A stretch of DNA of 64,000 nucleotides from Geobacillus subterraneus. GTDB taxonomy: Bacteria > Bacillota > Bacilli > Bacillales > Anoxybacillaceae. This document shows, piece by piece, positions 1-64,000 of this stretch (within the stretch, counting starts at the first letter, position 1; the number at the start of each line of letters is the position of its first letter). Position numbers and translations under genes: made by a program. Where the stretch lies: NCBI RefSeq assembly GCF_001618685.1, contig NZ_CP014342.1, positions 1,240,001 to 1,304,000 of the forward strand, read 5' to 3'. Under the pieces are notes generated by a model, which searched no databases, was not told the DNA's origin, and worked only from the letters and a program-made list of their open reading frames with translations.

Positions 1-866
1 ACTTGACCGTCTTTAAAGGTGAGCGTGAAGCCGTCGATGATGTTGCCGTTGTAATTGAGCGGCTTCGTGTTGCGGACCGTGCCGTTGACGCCGTCTTTAT
101 GCGGCATCGTAAACACTTCCTCGGTCGGCATGTTCGGGTTGAAGCGCACTCCGGTTTGGCTGGTCGCCGCGCCGCCGTGCCAAACGTGCCCGTCGACGAG
201 CTCGACCGTGATGTTGGTGCCCGGCGCTTCGTAAACGAGCTGTTTGTATTGCTTGTTGTTTAAGTAATCGACGATGCGGGCGAGCCGATCGTTATGTTCG
301 CGCCAAGCGGCGATCGGATCGTCTTGGTCGACGCGGACGATGTGGAAAATCGCTTCCCATAATTTGTCGATGGCTTCTTCATCACGCAGATCGCCAAATA
401 CTTTTCGCGCCCATGCGGCCGTCGGGACGGAAATGAGCGACCAGCAGTTCCGGTCGGCCATGATGGCGCTCCGGTAGTTGGCGAGCGCTTGGGCGGCCGT
501 TTTATTGGCGGTGGCGATCCGCTTCGGATCAACATCTTTCAATAAGTCCGGGTTCGGGGCGTAAATCGACAAAAAGGCCGCTCCTTGTTCGACGAGCTCT
601 TCCATCCCTTTTGCCCGCCACATTGGATATTCGGAAAACGCTTCCTCCGGGGCATGGTGAAACTTGATATATGTAAGCGCCTCATCGTTCCATTCGACAT
701 ACACGTGTTTTGCCCCGGTTTCATACGCCGTTTTGGCGATTTTCCGAACGAGCGGCGCCGCCTCGAGCGGAGCGTTGACGAACAGCGTCTGCCCGGGCTG
801 AATGTTCACCCCGACTTTCACCGCCAGTTCGGCGTATTTGTCCAATTCCTTCTCCCAACGGTTCAT
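1..866 (-). CDS. M29 family aminopeptidase, 3' end outside window
   Basis: The open minus frame runs from an ATG at 866 off the left edge, giving 288 codons of a family whose members are about 410 residues. The N-terminus (MNRWEKELDKYAELAVKVGV, then IQPGQTLFVNAPLEAAPLVR) is typical of the thermophilic aminopeptidase T/AmpS family, which removes N-terminal residues from peptides in the cytoplasm with a two-metal centre. Most metal ligands lie in the missing C-terminal half. The start is supported by AGGAGTGAGG just upstream. It is divergent from putP. Confidence 0.88.
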   Translation of the reverse strand, partial: MNRWEKELDKYAELAVKVGVNIQPGQTLFVNAPLEAAPLVRKIAKTAYETGAKHVYVEWNDEALTYIKFHHAPEEAFSEYPMWRAKGMEELVEQGAAFLSIYAPNPDLLKDVDPKRIATANKTAAQALANYRSAIMADRNCWSLISVPTAAWARKVFGDLRDEEAIDKLWEAIFHIVRVDQDDPIAAWREHNDRLARIVDYLNNKQYKQLVYEAPGTNITVELVDGHVWHGGAATSQTGVRFNPNMPTEEVFTMPHKDGVNGTVRNTKPLNYNGNIIDGFTLTFKDGQ

Positions 867-1080
867 CTTCCTCACTCCTTTTTTGGACTGACTCATCTCC
901 ACTTTATTATAATTCCCGCCGCCTCGCAACTTAGGGAGCTTTACATGTGGATGCTGTCCGGACGAGAGCGAAACGTTCCGATGTAGGACGCGCCTCATGT
1001 TGGAATAACAGGATGGGTTGACACATATGTAAAGAGTAAAGAAGGTTCCATGGTGAAGAGCAACAAACTTCGTTGTCACC

Positions 1081-1118
1081 GGCACTATCGTCGCAGCCTG
1101 ATGATAGTGCCATTTTTA
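1081..1118 (+). terminator. Terminator-like hairpin inside the putP leader
   Basis: GGCACTATC (1081-1089) pairs with GATAGTGCC (1103-1111) and is followed by ATTTTTA. The genes either side are divergent, so it can only act on transcription heading into putP. The 867-1215 interval contains no gene. A TTGACA at 1018 could be a -35, but no good -10 follows. The location suggests an attenuator or leader regulator; no T-box or known riboswitch core was recognised. Confidence 0.5.
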
Positions 1119-1215
1119 TGAAAAGGGGGTGGGATGGCGGAGCAAAAAGAGAGGGACGGACTGACAGATCAGGTGTGCGCCTGTGCAAAACCATACCAAA
1201 CAGGGAGGAACAGCG

Positions 1216-2652
1216 ATGAATGGCATCATCTTGGCGGAACTCGTGCTGTATTGTCTTGTGATGGCAGCGCTTGGCTATTGGTATGGGAAAAAGGAGATGA
1301 GCCATTCCGACTTTTTGCTTGGCGGAAAAAAACTTCCCGGTTGGGCGCTCGCGTTTTCCGAGCGGGCGACAGGCGAATCGGCATGGCTGCTGCTTGGCTA
1401 CACGGGTTTTGTGTTTGCAAGCGGCCTTTCTGCCATTTGGGTGGCCGTCGGCATTGTCATCGGCATTGTGTGCGCCTGGCTTTTTTTGGCTGACCGGTTT
1501 CGCCAAGAGGCGGAGCGGTACGGTGCGCTGACCTTGCCCGGCTATTTAGCGAAACGGTTCGGCGCGCATGGGCAAACGATTTTATGGCTTGCGACCGTCC
1601 TTATTTTTAGCTTTATGATGTTTTATTTCAGCGCGCAAATTGCCGGAGCGGGCAAGACATTGTTTACCGTTTTCCATATCGACCCAGCGCTTGGCATGGT
1701 CATCAGCGTGGCGATTGTCATTATCTTGTCATACACCGGCGGGTTCGTCAGTGTCGTTTGGACGGATATGATTCAAAGTGTGCTCATGCTGGCGACGCTC
1801 GTGATTTTGCCCATTGTGGCGTTCGTGGAAATTTATAGTGGTGGCTTGTCGATCAGTGAAGCGCTCCATCACGCAAAACCGGGCCTCGATTCATGGACGG
1901 GGGGAGTCACTGGATTTGCGCTCGGGCTATTGCTGTTTAACAATTTTGCCTGGTTTTTCGGCTATCTTGGCGGACAGCCGCAACTGAGCGTCCGCTTCAT
2001 GGCGTTGAAAGACGCCCGCGAGGCGAAAACGGCCAAAACAGTGGCGATCGTTTGGACATTATTGGCGTATGGCGGAGCGTTTTTGATCGGCCTTGCGGCG
2101 ATTGCCCTTTACCAAGGACAATCATTCACCGATGTCGAGACCGTGCTGCCGAAAATGGTGTTGGACTTGTTGCCGCCATGGTTGGCCGGGCTGCTGTTAT
2201 CCGGCATTTTGGCCGCCATCGTGACAACGGCCGATTCGCAGCTGCTCGTGATCACGAGCTCCATCAGCGAAGATATTGTCCGCCGCTCGCTGCGCCTCCG
2301 CCTGTCAGAAAGGCAGCTTGTCGCGCTTTCCCGCGCGGTGGTGGTCATCGCCGGGTTGCTTGGCTTGGTGCTGGCGATGACATCCGAATCGCTTGTGTAT
2401 TTCATTGTCAGCTGGGCGTGGGCTGGAATCGGCTGCACGTTGTCACCGGCCATTTTACTCTCCTTTTTCTGGAAACGGTATTCCGGCATCGGCGTCATCG
2501 CCACGATCCTGGCTGGGTTTCTCAGCACGGTCATCTGGATTTCCTCGCCGCTTGAGGCCATCATCAGTTCACGGTTTACGACGTTTGCCATTGCGCTGGC
2601 GGCCGGGGTGCTGTTCAGCCTGTTGTTTCCCGATCGTCAGCGGACGATGTGA
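1216..2652 (+). CDS. putP: Sodium/proline symporter, SSF family
   Basis: This 478-residue, very hydrophobic protein has about 13 membrane segments. It carries the sodium:solute symporter signatures near the N-terminus (DFLLGGKKLPGWALAFSERATGESAW) and a long conserved core around residues 140-200. PutP imports proline with Na+. The ATG at 1216 is chosen because GGGAGG precedes it at good spacing; an earlier in-frame ATG at 1183 lacks a ribosome site. Substrate is inferred from family resemblance. It is monocistronic, with a hairpin in its leader and a strong terminator after it. Confidence 0.88.
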   Translation: MNGIILAELVLYCLVMAALGYWYGKKEMSHSDFLLGGKKLPGWALAFSERATGESAWLLLGYTGFVFASGLSAIWVAVGIVIGIVCAWLFLADRFRQEAERYGALTLPGYLAKRFGAHGQTILWLATVLIFSFMMFYFSAQIAGAGKTLFTVFHIDPALGMVISVAIVIILSYTGGFVSVVWTDMIQSVLMLATLVILPIVAFVEIYSGGLSISEALHHAKPGLDSWTGGVTGFALGLLLFNNFAWFFGYLGGQPQLSVRFMALKDAREAKTAKTVAIVWTLLAYGGAFLIGLAAIALYQGQSFTDVETVLPKMVLDLLPPWLAGLLLSGILAAIVTTADSQLLVITSSISEDIVRRSLRLRLSERQLVALSRAVVVIAGLLGLVLAMTSESLVYFIVSWAWAGIGCTLSPAILLSFFWKRYSGIGVIATILAGFLSTVIWISSPLEAIISSRFTTFAIALAAGVLFSLLFPDRQRTM

Positions 2653-2679
2653 TCGATCGCGTCAATCCATTCGCATGAG

Positions 2680-2710
2680 GGTGTCCCGAAAGAGGCGGGA
2701 CACCTTTTTT
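2680..2710 (+). terminator. Rho-independent terminator of putP
   Basis: GGTGTCCC (2680-2687) pairs perfectly with GGGACACC (2697-2704), followed by six T residues. Confidence 0.9.
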
Positions 2711-2797
2711 CTACACGAAACGCTTGATGATATCCAGCCTCTTTGAAGAAAAGGCGGGCGTTTATGCCGGTCCGGTGCGGTGTTTGCTGCTGTTTTG

Positions 2798-3059
2798 TCA
2801 ACGTTGTTCGCTGTCCAAAAACCGTCGCACCATTTGGGCGCATGCCTCCCGGTCGTAGCGATGGTAAAAGGTCGTCGCAAACCGGGCCGGATCGCCGAAG
2901 AAAAACCGTTCGTACAGCGTCTGCCGCGTCCCAAAGGCGCTCATCACCAAATCCCAGGCGAAGCGGAACAGCTGCACCCGCTGTTCGGCCGGAAGCGTCG
3001 CTATTTGACCGAAGATTGTCAATGCGCTCGATATACTCGGTTCCGTTAATAATGGCCAT
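2798..3059 (-). pseudogene. Relic of 4-hydroxyphenylacetate 3-monooxygenase (HpaB-like)
   Basis: An ATG at 3059 with an AAGGGG site starts MAIINGTEYIERIDNL, which resembles the N-terminus of HpaB-type flavin-dependent monooxygenases. It jumps directly to a C-terminal HpaB-like stretch in another frame (IATLPAEQRVQLFRFAWDL, then GTRQTLYERFFFGDP, ending FLDSEQR at 2798). An intact protein is about 480 residues, so roughly 400 residues are deleted with a frameshift at the join near 3012-3020. The gene is dead. An IS110-family element lies just upstream of its start. Confidence 0.7.
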
Positions 3060-3189
3060 AGTTTCCATCCCCTTTTTCCGTGAAAATCCCCACCACTTGG
3101 TGAGTGCGGTATACGCTCCTGATCCGTGAGGGTATACTGAAAATGGCCAAAAAAGGCAATAGGAAAGCAGAGGTGCCCGATTTTAGGCA

Positions 3190-4530
3190 TCTCGTATAAC
3201 CTGTCTGCCTTTTGGCTAGACTAAATAAGTTGTGGTTGGCGGAACGGCTCTTTGCGGGAGATCATGCAAAAGATGATCACCAACATCCGCCGAGCAATGG
3301 CGATGAGGGCTTTTTTCTTCCCGCACCGGGCCGCCAACGACCAAAACTTTCGGGACAAGGGATGCGTCTTGGATCGAGCTGCTGACCATGCCGCCTCGCA
3401 TAACGCCGATCGGAGATGGGGATTGCCTTTTGTCGTGCGCGTGCTCTTTCGCTTTCCGGCGCTTTCATGGTTGCCGGGGGACAATCCAGTCCATGAAGCC
3501 GCCCGTTCCGGCGTTTCAAAGACGCTCATGTCGGTTCCCATCTCGGCTATGATGACGGCGGCGGTTTGTTTTTTCACTCCGGGCATGGTCATCAGCAGGT
3601 TCACTTCCTCGCGATACGGCTCGAGCAGGCGGTCGATGTGCTGGTCGACTTCTTCGATTAACTGCTCCAATTCCTCAACGTGTTTCCACAAGAGGCGAAG
3701 GAGACGGAGCTCGTGTTCGGTCAAGGTGCCGAGCAGCGAATCGTACACCGCTTGCTTTTTCTTTTTGAGCCTTCCGCGCAGGCATTGATCCAACTCGTCC
3801 TTGTCCACGTATCCCTTCTCAAGCAGCCGGGCGAGGATGTCTTTTCCGGAAACGCCGAAGAGATCGGAGAGGACCGAGCCGAGTTTGACATTGGAAGACT
3901 CGAGCACTTTTTGAATCCGGTTTTTCTCCGAAGTCAGCTGTCCGACCCACTTTTTGCGGAGGCGGGTAAAATCCCGCAATTCGCGAATATCCGCTGGGGG
4001 GACGAAACTTTTTTCAACGAGTCCATGGCGGAGCAGCTTGGCGATCCACTCGGCGTCCGAGACATCGGTTTTTCTTCCCGGGACATTTTTGATCCGCTGC
4101 GGATTGGCCAGTGTCAAGTCGACATAGCCCTCGAGGAAGGCGAAGACCGGTTTCCAATACACGCCGGTGGATTCCATGGCGACATGGGTGACGCCATGTT
4201 CTTCGAGCCACTCAAGCAGGTCGCCAAGTCCCTTCGAGAACGTGGAGAAGGTTTGAATGTCCTTTTGAATGTGTCCATCTTCTTCCCATAGCGCGCAGGC
4301 GACGATGGTTTCGGCATGAACATCCAATCCTGCGCAGCGAGGATAGATGACATCCATGATGAAAATCCTCCTTTTCGATGATCGAGTGCGCAAACAGCGA
4401 ATCCACGGGAGAAATGCGGCAGTTTTCCGTTCGTCGTCACCTTTCCTCCGCATCGGGAAAGGGCGGACAATGGGTGGTGCACCCAGTGGATTCAAACACT
4501 TTTCCGTACAGGGTCTAAGCCACCATTAAG
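3190..4530 (-). mobile_element. IS110-family insertion sequence (ends approximate)
   Basis: The unit contains one intact transposase, a short downstream flank (about 30 bp) and a long upstream non-coding part (about 170 bp). IS110 elements usually lack clear terminal inverted repeats and target duplications, so the ends here are estimates. It sits between the monooxygenase relic and the diguanylate cyclase. Confidence 0.6.
3221..4357 (-). CDS. IS110-family transposase
   Basis: This 378-residue protein is an RNA-guided recombinase of the DEDD type. The RuvC-like N-terminal domain shows the acidic residues in AGLDVHAE, VAMESTGVYW and KTDVSDAEWIAKLL. A coiled middle region follows, then the C-terminal Tnp_20 domain with MPGVKKQTAAVIIAEMG and the presumed nucleophilic serine in SAGKRKSTRTTKGN. 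It appears intact. The start at 4357 is preceded by AAAAGGAGGA; the frame stays open further upstream without a ribosome site. Known relatives excise and insert via a circular intermediate guided by an element-encoded RNA. Confidence 0.92.
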   Translation of the reverse strand: MDVIYPRCAGLDVHAETIVACALWEEDGHIQKDIQTFSTFSKGLGDLLEWLEEHGVTHVAMESTGVYWKPVFAFLEGYVDLTLANPQRIKNVPGRKTDVSDAEWIAKLLRHGLVEKSFVPPADIRELRDFTRLRKKWVGQLTSEKNRIQKVLESSNVKLGSVLSDLFGVSGKDILARLLEKGYVDKDELDQCLRGRLKKKKQAVYDSLLGTLTEHELRLLRLLWKHVEELEQLIEEVDQHIDRLLEPYREEVNLLMTMPGVKKQTAAVIIAEMGTDMSVFETPERAASWTGLSPGNHESAGKRKSTRTTKGNPHLRSALCEAAWSAARSKTHPLSRKFWSLAARCGKKKALIAIARRMLVIIFCMISRKEPFRQPQLI

Positions 4531-4540
4531 CATAACGTCC
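4358..4540 (-). ncRNA. Candidate bridge RNA region of the IS110 element
   Basis: The approximately 180-nt non-coding stretch upstream of the transposase start is where IS110-group elements encode their bridge (seek) RNA. It contains short hairpins, for example GGGTG/CACCC near 4467-4480. No protein-coding signal is seen from 4358 to 4686. Assignment rests on position and family knowledge, not on a verified fold. Confidence 0.4.
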
Positions 4541-4686
4541 TGTTGAACTGTTTGCGCCTACTCTTCATTATGGGAAGAAAAGGGAGATTTTCATGCCCGG
4601 GTGGAGAGCAAAAATTGCTCATGGAACTTTTCCGTAAAAACCGTTTATGGCCATTGTATGCGCGCCTAGAAAAAAGGGAAGGAGGT

Positions 4687-6009
4687 TCATCCGCGAGCGG
4701 GACAGGCGATTTCCACCCGGTTGCGCCCGTTTTGTTTAGCACGGTATAGCGCCTGATCGGCAAGGGAAAGAAGCGCCTCGGCATGCTCATTTGGCTGCGG
4801 GATGGCGACCGCGGCTCCGACGCTGACAGTGACGCAGTTGGCAGCGGGCGATAAGCGGTGTGGGATGGCCAGCCCTTCAATGTTCAACCGTATTGCTTCA
4901 GCGGCCGCTGCCGCTTTTGACGGCGAAGCGTGCGGCAAAATAACAGCGAACTCCTCGCCGCCATAGCGTGCCGCCGCCCCGCCGTATTGCTTGGCTGTTT
5001 GTTCAAGCGATAAGGCGACTTTGCGCAAACAGTCGTCGCCGCATTGGTGCCCGTATGTGTCGTTAAACCGTTTGAACGCATCAATATCGATCATAATCAA
5101 GGCCAGCGGGGCGTTTTGTTGTTTGGCGCTTTCCCATTCACGGGCGAGCAGCTTATCGAACGAACGGCGGTTGGCGATGCCGGTCAATCCGTCAAGCGAC
5201 AACATGCGCTGCAGCAAATCGTTCGCCTTTTTCAGCTGCTCCTCAGCCTCTTTTCGCAGCGTAATGTCGCGGACGACGGCGATCATCCCTTTGCCGCCGC
5301 CGAGTTTGCGCACCGTCGTCTCAAGCCAGCTTTTTGTGCCATCTTTTTTACGGAAGCGGAAACAAAACGTCAAAATATGAAATGCCCCGCCTGTTTCTAT
5401 CGATCGCGGCAGAAGCTGTTGATCTTCGTTTCGCTCAATCCATTCAAATACAGAGCGGCCGAGCAGTTCTTCCGGTTCATAGCCGAGCAGGTAGCGGCAG
5501 GCAGGCGAAACGTACACGAGCGTTCCGTCTGCGGAGATTGTTGCGATGATGTCCGAACAGTTTTCCGCGATAAATCGGTATTGTTCTTCCCGCTGCTGGA
5601 GCTCGCATTCGATCATTTTTTGTTCACTGATGTCGGAAAACAAGGCGACATAGTTGGCAATCTGCCCAGACTCATCTTTCACAGCGTCAATATGAAGCCG
5701 TTGCGGATAAACCGTCCCATCTTTTTTTCGATTCCAAGTTTCCCCTTGCCATTGCCCCGTCCGCAGCAACGACTCCCACAATTGTGCGTAAAACAACTCC
5801 CCGTGTCTCCCTGACCGCCATAAGCGCGGCGTTTTTCCAAGCACCTCGTCTTTAGAGTAGCCGGTGATCGTTGTAAATGCCTGATTGACAAAAAGAATTC
5901 GGCTGTCGGCATCGGTCACCATCATCCCTTGGCTTGTATGTTCGACGATTTGCCTGTACCACTCGTATAAATGTTTCTGGTTTAACGGCATATTCACCAT
6001 TTCCCCCAT
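4687..6009 (-). CDS. PAS-PAS-GGDEF diguanylate cyclase
   Basis: The 440-residue protein has two PAS domains (about 15-130 and 140-255), a short coiled linker and a C-terminal GGDEF domain (about 275-436). The active-site signature is RYGGEEF, a functional GGEEF variant that makes cyclic di-GMP from two GTP. The RxxD inhibitory site normally a few residues before the signature is absent (QYGGAAA), suggesting no product inhibition there. There are no membrane segments, so sensing is cytoplasmic. The start could instead be the ATG at 5991 (MPLNQKHL), which follows a GGGGG site. Confidence 0.92.
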   Translation of the reverse strand: MGEMVNMPLNQKHLYEWYRQIVEHTSQGMMVTDADSRILFVNQAFTTITGYSKDEVLGKTPRLWRSGRHGELFYAQLWESLLRTGQWQGETWNRKKDGTVYPQRLHIDAVKDESGQIANYVALFSDISEQKMIECELQQREEQYRFIAENCSDIIATISADGTLVYVSPACRYLLGYEPEELLGRSVFEWIERNEDQQLLPRSIETGGAFHILTFCFRFRKKDGTKSWLETTVRKLGGGKGMIAVVRDITLRKEAEEQLKKANDLLQRMLSLDGLTGIANRRSFDKLLAREWESAKQQNAPLALIMIDIDAFKRFNDTYGHQCGDDCLRKVALSLEQTAKQYGGAAARYGGEEFAVILPHASPSKAAAAAEAIRLNIEGLAIPHRLSPAANCVTVSVGAAVAIPQPNEHAEALLSLADQALYRAKQNGRNRVEIACPARG

Positions 6010-6267
6010 CGCATCTTACCGTTCCTTCTCTGTAAAAATTAACATTTTTTATTTTATTTTCTAGACTATTTCTCAAAATGTCAATCCTTTTTCCTAGGAT
6101 AAAAGACGCTCTTATTTTGATTTTAGGGAAAAGTTATATTCGTCATGATTCAGTCATAACTTTTTGGCTGTATTGTGAAATGATGAACAAATCCATTTCA
6201 TCGAGTAAAAAAAAGATTAAGATAAAAGTGTAAAGAACAATTGTAAAAATGAAAGGGGAGGAACAAA

Positions 6268-6783
6268 ATGGTTGTCAAATGGTTGCGCGAACATGTCACA
6301 GCGTCGGCGTTGATGGTGGTGTTAAGGTTGTATTTAGGGTATGAATGGATGATGGCGGGGTGGGGAAAAATCACGCAAGGGTTTGACGCCACCGGATTTT
6401 TAAAAGGAGCGTTGGCGAAAGCCGCTGGCGAACACCCGGCCGTGCAAAGCTGGTGGGCGGGCTTTATCGAAAGCGTAGCGCTGCCGAATGTCGGATTGTT
6501 CAACTTCCTTGTGCCATGGGGGGAATTTCTCGTCGGGATCGCGCTCATTCTCGGATTGTTTACGACTTTTGCCGCACTTATGGGAGCTGTCATGAACTTC
6601 GCTTTCATGTTCTCGGGCACGACGAGCACGAACCCGCAAATGGTGCTGCTCACCGTCTTCATCCTCGTCGCCGGAGCCAATGCGGGACGATACGGTTTGG
6701 ACCGGTGGGTGTTGCCATATCTCCGTCACTGGTGGACGGATAAAACGCATCGTCCACACCGACCGGCGGCAACGCATCAATGA
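6268..6783 (+). CDS. DoxX-family membrane protein
   Basis: This 171-residue protein has four predicted membrane helices and the DoxX pattern (RLYLGYEWMMAGWGKITQGF at the N-terminus, LVPWGEFLVGIALILGLFT in the middle). DoxX members are quinone-linked or otherwise redox-related membrane proteins, often in thiosulfate or oxidative-stress contexts. The start at 6268 has an excellent GGGGAGG site. It is monocistronic, followed by a hairpin. Substrate is unknown. Confidence 0.85.
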   Translation: MVVKWLREHVTASALMVVLRLYLGYEWMMAGWGKITQGFDATGFLKGALAKAAGEHPAVQSWWAGFIESVALPNVGLFNFLVPWGEFLVGIALILGLFTTFAALMGAVMNFAFMFSGTTSTNPQMVLLTVFILVAGANAGRYGLDRWVLPYLRHWWTDKTHRPHRPAATHQ

Positions 6784-6828
6784 CCGCCATCAAGCCGCGT
6801 GCGCTGCTTCAGGCTTCCTCCTTTTCCG

Positions 6829-6869
6829 AACGGCCGCTCCTTCTCCAACGTGGAAGGGGGCGGCCGTTT
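6829..6869 (+). terminator. Hairpin after the DoxX gene
   Basis: AACGGCCGCTCCTTC pairs with GGAAGG(GG)GCGGCCGTT. The T tract is short, so termination efficiency is uncertain. Confidence 0.55.
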
Positions 6870-6970
6870 GCCGCGTCGGAGAAAATAGTTTGGCTGTTCG
6901 AGAAAGGAAATTGACGAATGACGGCGAAATGATATGCATATAGATGAAGCAGGAGACGTGAACAAGTGTT

Positions 6971-7012
6971 TGAAAGCGTTTTCTAAAAAGGGACATACTA
7001 ACCGTTCAGTAT
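6971..7012 (+). promoter_or_regulatory. Near-cre site and palindromic operator before the acyl-CoA operon
   Basis: TGAAAGCGTTTTCT at 6971-6984 matches the CcpA cre consensus except at the last base. At 6995-7012 is an interrupted palindrome, ATACT-AACCGTTC-AGTAT, of the kind bound by TetR-type regulators. Both lie within 70 bp of the ligase start. The regulators are not identified. Confidence 0.4.
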
Positions 7013-7036
7013 TTTTAATAAGGGATGGTGAAACGG

Positions 7037-8692
7037 ATGAACAAAACACGTCCGTATTGGCCGAGCGGATTGCCGAAGAAGCTCCGCTATGTGCTCGGCG
7101 AACAGCCGCTCTATCATTATTTGCGCCATCGCGGCGAACGCGAGGAAAACGAGCCGGCGTACATCTTCTACAACAAGGTGGTCACTTGGGGAACATTGCT
7201 GGATCACGTCCGCCGTTTTGCCCGCTATTTGCAGGAAAAAGGGGTGAGGAAAGGGAGCTATGTCGCCTTGTACATGCAAAACTGTCCGCAATACATCATC
7301 GCCCACTTCGCCATCCAGCAGTTAGGCGGCGTCGTCGTCCCGCTCAACCCGATGTACCGGGAATCGGAGCTCGCCTATTTTTTCGCTGAAGTGCCGCTTG
7401 TCGGCATCATCGCTGGGGAAGAAGGATTATCCCGCATTCAACAAGCTGAACAACAAACGGCGCCGCTGTCGTTTACGGTCGCTTGTCATTACGGCGACTA
7501 TGCGGATCCGGCAGGGGAGATCCCGCTTTGCGAGGAGGTGCTGCAACCGAAGCAGACGTGTGAAGGCGCGGATGAGTTCACCGCCATCATTGCCACTTCT
7601 CCGCCGCTTGATGAGACCGCTCCCATTGACTTGTGGAACGATGTCGGATTGATCGTTTTTACGTCGGGGACGACCGGTCGGCCGAAAGGAGCGATGCTCC
7701 CGTATGGCAGTGCGCTCTTTAAGACAGCGGCGTCCGCGCAGGCGAACCGGCTGACGGAAAAACGCGAACAGCTTATGGCCCATTCCCCGCTTTGCCATAT
7801 TGCCGGCATGGTGATGGGACTGAATATGCCGGTGTACACCGGCCATCCGTGCGTATTATTCACCCGCTTCGACCCGCTGGCAACGATCAAAGCCATCGAA
7901 ACGTACAAAGTCACGGCATGGTACAGCATCGCTCCGATGAACGCGGCCATCCTGCAGGCGCTCTCTTCTGTCAATGCGGATTTATCGAGCCTAAAACGCA
8001 ACTTAGCGACAAGCTTCGGCCTGCCGGTGACGAAAGACCTTGCCGAGCGGTGGGCGGAAGCGGCCGGCGGCTGCCTGTTGTACGAAGCCGCCTACGGGCT
8101 GAGCGAGACGCATACGTGTGACACGTTCATGCCGGATGACCGTGTGAAATTTGGCTCGTGCGGCATCCCAACGTATGAGACGGACATTCGCATCGTGGAT
8201 CCGGAAACGAAACAAGAGCTCGGGCCCGGACAGTCGGGGGAAATTGTCGTCAAAAATCCGGGGGTTTTTAAAGGCTACTTCCGCCGCGCTGATGCGACGA
8301 ACGAGACGCTGAAAGATGGGTGGGTGTACACTGGCGATATCGGGTATGTCGATGAAGACGGCTATTTGTATTTCCAAGGACGGCTGAAAGAGATGATCAA
8401 AGTGTCCGGCTACAGCGTCTTTCCGGAAGACGTCGAGGCGTTGTTGAACGAGCATCCAGCCATTAGACAATGTGCGGTCATCGGCGTGCCTGACCCGATG
8501 AAAGGGGAAGTGCCGAAAGCGTTTGTTGTTCTTCACGATTCGTACAAAGGAAAGGTGGCGTCGTCGGACTTGATCGAATGGTCGAAAACGAATATGGCGG
8601 CGTTCAAGTATCCGCGTTATATCGAGTTCATGGATGAATTGCCGGCGACGCCGTCAGGTAAAGTATTGAGAAAGCTGCTGCCACGGGAATAA
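7037..8692 (+). CDS. AMP-dependent acyl-CoA synthetase (medium/long-chain type)
   Basis: The protein has 551 residues. It belongs to the ANL superfamily: acyl-adenylate then acyl-CoA formation. The AMP-binding loop is VFTSGTTGRPKGAML, followed by YGLSETHT (A5), YTGDIGYVDEDGY (A7) and GRLKEMIKVSGYSVFPEDVE (A8), ending with the catalytic lysine motif ATPSGKVLRKLL. The ATG at 7037 is preferred to 7025 for ribosome site spacing. It is followed after 58 bp by a carboxyltransferase, suggesting activation and carboxylation of an organic acid. The acyl chain cannot be told from sequence. Confidence 0.88.
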   Translation: MNKTRPYWPSGLPKKLRYVLGEQPLYHYLRHRGEREENEPAYIFYNKVVTWGTLLDHVRRFARYLQEKGVRKGSYVALYMQNCPQYIIAHFAIQQLGGVVVPLNPMYRESELAYFFAEVPLVGIIAGEEGLSRIQQAEQQTAPLSFTVACHYGDYADPAGEIPLCEEVLQPKQTCEGADEFTAIIATSPPLDETAPIDLWNDVGLIVFTSGTTGRPKGAMLPYGSALFKTAASAQANRLTEKREQLMAHSPLCHIAGMVMGLNMPVYTGHPCVLFTRFDPLATIKAIETYKVTAWYSIAPMNAAILQALSSVNADLSSLKRNLATSFGLPVTKDLAERWAEAAGGCLLYEAAYGLSETHTCDTFMPDDRVKFGSCGIPTYETDIRIVDPETKQELGPGQSGEIVVKNPGVFKGYFRRADATNETLKDGWVYTGDIGYVDEDGYLYFQGRLKEMIKVSGYSVFPEDVEALLNEHPAIRQCAVIGVPDPMKGEVPKAFVVLHDSYKGKVASSDLIEWSKTNMAAFKYPRYIEFMDELPATPSGKVLRKLLPRE

Positions 8693-8750
8693 CATAGCGG
8701 CGGAGGTTGGCGCGAGCCGCCCCGCCTTTTCCGAAAAAAGGGGGATTATG

Positions 8751-10298
8751 ATGGGGAGTTTGCGGCAATTAACAGACGAACTGATGGCGAAAAAAGCACG
8801 CGCCGCGTTGGGCGGCGGCGCGGAGAACATCGCTAAGCAGCACGAGAAAGGGTTGCTAACTGCTAGAGAGCGGATCGACAGGCTTGTGGATGCAGGAACC
8901 TTTATCGAGTTTGGACGGCTGAACGCGTCCGACCAGCCCGCCTTGGCAGAAACAACGTATGGAGACGGGCTTGTCGCCGGCATCGGCAAAGTGAATGGCC
9001 GCCCGGCGGTCATTATTGCCGGGGATAAAACGGTGCTCGCGGGAACAGAGGGGAGCGTTCATTTGCGCAAGTCGCGGCAGATGCATGCATTGGCTGTGCG
9101 CAATGGCTTGCCGATGTTTTTCCTCCATGAAGGCGGCGGGTTGCGCATGCCGGACGGGATGGGGTCGGACGGAATCAGCGATAAACTGTTTCCACGCGAG
9201 CTGCTCACCCACCACCGGCAAGTGCCGACGATGGCGGCAATTTTGGGAGACAGCTACGGCGGTCCGACATGGACGGCGGTGAGTTGCGATTTTGTCACGC
9301 AGCTGAAGGGGACATGCATGGCGATCGTGGGGCCGCGTATGCTCGAATTGGCGAATGGGCAGCGCGTCGCGCCGGATGAGCTCGGCGGCGTAGACATCCA
9401 CCATCAATATACCGGACAGATTGACGCCGATGGCGAGACGGAGGCAGAATGCATCGAGCAACTGAAACGATTTTTTTCATACATGCCGCAAAATGCGAAC
9501 GAGCGGCCGCCGATGCGGAAGACGGACGATGATCCATACCGGATGGTGGAGGAAGTGTTTTCGATTTTGCCGGACAGACAGAGCCGTGTCTATGATATGC
9601 GGCGAATCATCACCTGCCTTGTCGATGATGGCGATTATTTTGAGTATCAGAAACAATTTGGCAAAGCGCTGATCACCACCTTGGCACATTTGAACGGCCA
9701 TGTCGTCGGCATCATCGCCAATCAGCCCAATCAATATGCAGGAGCGCCTGGGCCGCAGGAATGCCAAAAGGCGACGGAATTTATTTGTTTGTGCGACTCG
9801 TATCATATTCCGCTTATTTTTTTGCATGACACGCCGGGGTTTCGCGTCAGCGTCGAGGCGGAAAAAGCGAAAATGGCGACGAAAATCATGGTGTGGAATC
9901 AGGCGCTGGCACTAACCACCGTCCCGAAAATCTCGGTTGTCATCCGCAAAAGCATCGGGGCGGCGTACGGCAATATGTGCGGGCCGGGTATGGGAGGAGA
10001 TGTGGTCGTCGCTTGGCCGAGCGCGGAAATCAATTTCACCGGTCCGGAAGTTGGAGTGAATGTTGTATACGGCCGCGAGCTTGAACGCGCCGACAACCCG
10101 CATGAGCGGCGTCAAGAGTTGCTTAAGCAGTGGTCGTTTGACAGCTCGCCGTATGAGGCGGCGCGCAAACATTTGATCGACGATGTCATCCATCCAGCAA
10201 AGACGCGGAAATTCCTTTGCCAGACACTTGAATATTTGCTTACATCCAAGCGCGAAAAAAGCGAGCGCTTGCTCGCCGCTTGGCCGACGGGGTTTTAA
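8751..10298 (+). CDS. Acyl-CoA carboxylase carboxyltransferase (beta) subunit
   Basis: This 515-residue protein has two crotonase-like carboxyltransferase halves, as in propionyl-CoA or methylcrotonyl-CoA carboxylase beta subunits. Typical stretches are LLTARERIDRLVDAGTF, GGGLRMPDG, and in the second half LIFLHDTPGFRVSVEAEKA and GAAYGNMCGPGMGGD. It transfers CO2 from biotin to an acyl-CoA. The biotin carboxylase/carrier subunit is not in this window. The start at 8751 is favoured over 8748 by spacing from GGGGG. It is probably cotranscribed with the ligase. Confidence 0.88.
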   Translation: MGSLRQLTDELMAKKARAALGGGAENIAKQHEKGLLTARERIDRLVDAGTFIEFGRLNASDQPALAETTYGDGLVAGIGKVNGRPAVIIAGDKTVLAGTEGSVHLRKSRQMHALAVRNGLPMFFLHEGGGLRMPDGMGSDGISDKLFPRELLTHHRQVPTMAAILGDSYGGPTWTAVSCDFVTQLKGTCMAIVGPRMLELANGQRVAPDELGGVDIHHQYTGQIDADGETEAECIEQLKRFFSYMPQNANERPPMRKTDDDPYRMVEEVFSILPDRQSRVYDMRRIITCLVDDGDYFEYQKQFGKALITTLAHLNGHVVGIIANQPNQYAGAPGPQECQKATEFICLCDSYHIPLIFLHDTPGFRVSVEAEKAKMATKIMVWNQALALTTVPKISVVIRKSIGAAYGNMCGPGMGGDVVVAWPSAEINFTGPEVGVNVVYGRELERADNPHERRQELLKQWSFDSSPYEAARKHLIDDVIHPAKTRKFLCQTLEYLLTSKREKSERLLAAWPTGF

Positions 10299-10403
10299 CG
10301 GAAGTCAGTGGGAAGCCAAGCCCTACGTTACCATGGACTCGGGGGCGCCTAGTTGTGCGCGCTCCTTTCCACTGATATCTACGTGGGAAAACGAGAAAAG
10401 ACG
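10299..10403. other. Intergenic stretch with a long inverted repeat
   Basis: Downstream of the carboxyltransferase gene, TCAGTGGGAAG (about 10304-10314) is matched by CTTTCCACTGA about 55 bp later, enclosing a GC-rich segment. It could be a large terminator-like fold or a small structured RNA. No gene is seen. The rest of the gap to 10614 is the sdpR promoter region. Confidence 0.35.
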
Positions 10404-10483
10404 TTGACAGTCGAATGGAAATGAAATATTCTTTAATTAATAGCGAATCGTTTATCCGATATTTAGATGTTTTTCTAAATATC
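10404..10483 (+). promoter_or_regulatory. sdpRI promoter and candidate autoregulatory operator
   Basis: TTGACA (10404-10409), a 17-bp spacer and TATTCT (10427-10432) form a clear sigma-A promoter. About 25 bp downstream is an inverted repeat, GATATTTAG (10458-10466) and CTAAATATC (10475-10483), with perfect 9-bp arms. That is a plausible binding site for the ArsR-type repressor SdpR encoded next. A further palindrome, TATATACGTATATA, follows near 10489. Confidence 0.6.
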
Positions 10484-10614
10484 TAACTATATACGTATAT
10501 ATGTATGAAAACCTGTCACATTGGCGCATAAGAGGCAACGACAAATGAAAGCTCTCCCGGTGGCTTCCAACTCCTTAAGATGCATCCAAAATCGTTCACA
10601 AGGTGGGATTACCA

Positions 10615-10899
10615 TTGTCGTTCAACGAGGCGTTTAAAGCGATTGCTGATCCGACGCGCCGAAAAATTTTAACGTTGCTGCGAACGGGGGATTTGACGGC
10701 AGGGGAAATCGCTTCGCACTTTGATATGCAAAAACCGAGCGTATCGCATCATTTGAAAATTCTAAAGCAGGCTGATTTGGTGCAAGACCGGCGTGAGGGA
10801 CAGCATATCTACTACTCTCTGAACACGACAGTGTTTCAAGATTTGCTTCGCTGGTTTTACGATTTTGTCGAAAAGGGGGAGAGACATGATGAACGTTAG
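10615..10899 (+). CDS. sdpR: SdpR-like ArsR-family repressor
   Basis: This small winged-helix protein (94 residues from TTG) has the signature FKAIADPTRRKILTLLRTGD, then GEIASHFDMQKPSVSHHLKIL and GQHIYYSLNTTVFQDLLRW. These closely match the Bacillus SdpR autorepressor, which lacks metal-binding cysteines. The TTG at 10615 sits after AAGGTGG; the GTG at 10603 is an alternative. In B. subtilis SdpR represses its own operon and is sequestered by SdpI when toxin is present. Its end overlaps sdpI. Confidence 0.85.
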   Translation: MSFNEAFKAIADPTRRKILTLLRTGDLTAGEIASHFDMQKPSVSHHLKILKQADLVQDRREGQHIYYSLNTTVFQDLLRWFYDFVEKGERHDER

Positions 10900-11533
10900 C
10901 CGGCTGACGATCGTGTTGACGGTTCTCGCTTATTTCTTGAGTGTGGCCGCCCTTCCGTATTTGCCGGATCAAGTGGCGATCCATTGGAACGCATCAGGGG
11001 AAGCTGATGGCTTCAGCAGCAAATGGTTTGGCGCGTTGCTGCTGCCCGTTCTCATGACGGTGTTCACGCTTTTAATGGCGGTCTTGCCGAAGCTCGACCC
11101 GAAAAGAGAAAACTACGCCCGCTTTCAAAAAAGCTATCGTATTGTCAATGCGGCGCTTTCCTGCTTTTTCTTGGCGCTGCATGCCGTGACATTGGCGTAC
11201 AACCTTGGATTTTCCATCGATGTTGGGGCGGCCGTGCCGCTTGCCATCGGCGGTCTGTTTCTTGTCATCGGAAATTATATGCCGAAAATCAAACACAATT
11301 ATTTCATCGGCATTCGCACACCGTGGACATTAGCGAGTGAGACGGTTTGGCATAAAACGCACCGTCTTGGCGGCAAAGTATTTACCGCGATGGGGATTTT
11401 GTCGATGCTCACCGCGTTTTGGCGCGGAGAGATGAGGGCTGTTTTGTTTCTCGTCATCATCGTTGTCGGCAATTTGTATCTCATCGTTCGATCGTTTCTT
11501 TATGAGCAGCAAGAACAGCGCAACCGTTCATAA
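10886..11533 (+). CDS. sdpI: SdpI-family immunity/signal membrane protein
   Basis: This 215-residue protein has about six membrane helices. An N-terminal DUF1648 part (LPYLPDQVAIHWNASGEADG) is followed by the SdpI domain (IGNYMPKIKHNYFIGIRTPW, WHKTHRLGGKVF). In B. subtilis SdpI confers immunity to the SDP cannibalism toxin and titrates SdpR. The start at 10886 has AAGGGGGAGAG and overlaps sdpR by 14 bp, so translation is coupled. No sdpABC toxin genes are in this window. Confidence 0.88.
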   Translation: MMNVSRLTIVLTVLAYFLSVAALPYLPDQVAIHWNASGEADGFSSKWFGALLLPVLMTVFTLLMAVLPKLDPKRENYARFQKSYRIVNAALSCFFLALHAVTLAYNLGFSIDVGAAVPLAIGGLFLVIGNYMPKIKHNYFIGIRTPWTLASETVWHKTHRLGGKVFTAMGILSMLTAFWRGEMRAVLFLVIIVVGNLYLIVRSFLYEQQEQRNRS

Positions 11534-11555
11534 ATAAGCGGGAGGGGGAGAGGAC

Positions 11556-12338
11556 GTGGGAATGATCGGTGCGGCGGTGCAGCTCTCCATTTCATTGTTT
11601 GTTCCAGTTGGTCTCGCATGGTACGGAAGAAAAAAAGGATGGCTTTCGTGGAAAGCGCTCGGCATCGGAGCGCTGATGTTTTTCGTGTTTTCACAAGTGT
11701 TGGAAAAAGCGCTTCACATCGCTGTCCTTGAACCAGGACGGCCGGCGCTGAAAGGGACGGACAGCGTTTGGCTCTTTGTGTTGTACGCCGCGCTGGCCGC
11801 CGGTGTGTTTGAGGAAATCGGCCGTTATGTCGGGTTTCGCTGGCTGTTGAAACAAAACCGGACGTATGGCGACGGCCTGTCATTCGGGCTTGGGCACGGC
11901 GGGGTGGAAGCGATGCTGCTTGGCGTGTTTGGCGCTGTGAACGCGATTGTGCTTCTGAGTTTGATTCAATCAGGCGCCTTCGACAAAACGATCGCCCCGT
12001 CGCTCCCGGCAGGCCAGGCGGAGCTGATCAAGGAACAAGTGCTGCACACGCCGTTGGCAATGTACGTGTTGGGCGGCTTTGAACGGCTGTTTGCTTTGGC
12101 GGTGCATGTGGCGCTGTCGCTCCTTGTTTTGCTTGGCGTGCGCCAGCGGCAGTTCCGTTATGTCCTGTACGCGATTTTGCTTCACGCGGCGATGGACGTC
12201 TTGCCGGCGCTCTATCAAGCGAAAGTGGTCAAAAACATTTGGGTGGTCGAGGGAGTGCTGCTCATTTGGGCGGTTGCGGCGGTTTCGTTCATCCGCCGGA
12301 TCAAACCGGCATTCGCACAGGGGGGAGAGGAACGATGA
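11556..12338 (+). CDS. YhfC-family intramembrane protease-like protein
   Basis: The 260-residue protein has about seven hydrophobic segments. It shows the YhfC/CPBP-like features GVFEEIGRYVGFRWLL and LSFGLGHGGVEAM, plus a late HAAMDVLPAL, which would supply the glutamate, arginine and histidine of a putative active site. The GTG start follows GGGAGGGGGAGAGG closely. It lies 22 bp after sdpI, so it is likely part of the same operon. Function is not established; a membrane protease next to immunity genes fits a role in peptide stress. Confidence 0.75.
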   Translation: MGMIGAAVQLSISLFVPVGLAWYGRKKGWLSWKALGIGALMFFVFSQVLEKALHIAVLEPGRPALKGTDSVWLFVLYAALAAGVFEEIGRYVGFRWLLKQNRTYGDGLSFGLGHGGVEAMLLGVFGAVNAIVLLSLIQSGAFDKTIAPSLPAGQAELIKEQVLHTPLAMYVLGGFERLFALAVHVALSLLVLLGVRQRQFRYVLYAILLHAAMDVLPALYQAKVVKNIWVVEGVLLIWAVAAVSFIRRIKPAFAQGGEER

Positions 12339-12700
12339 TTCGGATCAAACGGCTTGATCATGTGCAAATTTGTATTCCATTTGGCGCTGAAGATGAGGCG
12401 CGGGCGTTTTATACGGATGTGCTCGGTTTTCAGGAAATCGAAAAACCTGAGTCGCTGAAGGCAAACGGTGGGCTTTGGTACAAAGTCGGCGATATCGAGC
12501 TCCATATTGGAGCAGAAAACCGCGACGGCTACAACAGCAAAAGCCACCCGGCGTTTGAAGTGGAAGATGTCGAAGCCGCGCGCCGTTATTTGGAATCACA
12601 AGGCGTCGTGACGCAAGATGAAAAACCGATCCCAGGGGTGAAGCGTTTTTCCTTTCGCGATCCGTTTCACAACCGGATCGAGTTGTTGGAAAAAGTGTAA
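12335..12700 (+). CDS. VOC-family (glyoxalase/bleomycin resistance-like) protein
   Basis: This 121-residue single-domain protein has the paired beta-alpha-beta-beta-beta pattern: LDHVQICIPFGAEDEARAFY at the start, LWYKVGDIELHIG, HPAFEVEDVEAARRYLESQG, and FRDPFHNRIELLEKV at the end. Metal ligands would be the first His and the final Glu. It overlaps the YhfC stop by ATGA and has its own GGGGGGAGAGG site. The substrate is unknown. Confidence 0.85.
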   Translation: MIRIKRLDHVQICIPFGAEDEARAFYTDVLGFQEIEKPESLKANGGLWYKVGDIELHIGAENRDGYNSKSHPAFEVEDVEAARRYLESQGVVTQDEKPIPGVKRFSFRDPFHNRIELLEKV

Positions 12701-12799
12701 GATCGTTTAGTCATCCATTAGATCGGGCAGTGTTTTGCTCCTTCGCGATAGTAACCGCTTGTCATTCAGGGCATGCTAGAGACGAAGGAGGGAATCGCG

Positions 12800-12937
12800 A
12801 TGGAGAGAAAAGCGAACAACAAGCGCAGCGACAAATCTGTCCGCACCGCTGATGCCCGGACGGCAGGCCGCGCGTCGATGAGGGAACAAGCTGTGCAAGA
12901 CGCCTATAAAACGCGGGAAGAGGTAACGGCTGATTAA
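12800..12937 (+). CDS. Small basic hypothetical protein
   Basis: A 45-residue highly charged ORF (MERKANNKRSDKSVRTADAR, then TAGRASMREQAVQDAY) is preceded by GAAGGAGGG at ideal spacing and followed directly by a strong terminator. It is rich in Lys, Arg, Asp and Glu with no hydrophobic segment. It is probably a real small gene. I do not recognise the family; a minor spore-associated peptide is possible given the neighbouring sspH, but that is only inference. Confidence 0.55.
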   Translation: MERKANNKRSDKSVRTADARTAGRASMREQAVQDAYKTREEVTAD

Positions 12938-12938
12938 C

Positions 12939-12979
12939 AAAAAAGCGGGAGAAAGGACGATTCCTTCTCCCGCTTTTTT
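12939..12979. terminator. Bidirectional terminator between the small ORF and sspH
   Basis: AAAAAAGCGGGAGAA...TTCTCCCGCTTTTTT forms a long stem with A and T tracts on either side. It serves both convergent genes. Confidence 0.9.
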
Positions 12980-12983
12980 GTGG

Positions 12984-13166
12984 TTACGAATGCTCTTCTA
13001 AGCTGGCGACCGGCACGCTTTGTTTTTGATTCGGATTGTCAAGCGGATGGATGGTTGCCATCCCTTTTTGCTGATCGACATGCTCAATGTAAATGCGCTG
13101 GCCGTTGTACGTGACATTCGCCATCACTGGCGATGAGGCGATTTCTTGCGCCCGACGAGCATCCAT
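12984..13166 (-). CDS. sspH: H-type small acid-soluble spore protein
   Basis: The 60-residue product starting MDARRAQEIASSPVMANVTY closely matches the SspH family, minor spore proteins packed in the forespore core. The start at 13166 is chosen for the TAAGGAGGTG site; the frame opens earlier at 13190 without one. Expression in the forespore under sigma-G is expected from the family. Confidence 0.93.
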   Translation of the reverse strand: MDARRAQEIASSPVMANVTYNGQRIYIEHVDQQKGMATIHPLDNPNQKQSVPVASLEEHS

Positions 13167-13367
13167 TTTCAGCACCTCCTTAGTTCGCAAGATGAACGGA
13201 AATAGGGACGTTTCAGACAGATATAGTATGACTTTTTGAGGGACGGGCTATGCATAAAGAGAAAAAAGGACCGACGCAGCAGTCACTGACTTATATAAAT
13301 AAACATTGTTCTAAATAATCAATTAAACAAACTGTACAGACGGTACTAGTGAATTAGCGGATTATTT

Positions 13368-13396
13368 TGTAAACTTTATTTTATAAATAGTTTACA
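13368..13396 (+). promoter_or_regulatory. Candidate BirA operator upstream of bioF
   Basis: TGTAAAC (13368-13374) and GTTTACA (13390-13396) are perfect inverted half-sites separated by 15 bp of A/T sequence. They end 15 bp before the bioF start. This is the spacing and half-site type of BirA (biotin repressor) operators. Confidence 0.7.
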
Positions 13397-13411
13397 TATA
13401 GGGGGATGAAG

Positions 13412-14584
13412 ATGAAAACAGAGATTTGTTTCGAGTTGAACAAACTAGAGCAAAAAGCGCAAAAACGCCAGCTGTGCCGAGCGGAGGCATCAGGCGCTTC
13501 GGTCATCCTAAACGGAAAGCCGATGTTGAATTTAGCGTCCAATAATTATTTGGGGTTAGCGGATGACCAACGGCTCATTGAAGCGGGCTGCGAGGCGATG
13601 CAAAGGTACGGGGCTGGGGCGGGGGCATCGCGGCTCGTCGTCGGCAACCATCCGCTGTACGAACGGGCCGAAGCTGCGCTGAAACAGTGGAAACAAGCGG
13701 AGGCTGCGCTCATTTTCAACAGCGGTTATACCGCGAATATCGGTGTGCTGACGGCGCTGATTCGCCGCGATGATCTCGTCTTTAGTGACGAGTGGAACCA
13801 TGCAAGCTTAATTGACGGGATTCGCCTGAGCAAAGCCGCCTGTTTCCGCTATCGGCATAATGACGTCGATCAGTTGGAAGCATTATTAAGGCAATCTCCG
13901 CCGGGCAAACGAAAATGGATCGTCACCGATGCTGTCTTCAGCATGGATGGCGATCTGGCGCCATTATCGGAGCTTGTCGAGCTGAAACGGCGCTACCGCG
14001 CGATGTTGGTTGTCGATGAAGCGCACAGCGGCGGGGTGTTTGGACCAAACGGCGAAGGGCTGCTTTGTCATTTCGGGCTTGAGAAGGAAGAAAATGTGAT
14101 CGCCATCGGCACCTTCAGCAAAGCGCTCGGCAGCTTCGGGGCGTATGTAACTGGCGAGCCGTGGCTGATCGACTACTTGATAAACAGCGCCCGCAGCTTC
14201 ATTTTTACGACCGCCTTGCCGCCCGCTGTCCTTGCGGCCAATGAAGCGGCCATTCATATCGTCCAATCCGAGCCGGAGCGGCGCGGGCGTCTGCATGCCT
14301 TAAGTGAACGGTTCCGCACGAAACTGACACAGCTCGGCTTTGGCACCGGCGGCAGCGAGACGCCGATCGTTCCCGTGATCGTCGGTCCGAACGACCAAGC
14401 TGTGGCGATGAGCGAGTTGCTGCAGGAAGCGGACATTGCCGCCATCGCCATCCGGCCGCCGACCGTCCCTGAGGGAACGGCGCGCATTCGCTTTTCCGTC
14501 ACCGCCGCCATGACGGCAGAAGACGTTGATATGGCCGTTGACCGTATCGCTTGGGCAGGAAGGCAGATCGGGTTGATTTCCTAG
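13412..14584 (+). CDS. bioF: 8-amino-7-oxononanoate synthase
   Basis: The 390-residue PLP enzyme is of the alpha-oxoamine synthase type. Conserved pieces are LASNNYLGLADDQRL, GAGASRLVVGNHPLYERAEA, DEWNHASLIDGIRLS, VVDEAHSGGVFG, and IGTFSKALGSFGAYV, whose lysine binds PLP. It condenses pimeloyl thioester with alanine in biotin synthesis. The glycine C-acetyltransferase Kbl is a close relative, but the BirA-type operator in front supports BioF. The ATG at 13412 has GGGGG at 6 bp; 13406 is also possible. No other bio genes are adjacent. Confidence 0.87.
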   Translation: MKTEICFELNKLEQKAQKRQLCRAEASGASVILNGKPMLNLASNNYLGLADDQRLIEAGCEAMQRYGAGAGASRLVVGNHPLYERAEAALKQWKQAEAALIFNSGYTANIGVLTALIRRDDLVFSDEWNHASLIDGIRLSKAACFRYRHNDVDQLEALLRQSPPGKRKWIVTDAVFSMDGDLAPLSELVELKRRYRAMLVVDEAHSGGVFGPNGEGLLCHFGLEKEENVIAIGTFSKALGSFGAYVTGEPWLIDYLINSARSFIFTTALPPAVLAANEAAIHIVQSEPERRGRLHALSERFRTKLTQLGFGTGGSETPIVPVIVGPNDQAVAMSELLQEADIAAIAIRPPTVPEGTARIRFSVTAAMTAEDVDMAVDRIAWAGRQIGLIS

Positions 14585-14623
14585 GGGAAAACAGCGTCAC
14601 GAGGAGGAAACGCGTGAGAGAAC

Positions 14624-14653
14624 AAAAAAACCAGCCGGGCGTTTTCCGGCTGG
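14624..14653 (-). terminator. Terminator of the tRNA-Pro gene
   Basis: Read on the minus strand, CCAGCCGG pairs with CCGGCTGG, followed by seven T residues. Confidence 0.88.
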
Positions 14654-14668
14654 TCTCCTTCGATCGAT

Positions 14669-14741
14669 CGGGATGACAGGATTTGAACCTGCGACCCCAC
14701 GCACCCCATGCGTGTGCTCTACCAAGCTGAGCTACATCCCG
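14669..14741 (-). tRNA. tRNA-Pro (anticodon GGG)
   Basis: The minus strand folds as a cloverleaf: acceptor CGGGATG/CATCCCG, D arm GCTC...GAGC, anticodon stem CACGC/GCGTG with loop ATGGGGT (anticodon GGG, reading CCC and CCU), T arm GCAGG-TTCAAAT-CCTGT, discriminator A. CCA is not encoded. Confidence 0.95.
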
Positions 14742-14864
14742 AAGAGGTTGGTCAGACATACTTCATTATACAAGAAAAACAGGATAAGATCAATGGCTAA
14801 TTTTCCATGAAGTCAGAAAAGGATGCCGTTGAAAGGCCATCGGCATCCGACGAGGCTTCGTCTG

Positions 14865-15057
14865 TCAGCCATGGATTAACCGTGCTCTGAAACGGGGGGG
14901 GGATGCCATCGATCGGGCCATTCGCTCCAACTGTTTGCGAATCTGGCCGCGGCACACTCCGCTGTGGTAACAGCCGACCGTCTCGATGCCAAAATCAAGC
15001 AACTTTCGGACAGACCGTCTCGCTTCGTCCATATCGGGCGTTTCCTGTTTTCTACAC
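14865..15057 (-). pseudogene. C-terminal remnant of an MBL-fold hydrolase
   Basis: Directly behind the Uma2 stop, an open frame encodes MDEARRSVRKLLDFGIETVG then CYHSGVCRGQIRKQLERM. This resembles the end of Bacillales metallo-beta-lactamase-fold hydrolases (ETVVCYHGG type). The metal-binding HxHxDH core is absent, so this is a 5'-truncated fragment. A run of nine G near 14894 sits in the degraded tail. Confidence 0.5.
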
Positions 15058-15513
15058 GCCTTGGAACACGAGCGCTGTGTCAATCGTTCCGATGACAGAA
15101 TCGAACATTTCGCCACAGGCGATGATCGTTTCGGCGTATCGATCATGTTCGAGTGTGCACTGACGGATCGTTTTGTTGTAGGGGTCGGCGATCCAGTATT
15201 CTTCCACTCCGTAGGCGCAGTACAAATCTTTTTTCAGCGTCACATCGATTTTGTAGGTTGACGGGCTGACAACTTCGATGACAATGAGCGGCCGCCCCTT
15301 ATAGCCGCCGATGATTTTTTCCGGCCGTTCGCAATAGACAGCGACATCCGGCTGGATAAACTCGTTCATCACGTTTCCGTTCTTTTCGAGTTTCACGGAT
15401 AAGTTGGAAATCGGTTGGCATGGGCTTTTTCCTTTGATCATGGAAACAAGATTGTCGCAAACGATTTGATGTTCCCATGACGGGGACGGGGACATATTGA
15501 TGGCTTCTTGCAT
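15052..15513 (-). CDS. Uma2-family (DUF820) putative nuclease, N-terminally short
   Basis: This 153-residue protein is of the PD-(D/E)XK-like Uma2 family: MSPSPSWEHQIV, FIQPDVAVYC, IVIEVVSPSTYKIDVTLKKD, YGVEEYWIADPYNKTI. The catalytic Asp, Glu and Lys of the fold are visible in the last three. The usual opening segment ending in YELIDG, about 30 residues, is missing, so it may be truncated. The start at 15513 follows GAGGTGAGGA. These proteins are abundant in Geobacillus, often mobile, with no proven role. Confidence 0.75.
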   Translation of the reverse strand: MQEAINMSPSPSWEHQIVCDNLVSMIKGKSPCQPISNLSVKLEKNGNVMNEFIQPDVAVYCERPEKIIGGYKGRPLIVIEVVSPSTYKIDVTLKKDLYCAYGVEEYWIADPYNKTIRQCTLEHDRYAETIIACGEMFDSVIGTIDTALVFQGV

Positions 15514-15586
15514 GCTCCTCACCTCTTTATTCATTATACTTGAAACCGTTCTCCCTTGCCTACAACAAGGTTGTTAGAGAAAGACG

Positions 15587-15751
15587 ATGGATGTCTATGT
15601 GCTCGAAGAAGGGAGATTCCGCCATCAAGGGATGTATGTTCGCGATGAGACGATTCCTGTCCGCCCCTTTCCCGGATTTGCAATCGATTTGAAAAACGTG
15701 TTTGCGGAGGAAGAACAAGAAAAAACAGATGCCGTTCAAACAACAGGCTAA
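15587..15751 (+). pseudogene. C-terminal remnant of a second Uma2 protein, opposite strand
   Basis: A short frame reads MDVYVLEEGRFRHQGMYVRD then ETIPVRPFPGFAIDLKNVFA. This is the conserved closing strand region of Uma2 proteins (VYVLEEG...IPV..FPGF.I.L..VF). It has no ribosome site and no upstream domain, so it is a 3' fragment. Confidence 0.55.
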
Positions 15752-15767
15752 GGACATCTTGAGAGGA

Positions 15768-15796
15768 GCGGGGCCGTTGTTTGCCGGCGGCCCCGC
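15768..15796 (+). terminator. GC-rich hairpin downstream of the Uma2 remnant
   Basis: GCGGGGCCG pairs with CGGCCCCGC. There is no T tract, so terminator function is doubtful. Confidence 0.35.
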
Positions 15797-15889
15797 TTGG
15801 CGAGGGCAAAGCGAACCTATCGGTAATTGCTGCTGTTTGAACCGTTTGGGCATAGAAACGGAAAAAACAGGCGATACTAACGATCGGTG

Positions 15890-16864
15890 ATGAATGTGTA
15901 CAATCAAGAAGAACTGGCCCGCTTTGTCGAAGAAGCGAAGCAGTACGCCCGCTACGGAAAAGTGGCTGACTACATCCCCGCCTTAGGCAAGGCGAACCCA
16001 AGTGAGCTGTCGATCGCCATTTACACGCCGGACGACGAAGTGGTAAGCGCCGGCGATGTAACGGTGAAAGTGACGCTGCAAAGCATTTCCAAAATTCTTG
16101 CCTTGGCCCTTGTGTTGATGGATCACGGAGAAGATGACGTGTTCCGCAAAGTCGGCATGGAGCCGACAGGAGACCCGTTCAACTCGATCGCCAAGCTCGA
16201 GGAAGTGCAGCCGGCCAAACCGCTTAACCCGATGATTAACGCCGGGGCATTGGCGGTGACGCACATGATCCGCGGCCGTTCGGTCGAAGAGCGGCTCGGG
16301 CGGCTGTTGGCGTTCGTGCGCCGATTGGCAGGCAACGAACAGATTACGTATTCAAAAGAAGTGGCTCAATCGGAGTTTGAAACCGCGTTTTTAAACCGGT
16401 CGCTTTGCTATTTTTTAAAGCAGCACGGCATTATTGATGAAGACGTCGAAGAGTTGATGGACTTGTACACGAAGCAATGCGCCATTGAGATGACATGCAT
16501 CGATTTGGCGCGCATTGGCTTAGTATTCGCGCTTGACGGGCGCGACCCGCATTCGGGTGAGCCGCTCATGCCGCTTGATGTCGCCCGCATTTGCAAAACG
16601 TTCATGGTCACGTGCGGCATGTACAATGCATCCGGGGAGTTTGCGATCAAAATCGGCATCCCCGCTAAAAGCGGCGTCTCGGGCGGCATTCTCGCCGCCG
16701 TCCCTGGGCGGTGCGGCATCGGCATTTTCGGCCCGGCGCTCGATGAGAAAGGGAACAGTCTCACCGGGATCAAGCTGCTTGAGCGGCTGTCCAAAACGTA
16801 TTCATTAAGCATTTTTGGAGGAGGGAATGACAGTGAAAACATTTACGGTCCAGTTTCACCGTGA
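15890..16864 (+). CDS. glsA: Glutaminase A
   Basis: The protein of about 324 residues belongs to the serine-dependent glutaminase family with a beta-lactamase-like fold. Hallmarks are [39 protein letters not shown] (the SxxK catalytic motif), [12 protein letters not shown], and [20 protein letters not shown] followed by [14 protein letters not shown]. It hydrolyses glutamine to glutamate and ammonia. No good ribosome site precedes the GTG/ATG pair at 15887/15890, so the exact start is uncertain. Its 3' end overlaps the next gene by 38 bp. Confidence 0.92.
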
Positions 16865-17237
16865 AGATGATGTGGAAGCGATGAACGTCGGCAAGTTGAG
16901 CCAAGACGAATTTGACAAAGCGACCGAAGGCGGAACGCGGCATTTGTTTGATCTTGACACGAACATCGGCTATTTTGTCTTTTTTGACGCTGAAGACAAC
17001 GAAGGGAATGTGTCCTACTTAATGCTTCAGTATGAGGAGGACAACGAAGACCCGAGCGCGTGCTACAGCTTCGAGCTAAAAGATTTTTACGAGTTTATGG
17101 CGCTCTATTTGAACGACCTCGAATTCGCCGACGAAGAAGAAATGGCTGAAGACGGCGAGGAAGAATATGGCCCGATCCACCATTTGGCGCATTTGCTTTA
17201 CCATGTCGTTGAGGAAGGGAGGACGGTGGAGGTGTGA
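16827..17237 (+). CDS. Acidic hypothetical protein, coupled to glsA
   Basis: This 136-residue, very acidic protein has a central run of [20 protein letters not shown] and a C-terminal [17 protein letters not shown]. It has no signal peptide or membrane segment. The ATG at 16827 follows GGAGGAGGG and lies inside the glsA 3' end, so the two genes are translationally coupled. The family is not recognised. Its position suggests a partner or modulator of glutaminase, but nothing in the sequence proves it. Confidence 0.7.
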
Positions 17238-17245
17238 GATGGCGA

Positions 17246-17276
17246 TCCCGGACGGAACAGTCCGGGAGTTTTTATT
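17246..17276 (+). terminator. Terminator of the glsA operon
   Basis: TCCCGGAC (17246-17253) pairs with GTCCGGGA (17260-17267), followed by GTTTTTATT. Confidence 0.85.
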
Positions 17277-17667
17277 GATACGACTATGAAAGATAAGTGA
17301 CACTCCTCCACTTATCAACTCCACCGTTTAGAAGATGGCTACCTAGACATAAGCTTTTCGCTGCTAACATTGCCTTGTTCTCGAGTAGAGGTGAGGGGAC
17401 TAGCCTGTTACATTATTACAGCCGTTTAGAAACAAGAAATCATAAATAACCGTTCTATCCGCCACTTCTCATTCATATGTTAGTGACAAGTATGAGGCCA
17501 AACCGTTGTGAAGACCCGAGCGGTTATGTCTCGTGATTTTCGATGATAGTTCGCCTGAAATATACTGAAAATTGCAAAAAATTGATCAGCGAATCGTTTT
17601 TCCGTTGCTTGAAAGGGGGTGGGGATGGGTTGACTCTTTTTGAACATGAAACGAAAGGGGGATTTCA
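17277..17667. other. Gene-free stretch with insertion-element-like palindrome
   Basis: GATAAGTG (17292-17299) and CACTTATC (17309-17316) form a hairpin. Then comes a stretch (about 17320-17430) with CTCGAG-AGAG-GGGACTAG spacing that loosely resembles a segment near 21160-21200. It may be a decayed end of an IS200/IS605-type element. No coding frame was found. The last 40 bp are the leader of the MaoC gene. Confidence 0.25.
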
Positions 17668-18111
17668 TTGCGTTTTGACCGACCTTTTGAAGGGTATGCC
17701 GTAGGCGAGCGCTATCGGTCGCGTGGGCGGACGATTACCGAGGCCGATATTGTGCAGTTTGCCGGCGTTTCCGGTGATTTTTATCCGCTGCATACGGACC
17801 GAGAATATGCGAGGCAGACACGGTTTGGCGAACGGATCGCCCACGGGATGCTGACAATGTCGGCAGCGACTGGGCTATGGATGATGGAGCCGGGATGTGT
17901 GCTCGCTTTTTACGGCATCGACGCGCTCCGCTTCGTCCGCCCGGTGAAAATCGGCGATACGATTTACGTTGAATCGGAAGTGAGGCAGTTGACTGAGCGG
18001 GGCGAGACAGCGGGGCTTGTCACGGTGCATCAACAAGTCGTCAACCAACACGGTGAGACGGTCATCGATGCGGTTGTGCATGTGCTTGTGGCGCGGGAAG
18101 GAAAGAGGTGA
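17668..18111 (+). CDS. MaoC-like hot-dog dehydratase
   Basis: This 147-residue single hot-dog domain protein has the (R)-hydratase pattern: GYAVGERYRSRGRTITEADI, then FAGVSGDFYPLHTDREYA (the D-x5-H type motif here reads DFYPLH) and ERIAHGMLTMSAATGL. The family hydrates enoyl-CoA or acts on related acyl thioesters. The TTG start is supported by AAAGGGGG. The acyl substrate is unknown. Confidence 0.85.
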   Translation: MRFDRPFEGYAVGERYRSRGRTITEADIVQFAGVSGDFYPLHTDREYARQTRFGERIAHGMLTMSAATGLWMMEPGCVLAFYGIDALRFVRPVKIGDTIYVESEVRQLTERGETAGLVTVHQQVVNQHGETVIDAVVHVLVAREGKR

Positions 18112-18164
18112 ACAGCGGTCGGGGCGCTGCTTTGGAAGCCGTCGTGAAAGAGAAAGATGGTTTT

Positions 18165-18178
18165 TGTAAGCGCTAACA
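18165..18178 (+). promoter_or_regulatory. Catabolite response element (cre) upstream of the MFS gene
   Basis: TGTAAGCGCTAACA matches the CcpA consensus TGWAANCGNTNWCA at every position. It lies about 90 bp before the transporter start, which suggests carbon-source control. Confidence 0.65.
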
Positions 18179-18265
18179 TTAAAGGGTAATCGGCTAGAGC
18201 TGCTTCAGCTATTATTCATTCGTTTTTCCGCGGTTTCACATATGATGAAAGGGGTGTTGGCAGCA

Positions 18266-19558
18266 GTGACAACGACGATGGATGCGGCGGAATTAAAACG
18301 CCAAAAAAGGCGGGCCGCGATTTCGAGTGTGGTCGGCACGACGATTGAATGGTATGATTTCTTCCTTTACGGGACGATGGCCGCGCTTGTGTTTCCGCAG
18401 CTCTTTTTCCCGCAAAGCGACCCGTACGTAGCGCTTATGCAGTCGTTTACAACGTTCGCCTTAGGGTTTGTCGCCCGGCCGGTCGGGGCTGCGATTTTCG
18501 GCCATTTCGGCGATAAAATCGGCCGGAAGGCGACGTTGGTCGCCACTTTGTTGTTGATGGGGCTGGCGACGGCGTTGATCGGTTTGATGCCAACGTACGA
18601 ACAAATCGGCTTATGGGCCCCAGTCTTGGTGACCATACTCCGTCTCATTCAAGGCATCGGAGTCGGCGGAGAATGGGGCGGCGCCATTTTGATTGCGATG
18701 GAGTGGGAAGAAGGAAAACGGCGCGGATTGATGGCTTCGCTGCCGCAGATGGGCGTGCCGTTTGGGCTGTTGTCCTCTTCGCTCGTGACGACATTAATGC
18801 TCGCGACTGGCGGTGACAGCTTTTATGCGTGGGGGTGGCGTGTGCCGTTTCTGCTTAGTTTCCTGTTGATTGCCGTCGGCCTATATATCCGGCTGAAAGT
18901 GCTCGAATCGCCGCTGTTCCAAGAAGCGATGAAAAAACAAGAAACGAGCAAGATGCCGGTCGGCGAGGTTCTCGCCAAACATCCGCGTGAAATTCTTTGG
19001 TCCGCGCTCGCACGGGTGATCGAAAACGGGTCGTTCTATATTTTTGTTACGTTTATCGTCAGCTACGGAACGACATTTTTGAAAATGGACAAAAGCATTT
19101 TCGTCAATGCGACGATTATTGCGGCCATTATCAATGCGCTTTCCATTGTGTATTCCGGCCATTTATCCGACCGGTGGGGGCGGCGGCGCGTCTATATGAC
19201 AGGCGTCATTTTGCTTATGCTTTGGGCGTTCCCGTATTATTGGCTCGTCAACACAAAAAGCGTAGGTCTGATTATGTTGGCGACGATCATTGCCATGGTG
19301 TTCCATGGTATGCTGTATGGTCCGCAGGCAGCCATGATCGCTGAAAACTTCCCGACGCGCCTGCGCTACAGCGGCGCTTCGCTCGGCTACCAGTTGGCAT
19401 CGATCATCGCCGGCGGCCCGGCGCCGCTCGTGAGCACGTGGCTGCTGCATAAATACGGGAGTGCAACGGCCATCTCCTTCTATATCGTCGTCATGGGCTT
19501 GATCTCGCTGGCCGGGGTGAAAATGCTGCAAGACCGAGCGCGCCAGGCGCTTGATTAA
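18266..19558 (+). CDS. MFS transporter, metabolite:H+ symporter (MHS) family
   Basis: This protein of about 430 residues has 12 predicted helices. The MHS signatures are AAISSVVGTTIEWYDFFLYG, GFVARPVGAAIFGHFGDKIG-RK, and LIQGIGVGGEWGGA. Relatives import organic acids such as shikimate, alpha-ketoglutarate, citrate or betaines with protons. The GTG at 18266 is chosen because AAAGGGGTG lies 9 bp upstream; starts at 18242 or 18257 are possible. It is monocistronic, with a perfect cre site upstream and a strong terminator behind. Confidence 0.88.
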   Translation: MTTTMDAAELKRQKRRAAISSVVGTTIEWYDFFLYGTMAALVFPQLFFPQSDPYVALMQSFTTFALGFVARPVGAAIFGHFGDKIGRKATLVATLLLMGLATALIGLMPTYEQIGLWAPVLVTILRLIQGIGVGGEWGGAILIAMEWEEGKRRGLMASLPQMGVPFGLLSSSLVTTLMLATGGDSFYAWGWRVPFLLSFLLIAVGLYIRLKVLESPLFQEAMKKQETSKMPVGEVLAKHPREILWSALARVIENGSFYIFVTFIVSYGTTFLKMDKSIFVNATIIAAIINALSIVYSGHLSDRWGRRRVYMTGVILLMLWAFPYYWLVNTKSVGLIMLATIIAMVFHGMLYGPQAAMIAENFPTRLRYSGASLGYQLASIIAGGPAPLVSTWLLHKYGSATAISFYIVVMGLISLAGVKMLQDRARQALD

Positions 19559-19580
19559 TCCGAGCCCCCTTCCATGTTGC

Positions 19581-19614
19581 GGGCGCCTTTGCCTGAACGC
19601 AAAGGCGCCCTTTT
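19581..19614 (+). terminator. Terminator of the MFS gene
   Basis: GGGCGCCTTTG pairs with (G)CAAAGGCGCCC, followed by TTTTA. Confidence 0.92.
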
Positions 19615-20046
19615 ACCTTGTCTGCTTGCAGTGTGGACGGTCGGATATGTTTGGGTGAACTACCCACCACCTACGCTTCGCTTAGAGGGAGGTGGGGGGT
19701 TCAAGCGACTTGTGCGTGTTCACTGAACGGTAAGCTACACACAACAACCCTTTACGCTTCCCTTCGTTCCGAAGGTGTCCGTTTGAACCATAGACGATCA
19801 TATTCATCGGCGATGGCCAACCGAAATTCATCTCCCACCTACTTATTGGGCGATCACCCTTCACATTCCTTGAGGTGGGAGACTTCTTTCGGAAATTACG
19901 TTAAACATCTTTGTAGGTCACAGTCTTTACCAATGCGGAAGTCCTTCAGCAACTAGGACATGCCGCTCATACGGCGATCCGTTGGCCGTTTCGCCAACCG
20001 TCTTCGTTGGGCATCTCCCAGAGCCATCCCCTTGTTTTTTATTTTC
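19615..20046. other. Gene-free stretch with a long hairpin, possible IS200/IS605 end relic
   Basis: Around 19658-19702, GTGAACTACCCACCACCTACG is opposed by AGGTGGGGGGTTCA, a long imperfect hairpin. A second pair, TCTCCCACCT (about 19838) and AGGTGGGAGA (about 19872), follows. Subterminal hairpins of this kind mark IS200/IS605-type elements and their transposase-less derivatives. No tnpA or tnpB frame is recognisable, so the assignment is tentative. Confidence 0.3.
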
Positions 20047-20991
20047 CTACTCTTTAAGCAATGCCTGAACATCTTTCACTGGAAGATCCACCAACTGGGC
20101 AATGTCTTTCTCCGTCATTCCTTTGCGCGCCATGTTGCGGATCAGTTGCTTCATTCCCTGTTTCATTCCCTGTTTCATTCCCTGTTTCATTCCCTGTTTC
20201 ATTCCTTCTTCCATTCCTTGCTTGATCCCTTGTTGAAGCCCGCGTTTCATCCCTTCTTCCCATCCTTCTTTCCTTCCCTTTTGCTCATAGGAAATGATCA
20301 GCTCCAATACTTTCTCTTTTTCTTTTGTTTCCATCGCCTTCACCTCTCTTTGCAGTTGTTGCTCTTCCTCCTCCGACAGCTTCACATATGTTTCAAAAAA
20401 GCCCAACAACAGCCTTTGCCTCGCTTCATCCAGCTCCAATCGCACCAACATGCGCAAAAACTCTTTTTTTAACTCGATTTTTTCACTTTCAGTATACCCC
20501 ATTTTGCCAAGAAGGGCAGCCGAAATCGGATTGTTATGCCGAATATAATCCCGCCAATGTTTCTTGCGCAGCTCTACGGGAAAAAAGTGAAACTTTAGCA
20601 CCTCACCAAAGGGAAACTCAATCGAAAACAAGGATGGTTCATCACGGAGGGTATCATAGCTGAAGACGGCGATCGGAACGATGCGGGTGCGGTATTTTTC
20701 GAACAGACGGCTGAAATAAAGAAACATTCGCTCGGGGAATGACAGTTGGATGTACGCCTGGTTTTCTACATGCACAATGATCAATCCGTCTTCTGCTCTC
20801 AGCTTCGTCTCAACCAATAGATCGACGCGGTATTTTTCACCTGCCGTGACATCGGTAAACAGTTCTTCGGACAGAAAGGACAAATGGCTGAAATCAATGT
20901 GTTCGTGCATCTCGGGGAAAAAGAGGAGAATAAACTCTTCGAAGAACGTTTGGATTAGTTCTTTGAACAATCGGTCATGGTCAATGGCCAT
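20047..20991 (-). CDS. Rpn-family recombination-promoting nuclease/putative transposase
   Basis: The 314-residue protein has the PD-(D/E)XK-like core of the Rpn/YhgA family: DVTAGEKYRVDLLVETKLRA, then EDGLIIVHVENQAYIQLSFP, where the Asp, Glu and Gln positions fit the fold. The C-terminal half is helical and contains a run of GMKQ tetrapeptides and KGRKEGWEEGMKRGLQQG, typical of the low-complexity hinge in this family, ending with MTEKDIAQLVDLPVKDVQAL. Start at 20991 with GAGGTGATC. Members promote RecA-independent recombination in vivo; the role here is unknown. Confidence 0.87.
   Translation of the reverse strand: MAIDHDRLFKELIQTFFEEFILLFFPEMHEHIDFSHLSFLSEELFTDVTAGEKYRVDLLVETKLRAEDGLIIVHVENQAYIQLSFPERMFLYFSRLFEKYRTRIVPIAVFSYDTLRDEPSLFSIEFPFGEVLKFHFFPVELRKKHWRDYIRHNNPISAALLGKMGYTESEKIELKKEFLRMLVRLELDEARQRLLLGFFETYVKLSEEEEQQLQREVKAMETKEKEKVLELIISYEQKGRKEGWEEGMKRGLQQGIKQGMEEGMKQGMKQGMKQGMKQGMKQLIRNMARKGMTEKDIAQLVDLPVKDVQALLKE
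20150..20233. repeat. 12-bp tandem repeat coding GMKQ units in the Rpn gene
   Basis: Four exact copies of TTCATTCCCTGT (20150-20197) are followed by about three degenerate copies. On the coding strand each unit gives Met-Lys-Gln-Gly. The 12-bp period preserves frame, so copy number can change without breaking the gene. Confidence 0.9.
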
Positions 20992-21399
20992 TCGATCACC
21001 TCACTTTGAAACTTTACATCAATACTGATTCGTGAACAGAAGAAAAAATCCTGCATGGAAAATATAAAAAATGGATAACTAGGAAAAACCTCTGTTTTGT
21101 ATTTACTTCCCATTTATACAAGCACCGGCCTGCCAACACCGCAAATGTTGCTGGACTTCTGGCTCTTGTCGAAAGAGCGGGGGTGCGCTAGTCTTGGACA
21201 ATGCCCGGATTCATCATGTGATAAGTCTTTTATAGAGACTAAGATTTGAATCTTGTCCCGCCTACGCTTGCGGTTGGAGTGAGAAGCATCGATTCGTCCC
21301 ATGCTTACGCTTGCGTAGAAGCTTTCTTGATACGGGATGATCTTTTTAGCCTATGAGAAAGGGGCAAACCATGTCTAAGACGGATTGAAAAAACAACGC
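20992..21399. other. Gene-free stretch with possible insertion-element remnant
   Basis: Between 21110 and 21340 there is a GC-richer block containing CTACGC...GCGTAG and other short inverted repeats, with no credible frame. It loosely shares a segment with 17340-17420. A decayed IS200/IS605-like end is one reading. Nothing else was seen here. Confidence 0.25.
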
Positions 21400-21449
21400 T
21401 TGACAATTGCCCTGTCTTTCCGATACGATGGAGATGTAATCGATTACAT
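21400..21449 (+). promoter_or_regulatory. Promoter and LacI-type operator of the regulator gene
   Basis: TTGACA (21400-21405) and TACGAT (21424-21429) are separated by 18 bp. Directly downstream is the perfect 16-bp palindrome ATGTAATCGATTACAT (21434-21449). The same core recurs before the structural operon at 22526-22549, so the regulator is likely autoregulated. Confidence 0.8.
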
Positions 21450-21468
21450 AACTGAGAGGACTACACCG

Positions 21469-22473
21469 ATGGCAAGCATAAAAGACGTAGCGAAGCGGGC
21501 AAACGTATCGACGGCCACCGTGTCGCGCGTATTGCGCAACGCGGACAACGTCACGGAGGAGACGAGGCAGCGCGTGCTCGAAGCCATTGAAGCGCTGAAC
21601 TACCAGCCGAACGTGCTTGGCCGATATTTGCGGAGGATGGAGACCGAAACGGTGCTCGTCGTTGTGCCCGATATTACGAATCCGTTTTTCTCAAAGGTGT
21701 TGCGCGGCATTGAAGCGGTCGCCCTCGAGCATGGCTATCAGGTGCTGCTCGGCGATACGCAAAATGACGCCCGGCTTGAGGAGCAATATTTGAATGTGCT
21801 GCCGCAAAGACAAGTGGACGGGATGATTTTTTTAACCGCTCGCATCCAGAAAGAACTGATGGAAGAAATGACGCGGCAGTTTCCAATCGTCTTGGCGTGC
21901 GAGTATTTGGAAGGGACGGACATCCCGACCGTTTCGATCGATAACATCAGCAGCGCCCGCAAGGCGACAGAGCACTTGATCCGCCTTGGCCATCGCCGCA
22001 TCGCCCATCTGTCCGGGCCGATGAACATCATTTTGAGCCGCGATCGGTTGCGCGGCTACTACCAAGCATTGGCGCAGCATGGAATCGATGCCGACCCAGG
22101 GCTCGTGCAAGAAGGCGACTTTTCCTACGAATCGGGATACAACATGACATTGAAGCTGCTCGCCTTTGAAGAGCCGCCGACCGCCATTTTCGCCGCCAAC
22201 GATGAGATGGCGATCGGGGCGATCAAGGCGGTCCGCCACCGCGGCGGGCGCGTTCCGGACGATGTGGCGGTCGTCGGATTTGACGACATTCAAATGGCCT
22301 CGATTTTTGAACCGAGTCTCACGACGATCGCCCAGCCGATGTTTGAGATCGGCCAAAAAGCGATGGAGCTGTTGCTTCAGCTGATCGAAGGGGGCGAGGT
22401 CAGCCGCCGCCAGTTTGTTTTGCCTGACCACCTCATCATTCGCGACTCGTGTGGGGGGGAGCGTCTAGTTTGA
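21469..22473 (+). CDS. LacI/GalR-family transcriptional regulator
   Basis: The 334-residue protein has the DNA-binding head [20 protein letters not shown], the hinge helix NVLGRYLRR and a periplasmic-binding-protein-like sensor domain ([40 protein letters not shown]). The start at 21469 is the canonical LacI start; the frame opens earlier. Two palindromes with centre AATCGATT in front of this gene and the next operon are its probable operators. The inducer should be a sugar or polyol derivative handled by the downstream enzymes. Confidence 0.92.
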
Positions 22474-22525
22474 TGGAAGCGCTCCCTTCCCCGGCGGCAG
22501 AGGAGCAGGTCAGTTTTTTTGTAAA

Positions 22526-22549
22526 TGTGATGTAATCGATTACATCACA
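22526..22549 (+). promoter_or_regulatory. 24-bp perfect palindromic operator of the sugar operon
   Basis: TGTGATGTAATC and its exact reverse complement are joined with no spacer. The central 16 bp are identical to the operator before the LacI gene. It lies about 80 bp upstream of the first oxidoreductase start, a position suited to repression. Confidence 0.85.
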
Positions 22550-22631
22550 AAGGGTGTTACTTCAAACAAATAATAGAGGCGACGTGGAAGCAAGTCGCGC
22601 GAAAACAAATGAACGCAAGGGGGAAATCGAT

Positions 22632-23711
22632 ATGGAAAACGCACGCCCAATCCGCCTCGGCTTGATTGGAGCTGGAGGGATTTCCAACGAACACATCAAA
22701 GCGGCGCTAAAGCTTTCGGAGCGCGCCGTCTTGCAGGCGATTTGCGACGTCAATGAACAAGCAGCCGTGGAAAAAGCGAAAACGTATGGCATTCGCAACG
22801 TGTACAGCGACTACAAAGAGCTGCTCACCTCACCAGATGTCGATGCCGTCATCATCACCGTGCCGAACTTTTTGCACGCCCAAGTGGCGGTCGACAGCTT
22901 GCGGGCCGGAAAACACGTTCTTTGCGAAAAGCCGATGGTAACGAAAGCGGAAGAAGCGGATGCCATCATCCGCGCCCGCGACGAATCGGGGAAACAATTT
23001 ATGGTCTCGCTGAACAACCGATTCCGTCAAGCGGCGCAATGGCTTCATGAACGCATCGCAGAAGGCGCGTTCGGCGACATTTATTACGCGAAAACGGGCT
23101 GGGTGCGCCGCCGCGGCATTCCCGCATGGGGGGCGTGGTTTTTTGACCGTGAGCGCTCCGGAGGCGGTCCGCTCATCGACTTAGGCGTTCATATGCTTGA
23201 TGTCACGCTTTGGCTGCTTGGAAACCCGAATCCGATCGCGGTGACGGGGAAAACGTACGCCAAATTTGGCCCGCGCCACCAAGGGGCATGGCCGGGAACG
23301 GCGTTTGCGCCAACCGCCTCGTATACGGTCGAAGACTTCGCTTCGGCGTTCATCCAGCTCGAAAACGACGCGACGGTGCTGCTTGAGACGAGCTGGGCGT
23401 CGCACATCGAAGAGGAGCGGGCGTATGTCGAGTTTCTTGGCACCGAAGGCGGCGTGCGCTGGGAGTGGAATGTGGCTGGAAACCGCCAAGAAGTGAAATG
23501 GTTCCGCCATGAACACGGCGTTCCAGCGGATGTCACCCTCCATTTTGACGATCAAGGCGAACGGGTGGCGCTCCTTGACCATTTCTTGACGAGCATCGCC
23601 GGGAACACATCACCGCTTTGCACGGCGGAACAAGGACTCACGATCGCCAAAGTGCTGGAAGCGATTTATGCCTCGTCCGAACAAGGGCGGCAAGTCCGCA
23701 TTGAATGGTAA
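22632..23711 (+). CDS. Gfo/Idh/MocA-family oxidoreductase (first of operon)
   Basis: This 359-residue NAD(P)-dependent dehydrogenase has an N-terminal Rossmann fold ([19 protein letters not shown]), the family Lys in [16 protein letters not shown] and a C-terminal sheet domain with [20 protein letters not shown], containing the Asp and His of the active site. Relatives oxidise sugars or inositols, often at C3 to a keto group. Start at 22632 follows AAGGGGG. It is the first gene after the 24-bp palindrome. Substrate unknown. Confidence 0.9.
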
Positions 23712-23770
23712 AGATCAACTGCTTTGTGCTTGCCGCGGCAAGCCGAAATCCAATCGAGGGGGAAGAACAT

Positions 23771-24520
23771 ATGACAACACCGATCCGCGTCGTCGTCTGG
23801 AACGAATTTCGCCATGAAAAGAAAAATGAAAAAGTAAGAGCCATTTATCCGGAAGGGATGCACACCGTCATCGCGAGCTACTTGGCTGAAGCCGGGTTTG
23901 ACACAGCGACCGCCGTGTTGGATGAACCGGAGCACGGCTTGACCGATGAGGTGCTCGACCGGTGCGACGTTCTCGTCTGGTGGGGGCATATCGCCCATGA
24001 CGAAGTGAAAGACGAAGTGGTTGAACGCATCCACCGCCGCGTGCTTGAAGGAATGGGGCTTATTGTTCTCCACTCCGGACATTTCTCGAAAATTTTCAAA
24101 AAGCTGATGGGAACGACATGCAATTTGAAATGGCGCGAGGCGGATGAAAAGGAGCGTCTCTGGGTCGTCGCCCCGGGCCATCCGATCGTCGAAGGGATCG
24201 GACCGTACATCGAGCTTGAACAGGAAGAAATGTACGGTGAGTTTTTCGACATTCCGGAGCCGGACGAAACGATTTTCATCAGCTGGTTTGAAGGCGGGGA
24301 AGTGTTCCGCAGCGGCTGCACGTTCACGCGCGGGAAAGGGAAAATTTTCTACTTCCGCCCCGGCCATGAAACGTATCCGACGTACCATCATCCAGATGTG
24401 CTGAAAGTGATCGCCAACGCCGCCCGCTGGGCCGCGCCGGTCAACCGCGGGGAAATCGTCTTCGGCAACGTCAAGCCGCTGGAACCGATCAAAGCGAAAC
24501 AAGGGGGAACAGCGCGATGA
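23771..24520 (+). CDS. ThuA-domain protein
   Basis: The 249-residue protein is a ThuA-like member of the class I glutamine amidotransferase fold: [79 protein letters not shown]. ThuA proteins take part in 3-keto-disaccharide metabolism in trehalose/sucrose-related pathways. Start at 23771 follows GAGGGGGAAG. It overlaps the next gene by ATGA, so translation is coupled. The exact reaction is not established. Confidence 0.88.
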
Positions 24521-25671
24521 AACCGATCAACGTCGGCATCGTCGGCACGGGCTTTTCCGCCTCGTCCCATATCGAGACGCTCCGCCGCCTGCCGTTTGTG
24601 AACATTGTCGCCATTGCCTCAAGCAGCCAAGAAAAAGCGGAGGAAGCCGCGCGCCGGTTCGGGATTCCGAAAGCGTACGGCGACTACCGGGCGCTGATTG
24701 ACGACTCGGACGTGGAAGCGGTCCACAACTGCACGCGCAACGTCTTGCATTTTCCGATTAACAAGGCCGTGCTGGAGGCGGGGAAACATTTGTTGTCGGA
24801 AAAGCCGCTCGCCATGGACAGCGAGCAGTCGACCGAACTGAAACAACTGGCGGACAAAAGCCCGGGTTTGAGCGCTGTCTGCTTCAACTACCGCCACTAC
24901 CCGCTCGTCGCTGAGGCGAAAGAGCGGCTCGCCCGCGAAGCGAAGCGCGTCCATTTCGTCTATGGCGGCTATGTGCAAGACTGGCTCCTTTATGACACCG
25001 ACTACAACTGGCGGCTCGATCCGGCGCAAAACGGCCCGTCGCGCGCCATCGCCGACATCGGCTCGCACTGGTGCGACACAGTGCAATACGTGCTCGGCAA
25101 ACGCATCGTCGAAGTGTTCGCCGATTTGCGCACCGTCCATCCGGTTCGCTACAAGCCGAAGCAGGAAGGAAGCACGTTCACATCCGGACGCGCTCAAGAC
25201 GCCGAACCGGTCCAGATTGATACGGAAGACGGCGGCAGCGTGCTCGTCCATTTTGCTGACGGCACCCACGGCGCATTCACGATTTCTCAAGTGAGCGCCG
25301 GCCGGAAAAACCGGCTCTATTTTGAAATCGCCACCGATGCCATGACGCTCGCCTGGGATCAGGAGCACCCGAACCGCCTCTGGGTCGGGCGCCGCAACGG
25401 CCCGAACGAAGAAGTCGTCCGCGACCCGGCGCTCTTGTCGCCGCGTGCCGCCTCGCTCGCCCATTACCCGGGCGGCCATGAAGAGGGCTGGCCGGACGGG
25501 CTGAAAAACTTGTTCTTAGACTTTTACAGCGCCATCAGCCGGAAACAGCGCGGCGAGGCGCTCGGCGAGCTGCCGTTTGCGACGATCGCCGACGGCCATC
25601 ATACGATGACGATCGTTGACGCCATTTTGGAAAGCCACCGGACGAAACAATGGGTGCGGGTGGCGGAATAA
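24517..25671 (+). CDS. Gfo/Idh/MocA-family oxidoreductase (second of operon)
   Basis: This 384-residue dehydrogenase is distinct from the first copy: [40 protein letters not shown] and [20 protein letters not shown]. It has an insertion around residues 205-230 ([20 protein letters not shown]), as in long members of the family. The pairing of two such enzymes with ThuA and an epimerase suggests oxidation to a 3-keto intermediate and a second redox step. It is translationally coupled to ThuA by an ATGA overlap. Confidence 0.88.
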
Positions 25672-25783
25672 ACAGCGTCAGCGCGGCCAGCACGGGCGCG
25701 AACGGCGCGCCAAAACAAAACGACACGGTGGGGCCGGCCGCCGACTGACCGGCCCTACACCGCAAGAAGGGGGAGAAACATCA

Positions 25784-26755
25784 ATGAAAGTAGGCGTATT
25801 TACCGTCTTGTATCAACAGCTGCCGTTTGAAGACATGCTCGACAAAGTGGCCGCGATGGGCATTGAGGCCGTCGAGCTCGGCACCGGCAATTACCCGGGC
25901 AGCGCCCATTGCGATCCGGATGACCTGTTAGACCAGCCGGAAAAAATCAAGGCGTTGAAAAAAGCGGTTCACGACCGCGGACTCATCATCAGCGCGCTCA
26001 GCTGCCACGGCAACCCGCTCCATCCGGACAAAGCGTTTGCGAAACAATCGCATGACACGTGGCGGAAAACAGTAAAACTCGCCGAGCAGCTCGAAGTCCC
26101 GGTCATCAACGCCTTCTCCGGCTGCCCGGGCGACCACCCTGGCGCCAAATACCCGAACTGGGTCACGTGCTCCTGGCCGCCGGACTACTTGGACATTTTA
26201 AAATGGCAATGGGACGAAGTCGTCATTCCGTACTGGCGCGAAGAAGCGGCGTTCGCCAAGGAGCACGGCATTCATCAAATCGCCTTTGAAATGCATCCGG
26301 GCTTTGTCGTCTACAATCCGGAAACGCTCCTCAAACTGCGCGAGCATGTCGGCGAGGCGATCGGCGCCAACTTCGACCCGAGCCATCTCCTTTGGCAAGG
26401 CATCGACCCAGTCGAAGCGATCAAATGGCTCGGCCGCGAAAAAGCGATTTTCCACGTCCATGCGAAAGATACGTACTTGGACGAAGCGAACATCCGCAAA
26501 AACGGCGTGCTGGATACGAAACATTACAGCCAAATTCTTGACCGCTCGTGGGTGTTCCGCACCGTCGGCTACGGGCAAAGTGAAAAACGGTGGCGCGACA
26601 TCGTCAGCGCCTTGCGCGCCGTCGGCTATGACTATGTGCTCTCCATCGAGCATGAAGACATGCTCGTCTCGATCGACGAAGGGCTGTCCAAAGCGGTGGC
26701 GCTCCTCAAGCACGTGCAGTTTAAAGAAGAACTGCCCGAGATGTGGTGGGCATAA
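25784..26755 (+). CDS. Sugar phosphate isomerase/epimerase-like TIM barrel
   Basis: The 323-residue protein of the AP-endonuclease-2/xylose isomerase-like fold opens MKVGVFTVLYQQLPFEDMLD. It has the metal-site segments ALSCHGNPLHPD, AFEMHPGFVVYN, FDPSHLLWQGIDP, IFHVHAKDTYLD and VLSIEHEDMLV. Such proteins epimerise, isomerise or beta-eliminate keto-sugars. Start at 25784 after AAGGGGGAG; the preceding 112-bp gap holds a GGGCCGG/CCGGCCC hairpin that may set stability between cistrons. It is the last gene before a terminator. Confidence 0.88.
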   Translation: MKVGVFTVLYQQLPFEDMLDKVAAMGIEAVELGTGNYPGSAHCDPDDLLDQPEKIKALKKAVHDRGLIISALSCHGNPLHPDKAFAKQSHDTWRKTVKLAEQLEVPVINAFSGCPGDHPGAKYPNWVTCSWPPDYLDILKWQWDEVVIPYWREEAAFAKEHGIHQIAFEMHPGFVVYNPETLLKLREHVGEAIGANFDPSHLLWQGIDPVEAIKWLGREKAIFHVHAKDTYLDEANIRKNGVLDTKHYSQILDRSWVFRTVGYGQSEKRWRDIVSALRAVGYDYVLSIEHEDMLVSIDEGLSKAVALLKHVQFKEELPEMWWA

Positions 26756-26762
26756 AAAAGGA

Positions 26763-26805
26763 GGCGGCAAGGAGCGAGGGGCTCTTTGCCGCCGATGGTT
26801 GTTTT
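26763..26805 (+). terminator. Terminator of the LacI-controlled operon
   Basis: GGCGGCAA (26763-26770) pairs with TTGCCGCC (26786-26793); TTGTTTTT follows a few bases later. Confidence 0.75.
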
Positions 26806-26926
26806 TCGCATGTTTGGCATCCTTCCGTCAACGGTTTTCGGGAAACAAGAAATCGAGCGTCCATCTTGATTCTCAAATGGCGAAGGGGGATGGTTGGGCT
26901 TTATTGTTGGGTCAATCCCCATCCTC

Positions 26927-27394
26927 CTAGCCAGTTGCCTGCCCCCACCTATGAATCAGCTTCATGAGCATCCGAACGGAAAACGATAAAACGAAAATGG
27001 TGAGAAACGAATACATCCACGTCCATCGGTGGTATTCAATCAAATCCGTGTACTTTTCATAAAACACCTCAACGACTGTCAAAACACCGGCATACAATGC
27101 GCACTGGACAATAATTCCAGGCAGGCGGGAATGGTACGAAGTTTGGTAAAAATAAACACAAACGGTCGGATAAAGAAAGTATTCAAAAAGAATGCTCGCT
27201 TCAAAATATTTGCCTAAAAAACGGACAGGGTACTCTAACAGCTTGGCTTCCACAACAATAACGCCAAAAAACGAGGAAAAGTACGCTTTTAACAGAAACA
27301 CTAAAATTTTGTCTTTGATGGGCGGGGTTCGCAAGCTGAAAAATAGTAGAATGATGCCAACAACAAGCAACCCCCACAAATGGATTCGGTCCAT
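26927..27394 (-). CDS. CBO0543-family membrane protein, copy 1
   Basis: This 155-residue protein has four to five hydrophobic helices. It has the family motif LLEYPVRFLGKYFEASILFE in the middle and YTDLIEYHRWTWMYSFLTIF near the end. The start has an AGGAGA site. A paralog is encoded at 28068-28529 on the same strand. The family is widespread in Bacillales and has no assigned function. Confidence 0.8.
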   Translation of the reverse strand: MDRIHLWGLLVVGIILLFFSLRTPPIKDKILVFLLKAYFSSFFGVIVVEAKLLEYPVRFLGKYFEASILFEYFLYPTVCVYFYQTSYHSRLPGIIVQCALYAGVLTVVEVFYEKYTDLIEYHRWTWMYSFLTIFVLSFSVRMLMKLIHRWGQATG

Positions 27395-27668
27395 CCGTTC
27401 ATCGTCTCCTATGATGACTTTGCTTATTGGTTAGTATGTGCGGCTTGGTGTCAAATCATCTTCAACTAGGCTGTTTTTGTCCGTACTTTGTCGCCAGATG
27501 GAGAGACCACTCCATATCCGCAAGCCGTTGTATGAAGGGGAAACGGTGGTTTTTCCCTGTCTTTCTAAGCATCATGTGCATCGTATCCAAGACGAAGAAA
27601 GAGAGGGACAAGGATTCGCTGGCAGCTTCAGTGTCCCCATGATCCAGCAAGTGCGTCAGCCCTGCATC

Positions 27669-28001
27669 TTACACAGCAAGCGCCGCTTGGCGGCGGATGC
27701 GCCCTTTCATGAACAGAAGCCGATGCCCATCGACGGTCAAATCGATCATCGCCCCATCGAGCACATCGTGTCCCGACTTCCGTTCATTCGCCTGCAAATA
27801 CGCGACCCGATACCACTTCTGGCCGTATTCAAAGTACATATACCGCCCGCGGCGAAAATCGATCCAAAACTTCACCGGCTCCCCGTTCACGGTTTTCCAG
27901 ACATACCCCCACGCCCGGTCCTGGCGAACCGGCGCCATTTTCGGCCGCGCCGAATTGATCGCTTCATAGTACAATCGGTGTTTCACGTCAAACAGCACCA
28001 C
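27669..28001 (-). CDS. Hypothetical protein between two membrane paralogs
   Basis: A 110-residue ORF with a GTG start preceded by AAAGGGG. The sequence is rich in aromatic and basic residues (RAWGYVWKTVNGEPVKFWID, RGRYMYFEYGQKWYRVAYLQ) and looks like a small beta-rich domain. There is no signal peptide and no membrane segment. I do not recognise the family. Confidence 0.6.
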   Translation of the reverse strand: MVLFDVKHRLYYEAINSARPKMAPVRQDRAWGYVWKTVNGEPVKFWIDFRRGRYMYFEYGQKWYRVAYLQANERKSGHDVLDGAMIDLTVDGHRLLFMKGRIRRQAALAV

Positions 28002-28067
28002 GATTCTTGTCCCCTTTCGGATAGGCTATAGTATATGTATAGCGCTTCAAAGGAAAAGTAGACATGC

Positions 28068-28529
28068 CTACTTCTCCGTCTTCCCCACCACCCGCCCCGC
28101 AAGCAGCCGAACGGCGAGCGTTAAGAAAAACATGGTCACGAAGGAGTACACCCATGTCCAGCGGTGGTACTCAATCAAATCCGTATACCGCTCAAATACT
28201 ACCTCTACCCCCGTCAACACCGCCGCATACCCCGCACATTGCGCCGCCACGCCCAACCAGCCCGAACGCCTTGATGTCGCATACACATATACGCTAACGA
28301 CCGGATAGAGAAGATATTCAAAAATGACACTATTGTCCGTATAAGCCGCAAAAAAACGGACCGGATACTCGAGCAGCCCGGCCCCAGCCACGATCGCACC
28401 GAAAAAACTCGCCGCATACGCATTGAGCAGAAAGGAGATCGACACTTCCCGCAACGACAACAAGCGGAAACTAAACAAAAGCAGACCGACGCCGATCGCT
28501 ACAAGCAGCCAAAGAATGAGCCATTCCAT
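28068..28529 (-). CDS. CBO0543-family membrane protein, copy 2
   Basis: The 153-residue paralog of the 26927-27394 gene has the same layout: GLLEYPVRFFAAYTDNSVIF and YTDLIEYHRWTWVYSFVTMF. The start at 28529 follows GGAGG; the frame begins at 28541. The two copies have diverged substantially, so the duplication is not recent. Function unknown. Confidence 0.8.
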   Translation of the reverse strand: MEWLILWLLVAIGVGLLLFSFRLLSLREVSISFLLNAYAASFFGAIVAGAGLLEYPVRFFAAYTDNSVIFEYLLYPVVSVYVYATSRRSGWLGVAAQCAGYAAVLTGVEVVFERYTDLIEYHRWTWVYSFVTMFFLTLAVRLLAGRVVGKTEK

Positions 28530-28752
28530 ACAAGCCTCCAAGCACGAATCATGTCGATTTTTCTTTAATATGGCACGGAGGAGGGGGGAGTATGTGAGTC
28601 TTTTGGTTTAGTTATTTTGTGACGATTGATAACAGTTTTATTTAGCCAGAAACAATAGTCCTTAGAAAAAGGGCCTTCTGCTTGTTCTTTCTATGAAAAA
28701 AAGGCGAGATCTTGTAAAATAATCGTATAGTCTCGTAGATGGAGGAATAGAT

Positions 28753-29079
28753 ATGCCGATATACAATAAACTCGTTCGCGACCGCATCCCAGCCATTATC
28801 GAACAAGCCGGAAAAACGTTCACCGCTCGCATACTCGATGAGGAAGAATATAAGAAAGAACTGCAGAAGAAAGCGTTTGAAGAGCTTGAGGAGTATGTTC
28901 AGGCAGCGACCGACGAGGCCGCCATCGAAGAGCTTGCGGATGTGTTGGAAATTATTCATGCCTTAGCCGCGTGTCATGGCGCTTCGATCGAACAAGTGGA
29001 ACAAATCCGGGCGAAAAAAGCAGAAGAACGCGGGGGCTTCCGTGAAAAAATTTTTTTAGTCGAGGTTCATGATGAGTAA
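28753..29079 (+). CDS. MazG-like nucleotide pyrophosphohydrolase
   Basis: This 108-residue all-alpha protein resembles phosphoribosyl-ATP pyrophosphatase/MazG-like house-cleaning enzymes. It opens YNKLVRDRIPAIIEQAGKTF and has the metal-binding pattern KKAFEELEEYVQAATDEAAI-EELADVLEIIHAL, with the EExxE and ExxD acids. Start after GGAGGAA. Its 3' end overlaps the helicase gene by 11 bp. The pairing suggests a role linked to the helicase, possibly in defence or nucleotide sanitation, by inference only. Confidence 0.85.
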   Translation: MPIYNKLVRDRIPAIIEQAGKTFTARILDEEEYKKELQKKAFEELEEYVQAATDEAAIEELADVLEIIHALAACHGASIEQVEQIRAKKAEERGGFREKIFLVEVHDE

Positions 29080-31519
29080 AGTCGAGTTGATTTCACGGCG
29101 GCTCATTGACAAGCTGCAGGAACAAATAGGCCGCTCATCGACGATATACATATTGACGTCGTTTGCCATGAAATCCGGGGTTCGCCTATTGAAGGACAGT
29201 TTGCGGGTAGCGGCAGAGCGGGGGGCAGACATCAAAATTTGTATCGGTGATTACTTGTTTGTCACCCAGCCGGAAGCGCTGTGTGAACTGATTTCGATTC
29301 ATCCTGACATCGAAGTGCGTCTGTTTAGAAGTGATGGGATTTCGTTTCATCCGAAGGCTTATCTGTTTGAGGACAGCGAACAAGGCTACTTTATCATCGG
29401 GTCTTCTAATTTATCTCATTCAGCTCTCACAGACGGCATCGAGTGGAATGTGGGGCTGGATAAAAGTGTTGATGAAGATGTATTTGCCGAAGCGATGGAG
29501 CAGTTTTTAAAGCTGTTTTACGCTCCGGAAACGGTGCCGGTCAACGCCGAAACGATCGCTGACTATGAAAAACAGTATCAAGATAATCACCAACGCCATC
29601 CCAACTTATCTCGTACATGGGCTGAGACAGAGGAAATCGAGTTAATGCTTCCGTCGGAAACGGAAAAGAAGCAAGAAGAAGAGACGGCGGACAAGGCCGA
29701 TGTTGTTCATGAGACGGCTACTCCATATGGAACGATCCAGCCGCGCTTTGCCCAAGTTGAGGCATTGGAGCGGTTGGAAGCTGCGTATGAAGAAGGATAC
29801 GACAAAGCGATGGTTGTCATGGCGACCGGGTTGGGAAAAACATACTTGGCTGCTTTTTTTGCCCGCCGTTTTTCGCGAGTGCTGTTCATCGCCCATCGCG
29901 AGGAGATTCTTCGCCAGGCAAAACAGTCGTTCGAACGTGTGATCCCGGATCGAACGGCGGGTATATACGACGGCAATCAAAAAGATGGAAATGCGGATAT
30001 GGTGTTTGCCTCGATCTTTACGCTGAGCATGAAAAAACATTTGCTTTCGTTTCGTCCTGACTCATTTGACTTGATTATTGTCGACGAGTTCCACCATGCG
30101 GCGGCTCGCTCATATGAGCGCGTCCTTCGCTATTTCCGGCCGGAGTTTTTGCTTGGCATCACCGCCACTCCAGATCGGAACGACAATAAAGATGTGTACG
30201 CGATTTGCGATGGAAACGTTGCCTACCGCATTGACTTTATTGAAGCAGTGCAGCGCGGTTGGCTTGCGCCGTTTCGCTATTATGGCGTGTACGATGACAC
30301 TGATTATTCGCAAATCAAATGGCTCGGCAGCCGCTATGATGAGAAAGAATTGCTTCAAGCGCAGCTTCGCGAGGAGATGGCGGAAAACATTTTGCGAGCA
30401 TGGGAGCAATATAAGAAAACAAGAACACTTGTTTTTTGTTCATCGATTCGGCAAGCCGATTTCTTGTGCGAATATTTCCGCCGCCATGGCTACCGGACGA
30501 TCAGCCTTCACTCGAAGCAAACGGACATCCCGCGCCAACAGGCCATTGCCATGTTGGAACACCGTGAACTGGACGCTATTTTCACCGTCGACTTGTTCAA
30601 TGAAGGGGTCGATATTCCTTCTGTCGATACACTTTTGTTCGTGCGGCCGACGGAATCGTTGACCGTCTTCACCCAGCAAGTCGGGCGCGGGCTGCGGCTG
30701 TATGAGGGCAAGGACTACTGCGTGATCATTGATTTAATCGGAAACTACCGCAATGCTGATGTCAAACTGCGCCTCTTTGATGCACAGCGGGGCGAAACGA
30801 AGAAAAAGGCGAGGGAATCCGTTGTGCCAACGGTTCCGGAACCATGCGAACTGCATCTTGATGTCCAGGCCATCCATCTTCTCGAGGAGATGCAGAAAAA
30901 ACGCCAACCGCGCAAAGAACGGCTGCTGGCCGATTACAGACAGCTCAAGCAAGAGCTTGGACGTCGTCCGAGCTACATGGAGTTGCACTTACACGGCAGA
31001 AGTGAAGCAGCGGAATATAAATCAGAGTTTAAGTCGTATTTTGGCTTCCTTTATTGGGCAGGGGAGCTGTCGGATTTAGAGAAGGAAGTGTTTCTTAAGC
31101 ATGAACCGTGGCTTGTTGAGGTTGAGCGGACGGTAATGTCGAAAAGTTATAAAATGGTTGTCTTAAAAGCCATGCTCGAGCGCGGGCCTTCGGGCTGGCA
31201 TGAGCCCATCACTCCGCAACAAGCGGCACCGTTCTTTCACCAGTATTTAACAGAAAAAGAATACCGGAAGCGCGTTGATTTTTCCGATGGGGAAACGAAA
31301 CGACTTTGGGAGTACGACGAGGAAAAGGTGAGCAAACTGATCGCCCGCATGCCGATGACGAAATGGAGCGGCAGCTCAAAGGGACTGATCTCCTTTGCAA
31401 ACAATGTGTTTGCGCTCCAATTTTCCATCGCACATGAACATGAAGAAATCTTGTACAACTGGACGAAAGAAATTTGTGAGTATCGGTTGCATGTGTATTT
31501 TGAGAGGAAAAGTGGATAA
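29069..31519 (+). CDS. PLD-like nuclease fused to superfamily 2 helicase
   Basis: The protein of 816 residues has an N-terminal phospholipase D-like domain (about 1-180) with one HKD signature, FHPKAYLF plus IIGSSNLSHSAL. An SF2 helicase core follows: Walker A VVMATGLGKTYLA, motif II IIVDEFHHAA, motif III GITATPDR, motif V FNEGVDIPSVDTLLF and motif VI TQQVGRGLRLYEG. The C-terminal 230 residues are of unknown fold. Such enzymes are often found in defence islands. Translation is coupled to the upstream pyrophosphohydrolase gene; the start may also be 29072. Confidence 0.88.
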   Translation: MMSKVELISRRLIDKLQEQIGRSSTIYILTSFAMKSGVRLLKDSLRVAAERGADIKICIGDYLFVTQPEALCELISIHPDIEVRLFRSDGISFHPKAYLFEDSEQGYFIIGSSNLSHSALTDGIEWNVGLDKSVDEDVFAEAMEQFLKLFYAPETVPVNAETIADYEKQYQDNHQRHPNLSRTWAETEEIELMLPSETEKKQEEETADKADVVHETATPYGTIQPRFAQVEALERLEAAYEEGYDKAMVVMATGLGKTYLAAFFARRFSRVLFIAHREEILRQAKQSFERVIPDRTAGIYDGNQKDGNADMVFASIFTLSMKKHLLSFRPDSFDLIIVDEFHHAAARSYERVLRYFRPEFLLGITATPDRNDNKDVYAICDGNVAYRIDFIEAVQRGWLAPFRYYGVYDDTDYSQIKWLGSRYDEKELLQAQLREEMAENILRAWEQYKKTRTLVFCSSIRQADFLCEYFRRHGYRTISLHSKQTDIPRQQAIAMLEHRELDAIFTVDLFNEGVDIPSVDTLLFVRPTESLTVFTQQVGRGLRLYEGKDYCVIIDLIGNYRNADVKLRLFDAQRGETKKKARESVVPTVPEPCELHLDVQAIHLLEEMQKKRQPRKERLLADYRQLKQELGRRPSYMELHLHGRSEAAEYKSEFKSYFGFLYWAGELSDLEKEVFLKHEPWLVEVERTVMSKSYKMVVLKAMLERGPSGWHEPITPQQAAPFFHQYLTEKEYRKRVDFSDGETKRLWEYDEEKVSKLIARMPMTKWSGSSKGLISFANNVFALQFSIAHEHEEILYNWTKEICEYRLHVYFERKSG

Positions 31520-31621
31520 ATGAGGATAGGAGTATCATCCTTAATAACTACACAGGATATTCGGTCACATGTGCTTACTCGAGGGGAAGCGGCAAATAGA
31601 ATCTAAGGGGGAGAGGGTAAA

Positions 31622-32413
31622 GTGTTTTCTGTTGCATCAATAAACCCAACAGAGGCTCGGCGGATGATACGAAATAACGAATGGATAAAACCGACGGCAG
31701 GAGTGGCAAACGGCTATACACAAGCTAACCTAGTTGTTTTGCCAAAAGAATTGGCGTTTGAGTTTCTCCTATTTTGCCAACGCAATCCGAGGCCTTGTCC
31801 GGTATTGGATGTGACGGAGCCAGGATCATGGGTTCCAAACCTGGTGGCACCGAACGCAGATTTACGTGTGGATTTGCCGAAATACAGGATTTATCGAAAT
31901 GGCGTACTAACAGAAGAGAGAACAGACATTATTGATCTTTGGAATGAAGAAATGGTCGGTTTTCTATTAGGGTGCAGTTTTACGTTTGAGCATGCTCTAA
32001 TGAATAATGGAATCCCCGTTCGCCATATTGAAGAAAGCCGGAATGTTCCGATGTATAAAACGAATATTCCGTGTGTAAAAGCAGGAAGATTTGAAGGGCC
32101 TATGGTTGTAAGCATGCGCCCTATCCGTCGTAAGGACGTGGTAAGGGCAGTCCAAGTCACAAGCCGTTTTCCATCTGTTCATGGGGCTCCTATTCATATT
32201 GGTGATCCAGAACAGATAGGAATCAAGAACATTCATCAACCTGATTTTGGTGATCCGGTCACAATACATGAGGGAGAAGTCCCTGTGTTTTGGGCTTGTG
32301 GGGTTACACCTCAGGCTGTTGCGATGGAAGTAAAGCCGGAAATTATGGTTACTCATGCTCCAGGGCATATGTTTATCACCGATTTGCGTGATGAGCAGTT
32401 TGGAGTTTTGTAG
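31622..32413 (+). CDS. YcsI/D-glutamate cyclase-like putative hydro-lyase (DUF1445)
   Basis: This 263-residue protein belongs to the YcsI family: ARRMIRNNEWIKPTAGVANG, GYTQANLVVLPKELAFEFLL, PCPVLDVTEPGSW, and VPVFWACGVTPQAVAMEVKP near the C-terminus. A mammalian relative is the D-glutamate cyclase; the bacterial members are called putative hydro-lyases. GTG start after GGGGGAGAGG. It is a single gene between the helicase pair and an insertion sequence, with codon use more AT-rich than most neighbours. Confidence 0.88.
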   Translation: MFSVASINPTEARRMIRNNEWIKPTAGVANGYTQANLVVLPKELAFEFLLFCQRNPRPCPVLDVTEPGSWVPNLVAPNADLRVDLPKYRIYRNGVLTEERTDIIDLWNEEMVGFLLGCSFTFEHALMNNGIPVRHIEESRNVPMYKTNIPCVKAGRFEGPMVVSMRPIRRKDVVRAVQVTSRFPSVHGAPIHIGDPEQIGIKNIHQPDFGDPVTIHEGEVPVFWACGVTPQAVAMEVKPEIMVTHAPGHMFITDLRDEQFGVL

Positions 32414-32622
32414 CGCAAATGATTTCTTTATCTCGATCCGGAAGAAAAAAGACGATTAACGTTTTGGTAATCGACAGAATTCGTGGTGATCGTTGTTTCT
32501 ATAATGGATAGATGGACAAGTCATCAACTACATGCGTATTTGAATATGGAAAGAAGGTAGGAGAAGAAATTCTCTAAGCAAAATCTATACTTCTAAAATA
32601 GAAATCGTTGATTGACTTATTT

Positions 32623-33991
32623 CTGTAGATGAGTATTTTTCATTACAGTAATTTCCATTCCCTAAGAGACAAACAGGGGACCCCTTAGGCGACATGGAGC
32701 TGTTTTTTGATCACATCAATGGGAATATCTTGCTTTGCGGCGTCATAGATGAACTCGACGACGCTGTGCCCTTTCCGAGACCGAAGAAGCTCCAGGCCGG
32801 AAGAGATGTCTTGTTGAGATTCCGCGATGCTGTATACGCAGGCTAACAGCACCACGACCCAATACCGTTTCACCGCCCGAACGTGGCGAACACGGTACCC
32901 ATCGAGCTTCAGCTGGTCTTTTGCCTGCCGGAAAAAGCATTCGATCGTCCAGCGCTGGGCATAGTAACGCAAGATGTCTTCGTCACTCAGCTCCCGGTCG
33001 GTGCTCAATATGACATGGAGATGATCCGGCGTCATCGGTTGATCCGCCTTCCAAGCCAGCAGCACCACCGCGTCATCAAGACCGTTGAGCGCGCCTTCGT
33101 AGCGGTAGACACGATAGCGCTCGTTCCCCACCGTGACGAGGCGGGTGTCGTTTGGCTCGATATAGCGGGCAAACTCCTTCGCTTGGATGGCGATACCTTT
33201 CGGGTAGAGAATCCGGTTCGTCTTGAGCATGGCGATGACATGGAATCCTTGTTTCAGACAGGCTTCGATGAGCGCTTGGGACGGATACCATGAATCCACG
33301 AGCACATACACCGGCTGAGCCCGCTTCCCCTTGAGCGAGGAAAGCATCTCGATCGCCAGGTCGATTTTGCTTCTTCCCGATGTCTTGTCATACAGACGAA
33401 AGGCGAACGGAAACGCTTGCGTGAAGGTGTGCACCATCAGCCAAACAAGCGAATGCCCCCAGACCAATTGATGATCGCTGTGAGAGAAATGCCAGTCACA
33501 CCCTTGAATGGCGTGCGTTGCCCGTGACGAAGGCTTCGTTTTTTGGCAAATGGTATCATCAATCGAAAGGAACAGGGGTTGATTCGTCCGTTTGGCCAGG
33601 CGTTCGATCTGGCGAAGAACCCACTCCTGAAGCTTCTCAAGCAGTTTTTCCTCGTTCCAAGGGCTTTTCGTGAAAAAGTGGCTGAGCGTGGTTCGATGAT
33701 TCGGATGAAAACTCCAGTACCGGACATCCGTCAATGTCCCCGAACATCCCTTGGTCGTCAAGGCGTCGACAAGATGAACGAGATGCTTGATGACCGGCTT
33801 CGAGAAATAAAGCGCCAATCCCAGCGTCATGAAAAACTTGTGGATTCCTTGATGATGTGCTAATCTATTCATGAGACATGAACCTCCTTGTGGGTAGTTG
33901 GTAGCACATCTATTCTAACCAAGGAATCGGGTTCATGTCTCCTTTTTTGTTTAGTTTGTAAATTTATGTTAGCAAATTTGCTCATCTACAG
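32623..33991 (-). mobile_element. IS701-type insertion sequence, 1369 bp
   Basis: Terminal inverted repeats CTGTAGATGAG (32623-32633) and CTCATCTACAG (33981-33991) flank one intact transposase. No convincing target duplication is visible outside the ends. Confidence 0.85.
32685..33872 (-). CDS. IS701-family (IS4 superfamily) DDE transposase
   Basis: The 395-residue DDE transposase appears intact. The catalytic acids sit in LFLSIDDTICQK, VYVLVDSWYPSQ and YYAQRWTIECFFRQAKDQLK, the last being the YREK-like motif of the IS4 superfamily. The start is ATG at 33872 with AGGAGG upstream. The element copies by cut and paste. Confidence 0.93.
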   Translation of the reverse strand: MNRLAHHQGIHKFFMTLGLALYFSKPVIKHLVHLVDALTTKGCSGTLTDVRYWSFHPNHRTTLSHFFTKSPWNEEKLLEKLQEWVLRQIERLAKRTNQPLFLSIDDTICQKTKPSSRATHAIQGCDWHFSHSDHQLVWGHSLVWLMVHTFTQAFPFAFRLYDKTSGRSKIDLAIEMLSSLKGKRAQPVYVLVDSWYPSQALIEACLKQGFHVIAMLKTNRILYPKGIAIQAKEFARYIEPNDTRLVTVGNERYRVYRYEGALNGLDDAVVLLAWKADQPMTPDHLHVILSTDRELSDEDILRYYAQRWTIECFFRQAKDQLKLDGYRVRHVRAVKRYWVVVLLACVYSIAESQQDISSGLELLRSRKGHSVVEFIYDAAKQDIPIDVIKKQLHVA

Positions 33992-34229
33992 TACCGTAAT
34001 CAAAGTGTAATGAATCGTGCGAAGTAGTGTTGATGGGGATATGAAAATGGAACGAAGTAATAGTAAGAAGTAAAGAACACGGGTGGCTGTTTTCTTTGCC
34101 GTTCGTAAAGAAAGTGTTTATAGCCATCGTCTTAGTTCGTGTCTCAATAGCGGTTATAGTGGATGGTTCTTTGGAGCATCAACGTGAGTGACTGTGGAAT
34201 TGGATACAGGGGAATATGGGGATGCGCTG
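33992..34229. other. Gene-free flank between the IS701 element and the sulfur cluster
   Basis: About 240 bp with no supported gene. One frame encodes a short hydrophobic run (SLPFVKKVFIAIVLVRVSIA), but it has no start signal and may be a remnant. Confidence 0.3.
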
Positions 34230-34259
34230 AAAAAGCAGCGAAAATAACGCTGCTTTTTT
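34230..34259 (+). terminator. Terminator upstream of the sulfur cluster
   Basis: AAAAAGCAGCG pairs with CGCTGCTTTTTT, and the T tract is long. It insulates the cluster promoter that begins at 34261. Confidence 0.88.
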
Positions 34260-34260
34260 G

Positions 34261-34325
34261 TTGACAAACAAAAAAGCATTCGATAACATGGTTAGTGTAA
34301 TACACATACATGTATATGTATGTGT
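34261..34325 (+). promoter_or_regulatory. Promoter and palindromic operator of the first sulfur operon
   Basis: TTGACA (34261-34266), 17 bp and TAACAT (34284-34289) make a strong sigma-A promoter. Immediately downstream, ACACATACAT (34302-34311) and ATGTATGTGT (34316-34325) form 10-bp inverted arms around GTAT. This palindrome differs from the ATAC/GTAT sites in the rest of the cluster, so a second regulator is likely. Confidence 0.7.
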
Positions 34326-34401
34326 CTGGGCGACATGTATGTATAGAATTGAGTTAAGTACTCAAACATAATGACGAAAATATTCAAGGAGGTTGTTTTC
34401 G

Positions 34402-34791
34402 ATGAAAGTGGCGATTATTGCAGCAAACGGCGGGTTGTTTGATGCGTACAAGGTGTTTAACATTGCGACAGCGGCTGCGGCGGCAGACGCAGAAGTCGGC
34501 GTGTTTTTCACATTTGAAGGGTTGAATCTCATCCATAAAGAGGCGCACAAACAATTGCCGATTCCTGAAGGGAAAGAGCATTTTCAACAAGGGTTCCAAA
34601 AAGCGAACGTTCCATCGATTGCCGAGTTGCTTCAAATGGCGCAAGAGATGGGTGTTAAACTGATCGCTTGCCAAATGACGATGGATGTCATGGGGCTTGA
34701 CAAAAACCAATTCGTCGATGGCATTGAGGTGGCGGGAGCAGCGACGTTCCTGCAGTTTGCGAAAGACGCCGATATTACATTGGCCTTCTAA
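34402..34791 (+). CDS. DsrE/DsrF-like sulfur carrier protein
   Basis: This 129-residue protein has the DsrE/TusD-like fold: VAIIAANGGLFDAYKVFNIA, AEVGVFFTFEGLNLIHKEAH, and MGVKLIACQMTMDVMGLDKN, whose cysteine is the probable sulfur-carrying residue. Such proteins relay persulfide sulfur between rhodaneses and TusA. The ATG at 34402 follows AAGGAGG. It is the first gene of an operon with a glutaredoxin and a persulfide dioxygenase. Confidence 0.88.
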   Translation: MKVAIIAANGGLFDAYKVFNIATAAAAADAEVGVFFTFEGLNLIHKEAHKQLPIPEGKEHFQQGFQKANVPSIAELLQMAQEMGVKLIACQMTMDVMGLDKNQFVDGIEVAGAATFLQFAKDADITLAF

Positions 34792-34816
34792 TCGAAAGAG
34801 AGGAGGAAAGAGAATC

Positions 34817-35062
34817 ATGGCACAAGTTACTGTTTATACTACAACGACGTGCCCATACTGCGTCATGGCGAAAAACTTTTTGCGCGCTCAAGGGATTCCG
34901 TTTAAAGAAGTGAATGTCGAATTCGACCCGGAAGCAGCGCGCAGACTGGTGGAAACGACGGGGCAAATGGGCGTGCCCCAAATCGAAATCGGCGGCCGTT
35001 GGGTGCTCGGGTATGATCCAGATGCCATTATGGCATTGTGGAATCAGACGAATCATCGTTGA
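34817..35062 (+). CDS. Glutaredoxin-like protein (CPYC)
   Basis: The 81-residue thioredoxin-fold protein has the dithiol motif in TVYTTTTCPYCVMAKNFLRA and the cis-proline segment GQMGVPQIEIGGRWVLGYDP. It would reduce mixed disulfides or persulfides. Low-GC Gram-positives of this group use bacillithiol rather than glutathione, so the partner is probably bacillithiol or a protein persulfide. RBS GAGAGGAGG, 25 bp after the DsrE-like gene. Confidence 0.9.
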   Translation: MAQVTVYTTTTCPYCVMAKNFLRAQGIPFKEVNVEFDPEAARRLVETTGQMGVPQIEIGGRWVLGYDPDAIMALWNQTNHR

Positions 35063-35108
35063 GAATAATGGACCATTGACAAAACCATAAGATCAGGAGG
35101 GGATATCG

Positions 35109-36236
35109 TTGGCAAAAACGATTTCGGTCAAAGAGATCGCCAATAAAATTATGCGCGGCGAGGAGTTGTTTATCGTAGACGCCCGCAATCCCGAAGATTT
35201 TGCTGATTGGCGTATTGAAGGAAAAGGAGTCGAAGTCGTCAACATTCCGTATTTTGAAGTGTTGGATGGCATTGAACCATATTTGGACCGTTTGCCGAAA
35301 GAGAAAAGCAAAACGATTTATGCCGTTTGCGCGAAGGGCGGTTCGTCAGAGTTTGTGGCCGAACAGTTGGAAGCAGCGGGCTATACGGACGTTTATTCGA
35401 TCGAAGGCGGGATGAAGGCATGGAGCGAGCATTTGGAACCCGTAAAAATCGGTGAGCTGAAAAGCGGAGGGACGATTTACCAATTCGTCCGCCTTGGCAA
35501 AGGGTGTCTCTCGTATCTTGTCGAATCGAACGGTGAGGGGGCGTTGATCGATACGAACCGCATGACTGACGCTTACGTCCGTTTTGCGAACGAACACGGC
35601 ATTACAATCAAGCATGTGCTCGATACGCACTTGCATGCCGACCATATTTCTGGCGGGCGTAAGTTGGCGGAAGAACTGGGTGCGACGTATTACTTGCCGC
35701 CGAAAGACGCAGAAGAGGTGACGTTTACCTACACACCGATTCAAGATGGCGACCGCATCCACGTTGGCCATGTCGTGATTGAAGCGTTGTATTCACCGGG
35801 ACATACGATTGGCAGTACATCGTTTATTGTAGATGATCAATATTTATTAACCGGCGATATTTTGTTTGTTGATTCGATCGGACGCCCAGATTTGGCGGGG
35901 AAAGCGCAAGACTGGGTGAGCGATCTGCGGGAAACCCTTTATCGTCGTTATAAACAATTGGCGGATGATTTAATTGTGTTGCCAGCCCATTATATGGGGC
36001 CGAAGGAAATGAACGAGGACGGCAGTGTCGCTGAACGGTTGGGGATTTTGTATAAGAAAAATCACGGACTGAATATTTCTAGTGATGAAGAGTTTCGTCG
36101 TACCGTGACAGAAAACTTGCCGCCGCAACCGAACGCTTATCAGGAAATTCGGCAGACCAATATGGGGAAACTGCATCCGACAGAAGACGAACAACGGGAA
36201 ATGGAAATCGGTCCAAACCGTTGCGCCGTTCGATAA
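35109..36236 (+). CDS. Rhodanese-persulfide dioxygenase fusion, copy 1
   Basis: The 375-residue protein has an N-terminal rhodanese domain (about 1-110, active-site loop CAKGGSS) and a C-terminal ETHE1-like metallo-beta-lactamase domain (about 120-375). The dioxygenase part shows [11 protein letters not shown] and [11 protein letters not shown], plus VLPAHY, the iron ligands expected of a persulfide dioxygenase. It oxidises a thiol persulfide to sulfite. The order is rhodanese first, the reverse of classical CstB. TTG start after AGGAGGGG. Confidence 0.92.
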
Positions 36237-36241
36237 AAAAG

Positions 36242-36271
36242 GAGCCGGCGTTTTCGAATGCCGGCTTTTTT
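36242..36271 (+). terminator. Terminator of the first sulfur operon
   Basis: GAGCCGGC pairs with GCCGGCTT(TTTT), with T tract to 36271. Confidence 0.92.
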
Positions 36272-36410
36272 CATCGGGTTGAACAATTGAGATTTCGTAG
36301 TTCTGGAAACCAAACCGCGCAGCAGTTGTTTAATGCTATGATCCTGTGTTGATGAAGGAGAAAATGGAGAATACGATTAAAATGAAAAGTCAGGAATCGG
36401 AGGGGAACGA

Positions 36411-36980
36411 ATGACAGGGCATCGTTTTCATCATGAACATGCCGAACGGTTATTGGATCCGAAGCGCAAAGAATGGATCGACCCGGAGAAGGCGGTTTCG
36501 GTGTTGTCAGTGAAACCGGACGATACGATTATGGATCTAGGGGCAGGGAACGGTTATTTCACGATTCCGTTGGCGCAAGCAACAAACGGAAACGTATATG
36601 CGGTTGACGTGCAGCCTGAGATGATCGAATTGCTAAAGCAGCGGGCGCAACAGCTAGGGATGACGAACATACAATACCAAGTCGCGGATGTCGTTTCGAC
36701 GTCGCTACCTTCCCGCTCCATCGATAAAGGTATCATGGCGTTTGTCTTTCATGAAGTGGAGCAAAAAGATGCTGCCATTGATGAAATTCGCCGTGTGATG
36801 AAGCCGGACGGGACGTTTCTTTTGATTGAATGGGAAGCGATAGAAAGCGAAATGGGACCGCCCTTGCATGAGCGCATTCCGTCCGATCAGTTGCTTTCCT
36901 ATATGAAACAAAAAGCGGGGCATGTGGAACTTGTCCGTTTCCATCCAGCTGTCTATGGCTTGTTGATTCGTTGGACGTAA
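36411..36980 (+). CDS. Class I SAM-dependent methyltransferase
   Basis: This 189-residue methyltransferase has the nucleotide-binding motif DTIMDLGAGNGYFTIPLAQA, then NVYAVDVQPEMIELLKQRAQ and VMKPDGTFLLIEWEAIESEM. It resembles UbiE/Methyltransf_11-type enzymes found with arsenic, tellurite or sulfur genes. Start after CGGAGGGG. The substrate is unknown. It stands alone between two sulfur operons. Confidence 0.87.
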   Translation: MTGHRFHHEHAERLLDPKRKEWIDPEKAVSVLSVKPDDTIMDLGAGNGYFTIPLAQATNGNVYAVDVQPEMIELLKQRAQQLGMTNIQYQVADVVSTSLPSRSIDKGIMAFVFHEVEQKDAAIDEIRRVMKPDGTFLLIEWEAIESEMGPPLHERIPSDQLLSYMKQKAGHVELVRFHPAVYGLLIRWT

Positions 36981-37079
36981 TCCGATTTTTCAGAGGGCGG
37001 ATAGTCGCACCGAGTACGCGGTGCAACAATCCGTTTCTTGATTTGAGAAGGTGATTGTTGAGCATCGTTCTTCATGGTA

Positions 37080-37351
37080 TCACCGGTCTTGTAAAAGGCC
37101 GGTGAATCATGGGGACTACAAGGAACAAAAAACTGATGTGACAAAGTTTCTCTATTTGATAAATATTGTCGGAAAATAGCGCGTTTCGTTACATCACCAG
37201 CTTTTTTGGAAGCCTAGAAGGTTGGTGAAAAACAGCTGTTTGTCTTGATCGATGATTGAACGCGTGAACATAGAGGCTGATGTAACAAGTTTTTTCTACT
37301 TGGGAAACGATTCCGAGAAGCGGTTGCGTGAGTAAATCACCAGCCCGCTAG
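37080..37351. repeat. Array of inverted-ended repeats (unit about 138 bp)
   Basis: The 504-bp gap 36981-37484 holds two adjacent repeat units rather than a gene. Unit B (37214-37351) begins CTAGAAGGTTGGTGA and ends TCACCAGCCCGCTAG. A diverged unit A precedes it (about 37093-37206), and hairpins TCACCGG/CCGGTGA (37080-37105) and TCACCA/TGGTGA (37194-37228) form where ends meet. A unit of the same length is at 52701-52838. Confidence 0.65.
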
Positions 37352-37422
37352 AAAAATGACAGGTTTCCCTGCCTGCAGCGGTTTTTGTGGAAAAGCAAGA
37401 CGGTTGGAAATACATTCCTGTT

Positions 37423-37450
37423 GATTATATACTATTAGGGGTATATAATC
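37423..37450 (+). promoter_or_regulatory. CstR-type operator before the rhodanese-cstR pair
   Basis: GATTATATAC (37423-37432) and GTATATAATC (37441-37450) are perfect 10-bp inverted arms around TATTAGGG. The ATAC...GTAT core resembles CsoR/CstR-family operators and recurs three more times downstream in this cluster. Confidence 0.72.
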
Positions 37451-37484
37451 ACTTTGCATAGATAAAGAAGAGGAGGGTGAGATA

Positions 37485-37880
37485 TTGATTGGGGGCAGTT
37501 TGTTGCTGATTTTTCTCACTTTGTTCATCGTAGCGCTGTATCGGCGCTACGGTCCGGTAAAAGGCGTTTTGTGTCTTTCGGTCGATCAAGTGTCGAACCA
37601 CTTGCTTATTGTCGATTTGCGTGATTATAATGAAATCAACGACCGTATGTTTCGCCATGCACTGCATATCCCTGTTGCCTATATCAAACGGCAGCTGTCA
37701 TCCATTCCGCGGCAGCCATTGCATGTGGTTGCTCAAGATGTGGTGGAAAAAAATATTGGCATTCGGCTGCTGCGCCGCTACGGTTATGAGGTGAAAAGCT
37801 ACTCAATCGCGGCTTGTGATTGTCGAACAAGGAGGCGAGCCAACCGATGGAATACAATAAAGAAATCAAAAACCGCTTAA
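37485..37880 (+). CDS. Membrane-anchored rhodanese-like protein lacking the catalytic cysteine
   Basis: The 131-residue protein has one N-terminal membrane helix (GGSLLLIFLTLFIVALYRRY) followed by a rhodanese-like fold (LLIVDLRDYNEINDRMFRHA, LHIPVAYIKRQLSSIP). Where active rhodaneses have a cysteine loop it reads LHVVAQDVVEKNIG, so it is not a standard sulfurtransferase. The C-terminal CDC motif might carry sulfur instead. TTG start after GAGGAGGG. It overlaps cstR by 34 bp and is probably cotranscribed with it. Confidence 0.78.
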   Translation: MIGGSLLLIFLTLFIVALYRRYGPVKGVLCLSVDQVSNHLLIVDLRDYNEINDRMFRHALHIPVAYIKRQLSSIPRQPLHVVAQDVVEKNIGIRLLRRYGYEVKSYSIAACDCRTRRRANRWNTIKKSKTA

Positions 37881-38107
37881 AACGGATTGAAGGACAAATT
37901 AAAGGCGTCCTCGGTATGATGGAACAAGGCAAAGACTGCAAGAGCGTCGTTTCCCAGCTGTCGGCGGCGCGCAATGCCATTGATCGCGCCATTGCCGTCA
38001 TCGTCAGCACCAATTTGGAACATTGCCTGCGGGAAAGCATGGAAAAAGGAGAAAACGCAGATCATCTTGTCAAAGAAGCCGTCGAACTATTGGTCAAAAG
38101 CCGTTAA
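37847..38107 (+). CDS. cstR: CstR-like persulfide-sensing repressor (CsoR family)
   Basis: This 86-residue all-helical repressor has NRLKRIEGQIKGVLGMMEQG, the first cysteine in KDCKSVVSQLSAARNAIDRA and the second in STNLEHCLRES. In copper-sensing CsoR a histidine occupies the position four before the second cysteine; here it is asparagine, as in the staphylococcal sulfur sensor CstR. Persulfides would link the two cysteines and release DNA. The start at 37847 follows AAGGAGG; four palindromes nearby are its likely operators. Confidence 0.85.
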   Translation: MEYNKEIKNRLKRIEGQIKGVLGMMEQGKDCKSVVSQLSAARNAIDRAIAVIVSTNLEHCLRESMEKGENADHLVKEAVELLVKSR

Positions 38108-38129
38108 TGCGTTGCTCAACAAAAAGGTG

Positions 38130-38174
38130 TTGACAACGTTCTTTTTCTTGTAGTAATATACCCATAGGGGTAAT
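38130..38174 (+). promoter_or_regulatory. Promoter with CstR-type operator before tusA
   Basis: TTGACA (38130-38135), 18 bp and TAATAT (38154-38159) form a promoter. ATATACCCATAGGGGTAAT (38156-38174) overlaps the -10, a position that would block polymerase when CstR is bound. Confidence 0.75.
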
Positions 38175-38208
38175 GGTAATAAACTTTATCTAACCAAGGA
38201 GGTCATCA

Positions 38209-38439
38209 ATGATGAATGTAGCAAAAGTATTGGATGCCAAAGGACTAGCTTGCCCGATGCCGGTGGTGAGAGCGAAAAAAGCGATGGACGAATTGCAATC
38301 AGGTCAAGTGCTCGAGGTGCACACGACCGATAAAGGGGCGAAAAACGATTTGCCGGCATGGGCGAAAGCGAGCGGCCATACGGTGCTTGAGATGAAAGAA
38401 GACAACGGTGTGTTGATGTTCTGGATCCAAAAAGGATAA
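38209..38439 (+). CDS. TusA-family sulfur carrier protein
   Basis: The 76-residue TusA-like protein has the CPxP motif in LDAKGLACPMPVVRAKKAMD, whose cysteine carries persulfide sulfur, and the closing strand VLEMKEDNGVLMFWIQKG. Start after AAGGAGG. It would pass sulfane sulfur between the DsrE-like protein and rhodaneses encoded next. Confidence 0.9.
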   Translation: MMNVAKVLDAKGLACPMPVVRAKKAMDELQSGQVLEVHTTDKGAKNDLPAWAKASGHTVLEMKEDNGVLMFWIQKG

Positions 38440-38454
38440 TGTGTGCACATTTTT

Positions 38455-38470
38455 ATACCCATACAGGTAT
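38455..38470 (+). promoter_or_regulatory. CstR-type operator before the second DsrE-like gene
   Basis: ATACCCATACAGGTAT carries ATACC/GGTAT inverted arms in the 51-bp gap between tusA and the next gene. No clear promoter is seen, so it may act with the upstream promoter. Confidence 0.5.
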
Positions 38471-38490
38471 GAAGGGAAGGAGGCAGCCAG

Positions 38491-38973
38491 ATGACACAGC
38501 CGAAGAAAAAGACGACGATCATTTTGTTCAGCGGCGACTATGACAAGGCGATGGCGGCTTACATCATCGCCAACGGCGCCGCTGCCTACGACCATGACGT
38601 GACGATCTTTCATACGTTCTGGGGGCTGAACGCCTTGCGGAAAGAGGCGTCGGTTCCAGTGCAAAAAGGGTTTCTTGAAAAGATGTTCGCGAAAATGATG
38701 CCGCGCGGCGCGGACCGCATGGGGCTGTCGCGCATGAATTTTGCCGGCATCGGCCCGAAGTTGATCAAAAAGGTGATCAAAAAGCATAACGCCATGCCGC
38801 TTCCGCAGTTGATCGAAATGGCGAAAGAGCAAGGTGTCAAGCTTGTCGCCTGTCAAATGACGGTCGATTTGCTGGGGCTGAAGCCGGAAGAATTGATCGA
38901 CGGCATTGAGTTTGCGGGGGTGGCTGCGTATTTGGCTGATGCTTCGGAAGGAAATGTGAACTTATTTATTTAA
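38491..38973 (+). CDS. DsrE2-like (DsrE/DsrF/DrsH) sulfur protein
   Basis: This 160-residue protein resembles DsrE2A/peroxiredoxin-like sulfur carriers: TIILFSGDYDKAMAAYIIAN, VTIFHTFWGLNALRKEASV, then EQGVKLVACQMTVDLLGLKP. The cysteine in ACQMT aligns with that of the 34402 DsrE-like protein, so the two are paralogs, but this one has an extra middle region around MPRGADRMGLSRMNFAGIGP. RBS GGAAGGAGG. Confidence 0.9.
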   Translation: MTQPKKKTTIILFSGDYDKAMAAYIIANGAAAYDHDVTIFHTFWGLNALRKEASVPVQKGFLEKMFAKMMPRGADRMGLSRMNFAGIGPKLIKKVIKKHNAMPLPQLIEMAKEQGVKLVACQMTVDLLGLKPEELIDGIEFAGVAAYLADASEGNVNLFI

Positions 38974-38987
38974 AATGAGGGAAGGGT

Positions 38988-39353
38988 ATGTCACAAACCA
39001 TCATCAACATCGTGTTGTTCGTTTTGCTTGCTTGGTTTCTCGCCAGTCGTTTCATTCCGCCGAAAGGTGTGCAAATGATTACGACAGCGGAGTTAAAACG
39101 GCGGCTGAAACAACCTGGCGTGCAATATATTGACGTGCGCACTCCGATGGAGTTTCGCTCTTTCCACTTGCCGGGCTTTCGCAACATTCCGCTGCACGAA
39201 TTGGCTGCACGTGCTCGCGAACTATCGAAAGAAAAAGAAGTGGTGGTCATTTGTCAAAGCGGAATGAGAAGCCAAAAAGCGAGCAAATTATTAAAGAAAA
39301 TGGGATTTCAGCACGTAACGAACGTCAAAGGCGGTTTAAGCGCTTGGCAGTAG
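38988..39353 (+). CDS. Membrane-anchored rhodanese
   Basis: The 121-residue protein has an N-terminal membrane helix (IINIVLFVLLAWFLASRFIP) followed by a single active rhodanese domain with YIDVRTPMEFRSFHLPGFRN and the catalytic loop CQSGMRSQKA. It transfers sulfane sulfur near the membrane. RBS GGGAAGGG is close to the start. It is 14 bp after the DsrE2-like gene. Confidence 0.9.
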   Translation: MSQTIINIVLFVLLAWFLASRFIPPKGVQMITTAELKRRLKQPGVQYIDVRTPMEFRSFHLPGFRNIPLHELAARARELSKEKEVVVICQSGMRSQKASKLLKKMGFQHVTNVKGGLSAWQ

Positions 39354-39365
39354 AGGAGGATGACG

Positions 39366-39662
39366 ATGAAAACAATCACAACGAAAGAGGTGGAAGAACG
39401 GCTTCGCGCCGGAGAGCCACTTCGGATCATTGACGTGCGCGAACCGGATGAAGTGGCCGCAGGAAAAATTCCGGGAGCGGTCAACATTCCGCTCGGTTTG
39501 ATCGAGTTTCGCATGCATGAATTGGACAAAAATGAGGAATACATTCTCGTCTGCCGTTCCGGCGGCCGCAGCGGCCGTGCCGCGGAGTTTCTTGACAGCC
39601 GCGGTTACCGCGTCATCAACATGACAGGCGGCATGCTCGCCTGGGAAGGGCCTGTCGAATAA
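39366..39662 (+). CDS. Single-domain rhodanese
   Basis: This 98-residue cytoplasmic rhodanese has IIDVREPDEVAAGKIPGAVN and the loop CRSGGRSGRA. The start at 39366 is favoured because GAGGAGG lies 6 bp upstream; ATG 39360 is too near. It follows the anchored rhodanese by 12 bp. Confidence 0.9.
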   Translation: MKTITTKEVEERLRAGEPLRIIDVREPDEVAAGKIPGAVNIPLGLIEFRMHELDKNEEYILVCRSGGRSGRAAEFLDSRGYRVINMTGGMLAWEGPVE

Positions 39663-39683
39663 GCTGTAAGGAGGGATTCGTTC

Positions 39684-40253
39684 ATGATTAAAGTTGATAT
39701 GACCGTTGATGCGAAAGGACTGTCCTGCCCGATGCCGATCGTTCGAACGAAAAAGGCGATCAATGAATTGCAACCGGGTCAAGTGCTGGAAGTGCAGGCG
39801 ACGGATAAGGGATCCAAAGCCGATATTAAAGCATGGGCGGAAAGCACAGGGCATCAATATTTAGGAACAATTGAAGAAAATGGGGTTTTGAAACATTATA
39901 TCCGCAAGTCAGCGGAAAATGAAACACGCAAAGAAACGGCATTCCCTCATGTCGTATCGAATGAACAATTGCAAGAAAAACTTCACGATCCGGATTCGTT
40001 CGTCTTGGATGTCCGTGAACCGGCGGAGTATGCGTTCGGCCATATTCCAGGTGCGGTTTCGATTCCGCTCGGGGATCTTGACAGCCGAATGACAGAGCTT
40101 CCGAAAGACAAAACGATTTACGTCGTGTGCCGCACAGGGACACGGAGCGATTTGGCCGCACAAAAGCTGGCCGAAAACGGATTTGACCGTGTGCGCAACG
40201 TCATTCCAGGCATGTCGCAGTGGAATGGGCCGCTTGATTCCGCTCAATCATAA
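39684..40253 (+). CDS. TusA-rhodanese fusion protein
   Basis: The 189-residue protein joins an N-terminal TusA domain (CPMP motif in VDAKGLSCPMPIVRTKKAIN, residues 1-75) to a C-terminal rhodanese (VLDVREPAEYAFGHIPGAVS, loop CRTGTRSDLA, residues 90-185). It would take sulfur on one domain and hand it to the other. Start after AAGGAGGG. It ends the tusA-initiated operon: its stop lies inside the terminator stem. Confidence 0.92.
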   Translation: MIKVDMTVDAKGLSCPMPIVRTKKAINELQPGQVLEVQATDKGSKADIKAWAESTGHQYLGTIEENGVLKHYIRKSAENETRKETAFPHVVSNEQLQEKLHDPDSFVLDVREPAEYAFGHIPGAVSIPLGDLDSRMTELPKDKTIYVVCRTGTRSDLAAQKLAENGFDRVRNVIPGMSQWNGPLDSAQS

Positions 40254-40268
40254 TTGAGCGGCCTTTTT
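40240..40268 (+). terminator. Terminator of the tusA operon
   Basis: CCGCTCAAT pairs with ATTGAGCGG, followed by CCTTTTT. It overlaps the last codons of the TusA-rhodanese gene. Confidence 0.85.
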
Positions 40269-40278
40269 CAACAAACTA

Positions 40279-40298
40279 ATATACACTAGGGGGTATAT
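40279..40298 (+). promoter_or_regulatory. CstR-type operator before the second persulfide dioxygenase
   Basis: ATATAC (40279-40284) and GTATAT (40293-40298) flank ACTAGGGG. It overlaps the ribosome binding region of the next gene, so repression could act on a promoter just upstream, between the terminator and this site. Confidence 0.65.
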
Positions 40299-40302
40299 GG
40301 GC

Positions 40303-41439
40303 ATGGTGAAAGAAATGACTGTACAACAAATGACGGAAAAGGTGTTAAACAAAGCATCGTTGTTTATCTTGGACGTTCGCAATGAAAGCGATTTTCGCGA
40401 TTGGAAAATCGAAGGGGAAAACTTCGCGTATTTGAACGTGCCGTATTTCGAATTGATTGACGGCGTGGATTCGATTGTCGACCGTCTTCCGAAAGACCAA
40501 GACATCGTCGTCGTGTGCGCGAAGGGCGGATCGGCGGCGTTTGTCGCTGAGCAGCTGGCAGAAGCCGGGTTTGACAACGTGTATACGCTCGCCGGCGGGA
40601 TGCAGGCGTGGAGCGAGCATCTCCATCAAGCGAAGGTATACGAAGATGATCAATTGAAAATTTACCAATTCATCCGCGTCGGCAAAGGATGCCTGTCGTA
40701 TATGATCATCTCAGGAAGCGAAGCGCTTGTCGTCGATCCATTGCGGTTTGTCGATGTGTATGAACAAGTGGCCAAACAAGAAGGGGTAACGATCACGCAT
40801 ATCGTGGATTCGCACTTGCATGCCGATCATTTGTCCGGCGGCAAAGCGCTGGCTGAACGAACGGGAGCAGCATATTACTTGATGAAAAGCGAAGGGGCGG
40901 TGTTCGATTTCAAGCCGCTTGAGCAACATGAAACGATCGACTTTGAAAACGTTCATCTTGAAGTGCTGGCAGTGAAAACGCCGGGCCATACGCCGGGCAG
41001 CGTCTCGTTCTTCGTCAACGGAAAATGGTTGTTCTCAGGTGACACGATTTTTGTCGGCGGTCTCGGGCGTCCGGACCTTGGCGGCAAAGTGGCCGAATGG
41101 GCAGAAGATTTGTATCACACCGTATATGAAAAAGTCACAGCCATGGCTGATGATGTCATCGTCTTGCCGGCGCACTACGCGAACTTAGACGAAGAAATCA
41201 ACGCGGAGGGGTATGTCGGCGATGCGTTAGGCCGTATCCGCGCCCGCAATGAGATGATGCAAAACAAACCAAAAGACGAATTTATCGATCTTGTCATCCA
41301 AAGCGCCAAAACGGAAACCCCGCCGAACTTCGAAGACATTGTCGCCATCAACCGCGGTCTCAAAACGGTGGATATCGAAACACAACGAGAGCTTGAGATC
41401 GGCCCGAACCGCTGCGCGCTGCATCATACTCATGCCTAA
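40303..41439 (+). CDS. Rhodanese-persulfide dioxygenase fusion, copy 2
   Basis: This protein of 378 residues is a paralog of the 35109 gene. It has an N-terminal rhodanese domain (loop CAKGGSAAF) and a C-terminal persulfide dioxygenase domain with DSHLHADHLSGG, TPGHTPGSVSFF and VLPAHY. Both copies end in a conserved EIGPNRCA tail. ATG 40303 (9 bp from GGGGG) is preferred to 40297. It is under its own CstR-type operator while copy 1 is not, so the two may respond to different signals. Confidence 0.92.
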   Translation: MVKEMTVQQMTEKVLNKASLFILDVRNESDFRDWKIEGENFAYLNVPYFELIDGVDSIVDRLPKDQDIVVVCAKGGSAAFVAEQLAEAGFDNVYTLAGGMQAWSEHLHQAKVYEDDQLKIYQFIRVGKGCLSYMIISGSEALVVDPLRFVDVYEQVAKQEGVTITHIVDSHLHADHLSGGKALAERTGAAYYLMKSEGAVFDFKPLEQHETIDFENVHLEVLAVKTPGHTPGSVSFFVNGKWLFSGDTIFVGGLGRPDLGGKVAEWAEDLYHTVYEKVTAMADDVIVLPAHYANLDEEINAEGYVGDALGRIRARNEMMQNKPKDEFIDLVIQSAKTETPPNFEDIVAINRGLKTVDIETQRELEIGPNRCALHHTHA

Positions 41440-41457
41440 TGAGCGGTTGCTTAGGTA

Positions 41458-41492
41458 GAGGGGGATGTGCTGAACAGATCCCCCTCGTTTTT
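41458..41492 (+). terminator. Terminator after the second persulfide dioxygenase
   Basis: GAGGGGGAT pairs with ATCCCCCTC, followed by GTTTTTC. Confidence 0.88.
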
Positions 41493-41522
41493 CAATAAAG
41501 ATCAAGAGAGGAGGCGTAAAAG

Positions 41523-42305
41523 GTGGACATATCGCTTCAGTTTATCATTGTCATCTTTTTGATCGGCTTTATCGGCTCCTTTATTTCCGGTATGGTCGGC
41601 ATTGGCGGATCCATTATTAAATATCCGATGCTGCTATACCTCCCGCCGTTGTTTGGGCTGGCGGCGTTCAGCGCCCATGAAGTGTCGGGGATCAGCGCCG
41701 TGCAAGTGTTTTTCGCCACGATCGGCGGCGTATGGGCGTACCGGAAGGGCGGCTACTTGAATAAATCGCTCATTTTGTATATGGGGGCAAGCATTTTCAT
41801 CGGCAGTTTCGTCGGCGGCTATGGCTCGAAGCTAATGAGTGAAGGAGCGATTAACGTTGTCTACGGCGTGCTGGCGGCGTTGGCAGCGATCATGATGTTT
41901 GTTCCAAAAAAAGGGATCGATGACATTCCGCTCGACCAAGTGACATTCAACAAATGGCTGGCGGCCGTCTTGGCGTTTCTGATCGGCGTCGGGTCCGGCA
42001 TCGTCGGGGCGGCGGGGGCATTTCTACTTGTGCCCGTTATGCTCGTCGTCTTGAAAATTCCGACTCGAATGACGATCGCTACTTCTTTGGCGGTGACGTT
42101 CATTTCCTCGATCGGCTCGACGTTCGGGAAAATCACCACCGGCCAAGTCGATTACGTTCCAGCGTTCATCATGATCATCGCAAGTTTGCTTGCCTCACCG
42201 CTCGGGGCGAAAGCCGGACAAAAGATGAATACGAAAGTGTTGCAGGTGATCTTGGCAGTATTGATTTTGGCGACAGCAGTGAAAATTTGGGTGGATATTT
42301 TATGA
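41523..42305 (+). CDS. TauE/SafE-family sulfite exporter-like protein
   Basis: The 260-residue membrane protein has about eight helices and the internal-repeat motifs of the family: [17 protein letters not shown] in the first half and [20 protein letters not shown] in the second. In cst-type clusters TauE exports sulfite or a related anion made by the dioxygenases. GTG start after GAGGAGG. It completes the detoxification route: persulfide to sulfite to export. Confidence 0.9.
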
Positions 42306-42454
42306 TCGAAGCGCTTGAAAGGCGACGGGTCACGGGAAAAGACATGTGAACGCTGGAACTGATCATGTGTCGCCGTCCGTTTTCTGCGTGATGGTGAGCG
42401 ATCGATTTGGGCATGCTAAACAACGGGAAAACATAACGAAGGGAAGAAGGAGCG

Positions 42455-42841
42455 ATGTTCCATTACACGGTTGACGTGCCAACAGACATGGGCGAAACGA
42501 TCGAGCATTTGGAAGAGAACTTGAAACAAGAAGGATTTGGCGTGCTCTGGCAGTTTAGCGTAACCGAGAAGCTGCAAGAAAAGGGGCTTGATTTTTCCAC
42601 GCCGATGGTCATTTTGGAAGTGTGCAACCCGCAAGAAGCGGCGCGGGTGTTAAATGAAAACTTGTTGGTCGGTTATTTTTTGCCGTGTAAACTCGTTGTC
42701 TATCAAGAGAACGGCACAACGAAAATCGGCATGCCGAAGCCGACAATGCTTGTTGGCATGGTGAACGAGCCGGCGTTGAAGGAAATCGCGGAAGATATTG
42801 AGAAAAGGTTGGTCGCTTGCATTGACCAATGCCGTCAGTGA
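42455..42841 (+). CDS. DUF302-domain protein
   Basis: This 128-residue protein has a DUF302 domain: FHYTVDVPTDMGETIEHLEE, LEVCNPQEAARVLNENLLVG and YFLPCKLVVYQENGTTKIGM. Two cysteines (EVCNP, LPCK) are conserved in sulfur- or redox-linked members. RBS GAAGGAG. Its stop lies 10 bp before the left inverted repeat of the mobile element, so the element inserted just behind this gene. Confidence 0.87.
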   Translation: MFHYTVDVPTDMGETIEHLEENLKQEGFGVLWQFSVTEKLQEKGLDFSTPMVILEVCNPQEAARVLNENLLVGYFLPCKLVVYQENGTTKIGMPKPTMLVGMVNEPALKEIAEDIEKRLVACIDQCRQ

Positions 42842-42893
42842 AAAGGAAAAAGGTGTCCCACAGACTAAAGGGTTCCGTTTTGAGGTGCAAAAA

Positions 42894-43158
42894 CAAAAAA
42901 ATGGTCGAAAATGACACTATTTTTGACAAATCAATTAGCATTCAATTAAATTAAAAAGCAGGGTAATTGCTAACGGATTCACATTAGGAAGGGAAAATGT
43001 TAAATAATACATCAAATAGCAAGGTAATTAGCAATACATTTAAACAAAAATAACAATATAAATCGCAAAGAAAAACGCTCAGATTTTCATTCTGAGCGTT
43101 TTTAATACTTATTAGTGTTTCTTATTGAACTGAAGATTCCCATTAATTAAAGAAATGT
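42894..43158. other. AT-rich left subterminal region of the transposon
   Basis: The gene-free stretch contains the AAAATGACACT motif shared with the right end, and an ATTCTGAGCG-type terminator hairpin (AACGCTCAGA/TCTGAGCGTTTTT near 43074-43100) pointing in from the left. No gene was seen. Confidence 0.55.
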
Positions 43159-43599
43159 TTAGTTCTTAACCTCAACAACAAATTCATCAAAAAATTTATT
43201 GTCGATAAACACTTTAATTTTCCACAGTCCTGGCGAAGGGAAAGATACTTGTGAACGAGCATGTCCTTGAATTTCTTTATCTTTCGGCGTTAACTTTTCA
43301 TCTTTAAACAGGATTGGATTGATTTCTTTATTGGTATCTTGGTGAACAGCCTTTACTTCCCATTCTTTATAAGAAATATCCTCCGAACCCCAAAAATGCC
43401 ACATCCACTTTTGTCCTTTTCCTGCTTTTACTTCACCACCGATGATGCCTATTTTTCCTTCCTTACCAAACATTTCACCATAGTCCGTAGAGAACGTTGG
43501 ACTAACTTCCCATTTTTCTTCTTTAGATTTCTCTACATTATTCGAACATCCCACCAAAAGAAGCAAAAATAAAAAAATACAAGAAATAAATTGTTTCAA
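43159..43599 (-). CDS. Putative lipoprotein, transposon cargo 1
   Basis: The 146-residue protein has a signal peptide with lipobox (CIFLFLLLLVGCSNN), so it is probably anchored outside the membrane. The mature part is beta-rich (KIGIIGGEVKAGKGQKWMWH, then SPGLWKIKVFIDNKFFDEFV), like an immunoglobulin-like domain that may bind a ligand. It resembles YhfM/DUF4871-type lipoproteins of Bacillus. Start after GGGAGGG. Codon use is AT-rich, unlike genes outside the transposon. Confidence 0.75.
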   Translation of the reverse strand: MKQFISCIFLFLLLLVGCSNNVEKSKEEKWEVSPTFSTDYGEMFGKEGKIGIIGGEVKAGKGQKWMWHFWGSEDISYKEWEVKAVHQDTNKEINPILFKDEKLTPKDKEIQGHARSQVSFPSPGLWKIKVFIDNKFFDEFVVEVKN

Positions 43600-43719
43600 C
43601 GTTTCTCCCTCCCTCTAGAAATGTTGATCTATCAAGGCTTTTCGGCCTCTCAGGGGTGTCCAAAAAATATTTTTCGACAAAATCCCTTACATCCTTTTTC
43701 AGTTTTGTGGATATCTTAC

Positions 43720-43990
43720 AGACCTAGGGTGCGCTTCGCGGCCACGTCTGGTTATATTTTCCTGCCGCGGGGGGAAGCATATTCGATGCACCCTTTGGAT
43801 CTCCGCGTCGCTGATGAGGACGAACCCTCCCATGTCTCCGGGCGTCTTCGCGCCAACATTCCCTCGTTCGGTCTCGTCATCAGGCGGAGGCCGGCCAAGC
43901 TCCTTTAGGGACTCAAGGTCGAATCGATGAAATCACGCCAGCTTCTCCGGTGTCATCTCGTTGTCCAACGATTCTTCCGTTCGCAGGGGG
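43720..43990 (-). ncRNA. Candidate seek/bridge RNA region of the nested IS110 element
   Basis: The non-coding region behind the transposase contains long-range complementarity: CTGATGAGGACGA near 43810 against TCGTCATCAG near 43874, and GGGTGC near 43729 against GCACCC near 43789. In IS1111-type elements the guide RNA is encoded at this end. The fold was judged by eye only. Confidence 0.4.
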
Positions 43991-43996
43991 GAGGCC

Positions 43997-45277
43997 TTAG
44001 GCCGCCCGTTGCACCTGGGACAAGACGTCCTGTTTCATTCGCTCCGCGTCAAACGCTTGTTTCTTCGTACAAATCGCAAACAGCACATTCAACAGCTTCC
44101 GGCACAAGGCGACGATGGACTGCTTTCCGGTCAGCGGATTGACGGATCGGGTCGTATAATACTCATGCAGCTCGCGAAACGCCTCGTTATGCCGAATCAG
44201 CGGAATCATCGCCCGAAACAGCACCGAGCGCAACCGTTTCCGTCCCCGTTTGGAGATGTGCTTTTGCCCTTTGCGCTGGCCGGAGGAGTTCTCCTTGAGC
44301 GTCAGGCCCGCCAACTTCACCAATTGGCGCGGGTCCCGATAATGGGCGAAGCTGCCGATCTCCGCCAGCAGATCGATGATCGTGGCGTCTCCCAACCCGT
44401 CGACCGTTTTCAACCATTGGTACTCCATCGTCGTTTGAACCAATGCCTTCAACTCGGCGTCCAGTGCAGCGATCTCCGCCTCCAATTGGCGGTATCGGCG
44501 GACGAGCGCGGCGATCTCAAACCGGGCCATCGCTGTCCCTTCCGTCACCCCAATCGAGTCCTTCGCGGTGTTGATCAACGCCTGAATTTTGGCCTTCTGC
44601 GGGCATTTCATCCCTTCGCTTTGCCGGTACACCTCAAGAAGCTCCTCCACCGTCCGGCCGGCCATATCAGCCGGAAGCGGCGTCCACTCCAACACCGAAA
44701 GCGCCGTTTTCCCCAAGTCACGAAACACGGTCCAAAACTCTGGAAAATACCGATCCGTCCAGCGGACGATCGCGTTTTTCACCGCCGTCTGTTCCTTGCG
44801 GAGCTTCTCTTTGAGCGTGCTCCCCACGCGCAAATCGGCTTCAATCTCGTGCAGCAGCCGGGGAACGAGGAATCGTCCGTCTTTTGCCAGTCTGGCAATG
44901 ACCAGGGCGTCTTTGGCGTCGTGTTTCGTCGGCAGGTTGTCATCAAGTTCTTTCGACCGGCACACATGCGCCGGGTTGACCATGACCAACGGGATCCCGT
45001 GCTCCTCGAGGAAGTAGGCCAGGTTCAACCAGTAGTGCCCGGTCGGCTCCACGGCGACGATCACCTCTGACTTCCCGAACGCTTGCATCGCCCCCTGAAT
45101 CGCTTTATACAGCTGTTGAAACCCCTCTTTCGACTGGAAGATCGGGAACGATTTGCGAAGCACGCGCCCCCGGTCATCCACGAAGCAGGCGTAGTGGGTT
45201 CGTTTCGCGATATCAATACCCACGACAAGCGTTTGTTCGGTTACTTGATCAATTTTATAGTTTTGTGTACAATTCAT
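43997..45277 (-). CDS. IS110-family transposase (IS1111-like layout)
   Basis: This 426-residue transposase differs from the one at 3221. The DEDD residues lie in VVGIDIAKRTHYAC, IVAVEPTGHYWLNLAYFLEE and LPTKHDAKDALVIARLAKDG. The C-terminal domain has TVDGLGDATIIDLLAEIGSF and the serine in SSGQRKGQKHISKRGRKRLR. It seems intact. Start at 45277 after AAGGAGG. Its presence inside the larger transposon shows a later nested insertion. Confidence 0.92.
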   Translation of the reverse strand: MNCTQNYKIDQVTEQTLVVGIDIAKRTHYACFVDDRGRVLRKSFPIFQSKEGFQQLYKAIQGAMQAFGKSEVIVAVEPTGHYWLNLAYFLEEHGIPLVMVNPAHVCRSKELDDNLPTKHDAKDALVIARLAKDGRFLVPRLLHEIEADLRVGSTLKEKLRKEQTAVKNAIVRWTDRYFPEFWTVFRDLGKTALSVLEWTPLPADMAGRTVEELLEVYRQSEGMKCPQKAKIQALINTAKDSIGVTEGTAMARFEIAALVRRYRQLEAEIAALDAELKALVQTTMEYQWLKTVDGLGDATIIDLLAEIGSFAHYRDPRQLVKLAGLTLKENSSGQRKGQKHISKRGRKRLRSVLFRAMIPLIRHNEAFRELHEYYTTRSVNPLTGKQSIVALCRKLLNVLFAICTKKQAFDAERMKQDVLSQVQRAA

Positions 45278-45466
45278 CTGAAGTCCTCCTTGGTATGGTG
45301 AGTGATGTGGTTGACACCCCTGTATCATACCAAGAGGGCTTTTTTTGATCAAGTCCCCGGAAAAGCTCCTAACGGGAATGCTCCTATCTTCATTTATAAA
45401 AGATGAATAAAGTGGTAAGTTTGTTTCTTTATTTATTGAACTAATCTCGTTAATACAATGACTAAA

Positions 45467-45874
45467 TTATTTTAAATCAGCCAATTTCCCTCCTGTCATA
45501 ATCTCAAACAAGAGAGCTGAGCTTTCTTTTGTTAATTGAGCATATTGACCATCTCTTTTAACAATTTCAAATTTGTCTTTATTAGGGCTAATCCAAACAT
45601 CATAAGTTACCGCTTTTGCTTCAATGGATTCATCTTTAGCAACAATTTGAAAGCTATAATCTGGTAAACGTGCCATTTGCACTTCGGCATTTTCCCAATC
45701 AATATTATTTAGTATTTTATTTAACTGTGAAACTTTTTTATTATCAGTGATTTCTTTAGAACCTTCATCACCAAAAACCACAATTTTTTGTTCTTTGTTT
45801 TTTATTTCACTTGCACATCCCGTTACTACAAACAAAAACACTATCATTAAAGAAAATAAAGCCTTAATTTTCAA
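45467..45874 (-). CDS. Putative lipoprotein, transposon cargo 2
   Basis: The 135-residue protein has a signal peptide and lipobox (LMIVFLFVVTGCASE). The mature domain has KIVVFGDEGSKEITDNKKVS and YDVWISPNKDKFEIVKRDGQ, a pattern seen in small Bacillus lipoproteins of unknown role. TTG start at 45874 follows AAGGGGG. AT-rich codon use matches the first lipoprotein. The two may originally have been neighbours, separated by the IS110 insertion. Confidence 0.72.
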   Translation of the reverse strand: MKIKALFSLMIVFLFVVTGCASEIKNKEQKIVVFGDEGSKEITDNKKVSQLNKILNNIDWENAEVQMARLPDYSFQIVAKDESIEAKAVTYDVWISPNKDKFEIVKRDGQYAQLTKESSALLFEIMTGGKLADLK

Positions 45875-46006
45875 ATGATTACCCCCTTTTCTAATTAGAC
45901 GCTAATTTATCTTTTAGAGTTTCGTATTAAAAAAATTAACAGAACCCATAATATCAACAGAGCTATTTAATATATATTTAACATTAAATACCAAATTCCC
46001 TTTAAA

Positions 46007-46035
46007 AAATCACCCTAATATCCATAGGGCGATTT
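46007..46035 (-). terminator. Terminator of the transposition module
   Basis: On the minus strand AAATCGCCCT pairs with AGGGTGATTT, followed by TTTTAAA. It overlaps the transposase stop codon at 46034. Confidence 0.75.
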
Positions 46036-46810
46036 ACTTAAAATAAATGATGTCATTCATGGTGAATTGTCGGTCGGTCATTCCAAGTCTTTGTGCAGGT
46101 GTCAGTTTCTTATCATCAAATGATTTATAAGGCAGACAAAAATTATAAAATGTGCGAAGAATCGTTAACGCATATTGAGCGTATTTCGGATTACAGTTGG
46201 AATAAATATAACTTTTCCCATCTCCTCTTGCTGTTACAAGAGGTCTTTCTAATATCGAAATCCTACGGCGAATTTGTTGCATAAACGCATTGACAGAATG
46301 GTCGTTCACGTTGAGAACCATATTTGCAATATCTTTTGGTTCGTAAGAAGATAAATCGGTTGTACAATCAACCATCCGACTTCCTTGGTCAACAGAAGGC
46401 AGGGGATGTTCAATCGGATTTTTCGCCCATTTCCGATGATATTTTCCATTGATATGGACCGTCTCATGAAATTGGTGAGTTTGAAATATCTCCTCTAATT
46501 TTAAAAAAGCAAGTTTGGATAAACTTTCTCCCACATATCCTTTACTAATTCCCCAAGCTCTTAAATCCATTCTTGCTTGCTGTGCTTCGTTAAATGCATC
46601 CGTTATGCTTTTGGAACGGTCGATTTTACAAAGAAAGTGATGAGCGTCTCCCAAACGAATTTCTTTTGAAAATACACGAAAAAGGGAAGTCATAATCGAA
46701 TAATCTTCATCGGTAATAAACCTCCATTCGCTTGCATTTACCATTTGTTTGATTAACCATAAATGTGCCATTGTTGTGTATGTCGAATTTACATGACATC
46801 CATCAATGTA
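46034..46810 (-). CDS. Transposase, -1 frame part (C-terminal catalytic half)
   Basis: This part continues the 46789-47976 frame after a presumed -1 shift at AAAAAA (46811-46816). The first residues after the slip are YIDGCHVNSTYTT, then MAHLWLIKQMVNASEWRFIT and DEDYSIMTSLFRVF, carrying a late catalytic aspartate, with helical segments ending ERPLVTARGDGKSYIYS. The motif HVNSTYTTxAHL is shared by IS1-like insertion element proteins. An internal ATG at 46771 has no ribosome site, which favours frameshifting. The fusion would be about 647 residues. Confidence 0.72.
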   Translation of the reverse strand, partial: YIDGCHVNSTYTTMAHLWLIKQMVNASEWRFITDEDYSIMTSLFRVFSKEIRLGDAHHFLCKIDRSKSITDAFNEAQQARMDLRAWGISKGYVGESLSKLAFLKLEEIFQTHQFHETVHINGKYHRKWAKNPIEHPLPSVDQGSRMVDCTTDLSSYEPKDIANMVLNVNDHSVNAFMQQIRRRISILERPLVTARGDGKSYIYSNCNPKYAQYALTILRTFYNFCLPYKSFDDKKLTPAQRLGMTDRQFTMNDIIYFK

Positions 46811-47976
46811 TTTTTTCTTCTTTCAAATTCATTTCGATATTGAATGTCTAACGGTGTGTCGTTTGGTGATGGCGGCGATGGTGCGTAAGAAAAACGCAAT
46901 CTCGCGTTCTTTCGAGCATATTCATATAAGCAGTCTTCTTTATATAACCATGTATCTTTTTCAACATCTTCAAGTGAAATATTCCAATCATATGCCACAT
47001 CCGACCTAAAGACATATCTCGAAAATACTTCACTCGTTACAACGATATGGGTAGGAAAATGTTTATCCTCTAAGTTGTTGTATCTCCCGTTTGCTTCACC
47101 CTTTTTACGGACATTGTTTAAAAAATAAATCATTTTATCGGTATTTAACCACATATACTGAAATGACTTCTTTTCAAAAGCTTGTGTTTCATGTCGTTCC
47201 AAAAATTCCAAACATCTTCTATACAGCCACTCAAGTTTTTGGTAATACGTTTGAGAACCGATTTGAAGGATTTCACATGTACGTTTAACAGGAATTCGAT
47301 TGATGATTTGTTTTGCAAATATCGGCAAGATGTCATTCCTTTTTTGATGATACCGAAATGTTTCTTCACGATTGGGAAGAACATTCGCGATTTTTCTACA
47401 CGTTTTACATTGCCATTTTTGCGATTTTCCGCTGCTTTTTCCTCTTCGATAAAATTCACTCGGATGAGTAAATGGGGTGACACTACTTTTTAAACAACCA
47501 TCACGATGAAATTGGTAATCAGGTTCCCAATCTTTTACTTTATCGTTGGTCGCTAATCGTTTGATTTCTTCTGCAACAGACCAATTGGAATAAGGTTCTG
47601 TTGTACAATTCCATGTTACCCCAATATGTGGTCGGATAGGGTCTGAGTTACACACAAAACGTTGACTGGCATGTTTGCCGCTACCGCTCATTTTGTATCT
47701 GCTTGGTTTATATCTGGCATTTTCAAATCTTTCTTGAGGCAAACCGAACCATTTACAAAATGGATTGGTACAAGTGTTCATTTGGATTTCAAATGTCTGA
47801 CCGTTGTAATTGACTTTCACAGGTCTAAAAAGAACATCCCGATATTTTTTAGCAAAATCGATACGACTTAGCAGGGAATAGTCTTTCTGTCGCGAATTTA
47901 TTTCCATATCTGTAATGGGTAGGTCGATGGTTACAATTTGGTCATTCATTGTTGCTAATCGTTTCAGTTTAGCCAA
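46789..47976 (-). CDS. Transposase, zero frame part (zinc-binding N-terminal half)
   Basis: This 395-residue frame has paired cysteine motifs: MNTCTNPFCKWFGLPQERF early and KWQCKTCRKIANVLPNREET later, likely zinc-binding DNA recognition modules. A helix-turn-helix (IPVKRTCEILQIGSQTYYQK) and the first acid of a DDE domain (FQYMWLNTDKMIYFLNN) follow. It ends only 20 bp after the A_AAA_AAT heptamer at 46810-46816. It resembles unclassified insertion element proteins related to IS1. It overlaps the small upstream ORF by 8 bp. Confidence 0.72.
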   Translation of the reverse strand: MAKLKRLATMNDQIVTIDLPITDMEINSRQKDYSLLSRIDFAKKYRDVLFRPVKVNYNGQTFEIQMNTCTNPFCKWFGLPQERFENARYKPSRYKMSGSGKHASQRFVCNSDPIRPHIGVTWNCTTEPYSNWSVAEEIKRLATNDKVKDWEPDYQFHRDGCLKSSVTPFTHPSEFYRRGKSSGKSQKWQCKTCRKIANVLPNREETFRYHQKRNDILPIFAKQIINRIPVKRTCEILQIGSQTYYQKLEWLYRRCLEFLERHETQAFEKKSFQYMWLNTDKMIYFLNNVRKKGEANGRYNNLEDKHFPTHIVVTSEVFSRYVFRSDVAYDWNISLEDVEKDTWLYKEDCLYEYARKNARLRFSYAPSPPSPNDTPLDIQYRNEFERRKNTLMDVM

Positions 47977-48220
47977 TCATTTCTTCCTCCTCATCGGTAT
48001 CCGAAAAAATTTGGGAGATAGCTCGTTTATTACGCCGTTTATTTTTTAGCCATTCTATAAATCCAGGGTCATCCCGAAGATTTTTTAAGAACATATCAAC
48101 GACTTCATCTTCGGTGTAACCTGTGTATTGTGCATAATATTTTACGATATTTTTCGTTTGTTCAGATACGGACCAATTGGGTTTAACGTCTAGTTTTTCT
48201 TTCGGTTTGATATATTGCAT
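47969..48220 (-). CDS. Small accessory ORF of the transposon
   Basis: The 83-residue protein is helical with SVSEQTKNIVKYYAQYTGYT and EDEVVDMFLKNLRDDPGFIE. It looks like a small DNA-binding or regulatory protein (ribbon-helix-helix-like), ending in an acidic tail DTDEEEE. Start after GAAGGAGGG. The overlap with the transposase indicates an operon. I do not recognise the family. Confidence 0.65.
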   Translation of the reverse strand: MQYIKPKEKLDVKPNWSVSEQTKNIVKYYAQYTGYTEDEVVDMFLKNLRDDPGFIEWLKNKRRNKRAISQIFSDTDEEEEMIG

Positions 48221-48452
48221 TAAAAATGCCCTCCTTCAAATGACATTGAAAATGGCAATGAAATTGACATATCAATTGGCAAAGGTCAACCTCTCTTCAT
48301 AAATTATTTCCATCTTCTACATTCCTTAAACATTTCCTTCCAAAAACAGTGTCATTTTTAATAAAAATTGAAATAAATGCTGTTATAACAATAAAAAATG
48401 ACGTACCAGAATGGTTGTCATTTGGCACGTCATTTTACATGTCAATTTTTTA
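48221..48452. other. Right subterminal region of the transposon
   Basis: It contains repeated TGACAT/ATGTCA-type motifs and a palindrome with 14-bp arms, AAAATGACGTACCA (48395-48408) and TGGCACGTCATTTT (48423-48436), one mismatch. These are plausible transposase-binding sites and the promoter region of the module. No gene. Confidence 0.55.
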
Positions 48453-48613
48453 TTTTGCACCCGAAAACGGAACCCGTTACCCACAGACGGGGCACCTTTT
48501 GGTTGTGCACATATAAACGGAAACGCAGGTTTGCCGAAAGAAAAGCGCTCTTTTCCCCTCTTCGCCGCTATTTGATCCACATAGGAGGCGGACGGCCGCA
48601 AAGCCCATCCTTT

Positions 48614-49732
48614 CTACAAATTCTCTTGCCCCGCTGCTTTTTTTGTTTTTGCCCGTTTTTTGGCTGCGCGCGGCTGTTTTTCCGTTTCCAGCTCGCGATG
48701 CACAATCCGGTCGGGGTTGAGCCCATTGCCGAGCGTGCCGTACACATGGCCTTGCTTCGGCTCGATGAGCTCGTTGTGCTCGTAGTAGACGCGCGGCGTT
48801 TTCCAAAGGGCGGCCAACGCTTTTCCCATCGGCATTTCGTGGTAGCGGTCGGGCCACATTTGTTTGATGTATGTTTTCACGAGCGGGTAGTACTTCGAGC
48901 TCATCGCAGGAAAGAGATGATGTTCAGTATGGTGCGAAAAGTGGAAGTGGAGGATATCCACCCACTTTGGCACGGTGACCGACAAACTATTCGCCAACGG
49001 ATCGTTGACCGGCACTAACGGATTGAGACGATGGTTGGTTGCGATATAGCTCATGACGATCGTGTTGGCGACAAGCAGCGGAAGCAAAAAGGCGAACAGC
49101 CATTTTTCCCAGCCGACAAGCCATAACAGCCCGAGCCATGTCGCCCAAGGCAAGAAAAATTGAAATAGGACAACCGCGCGGTTTTTCCAGCGAAAGTCGT
49201 GGAAAAAGTAAAACAGCATCCGCACCGAATGAAGGGTAAACATCACCGACAAGGAACTAAACGAGAAAAACGCGCGAATCGGAAACGGGATGCGGTATAC
49301 CCAAGAGAGCAGGCGGCTTTTCGCTAATTTCTCCATGCTTGGCCACGCGTCCGGGTCTTTTTCTTCATGCTGGGTATGCACATGGTGGCTGGCGTTATGC
49401 CATTTTCTCCACAACTTCGGACCGGTGCAAAGCGGCCAAAACGCGATTGCGCCGAGAAGATCGCGCAGCCAAGGTGTACGGACGACGGTGCCGTGCAAAA
49501 TTTCATGTCCTAAAAATCCTAACGCGGCAAAACTGAAACCAAGCACAACAGAGATGAGGAGGTTCCATACCGGGTGAAGATGAAAAAGTGATACAGCGAG
49601 GATGCCGGCGATGACGAGCCCTACATAAGCCAAACCTCCAAACAAGCGGGACTTCACGGGTTGAAACGCTTTTTTCGGCAAATGCGGGGAAATTTTCGCC
49701 GCATACCAGCCGAACGGGTGAAAATCGTTCAT
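48614..49732 (-). CDS. Membrane fatty acid desaturase
   Basis: This 372-residue integral membrane protein has three histidine clusters: GHEILHGTVV, KWHNASHHVHTQHEE and FHFSHHTEHHLFP, which bind the di-iron centre. It introduces a double bond into acyl chains of lipids. Helices surround the clusters. The C-terminal 60 residues are hydrophilic and lysine-rich. Start at 49732 after GGAAGGAGA. The right transposon repeat ends about 118 bp past its stop. Confidence 0.9.
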   Translation of the reverse strand: MNDFHPFGWYAAKISPHLPKKAFQPVKSRLFGGLAYVGLVIAGILAVSLFHLHPVWNLLISVVLGFSFAALGFLGHEILHGTVVRTPWLRDLLGAIAFWPLCTGPKLWRKWHNASHHVHTQHEEKDPDAWPSMEKLAKSRLLSWVYRIPFPIRAFFSFSSLSVMFTLHSVRMLFYFFHDFRWKNRAVVLFQFFLPWATWLGLLWLVGWEKWLFAFLLPLLVANTIVMSYIATNHRLNPLVPVNDPLANSLSVTVPKWVDILHFHFSHHTEHHLFPAMSSKYYPLVKTYIKQMWPDRYHEMPMGKALAALWKTPRVYYEHNELIEPKQGHVYGTLGNGLNPDRIVHRELETEKQPRAAKKRAKTKKAAGQENL

Positions 49733-49948
49733 TCCATATCTCCTTCCAGTTACTCTCCGTCCGATCAGCAGCGGTGCAGCCTTCCTTTCCACTCACCATC
49801 TATCGCAACGAAGAACGTTGATTCAAATTCATCCCCAAAGTGCCGTTTTCTGTATCTCATAGGTGGGAAGGCGAAAACGGGTTTTTGGTTCATTCAGTTC
49901 ATGATATCATCTTTTTGCTTGTTCCGTCAATTTGATTAGGGGGATGTT

Positions 49949-50068
49949 ATGCAAACTCGTGGTGCTAGATACAATCGGATAAACAGAAGAACTGCTCTTG
50001 CTTTTGGATTGCCGGTGACACAAAAGCGGACCCATGATCGGCATGGTTGTTGGCGACCGTTGAGCTAG
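49949..50068 (+). CDS. Possible small ORF, 39 residues
   Basis: ATG at 49949 follows TTAGGGGGATGTT and opens MQTRGARYNRINRRTALAFG. It is basic and has no recognisable relatives. The surrounding interval 49733-50175 otherwise holds only the desaturase promoter region and no gene. Confidence 0.25.
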   Translation: MQTRGARYNRINRRTALAFGLPVTQKRTHDRHGCWRPLS

Positions 50069-50175
50069 CTGGGCGCTAATGTTCAGCTGGCGCTATGGAT
50101 TCATTCACGGATCAGCGTATTGCCGAATGGCGGGAAACGGTCAGAAGCAGGCCAGCCGCCCAGGATGGCAGCTGG

Positions 50176-50589
50176 CTACAACATCATAACCAACGTCCCC
50201 GCGGTGATGAGCAGCACCCCGATCACGACCTTCGCGGAGAGCGGTTCACCGAGAAACATCGCCGCAAACAAAATCGTCAGCACCAAGCTCGATTTGTCAA
50301 TGGCCGAGACGCGGGACACATCACCGATTTGGATCGCTTTGTAAAAACAAAGCCATGACAATCCGGTCGCCGCCCCGGACAAACATAAAAACCACCAGCT
50401 TTTCGCAGAAATGGCTTTCATACCGTGATGGGCGCCGGTCATCCACACGATGGCCCAGGCAAGGACAAGCACAACCGCGGTGCGAATGGCGGTCGCCAAG
50501 TTCGAATTGACGTTTTCAATGCCGATTTTTGCCAGCACCGATGTCAGCGCCGCAAACACCGCCGCCAACAAAGCATACACGATCCACAT
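50176..50589 (-). CDS. EamA-family half-size transporter
   Basis: The 137-residue protein has about five helices and is a single EamA unit: WIVYALLAAVFAALTSVLAK, ENVNSNLATAIRTAVVLVLA, FYKAIQIGDVSRVSAIDKSS, ending VVIGVLLITAGTLVMML. Half-size members probably dimerise to export metabolites. Start at 50589 after GAAGGGATC; an earlier start at 50625 is possible. Confidence 0.85.
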   Translation of the reverse strand: MWIVYALLAAVFAALTSVLAKIGIENVNSNLATAIRTAVVLVLAWAIVWMTGAHHGMKAISAKSWWFLCLSGAATGLSWLCFYKAIQIGDVSRVSAIDKSSLVLTILFAAMFLGEPLSAKVVIGVLLITAGTLVMML

Positions 50590-50959
50590 ATCGATCCCTT
50601 CGCTTTCGTTGAGAATTTTTCTCATCTATTATACTATGAGAAGGAAGAACATTTCACCATTTTTCCATTCGTTTGTTATAATGGAGGGCAAGCACCACTT
50701 TTGTGAGCTGGGCGTTAAGATGAGCACAAATCCCCCTCGTTCTGATGAAGTGCGCCAATGGTTCGCACCGTTTGTGATCGAAGAACCCGACAGCTATCAG
50801 AATAAAAAGGAAGCGTTGCAGAACAAGAGCAGATGGAGTCAGGCGCTGACGTGCGGAGAGAAGAGGGCGGACATTTCCAACTTTCCACTAGCCCCTGCTT
50901 CTGTCGGAACACCGTTTTTCCAGCCGCTTTTGGCATGACGAAAGAAAGAGGGATGAGAG
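50590..50959. other. Intergenic region before the HAD gene
   Basis: An open frame from ATG 50720 to 50938 (72 residues) exists but has a weak ribosome site and no recognisable similarity. I see no other gene here. Confidence 0.3.
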
Positions 50960-51808
50960 ATGTTGATTGCACTCGATATGGACGGAACGCTATTAAACGG
51001 GGAAGGAAAAATCAGTGAACGAAACCGGGCGGCCATCACCGCAGCGCAGGCGCAGGGCCACATCGTCGCCGTCGTGACAGGGAGGGCGCGCAAAGACGCG
51101 CTCGCCCCGCTTCGCGAGGCGGGCATTATCTGCCCGATTGCCAGCTTAAACGGCGCGGTCGTTTCGCTCGAAGACGGCACGGTCATCAGCGAGGCGCCGC
51201 TCGAGCGGACAATCGTCCGTCCGACGCTTGAGTGGGTGCGCGAACAGTCCGATTTGTATTGCGAGACGTACACGGGCGATGCGGTCTATGTCGGCCTGCA
51301 CAACCGCGCCCAATGGGAGGCGCTCGCTTCCGGGATGGCCGATGCGGCGCCAGAGGTGAAGTGGCTCGTGAACAAGCAGTTCCAGCAGGCGCGGGTGATG
51401 TATGTCGATGACATCCGCACGGTGTGGGACGACCCGCAGACGGTGATGTATAAGCTGCTGATTTTCGCCCTCGACCGCGAGCGGCTGCGTGATGCAGCGT
51501 CGCGATTCGCCGCGCTCCGTGGCGTCACGGTCACCTCGTCGCACCCGCACAATATTGAGATGAACAATGAACGGGCGACAAAAGGCGAGGCGCTCAAACA
51601 GCTGGCCGCCCATTACGGCATCGATGTGCGCGACACGGTCGCCTTTGGCGACAGCCATAACGATTTGTCGATGTTTGAGGTGGCGGGCTGCCGCGTCGCC
51701 ATGGCCAACGCCGCCCCCGAATTGAAAGCGAATTGTGATTTCGTCACCCTCTCCCATGAAGAAGACGGCGTGGCGGCGGGGCTTGAGCGGGTGCTTCGGC
51801 AACGGTGA
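50960..51808 (+). CDS. Cof-type HAD-IIB phosphatase
   Basis: The 282-residue haloacid dehalogenase-like hydrolase has motif I LIALDMDGTLLNGEG, motif II VAVVTGRARKD, motif III lysine in ATKGEALKQLAAHYG and motif IV VAFGDSHNDLSMFEV. The cap is the C2B type typical of Cof/YidA phosphatases acting on sugar phosphates, pyridoxal phosphate or flavin nucleotides. Start after AGAGGGATGAGAG. The substrate is unknown. Confidence 0.92.
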   Translation: MLIALDMDGTLLNGEGKISERNRAAITAAQAQGHIVAVVTGRARKDALAPLREAGIICPIASLNGAVVSLEDGTVISEAPLERTIVRPTLEWVREQSDLYCETYTGDAVYVGLHNRAQWEALASGMADAAPEVKWLVNKQFQQARVMYVDDIRTVWDDPQTVMYKLLIFALDRERLRDAASRFAALRGVTVTSSHPHNIEMNNERATKGEALKQLAAHYGIDVRDTVAFGDSHNDLSMFEVAGCRVAMANAAPELKANCDFVTLSHEEDGVAAGLERVLRQR

Positions 51809-53076
51809 GCAGAAGCGCCCTTTTCCCCATTTTGTACACCCCGGCTGCAAAAACGGGAGAGGTGTGCATGAGGATTTTTTCTTCGATTATCGAAAGAAAG
51901 AAATAATTGATCTATATAGGTTGTAATAAAGAAATTCCGACCTCCATGTCCGTCTTTACTTTATCACCTAACAAGCTGGCACGGTGGCAAGAAGAGCGAA
52001 CAATGCCATGTAAAACAAAATTGCAACTTATATATCAAGCTTTTGGACGATGATGATTTCAGTCAACTGTACAAGTTGACATAACCACATTTATTTTCGA
52101 GGGATGCAAGGGGGCAAAACAGCCTTTTGTTGCCTTAGAAGATCAATAGTAAAACAAAGGTGCTCTTGATCAAGTTGGGTCTCGTTGAGAGGACGTAAGT
52201 GACAATGAATAAGCGAGAAGGGAATCGTTATGTCGAAAACCCAGCAGAGAACTGGTTTTTGCCGTCTTTCCGGGTTTTTTCATGTTTTAAGGGCATTGCG
52301 GATGGCTGCGTCTAAAAGAGGGAAAATCCGTCTTGAGGGAGAAGCTGGCATATGATTTAGAAAGAAAAAACGTTTGGACATTGGTGGTAGTCATATGTTC
52401 GCTCTTTATTTTCCGACAGACGACCCTCGCTTCCATTTTGTACGGGGGTAGCCCAAAATAAGTGAGAGATGAATGCCATTCAGTCTAACCTAAATCGTTG
52501 AATATTTCCAACAAATGTACTTTTGTACGTTGTTCTTCGGATCAAGGGTGAAAAAAGGCGTGTGAGGCGTAAAATCTTCAACGTTTGATTTTCCCATGCT
52601 CACCGAGGTGCGAAAACCAAGCGAATGCAGAAAAATGTGGATGGTTCAGCGTACAAGATTGCTGAACAATGATTTTTTTGCTAATCTTTCTACTAAAGAG
52701 CTAGAAGGCCGGTGAAAAACGATGGTCTTGACCAAATCGATGGAGTTCATCAGGAAAGAAGAGATGATTTTACAGAGCTGCTCAACTTGAGAAGAGCTGG
52801 TTTTGAGCTGTTTTTTCATTAAGTCACCAGTCTTCTAGGCGTTCAACGTGGCCGGTCGTTTTTCTTGCGAAGAGCGGAAAAGGAGACGATTGAAGCATGG
52901 CGGGAAGAGAGGGGGCAATCGGATTATAATAAAGAACAATTTGCTTTCCGTTTGTATAAGCGTAGCAGAGTCATCGCGAGATCCAGATGGGCCATGCTGT
53001 TCTGCCCACTTGGTAGTTTTTTTTTGCGGCTAGCCGCCGCTTTCTGTTCGACAAACCATGATTGGGGGAACCATCG
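51809..53076. other. 1.27-kb stretch without a supported gene
   Basis: Only short, unsupported frames were found. One near 52325-52465 (EKLAYDLERKNVWTLVVVIC) and another near 52860-53000 (RRAEKETIEAWREERGQSDY) look like remnants. The base composition is more AT-rich than the flanks. It contains the 138-bp repeat at 52701-52838 and the aroD leader. Confidence 0.5.
52701..52838. repeat. 138-bp inverted-ended repeat, second locus
   Basis: It begins CTAGAAGGCCGGTGAAAAAC and ends TCACCAGTCTTCTAG, so the ends are inverted repeats of about 15 bp. Length and ends match the unit at 37214-37351, and the interior shares blocks such as GTCTTGA and CTTG(A/G)GAA. The features suit a MITE-like element. Confidence 0.6.
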
Positions 53077-53850
53077 ATGAATATTTCACCGAAGGCCATC
53101 AAGGTCAGAAATATATGGATCGGCGGTACTGAGCCGTGCATTTGCGCTCCCGTTGTTGGGGAAGACGACCGGAAAGTGTTGCGCGAGGCGGAGGAAGTGT
53201 GCCGGAAGCAACCGGATTTGCTTGAATGGCGGGCTGATTTTTTTCGGGCGATTGATGACCAAGAGCGCGTATTGGCGACGGCCAACGGGTTGCGGAACAT
53301 AGCGGGAGAGATTCCAATTTTGTTTACGATCCGTTCCGAGCGGGAAGGGGGGCAGCCGATTCCGCTCAATGAAGCGGAAGTGCGGCGGTTGATCGAAGCA
53401 ATCTGTCGAAGCGGGGCAATCGATTTAGTAGATTATGAGCTAGCTTATGGGGAACGCATCGCCGACGTGCGCCGCATGACGGAAGAATGCAGCGTCTGGC
53501 TCGTCGTGTCGCGCCATTACTTTGACGGCACTCCGCGGAAGGAAACGCTCTTGGCTGACATGCGCCAAGCCGAGCGGTACGGTGCCGACATCGCCAAGGT
53601 AGCGGTTATGCCTAAATCGCCGGAAGATGTGCTTGTTTTGTTGCAAGCGACGGAAGAAGCGCGGCGCGAGCTTGCCATTCCGCTCATTACGATGGCGATG
53701 GGGGGGTTGGGCGCCATTACTCGGTTGGCTGGATGGCTGTTTGGTTCGGCGGTGACGTTTGCTGTCGGAAACCAAAGCTCCGCTCCGGGGCAAATTCCGA
53801 TCGATGACGTGCGGACGGTGCTTTCTATTTTGCAAACGTACAGCCGTTGA
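53077..53850 (+). CDS. aroD: 3-dehydroquinate dehydratase, type I
   Basis: The 257-residue TIM-barrel enzyme has PCICAPVVGEDDRKVLREAE, LLEWRADFF, ILFTIRSEREGG, WLVVSRHYFDGTPRKETLL (catalytic His) and DIAKVAVMPKSPEDVL, whose lysine forms the Schiff base. It dehydrates 3-dehydroquinate in the shikimate pathway. Start at 53077 after GGGGGAA. Shikimate kinase follows 110 bp later. Confidence 0.95.
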   Translation: MNISPKAIKVRNIWIGGTEPCICAPVVGEDDRKVLREAEEVCRKQPDLLEWRADFFRAIDDQERVLATANGLRNIAGEIPILFTIRSEREGGQPIPLNEAEVRRLIEAICRSGAIDLVDYELAYGERIADVRRMTEECSVWLVVSRHYFDGTPRKETLLADMRQAERYGADIAKVAVMPKSPEDVLVLLQATEEARRELAIPLITMAMGGLGAITRLAGWLFGSAVTFAVGNQSSAPGQIPIDDVRTVLSILQTYSR

Positions 53851-53960
53851 CCGGTTTTTGTTGAAAAGCAACTGCGATTGGAAAACGATTATTTGACCAT
53901 GACTTTTCCTCCTGCTATACACGGAAATATAGCGGGTTCGGCACGAAAGGGGGATGCATC

Positions 53961-54527
53961 ATGAGCAGGCAAACCACCATCCCGCTCCGCGAGCGGAACA
54001 TCATTTTAATCGGCTTTATGGGAGCGGGGAAAACAACGATCGGGCAGCTGGTGGCGAAAAAGCTGTACCGCGATTTTATCGATGTCGACGCGGAAATCGA
54101 GCGGCGGCAAGGGATGTCGATTCCGGAGCTTTTCGCGCAAAAAGGAGAAGCGTATTTTCGAAAGGTGGAACGGGAACTCATCGTCGATTTATGCACAAAT
54201 ACAAGGTTGAAAATCCTTTCGCTCGGCGGCGGAGCGTATTTGCAGGAAGACGTGCGGCGCGCCTGTTTGGCCCACGGCATCGTCTTTTTCCTTGACTTGT
54301 CGTGGGAGCATTGGAAGGAAGAGCGGCTGCCGCTCATTGTCGACAGCCGCCCGGTGCTGAAAAACAAAACGTTGGAAGAGGTGGAGCAGCTGTTTTTCCA
54401 GCGGCAGTCGGCTTACGCCCTCCATCATTCCCGCGTGGTGTTGAATGAGCTTGAGGCCGAACAGGCGGCCGAGCAAATTGTCGAGTCGATCAAATGGACG
54501 TGGGATGTATACGAACCGAATCGGTAG
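53961..54527 (+). CDS. aroK: Shikimate kinase
   Basis: The 188-residue P-loop kinase has IILIGFMGAGKTTIGQLVAK (Walker A), DFIDVDAEIERRQGMSIPEL (shikimate-binding Asp), AYFRKVERELI and ILSLGGGAYLQEDVR. It phosphorylates shikimate at O3. Adjacency to aroD supports the role rather than gluconate kinase. RBS GAAAGGGGG. It is followed by a terminator. Confidence 0.93.
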   Translation: MSRQTTIPLRERNIILIGFMGAGKTTIGQLVAKKLYRDFIDVDAEIERRQGMSIPELFAQKGEAYFRKVERELIVDLCTNTRLKILSLGGGAYLQEDVRRACLAHGIVFFLDLSWEHWKEERLPLIVDSRPVLKNKTLEEVEQLFFQRQSAYALHHSRVVLNELEAEQAAEQIVESIKWTWDVYEPNR

Positions 54528-54538
54528 ACTTTCATGAT

Positions 54539-54573
54539 GAAAAGGCAGGCTCTTGTCGGGAGCTTGCCTTTTC
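54539..54573 (+). terminator. Terminator of aroK
   Basis: AAAAGGCAGGCTC pairs with GGAGCTTGCCTTTT with a small bulge. Confidence 0.8.
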
Positions 54574-54576
54574 GTG

Positions 54577-54684
54577 TTGGATGGCCGCGGCGAGAGCCGG
54601 TGGCGGAGCGGTAATCTGACGGTAATGATGCAGGCCGACTTCGTGCCCCGGTTGGATGGCCGCATCGAAAGCCGGTGATGGAGT
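54577..54684. repeat. Imperfect 75-bp-spaced direct repeat in a gene-free stretch
   Basis: Two copies of TTGGATGGCCGC(NN)CGA(N)AGCCGGTG(NN)GGAG begin at 54577 and 54652. The interval 54528-55035 has no convincing gene. The role of the repeat is unknown. Confidence 0.6.
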
Positions 54685-55035
54685 GAGGGAATGCAACACC
54701 GTCATCGCGGTTTTTCCAATAGCGAGTTTTGCGGGCGCGGTCAAAGCGGTTCGGCGCTGGGGAGCCGGATCCGCTTGTCCTCACCTTGCGTTCAGTCTCG
54801 CATCCTTGATCGGCAAGGGTGTGGATGTGAGTGATGGACGGACTCATGTTTTCGGAAGCCATCAGAGAGGCCTGTTTCGTGTCGGGGATCGGACATTGGA
54901 GCATGTTCAGCGAGTGGGGGAGGACGAACGGCCCGACGTCTCTTTTCTTTTTGGGCAGAAATGCCTGTTTGTTCTTGCTGGACAAGCGCTCCTTTTGTTA
55001 TAAGGAAGATACCGGGTGTGAGGGAGAGTGGGAAG

Positions 55036-58000
55036 ATGGAGAAAAAGGTGTTACGCTGGCTTTATGTGTATATTGTCTTGGCGGTGCTGCTTCTGTCGGC
55101 GCCGTATTGGCTTTGGTGGTTGAAGCCGGAAACGGAGCTTGAGCTGCTCATTGTCGATGACACGGTGCCGGATCGGTCGTACCGCGAGCACCAAGGGCTT
55201 GTTTGGCTGCTCCGGGCGCAAAAGTACGTGCACCGGAACGGTGAGACGTATGATGCGGCGCGCGATTATGTCGGATTTGTGCCAAAGGGCGGCGGGGCAT
55301 ACGAAGTGCGTCCGCTTCCGAACACGATGGATCGCTATGATGCCGTGTATGTCGCTGACACGTACGGTGTCTATGAAGAAGAATTTGTTCGCCAGCGGAC
55401 GGACGGGGCGCGGTCGGCGAAAGTGCACGGCGGGCTGGACGGCGAGACGGTGAAGGCGCTTTGGCGGTTCGCCCGGGAAGGGGGAAACACGTTGATCGCC
55501 GAATTCAACTCGATGGCCCACCCGACAGCGCAGGAGGTGCGCGCGTCGTTTGAATCGCTGTTCGGCTTGCATTGGACGGGGGGGGATCGGGCGTTATTTT
55601 CCCGATTTATCCAGCCGGGAAGTGCCGGCGTGGGTCAGGGAGAACTACGAACAACAATATGGGACGCCGTTTGCGTTTCGCGGTCCGGGAATTGTGCTCG
55701 TGGATGAACGGGATCGGTTGATCGTTTTGGACCGGCGCGATCTTGGCGGCGATGGCGTCGTGTTTTCGTATACGAAAGCGGGGAAAGCGCGGTGGGGCCA
55801 ACACGAGCGCGTTCCTTATTCGTACTGGTTTGACATCGTCCAGCCGCTTGATCCGGACGATGTGTTGGCGACCTATACGTTGTCGCTTTCCAAACGCGGG
55901 AGCGAGAAACTGCGCGCCATCGGGGTTCCGGTTTCGTTTCCGGCCGTTGTCCGCTATGAGACGCGCACGTACCAGTCGTACTACTTTTGCGGCGATTACG
56001 CTGATCAAGGCAGTGTGCCGTCGATTTACCAAACGGTTGGATTCGATCGATGGCGCAAGTGGACGGCGAGCAGCCGCCCGGATGATGAGACGGCGTTTTA
56101 TTGGAAAGTGTATGTGCCGATGATGAAAGCCATTTTGCAAGAAATCAAAACGTATCAGGAGGAGAAGAAGCAGCCTGCCGCTGCGGAAACGGCGGAGCAG
56201 GACGGCATCCGCTTGGCGGGGACGGTCGGGCGCGACGATCTGCAAGTATACCGCCGCGGGCGGTGGGAGCCATTGCTCATCAAAGGCGTCAACCTCGGCA
56301 TCAGCAAACCCGGCGCGTTTCCGGGCGAGGCGAACATCACGAAGGAAGAATACTTCCGCTGGCTTCAGTATATCGGGGCGATGGGGGCGAACGCCGTCCG
56401 CGTCTATACGATCCATCCGCCGGCGTTTTACGAAGCGCTCTATGAATACAATCAAACCGCCAAGCAGCCGCTCTATTTGTTTCACGGCGTTTGGATCGAT
56501 GAAGCGATGATGCTTCGGATCAAAGATGTTTGGTCCCCCGCGGTGGACGGGGCGTTTCGTGCCGAGATTCGCCGCACGATCGACATCATCCACGGCAACG
56601 CCAACATTCCAAAGCGGCCGGGCCACGCCGGGGGAGTGTACCGATATGACCTTTCCCCTTATGTCCTCGGGTGGATTTTCGGCGTCGAATGGGATCCGGA
56701 CGTTGTTGCCGCCACGAACAAAGCCCATCGCGGATCAGGGGATTACCGCGGGACATATGTGTATACGAAGGGAGCAAGCCCGTTTGAAGCGTGGCTCGCG
56801 CGTGCGGTCGACGAAGCGGTCGGCTATGAGACGGAAACGTATGGGTGGCAGCGGCCCGTGAGTTTCACCAACTGGGTGACGACCGATTTCCTTCGTCATC
56901 CGGCCGAGCCGTTTGTCAAAGAAGATCTTGTTTCCGTCAATCCGAATGTCATGTACGCCACCGACAAGCTGCGCGCCGGATGGTTCGCTTCGTATCATAT
57001 TTATCCGTATTATCCGGATTTTTTGAACAGAGAAGAAACATATATCCGCTATATTGACTCGCGCGGCGAGCATAACAGCTATGCCGGCTACTTGCATGAG
57101 ATGAAGGCCGCTCACCGGATGCCGATTCTCGTCGCCGAGTTCGGTGTTCCTTCGTCGCGCGGCATGGCGCACCGAAACGTGCACGGCAAACACCAAGGGT
57201 TTCTGTCGGAACATGAACAAGGGATGATCGACCGGAAGTTGTTTGAAGATATCGTTCATGAGCGAATGGCCGGCGGGCTGTTGTTTTCGTGGCAAGATGA
57301 GTGGTTTAAACGAACGTGGAATACGATGGAGTATGACAATCCAGACCGCCGTCCATTTTGGCTGAACGCACAAACGAACGAACAACATTTCGGTCTTCTT
57401 CGCTTCGACCCGGGGCCAAGCGCAGCGGCGACGATCCAAGTCGATGGGCGGAAAGATGATTGGGCGTTCAATGGAATCGATCCCGTATGGTCGGACGGGG
57501 AGCGGGCGCTGTATGTCACGAGCGATGAAGGGGATTTGTACGTGCGGCTTGACGGTGCGCGCATCACCGATGAAACAACGACGTACATTGCGTTTGATAC
57601 GATTCCAGGCCAAGGGCAATCGCGCCTCCCGGGCCTTTCCGGCATGCGTACGTCGGGGATTGACTTTGCTTTAGTCATCCATGGAAAACAGCGCGCCCGG
57701 CTGCTTGTCGACAGCTACTATGACACGTTTTCTTATCATTACGGCTATCAGCTGCACATGATGCCGGCGGCGCCGTACGCCCATCGCAAAGATAACGGAG
57801 TATACCACCCGATCCGGTTGACGCTGAATAAAAAGCTCGAAGAAGCAGATGGCAAGGCCGTGCCGTTTGACTCGTATGAAACCGGGGTGCTTCGCTTCGG
57901 CACCGCCAACCCGGCCGATGCGGCCTATGACTCGCTTGCCGATCTCAGCGTGAGCCGCCGCGGTGATATGTATGAAATTCGCCTGCCGTGGGCGCTGTTG

Positions 58001-58294
58001 AATGTCACCGATCCAAGCCGGCGCGAGGTGATGGGCGATATCTGGTCAAAAGAAGGTCTAAAAAGCCGAGAGATCATCCCCGGCATCCGCCTCGGCGTGT
58101 ACGTCGCCAACGGGGAGCGCTCATTTTCGTTCCCGGCGATGGAAGGGAATGTGCTGCCGGTTCAGCGGTTTTACACGTACACGTGGCCGACATGGGAGAC
58201 GCCGCGCTACCACGAGCGGCTGAAGCCGTCGTATGAAGCGATGAAAGCGGCGTTTTCCGGCGCGGACATCGCCAAGCAGCAAGGAAACGAATAA
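55036..58294 (+). pseudogene. Membrane-anchored glycoside hydrolase-like protein, split by a frameshift
   Basis: The first frame starts at 55036 (MEKKVLRWLYVYIVLAVLLL, a membrane anchor) and reads to HWTGG. The second runs from about 55586 (IGRYFPDLSSREVPAWVREN) to 58294. They join if the eight-G run at 55578-55585 loses one G, giving about 1085 residues. The middle is a TIM-barrel hydrolase/transglycosylase (MGANAVRVYTIHPPAFYEAL, GWIFGVEWDP, ILVAEFGVPSSRG, LLFSWQDEWFKRTWNT); the C-terminal third is a carbohydrate-binding-like beta domain. It belongs with the glycosyltransferase genes downstream. Whether it is dead or phase-variable cannot be told. Confidence 0.8.
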
Positions 58295-58389
58295 GAAGAA
58301 CGCCCCGCAACATTGGCTGCTGTTCGACACAACGATGATCGGTCAAGGCGGTTGTCTGTCCAAAAAAGAAGCCGGCAAGCACGAGACAA

Positions 58390-58439
58390 AAGCCCAACCG
58401 GCCGTCAAGCAAAAAACATGCTGGCGGCCGGTTGGCTTG
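58390..58439. terminator. Bidirectional terminator between the hydrolase and the coiled-coil gene
   Basis: AAGCCCAACCGGCCG pairs with CGGCCGGTTGGCTT across a 20-nt loop, with TTTCTTTTT on one side and a weaker A/T bias on the other. Confidence 0.75.
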
Positions 58440-58453
58440 TTTCTTTTTCGTTT

Positions 58454-58798
58454 TCAGGAGATTTCGTTTTGTCCAGCCCGGGAACGGAGTTTTCGTTCAT
58501 GTTGGAGGGTTTTGCGGGCGAGGAAGTCAACCGTTTCCTGCGTTTCCGACCATTCAAGGCGCCAATAGTTCATTTTCGTTTCCAAGCGCTCAAATCGAGC
58601 ATCCGTGCGCTTTTCCAAATCCAAAAGTTTTTGGTGCAACCGGTCTTCCGTCTCTCGAATTTTGGCATACAGCCGATTTTCTGTATCCTGAATCTCGGCG
58701 CGCAATCGATCTTCCATTTCCTTCATTTGTTGACGGAGTTGACCGGAATGCAGGTCAAGCGCCTTTAGAATTTGCTGCACGATCGTTTCTCCTTCCAT
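58454..58798 (-). CDS. Coiled-coil hypothetical protein
   Basis: This 114-residue protein is nearly all alpha-helical with heptads: MEGETIVQQILKALDLHSGQ, LRQQMKEMEDRLRAEIQDTE, NRLYAKIRETEDRLHQKLLD. It should form a coiled-coil dimer or trimer and has no membrane segment. Start at 58798 after AAAGGAGGTG. It lies on the opposite strand inside the damaged glycan locus. Function unknown. Confidence 0.75.
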   Translation of the reverse strand: MEGETIVQQILKALDLHSGQLRQQMKEMEDRLRAEIQDTENRLYAKIRETEDRLHQKLLDLEKRTDARFERLETKMNYWRLEWSETQETVDFLARKTLQHERKLRSRAGQNEIS

Positions 58799-58859
58799 GA
58801 GTTTCACCTCCTTTACTCTGATCATAGCACATGGCCGGCATCGGGAAAATGAAAATCTA

Positions 58860-59099
58860 GTCCGCTCGTTTCATTTTTTCACCAAACCGTGGGCCGGACA
58901 GACAGCGGCGCGGTGGGCAAGTTTCATCTTTTCTTGCTCCCGGTGTTCGTCGCTGTGGCGCGGACGAACAATATTGATGCCGTATTGGTGTTCACATTGC
59001 TCTTAGCGACTTGGATGCTGATGAAGGCGGTGATGACGCAACGATGGACGTGGCTGGTTGGCAGTTTTGCGGTCGTCGGTATCGGGTTCAATATGAGAA
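58860..59099 (+). pseudogene. Fragment of a GT39/ArnT-like membrane glycosyltransferase (YkcB-like)
   Basis: Translated pieces match the multi-helix lipid-linked glycosyltransferase family: WAGQTAARWASFIF in one frame, then FLLPVFVAVARTNNIDAVLV, FTLLLATWMLMKAV and SFAVVGIGFNM in the next. There is no start, there is an internal frameshift near 58930, and the product is cut at about 59099 where it runs into GT2 sequence. Confidence 0.7.
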
Positions 59100-59889
59100 A
59101 GATGAGACGGTGAAGTACATTGACTTCTCCCGCAATTTCGGCCATCAAATCGCGATTACAGCAGGAATGGATTACGCCTCTGGTCAGGCTGTCATCATCA
59201 TTGACGCCGACTTGCAAGATCCTCCTGAACTGATTTTGGACATGATTGCGCGTTGGAAAGAAGGGTATGATGTTGTCTATGCCCGGCGCGTCAAGCGGAA
59301 GGGGGAGACGTTGTTCAAGCGATGGACAGCGTATGTGTTCTACCGCTTGCTGCGGGCGTCGACCGAGATCGACATTCCCGCTGATACCGGCGATTTCCGT
59401 CTCATTGACCGGAAAGTGTGTAATCAGTTACGCTATATGCGGGAGCGAAATCGTTTTGTCCGCGGGCTTGTCAGCTGGGTCGGTTTTCGGCACATAGAGG
59501 TGGAATACGAGCGAGAGCCGCGGCTGGTTGGCAAGACGAAATACCCGCTCAAAAAGATGATTCGCTTTTCACTCGATGGCCTTTCATCATTTTCGCATAA
59601 GCCGCTCAAATTGGCGAGCTGGCTTGGGTTTGCTTTGTCGGCGGCAAGTGCAATCGGCATGATGGCGGTGTTGTACTTGAAGTGGTTCACCCATTCGATC
59701 GTGGCCGGATGGGCATCGCTGTTGATGGTCATGCTGTTTTGCAACGGAGCGACGATGACGATGCTTGGGATTACCGGTGAATACATCGGCCGCATTTACG
59801 ATGAAGTGAAAGAGCGGCCTCTATATATTGTCAATGAAACATGGGGAGTCGGAACGAGACATGAACGAAAGTCTTCCTACATTCCGTAA
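59098..59889 (+). pseudogene. GT2 glycosyltransferase (YkcC/DPM1-like) lacking its N-terminus
   Basis: The preserved part has DETVKYIDFSRNFGHQIAIT, IIIDADLQDPPELILDMIAR (metal-binding DAD), DTGDFRLIDRKVC and two C-terminal membrane helices (WLGFALSAASAIGMMAVLYL; then GWASLLMVMLFCNGATMTML). Intact relatives begin about 70 residues earlier with a VVPVYNEE strand; that segment is missing and replaced by the GT39 fragment. The C-terminal sequence is well preserved, so the loss is recent. It overlaps gtrA. Confidence 0.75.
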
Positions 59890-60271
59890 AGAAAAACAAG
59901 CCATATGGCGGTTTGCCGTCGTCGGGGTGGGCAATACGGCGGTCGACTTCGCTGTCTTTTTTCTGCTCACCGCCGCAGGCGTTCCTGCGGCCGTGGCGCA
60001 AGTCGGTTCTTACGGCGCCGGGGTGGCGAACAGCTACGTTTGGAACCGGCGCTGGACGTTTCAAATGAAGCAAAGGGCGAATATCGGGGAATTGCTTCGG
60101 TTTCTTGCGGTCAACGGGCTGTCGCTCGGGGGGTCGCTTGTCGTCTTGTTGGCGGCCGAACGGCTCGGCCCGCTTTGGCTCGCGAAAGGTGTGGCCACGG
60201 TCATGGGCATGGCGGTGAATTTCATCGGCAGCCGTTGCTGGGTGTTTGCGGCACCGCGAAGCGAACGTTGA
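59861..60271 (+). CDS. GtrA-family membrane protein
   Basis: The 136-residue protein has four helices: IWRFAVVGVGNTAVDFAVFF, AAVAQVGSYGAGVANSYVWN, then RRWTFQMKQRANIGELLRFL and GVATVMGMAVNFIGSRCWVF. GtrA proteins are thought to move lipid-linked sugars across the membrane for surface glycosylation. It overlaps the GT2 gene by 29 bp, as in intact GT2-GtrA pairs. The start at 59861 follows GGAACGAG. Confidence 0.88.
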   Translation: MNESLPTFRKEKQAIWRFAVVGVGNTAVDFAVFFLLTAAGVPAAVAQVGSYGAGVANSYVWNRRWTFQMKQRANIGELLRFLAVNGLSLGGSLVVLLAAERLGPLWLAKGVATVMGMAVNFIGSRCWVFAAPRSER

Positions 60272-60295
60272 CAGAAAGCAGGGATGGAGAACAAC

Positions 60296-60336
60296 GAAAA
60301 CGACCCGAAAGCCATTAGGCGGTCCAGGTCGTTTTC
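60296..60336 (+). terminator. Terminator after gtrA
   Basis: GAAAACGACC (60296-60305) pairs with GGTCGTTTTC (60327-60336). Confidence 0.8.
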
Positions 60337-60467
60337 TGGTTAGAAGGGACTGTAAAGGAAAACGATATTTTACAAAATCTATTGCCTTTCAGAAAAAAGA
60401 AATATAGTGTTCAAAAGGTGTTTCCAAATCGGGAAGGATGAAAACTCATACCTATTCACTGAATCTG

Positions 60468-61499
60468 TTAGGACAATTGCTGCTTGATTCGTTCGAGTGC
60501 GGTTTGCACTAGATCGGTGGTGATTTCCCGGTGGGTGACGAAGCGAATGACGCCGTCATCAAATGGGCTGGCCAAAATGCCGGCCGCTTTCAAAAGGGCG
60601 ATAAACGCTTCGTTGGAAAGCCCGGTGTCGTGAATATGGCAAAGGCCGATGTTCGTTTCGACTCCATCGACATCGACGGACAAGCCGGGAATGGCCGCCA
60701 GCCCGTTCGCGAGCAGGCGGGCGTTTGCGTGGTCTTCGGCAAGGCGGTCGACCATTGTTTCAAGGGCGATGATGCCCGGCGCAGCCAAGACGCCGGCTTG
60801 GCGCAGACCGCCGCCGAGCCGCTTCCGCCATTTGCGAGCCTCCTTAATGAATGCGCGGCTGCCGGCCAGCACCGATCCGACCGGTGCGGACAGTCCTTTT
60901 GAGAGGCAGATTTGCACCGTATCGGCATATTGCGTGAAATCCGTTACCGGCACTCCGGCGGCGACGGCGGCGTTAAACAGCCGCGCTCCGTCAAGGTGGA
61001 CGGGAACGCTGCGTTCGTTGGCGACATGGTAGATCGCTTTCATCGTTTCCACGGAAATGACTTTTCCCCCGGCTTTGTTATGGGTATTTTCCAAGCAAAC
61101 GAGCCCGGACCACGGATGGTGGATGTCGTCGCTGCGGATCGCTTTTTTGATGTCATCCGGGTCCATCGCACCGTTTGTTCCGCGGATCGGCCGCGTTTGG
61201 ACACCGGCGAGCGCCGCTGCTGCTCCCGCCTCATACAAGAAAATGTGCGATTCGGCTTCCAATATCACCTCATCCCCCGGGCGGCAATGCGTCAAGATGG
61301 CGACTTGGTTTCCTTGCGTGCCGCTTGTGACGAACAAGGCGTCTTCTTTTCCAAGCATTTTGGCCGCCAACGCTTCTAAACGGTTGACGGTCGGATCTTC
61401 GCCGTATACGTCGTCACCAACTTCGGCTTCTGACATCGCCCGGCGCATCTCTGGCGTCGGTTTGGTCACGGTATCGCTGCGAAAATCAATGAACGGCAT
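60468..61499 (-). CDS. ltaE: Low-specificity L-threonine aldolase
   Basis: The 343-residue PLP enzyme of the beta-eliminating lyase family has [67 protein letters not shown] and [17 protein letters not shown], with the PLP lysine in the last. It cleaves threonine or allo-threonine to glycine and acetaldehyde. Start after AAGAAGGGATG. The next gene upstream on the same strand is proA, 77 bp away. Confidence 0.92.
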
Positions 61500-61576
61500 C
61501 GTGGCATCCCTTCTTTCCTGATCGTTGTGTGCATCGAAAGGACGGGAGTGCAGGGGTTCCCGCTTCCCGCCCTTGG

Positions 61577-62821
61577 TTACACGGTTCGAATTTGCCCTGT
61601 CCCGTACACGAGCGATTTCGTTGTCGTGATGGCCACAAGCCCCATCGGCCCGCGGGCGTGCAGCTTTTGCGTGCTGATGCCGATTTCTGCCCCGTAGCCG
61701 AACTGTTCGCCATCCGTGAAGCGGGTGGACGCGTTATGGTACAAGACCGCCGCGTCGACCGCTTGGAAAAAGCGGCGGACGTGCGCCTCGTTTTCGGTGA
61801 TGATCGCTTCCGAATGTTTCGTCCCGTAGCGGCGGATATGCTGAATCGCTTCATCGACATCGGCAACGAGTTTCACGGCTAAAATCGGCGCCAAATATTC
61901 CGTATGCCAGTCTTCTTCCGTCGCTTCGTGGACAAACGGATACATAGCGGCAAGGCGGTGGTCGCCGCGCAGCTCGACGCCGCGAGCGTGAAGCGCATCA
62001 AGCAGTTCGCTAGCATGTGGCCACCGTTCATGAATGAGCACCGTTTCGACGGCGTTGCAGACGGACGGACGCTGCAGTTTGGCGTTTAAGACGATATCGA
62101 CCGCCATCGGCCGCTCGGCTGATTCGTCGATGAAAATATGGCAGTTGCCGACACCGGTCTCGAGCACTGGCACGGTGGCGTTTTCGACGACCGAGCGGAT
62201 CAGCCCCGCTCCGCCGCGCGGAATGAGGACATCAAGATACTCGTTGAGGCGGAACATGCGCTGGGCCGTTTCCCGGCTCGTGTCTTCGAGCAGCTCAATG
62301 GCTGTTTCCGGGATGGCCGTTGTGCGAAGCGCCTCTTTCATGACGGCAACAAGCGCTTTGTTGGAATGAAGCGCTGATGAGCTGCCGCGGAGCAGGACGG
62401 CGTTGCCCGTTTTTAGGCAAAGGCTGGCGGCATCGACCGTCACGTTCGGGCGCGCCTCATACACCATGCCGATCACCCCAAGCGGCACGCGCACCGTTTG
62501 AATGCGAAGCCCGTTCGGCCGCGTCCACTCCTCGATGACTTCCCCGACCGGGTCAGGCAATGAGGTGACTTGGCGGACGCCGCCGATGATTTGATCGATC
62601 CGTTCATTCGTGAGCTGCAGCCGGTCAAGCAAAGCCGGCGACAGCCCTTGCGCGCGGCCGGCGGCCATATCTTTTTCGTTCTCCGCCAAAATGACGGTGC
62701 GTTCGCGGTCGATGGCTTTGGCGATCTGTTCCAACGCCGCATTTTTTTCTTCGGTAGACAGCATGGCCAACGTTTGTGACGCCGTTTTCAACCGTTCGGC
62801 TTTTTCAAGCAGTTCGTTCAT
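61577..62821 (-). CDS. proA: Glutamate-5-semialdehyde dehydrogenase
   Basis: The 414-residue enzyme has [60 protein letters not shown], and [14 protein letters not shown] with the catalytic cysteine. It reduces glutamyl-5-phosphate with NADPH in proline synthesis. The start at 62821 overlaps proB by ATGA and has AAAGGAGCG. Confidence 0.95.
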
Positions 62822-63942
62822 CTTTGTACACGCTCCTTTCGCAAAGTGACCCAATTGTCGCGGTGGATGACTTCCGGGCGGTGAAGGTAAGAGTATTGCC
62901 GCGCCTCTTCGCTCGGCCGCCCTTTCACTTTTTTCAAATCGGCGGCGGCGTAATACACTTGGCCGCGGCCGATGGTAATGCCTTTTTCGTTGACGACGTC
63001 GACGACATCCATCGCATGGAAGTCGCCGGAAACGGCCGTGACGCCGGCCGGAAGCAAGCTTTTCCCACGGGCAAGCAGCGCTTCCTCGGCACCGCTGTCA
63101 ACCGTGATCGTGCCGGAAACGGGTGCATGATAGGCGATCCATTGCTTGCGCATTTGCATTTGTTTCGGAAACGGAACGCCGATATACGTACCGTCGCCTT
63201 TTCCGGCTAAAATATCAGCCAGTTTTTCTTGGCCGCTTCCCGTGCCGATGAAGACGCTGACCCCAAATGAGAGCGCCTTTTGCGCGGCGAACAGCTTTGA
63301 GCGCATGCCGCCGGTGCCGACCGCTGAGCCGCTGCCGCCGGCTGAGGCGAGCATCTCGCTTGTAATCTCCGGCAAAAAGGCGTACTTTTTCGCCTGCGGG
63401 TTCGTTTTCGGATTGGCGTCGTACAGCCCGTTAATGTCGGTGAGTAAAACGAGCGCATCGGCGTGCAGAAAGCCGGCGACAAGCGCTGATAGCATATCAT
63501 TGTCGCCAAATGTCAACTCTTCGACGGAAACGGAGTCGTTTTCGTTAATGATCGGCACGGCGCCGTGTTCAAGCAATGTCGTGATCGTCGCAAACAAGTT
63601 GCGAAACCGCTCGCGGCTGTAAAAATCGCTGCGCGTCAACAACAATTGGGCGGCGGTGAAGCCGAATTGGGCGAACGCCGCGCTGTACGCCTGCATCAAC
63701 AAGCTTTGTCCGACGGCGGCAGCCGCCTGTTTACCGGCGATCGTCGTCGGCCGCGCCGGGTAGCCTAACGGCCCGAACCCGGCCGCAACCGCACCGGACG
63801 TGATGAGAATGACGTCATGGCCGAGCTGTTTCATATAGGCGATCGCTTTGACATGGTCGAGCAGCTTGTCATGGCAAAGGCCGCCTTTTGGATCCGTGAG
63901 CGAACTGCTCCCGATTTTGACAACGACGCGCTGCCGTTTCAT
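62818..63942 (-). CDS. proB: Glutamate 5-kinase with PUA domain
   Basis: The 374-residue protein has an N-terminal amino acid kinase domain ([73 protein letters not shown]) and a C-terminal PUA domain (residues about 280-360). It phosphorylates glutamate in the first proline-synthesis step. Start after AAAGGAGGG. The upstream regulatory region mostly lies beyond the window edge. Confidence 0.95.
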
Positions 63943-64000
63943 GGGATTCCCTCCTTTGCGTGTTTTGCCGCTGTCGATGCCATTGTTCTTTGCCGCCAGC

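Follow-up and report, generated by a model that had tools for sequence, protein, structure and literature searches.

The window, a 64,000-nucleotide stretch of the Geobacillus subterraneus genome, contains an element with a transposase gene in two pieces, a small accessory open reading frame (ORF), two lipoprotein-like cargo genes and a nested insertion sequence (IS); the element is flanked by a short direct repeat and by the two arms of a split hairpin. The features are listed in window coordinates.

42848..42859, plus strand: left arm of the terminator-like hairpin that is split behind the DUF302 gene; the final 3 bases of the arm lie in the duplication (limits by analogy with L087)
42857..42865, no strand: left copy of the target duplication CCCACAGAC, perfect over 9 bp
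42866..48479, no strand: whole transposon, 5,614 bp including the nested IS110 (inverted ends, 9-bp direct repeat, empty sites in congeners)
42866..42892, plus strand: far-end terminal inverted repeat TAAAGGGTTCCGTTTTGAGGTGCAAAA, from the inverted-repeat comparison
42905..43055, plus strand: subterminal iteron-like motifs of the far end (offsets 43, 67, 148, 160, 182)
43071..43107, plus strand: terminator-like hairpin near the far end, with 13-bp perfect arms and A-/T-runs on both sides
43159..43599, minus strand: cargo DUF4871 lipoprotein-like gene, 146 aa; homologues are cargo in L043, L059 and L070
43608..45385, minus strand: nested IS110-family insertion sequence, transposase at 43997-45352 (limits from other copies, start uncertain by ~5 bases)
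45467..45874, minus strand: cargo lipoprotein-like gene, 135 aa, distantly matching cargo of L048 (27%, E 1.6e-7)
46034..46771, minus strand: C-terminal part of the transposase, 245 codons in a different frame, with the remaining putative catalytic residues
46789..47976, minus strand: N-terminal part of the transposase, 395 codons, with zinc-binding cysteines and the first putative catalytic Asp; the frame breaks at its end
47969..48220, minus strand: accessory ORF1, 83 aa, ribbon-helix-helix-like, conserved in 25 aligned relatives (predicted-model pLDDT 85)
48350..48452, minus strand: subterminal iteron-like motifs of the transposase end (offsets 32, 44, 56, 122)
48388..48436 (approximate limits), minus strand: terminator-like hairpin facing inward at the transposase end, stem score 14
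48453..48479, minus strand: transposase-end terminal inverted repeat TAACGGGTTCCGTTTTCGGGTGCAAAA (minus-strand reading), from the inverted-repeat comparison
48480..48488, no strand: right copy of the target duplication CCCACAGAC, perfect over 9 bp
48489..48500, plus strand: right arm of the split hairpin, TTTT at its end (limits by analogy with L087)

The first-pass annotation had proposed a transposon with inverted termini at 42852-48496. The element and its termini are real; its true limits lie slightly inward, with TAAAGGG... starting at 42866 and ...CCCGTTA finishing at 48479. The inverted arms (42866-42899 and 48446-48479, 34 nt each) are 85% complementary, the two ends are non-identical (25 of 30 positions match), and the 3.47-Mb genome has just two copies of GGGTTCCGTTTT, one in each terminus of the element. 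The AT-rich island described earlier has a G+C content of 41% compared to 53% in the flanks. The flanking direct repeat CCCACAGAC had been missed; no target bases were lost. The checks for related ends and for empty sites proposed with the annotation came out in its favour and support its interpretation overall: related ends were found beside different cargo, and the joined flanks were present without the element in four congeneric genomes at 98-99% over 377-378 bp, with further element-free matches at three loci (82-83%) and at one (75%).

The two lipoprotein-like genes and the nested IS lie in the element as previously described, and the IS110 is one of seven near-identical full-length copies in the genome, the nested one counted. 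Among relatives, the transposases of L047 and L059 are 98.5% identical while the cargo is an ABC transporter pair in the former and a DUF4871-like protein in the latter. At the sequence level, cargo is thus shown to differ behind near-identical transposases.

The transposition module had been read as three overlapping genes; the module exists and consists of two, the 83-aa accessory ORF and a transposase whose reading frame is interrupted close to an A-rich run at about 46,800. Because the break sits in this run, a programmed frameshift was considered, and it was set aside since intact relatives read straight through. An unbroken frame of ~650 codons was present in several relatives (L028-L031), and other relatives were broken or truncated. 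The window transposase is therefore taken as a broken copy, i.e. two pieces of a putative ~650-aa protein, and because of the broken frame the window copy of the element is probably immobile.

The residues D277, D424 and E578 are invariant in an 8-row alignment spanning two phyla, and a Foldseek search with the transposase gave the Tn5 fold with a probability of 0.98, every E-value being >0.001. A Pfam scan of the window protein and relatives detected no family at its cut-off; a YkoP match of the window transposase (E 0.00086, below the cut-off) was dropped, being absent in the four relatives scanned. Comparison with sequences of solved structures gave nothing useful (two unrelated matches, best E 0.012). 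The earlier description of a zinc-binding, IS1-like protein of no nameable IS family holds against the Pfam and NCBIfam cut-offs. With the NCBIfam model transpos_IS1 (cut-off 100), the window piece scored 18.1 bits and relatives 17.9-41.0 bits among the matches listed; with the zinc-domain model common to IS1 and IS1595 (cut-off 28), scores were 14.9-24.3 bits among the matches listed, so that neither assignment follows. IS1, like the window element, usually generates a 9-bp duplication, and it has a short, frameshifted transposase. The window family resembles IS1 and IS1595 in weak matches over the zinc-ribbon region, but scores below the curated cut-offs and, in its intact members, has a transposase of about 650 codons in one frame rather than a short one made by programmed frameshifting.

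The closest named relative is Tn7491, a dfrG trimethoprim-resistance transposon first seen within Tn6198 of Listeria monocytogenes (PMC10763498). It shares with the window element a homologous transposase, a small upstream ORF, cargo behind the transposase and a 9-bp duplication, and by eye 20 of 27 positions agree between its published end TAAGTAGTTCAGTTTTGGAGTACAAAA and the transposase end of the window element; its cargo is different (PMC10763498). We define a Tn7491-like family by a homologous ~650-aa transposase, which in the window is in two pieces, by TAANNNGTTC-type ends whose inner part resembles CAAAA or GAAAA, by a 9-bp target duplication and by a small ORF upstream of the transposase, all of which are present in the window element. 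Judged by its sequence, the window element is a cargo-bearing DDE transposon in a real family that includes Tn7491. The first impression of an undescribed element holds in that the family is little described, but not entirely, since the dfrG-carrying member has been published; it is the sole member that we found named in the literature consulted (PMC10763498).

In total, 43 sites with both ends and a 9- or 10-bp duplication were collected, 40 from Bacillota and 3 from Pseudomonadota. The duplication is 9 bp at 36 sites (matching at 8/9 positions in L072) and 10 bp at 7. The main end scan covered 50 loci, of which 35 were above the score and 30 were kept; the 15 below it include truncated contigs, transposase fragments and loci with one end seen. 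Among those dropped, L076 and L077 had spurious end pairs, and L064, L081 and L083 have both ends and no direct duplication, the flanks of L064 being inverted instead of repeated. For L054, a spurious end pair was swapped by hand for the ends seen earlier. Added to the 30 were six of nine typical loci (excluding L144, which is the L055 site, and L149 and L152, which gave no ends), all three Pseudomonadota loci and 4/4 from another batch; L153, L154, L174 and L175, for which no end scan was made, are outside the count. The sites represent fewer than 43 independent elements, because L054, L055 and L084 hold a single element at three different sites and L172 and L173 are two copies of one element in the same genome.

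The position directly behind the DUF302 gene was borne out: the element adjoins the end of this gene because it is inserted in the gene's terminator-like hairpin, which it splits. Insertion into a terminator hairpin had not been noticed in the first-pass annotation. At the empty site of the congener L087, the predicted hairpin has a 12-bp stem and a 7-nt loop (-19.1 kcal/mol, z -2.66). Over all sites, the stem reached the 95th percentile of 8,600 control windows at 32/43 sites and the 99th at 29/43. Because random control windows include coding positions, a local control was added, and 29/43 sites ranked among the highest 1% of positions up to 150 bp away. Moreover, the stem signal peaked solely at shifts of 0 +/- 2 bp. 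The rejoined site is thus shown usually to be a predicted intrinsic-terminator-like hairpin, with the duplicated bases spanning the loop. At 12 of the 43 sites, the centred hairpin ranked outside the best 5% of local positions, and hairpin targeting is therefore a preference and no strict rule. Among eight distinct Tn7491 plasmid sites with intact repeats, four had strong pairing and four were weak or large-looped; the Pseudomonadota sites were mixed, with a strong hairpin centred 3.5 bp off in L167 and none in L168 and L169. The nearest mechanically called ORFs were convergent at 21, tandem at 17 and divergent at 5 sites, a count that is blind to ORFs split by the element and does not by itself place every site between genes.

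These observations suggest, from sequence comparison, that family members across many bacteria, the dfrG carrier among them, choose targets by shape over sequence. The transposase could instead read the A-tract/T-tract dyad of terminators with no folded structure involved. A-rich positions on the left and T-rich positions on the right do lie at a fixed distance at the 36 sites with 9-bp repeats, and several Tn7491 sites have A/T-rich arms without a G+C stem; however, permuting the right flank preserves the tracts, yet the pairing is lost (mean stem 10.1 to 4.3; 0/300 permutations reached the observed value), and we regard this explanation as unlikely. It is possible that double-stranded arms are read symmetrically, with no extrusion. 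Less likely still is recruitment of the transposase by a paused RNA polymerase, a termination factor or an R-loop. The targets resemble intrinsic terminators, where polymerase pauses, and promoter-directed TnGBS/ISLre2 transposons offer a precedent (PMC3942029), but no conserved orientation to transcription was established, as the three ORF arrangements indicate. Survivor bias, i.e. broad insertion with only between-gene insertions persisting and terminators merely least harmful, would fit the 21 convergent sites, where harm would be small; it leaves unexplained the hairpin-centred duplications at 29/43 sites and a signal that vanishes at shifts >2 bp, and is improbable. That the ends, non-identical as they are, represent chance inverted repeats around unrelated genes is refuted by the exact 9-bp repeat, the empty sites and 42 other sites with like ends, and we give it practically no weight.

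ORF1 is probably a ribbon-helix-helix protein, as CopG, Arc and ParD folds were frequent among the Foldseek matches of its predicted model (best E 0.74). Over the 40 Bacillota sites, the iterons have a period of 12 bp (z 14.8 at the transposase end and z 12.2 at the far end) with a 24-bp harmonic; the three Pseudomonadota elements lack ORF1, and in these the iteron motif count is zero. Terminators at the transposase end faced inward at 32/43 sites and outward at 7/43, compared to 35/860 control windows. Far-end terminators had no preferred direction (23 inward and 24 outward), and inward terminators at both ends, which had been considered, are supported for the transposase end only. The far-end hairpin in the window comes from the inverted-repeat list, the span covered by the terminator scan stopping short of it.

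We consider it likely that the whole locus is explained by a Tn7491-family DDE transposon that usually inserts at the centre of terminator hairpins, is targeted by shape and has exchangeable cargo. In this mechanism, ORF1 would bind the 12-bp iterons and aid assembly of the ends, and the RNase-H-fold transposase (D277-D424-E578) would pair both ends. Because stem sequences vary among sites while complementarity stays, we infer that the transposase recognises shape, in the form of the dyad arms or of an extruded hairpin or cruciform. Two strand transfers 9 bp apart would then occur roughly symmetrically about the terminator dyad. The host terminator would be split, and the terminator-like hairpins near the element's ends may block host transcription from entering, limiting the cost of insertion. 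It is quite possible, though we lean slightly against it, that throughout a cross-phylum family the transposase recognises the extruded terminator hairpin or cruciform, cuts on both sides of the loop and substitutes the element's own terminator for the broken one, so that cargo including a clinically important resistance gene reaches transcriptionally insulated safe sites.

In the published accounts cited here, hairpin targeting is already known for IS1272/TnSha1 of the IS1182 family, whose insertion sites are hairpins, several of which are confirmed terminators, and share no sequence consensus (PMC4923244); TnSha1 also bears a passenger gene (PMC4923244; PMC5678879). The window family is similar in these respects. 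However, IS1272 inserts bluntly at the stem with partial deletion of the hairpin and no duplication (PMC4923244), whereas members of the present family duplicate 9 or 10 bp, and the window element has removed nothing from its target. No scan made gave an IS1182-family match of the transposase. TnGBS and related ISs, of the Mutator superfamily, insert 15-17 bases upstream of the promoter -35 box; the window family resembles TnGBS/ISLre2/ISKra4 as DDE transposons aimed at a transcription signal, promoters in their case and terminators here (PMC3942029). The dfrG member was likewise known; the parts of its account used here place one copy between convergent genes and mention no family and no terminator target (PMC10763498). 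Relative to these sources, the new finding is that the target site is usually a terminator-like hairpin.

Homologous transposases were present in 114 plasmid records, including 90 from Enterococcus, 9 from Staphylococcus, 4 from Lactococcus and 3 from Listeria, and dfrG adjoined the transposase in 12/12 enterococcal, staphylococcal, listerial or lactococcal records examined. The family gives the dfrG transposon an evolutionary context, and structure-directed targeting is directly testable using harmless Bacillus-like relatives. Intrinsic terminators are plentiful and offer natural safe landing places in the gaps between genes; low-cost spread would be explained if a DDE transposon with exchangeable cargo inserted into their hairpins and left a clean 9-bp duplication.

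The window element is bounded by inverted copies of a single sequence, TAA(A/C)GGGTTCCGTTTTNNGGTGCAAAA, and has a perfect 9-bp direct repeat, CCCACAGAC, on either side. Its end core, GGGTTCCGTTTT, has two exact matches in the 3.47-Mb genome, in which the window spans G000:C1:1240001-1304000. The features of the element are as follows.

42866-48479: transposon, delimited by its inverted termini and the flanking direct repeat
43608-45385: nested IS110, between two lipoprotein-like cargo genes
46034-46771 and 46789-47976, minus strand: transposase, in two pieces
47969-48220, minus strand: ORF1, 83 aa

The first-pass annotation had proposed a transposon here from the sequence alone, and the element-free loci of relatives bear this out: when joined with one copy of the repeat, the flanks aligned over 377-378 bp to four congeneric genomes (98-99%), and less closely to three further loci (82-83%) and to another (75%). 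The transposase of intact relatives is a single frame of about 650 codons and, therefore, the window copy looks broken, while intact copies are present elsewhere. Elsewhere in the genome, at G000:C1:368070-368722, is another, degenerate remnant of this transposase that comprises only the C-terminal part. One of the two lipoprotein-like cargo genes contains DUF4871. The genome contains seven full-length, near-identical copies of the nested IS110, counting the one in the element, and thus this IS has probably been active recently. Within G000:C1:1103349-1107050, another IS110 copy is flanked by two pieces resembling complementary parts of the DUF302 gene; possibly, these represent one interrupted paralogue.

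Transposase homologues, many of which are fragments, were detected in 13 of the 61 relatives searched; samples of 398 genomes each from the class and the phylum yielded 22 and 10 genomes with a homologue (the window's own genome counted in each case). The species collection contributed 46 loci, and 114 of 72,556 plasmid records had a homologue (Enterococcus, 90; Staphylococcus, 9). In a Pfam scan, no family matched the transposase at its cut-off, and scores against the NCBIfam model transpos_IS1 were far under the model's own cut-off. We delimited both ends and the duplication at 43 sites, with elements of 1,886 to 7,864 bp; the duplication is 9 bp at 36 sites (at one of these, L072, only 8 of 9 bases match) and 10 bp at seven. 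Among the Bacillota sites, the ends have a clear relationship, which can still be recognised in the three elements from Pseudomonadota, each about 2 kb long and made up of the transposase alone. Three further elements (L064, L081 and L083) have both ends without a direct duplication. At L064:9477-12571, the 9-bp flanks are inverted, not direct, and surround a long palindrome.

Elements with closely related transposases carry different cargo. The transposases of L047 and L059 are 98.5% identical, yet the former element carries an ABC transporter pair and the latter a DUF4871-like protein (24.9 bits against a cut-off of 25; 38% identity to the DUF4871 protein of the window). Other cargo across the family includes an MFS transporter, a GNAT acetyltransferase, a HIT protein, an aldo/keto reductase, a SUKH protein, DHFR, SpoIIP with an ECF sigma factor, PadR with a HAAS-like protein, and a GerA/GerB/GerC-type spore-germination operon, the last in the element at L060:12219-15956 of Bacillus litorisediminis. 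Related lipoproteins recur in the elements of the window, L043, L059 and L070, and several of the 40 cargo proteins scanned had no match.

Pooling of the 40 Bacillota sites revealed subterminal repeats at both ends, spaced with a period of 12 bp (z 14.8 and 12.2 relative to mononucleotide shuffles) and a harmonic at 24; no copy of the motif was counted in the three elements from Pseudomonadota, which also lack ORF1. In Foldseek searches with the ORF1 structure model (pLDDT 85), many top matches were ribbon-helix-helix proteins (CopG, Arc, ParD), and this fold is likely for ORF1, rather than proven, because the best E value was only 0.74. For the transposase model (pLDDT 78), Mos1 and Tn5 were the leading matches (probability 0.98 for Tn5 and 0.92 for ISCth4; E 0.002-0.06). 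Eight members drawn from two phyla all have D277, D424 and E578, which fit a putative DDE triad. Terminator-like hairpins at the transposase end face inward at 32 of 43 sites and outward at seven (control windows, 35 of 860); at the far end, 23 face inward and 24 outward.

The empty site in the congener L087 forms a hairpin with a 12-bp stem, a 7-nt loop and a 3' arm terminating in TTTT (-19.1 kcal/mol; 3 of 200 shuffles equally good), as expected of a terminator for the DUF302 gene. The nine bases duplicated in the window correspond to the hairpin loop together with three bases at the top of one arm. This pattern recurs across the family. Hairpins centred on the duplication were scored against 8,600 control windows taken from the same loci: 32 of the 43 sites were at or above the 95th percentile of these controls and 29 at or above the 99th (Mann-Whitney p 6e-18). 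In a local comparison, with positions up to 150 bp from each site, 29 sites ranked in the top 1% and 31 in the top 5%. When right flanks were swapped between sites, so that composition was kept, the stem score averaged 4.3 instead of 10.1 (maximum 5.2 over 300 permutations), and the signal was confined to shifts of 0 +/- 2 bp. The sites have an A-rich run on the left and a T-rich run on the right, like those of intrinsic terminators. The nearest mechanically called ORFs were convergent at 21 sites, tandem at 17 and divergent at five, frames split by the element being invisible to this analysis; at L167, the annotated neighbouring gene extends 24 bases into the element.

The hairpin preference is strong, not absolute. 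Twelve sites were outside the local top 5%, some of which (L060, L068 and L171) still fold at -18 to -37 kcal/mol. Tn7491, a dfrG transposon, is a member of this family; PMC10763498 named it (abstract, Tn4791; body, mostly Tn7491) and gives its inverted repeat and a duplication of 9 bp. At twelve Tn7491 loci (ten additional plasmid loci, L083 and L084), eight different sites have intact repeats, with L176 and L182 at the same one; arm pairing was strong at four and weak or large-looped at four, and the preference is perhaps weaker in Tn7491. Three dfrG element copies on enterococcal plasmids (L083, L180 and L183) lack a target duplication and are probably rearranged; L083, L180 and L179 have nine bases in common at the left end. 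In a search of open-licence papers, judged by titles, the opening of abstracts or selected passages, we found no description of terminator targeting by Tn7491, which does not prove its absence. The nearest precedent for the target is IS1272, whose insertion has a different outcome from that in the present family (PMC4923244).

Because pairing is kept while sequence varies, we favour a mechanism in which the target is recognised by shape. The transposase would act upon a dyad-symmetric terminator, either extruded or read as a symmetric duplex, making its two strand transfers on either side of the apical loop at a spacing of 9 bp, and the iterons and ORF1 would probably assemble the ends. Terminators near the element ends may substitute for the one destroyed by insertion, with support for such replacement at the transposase end only.
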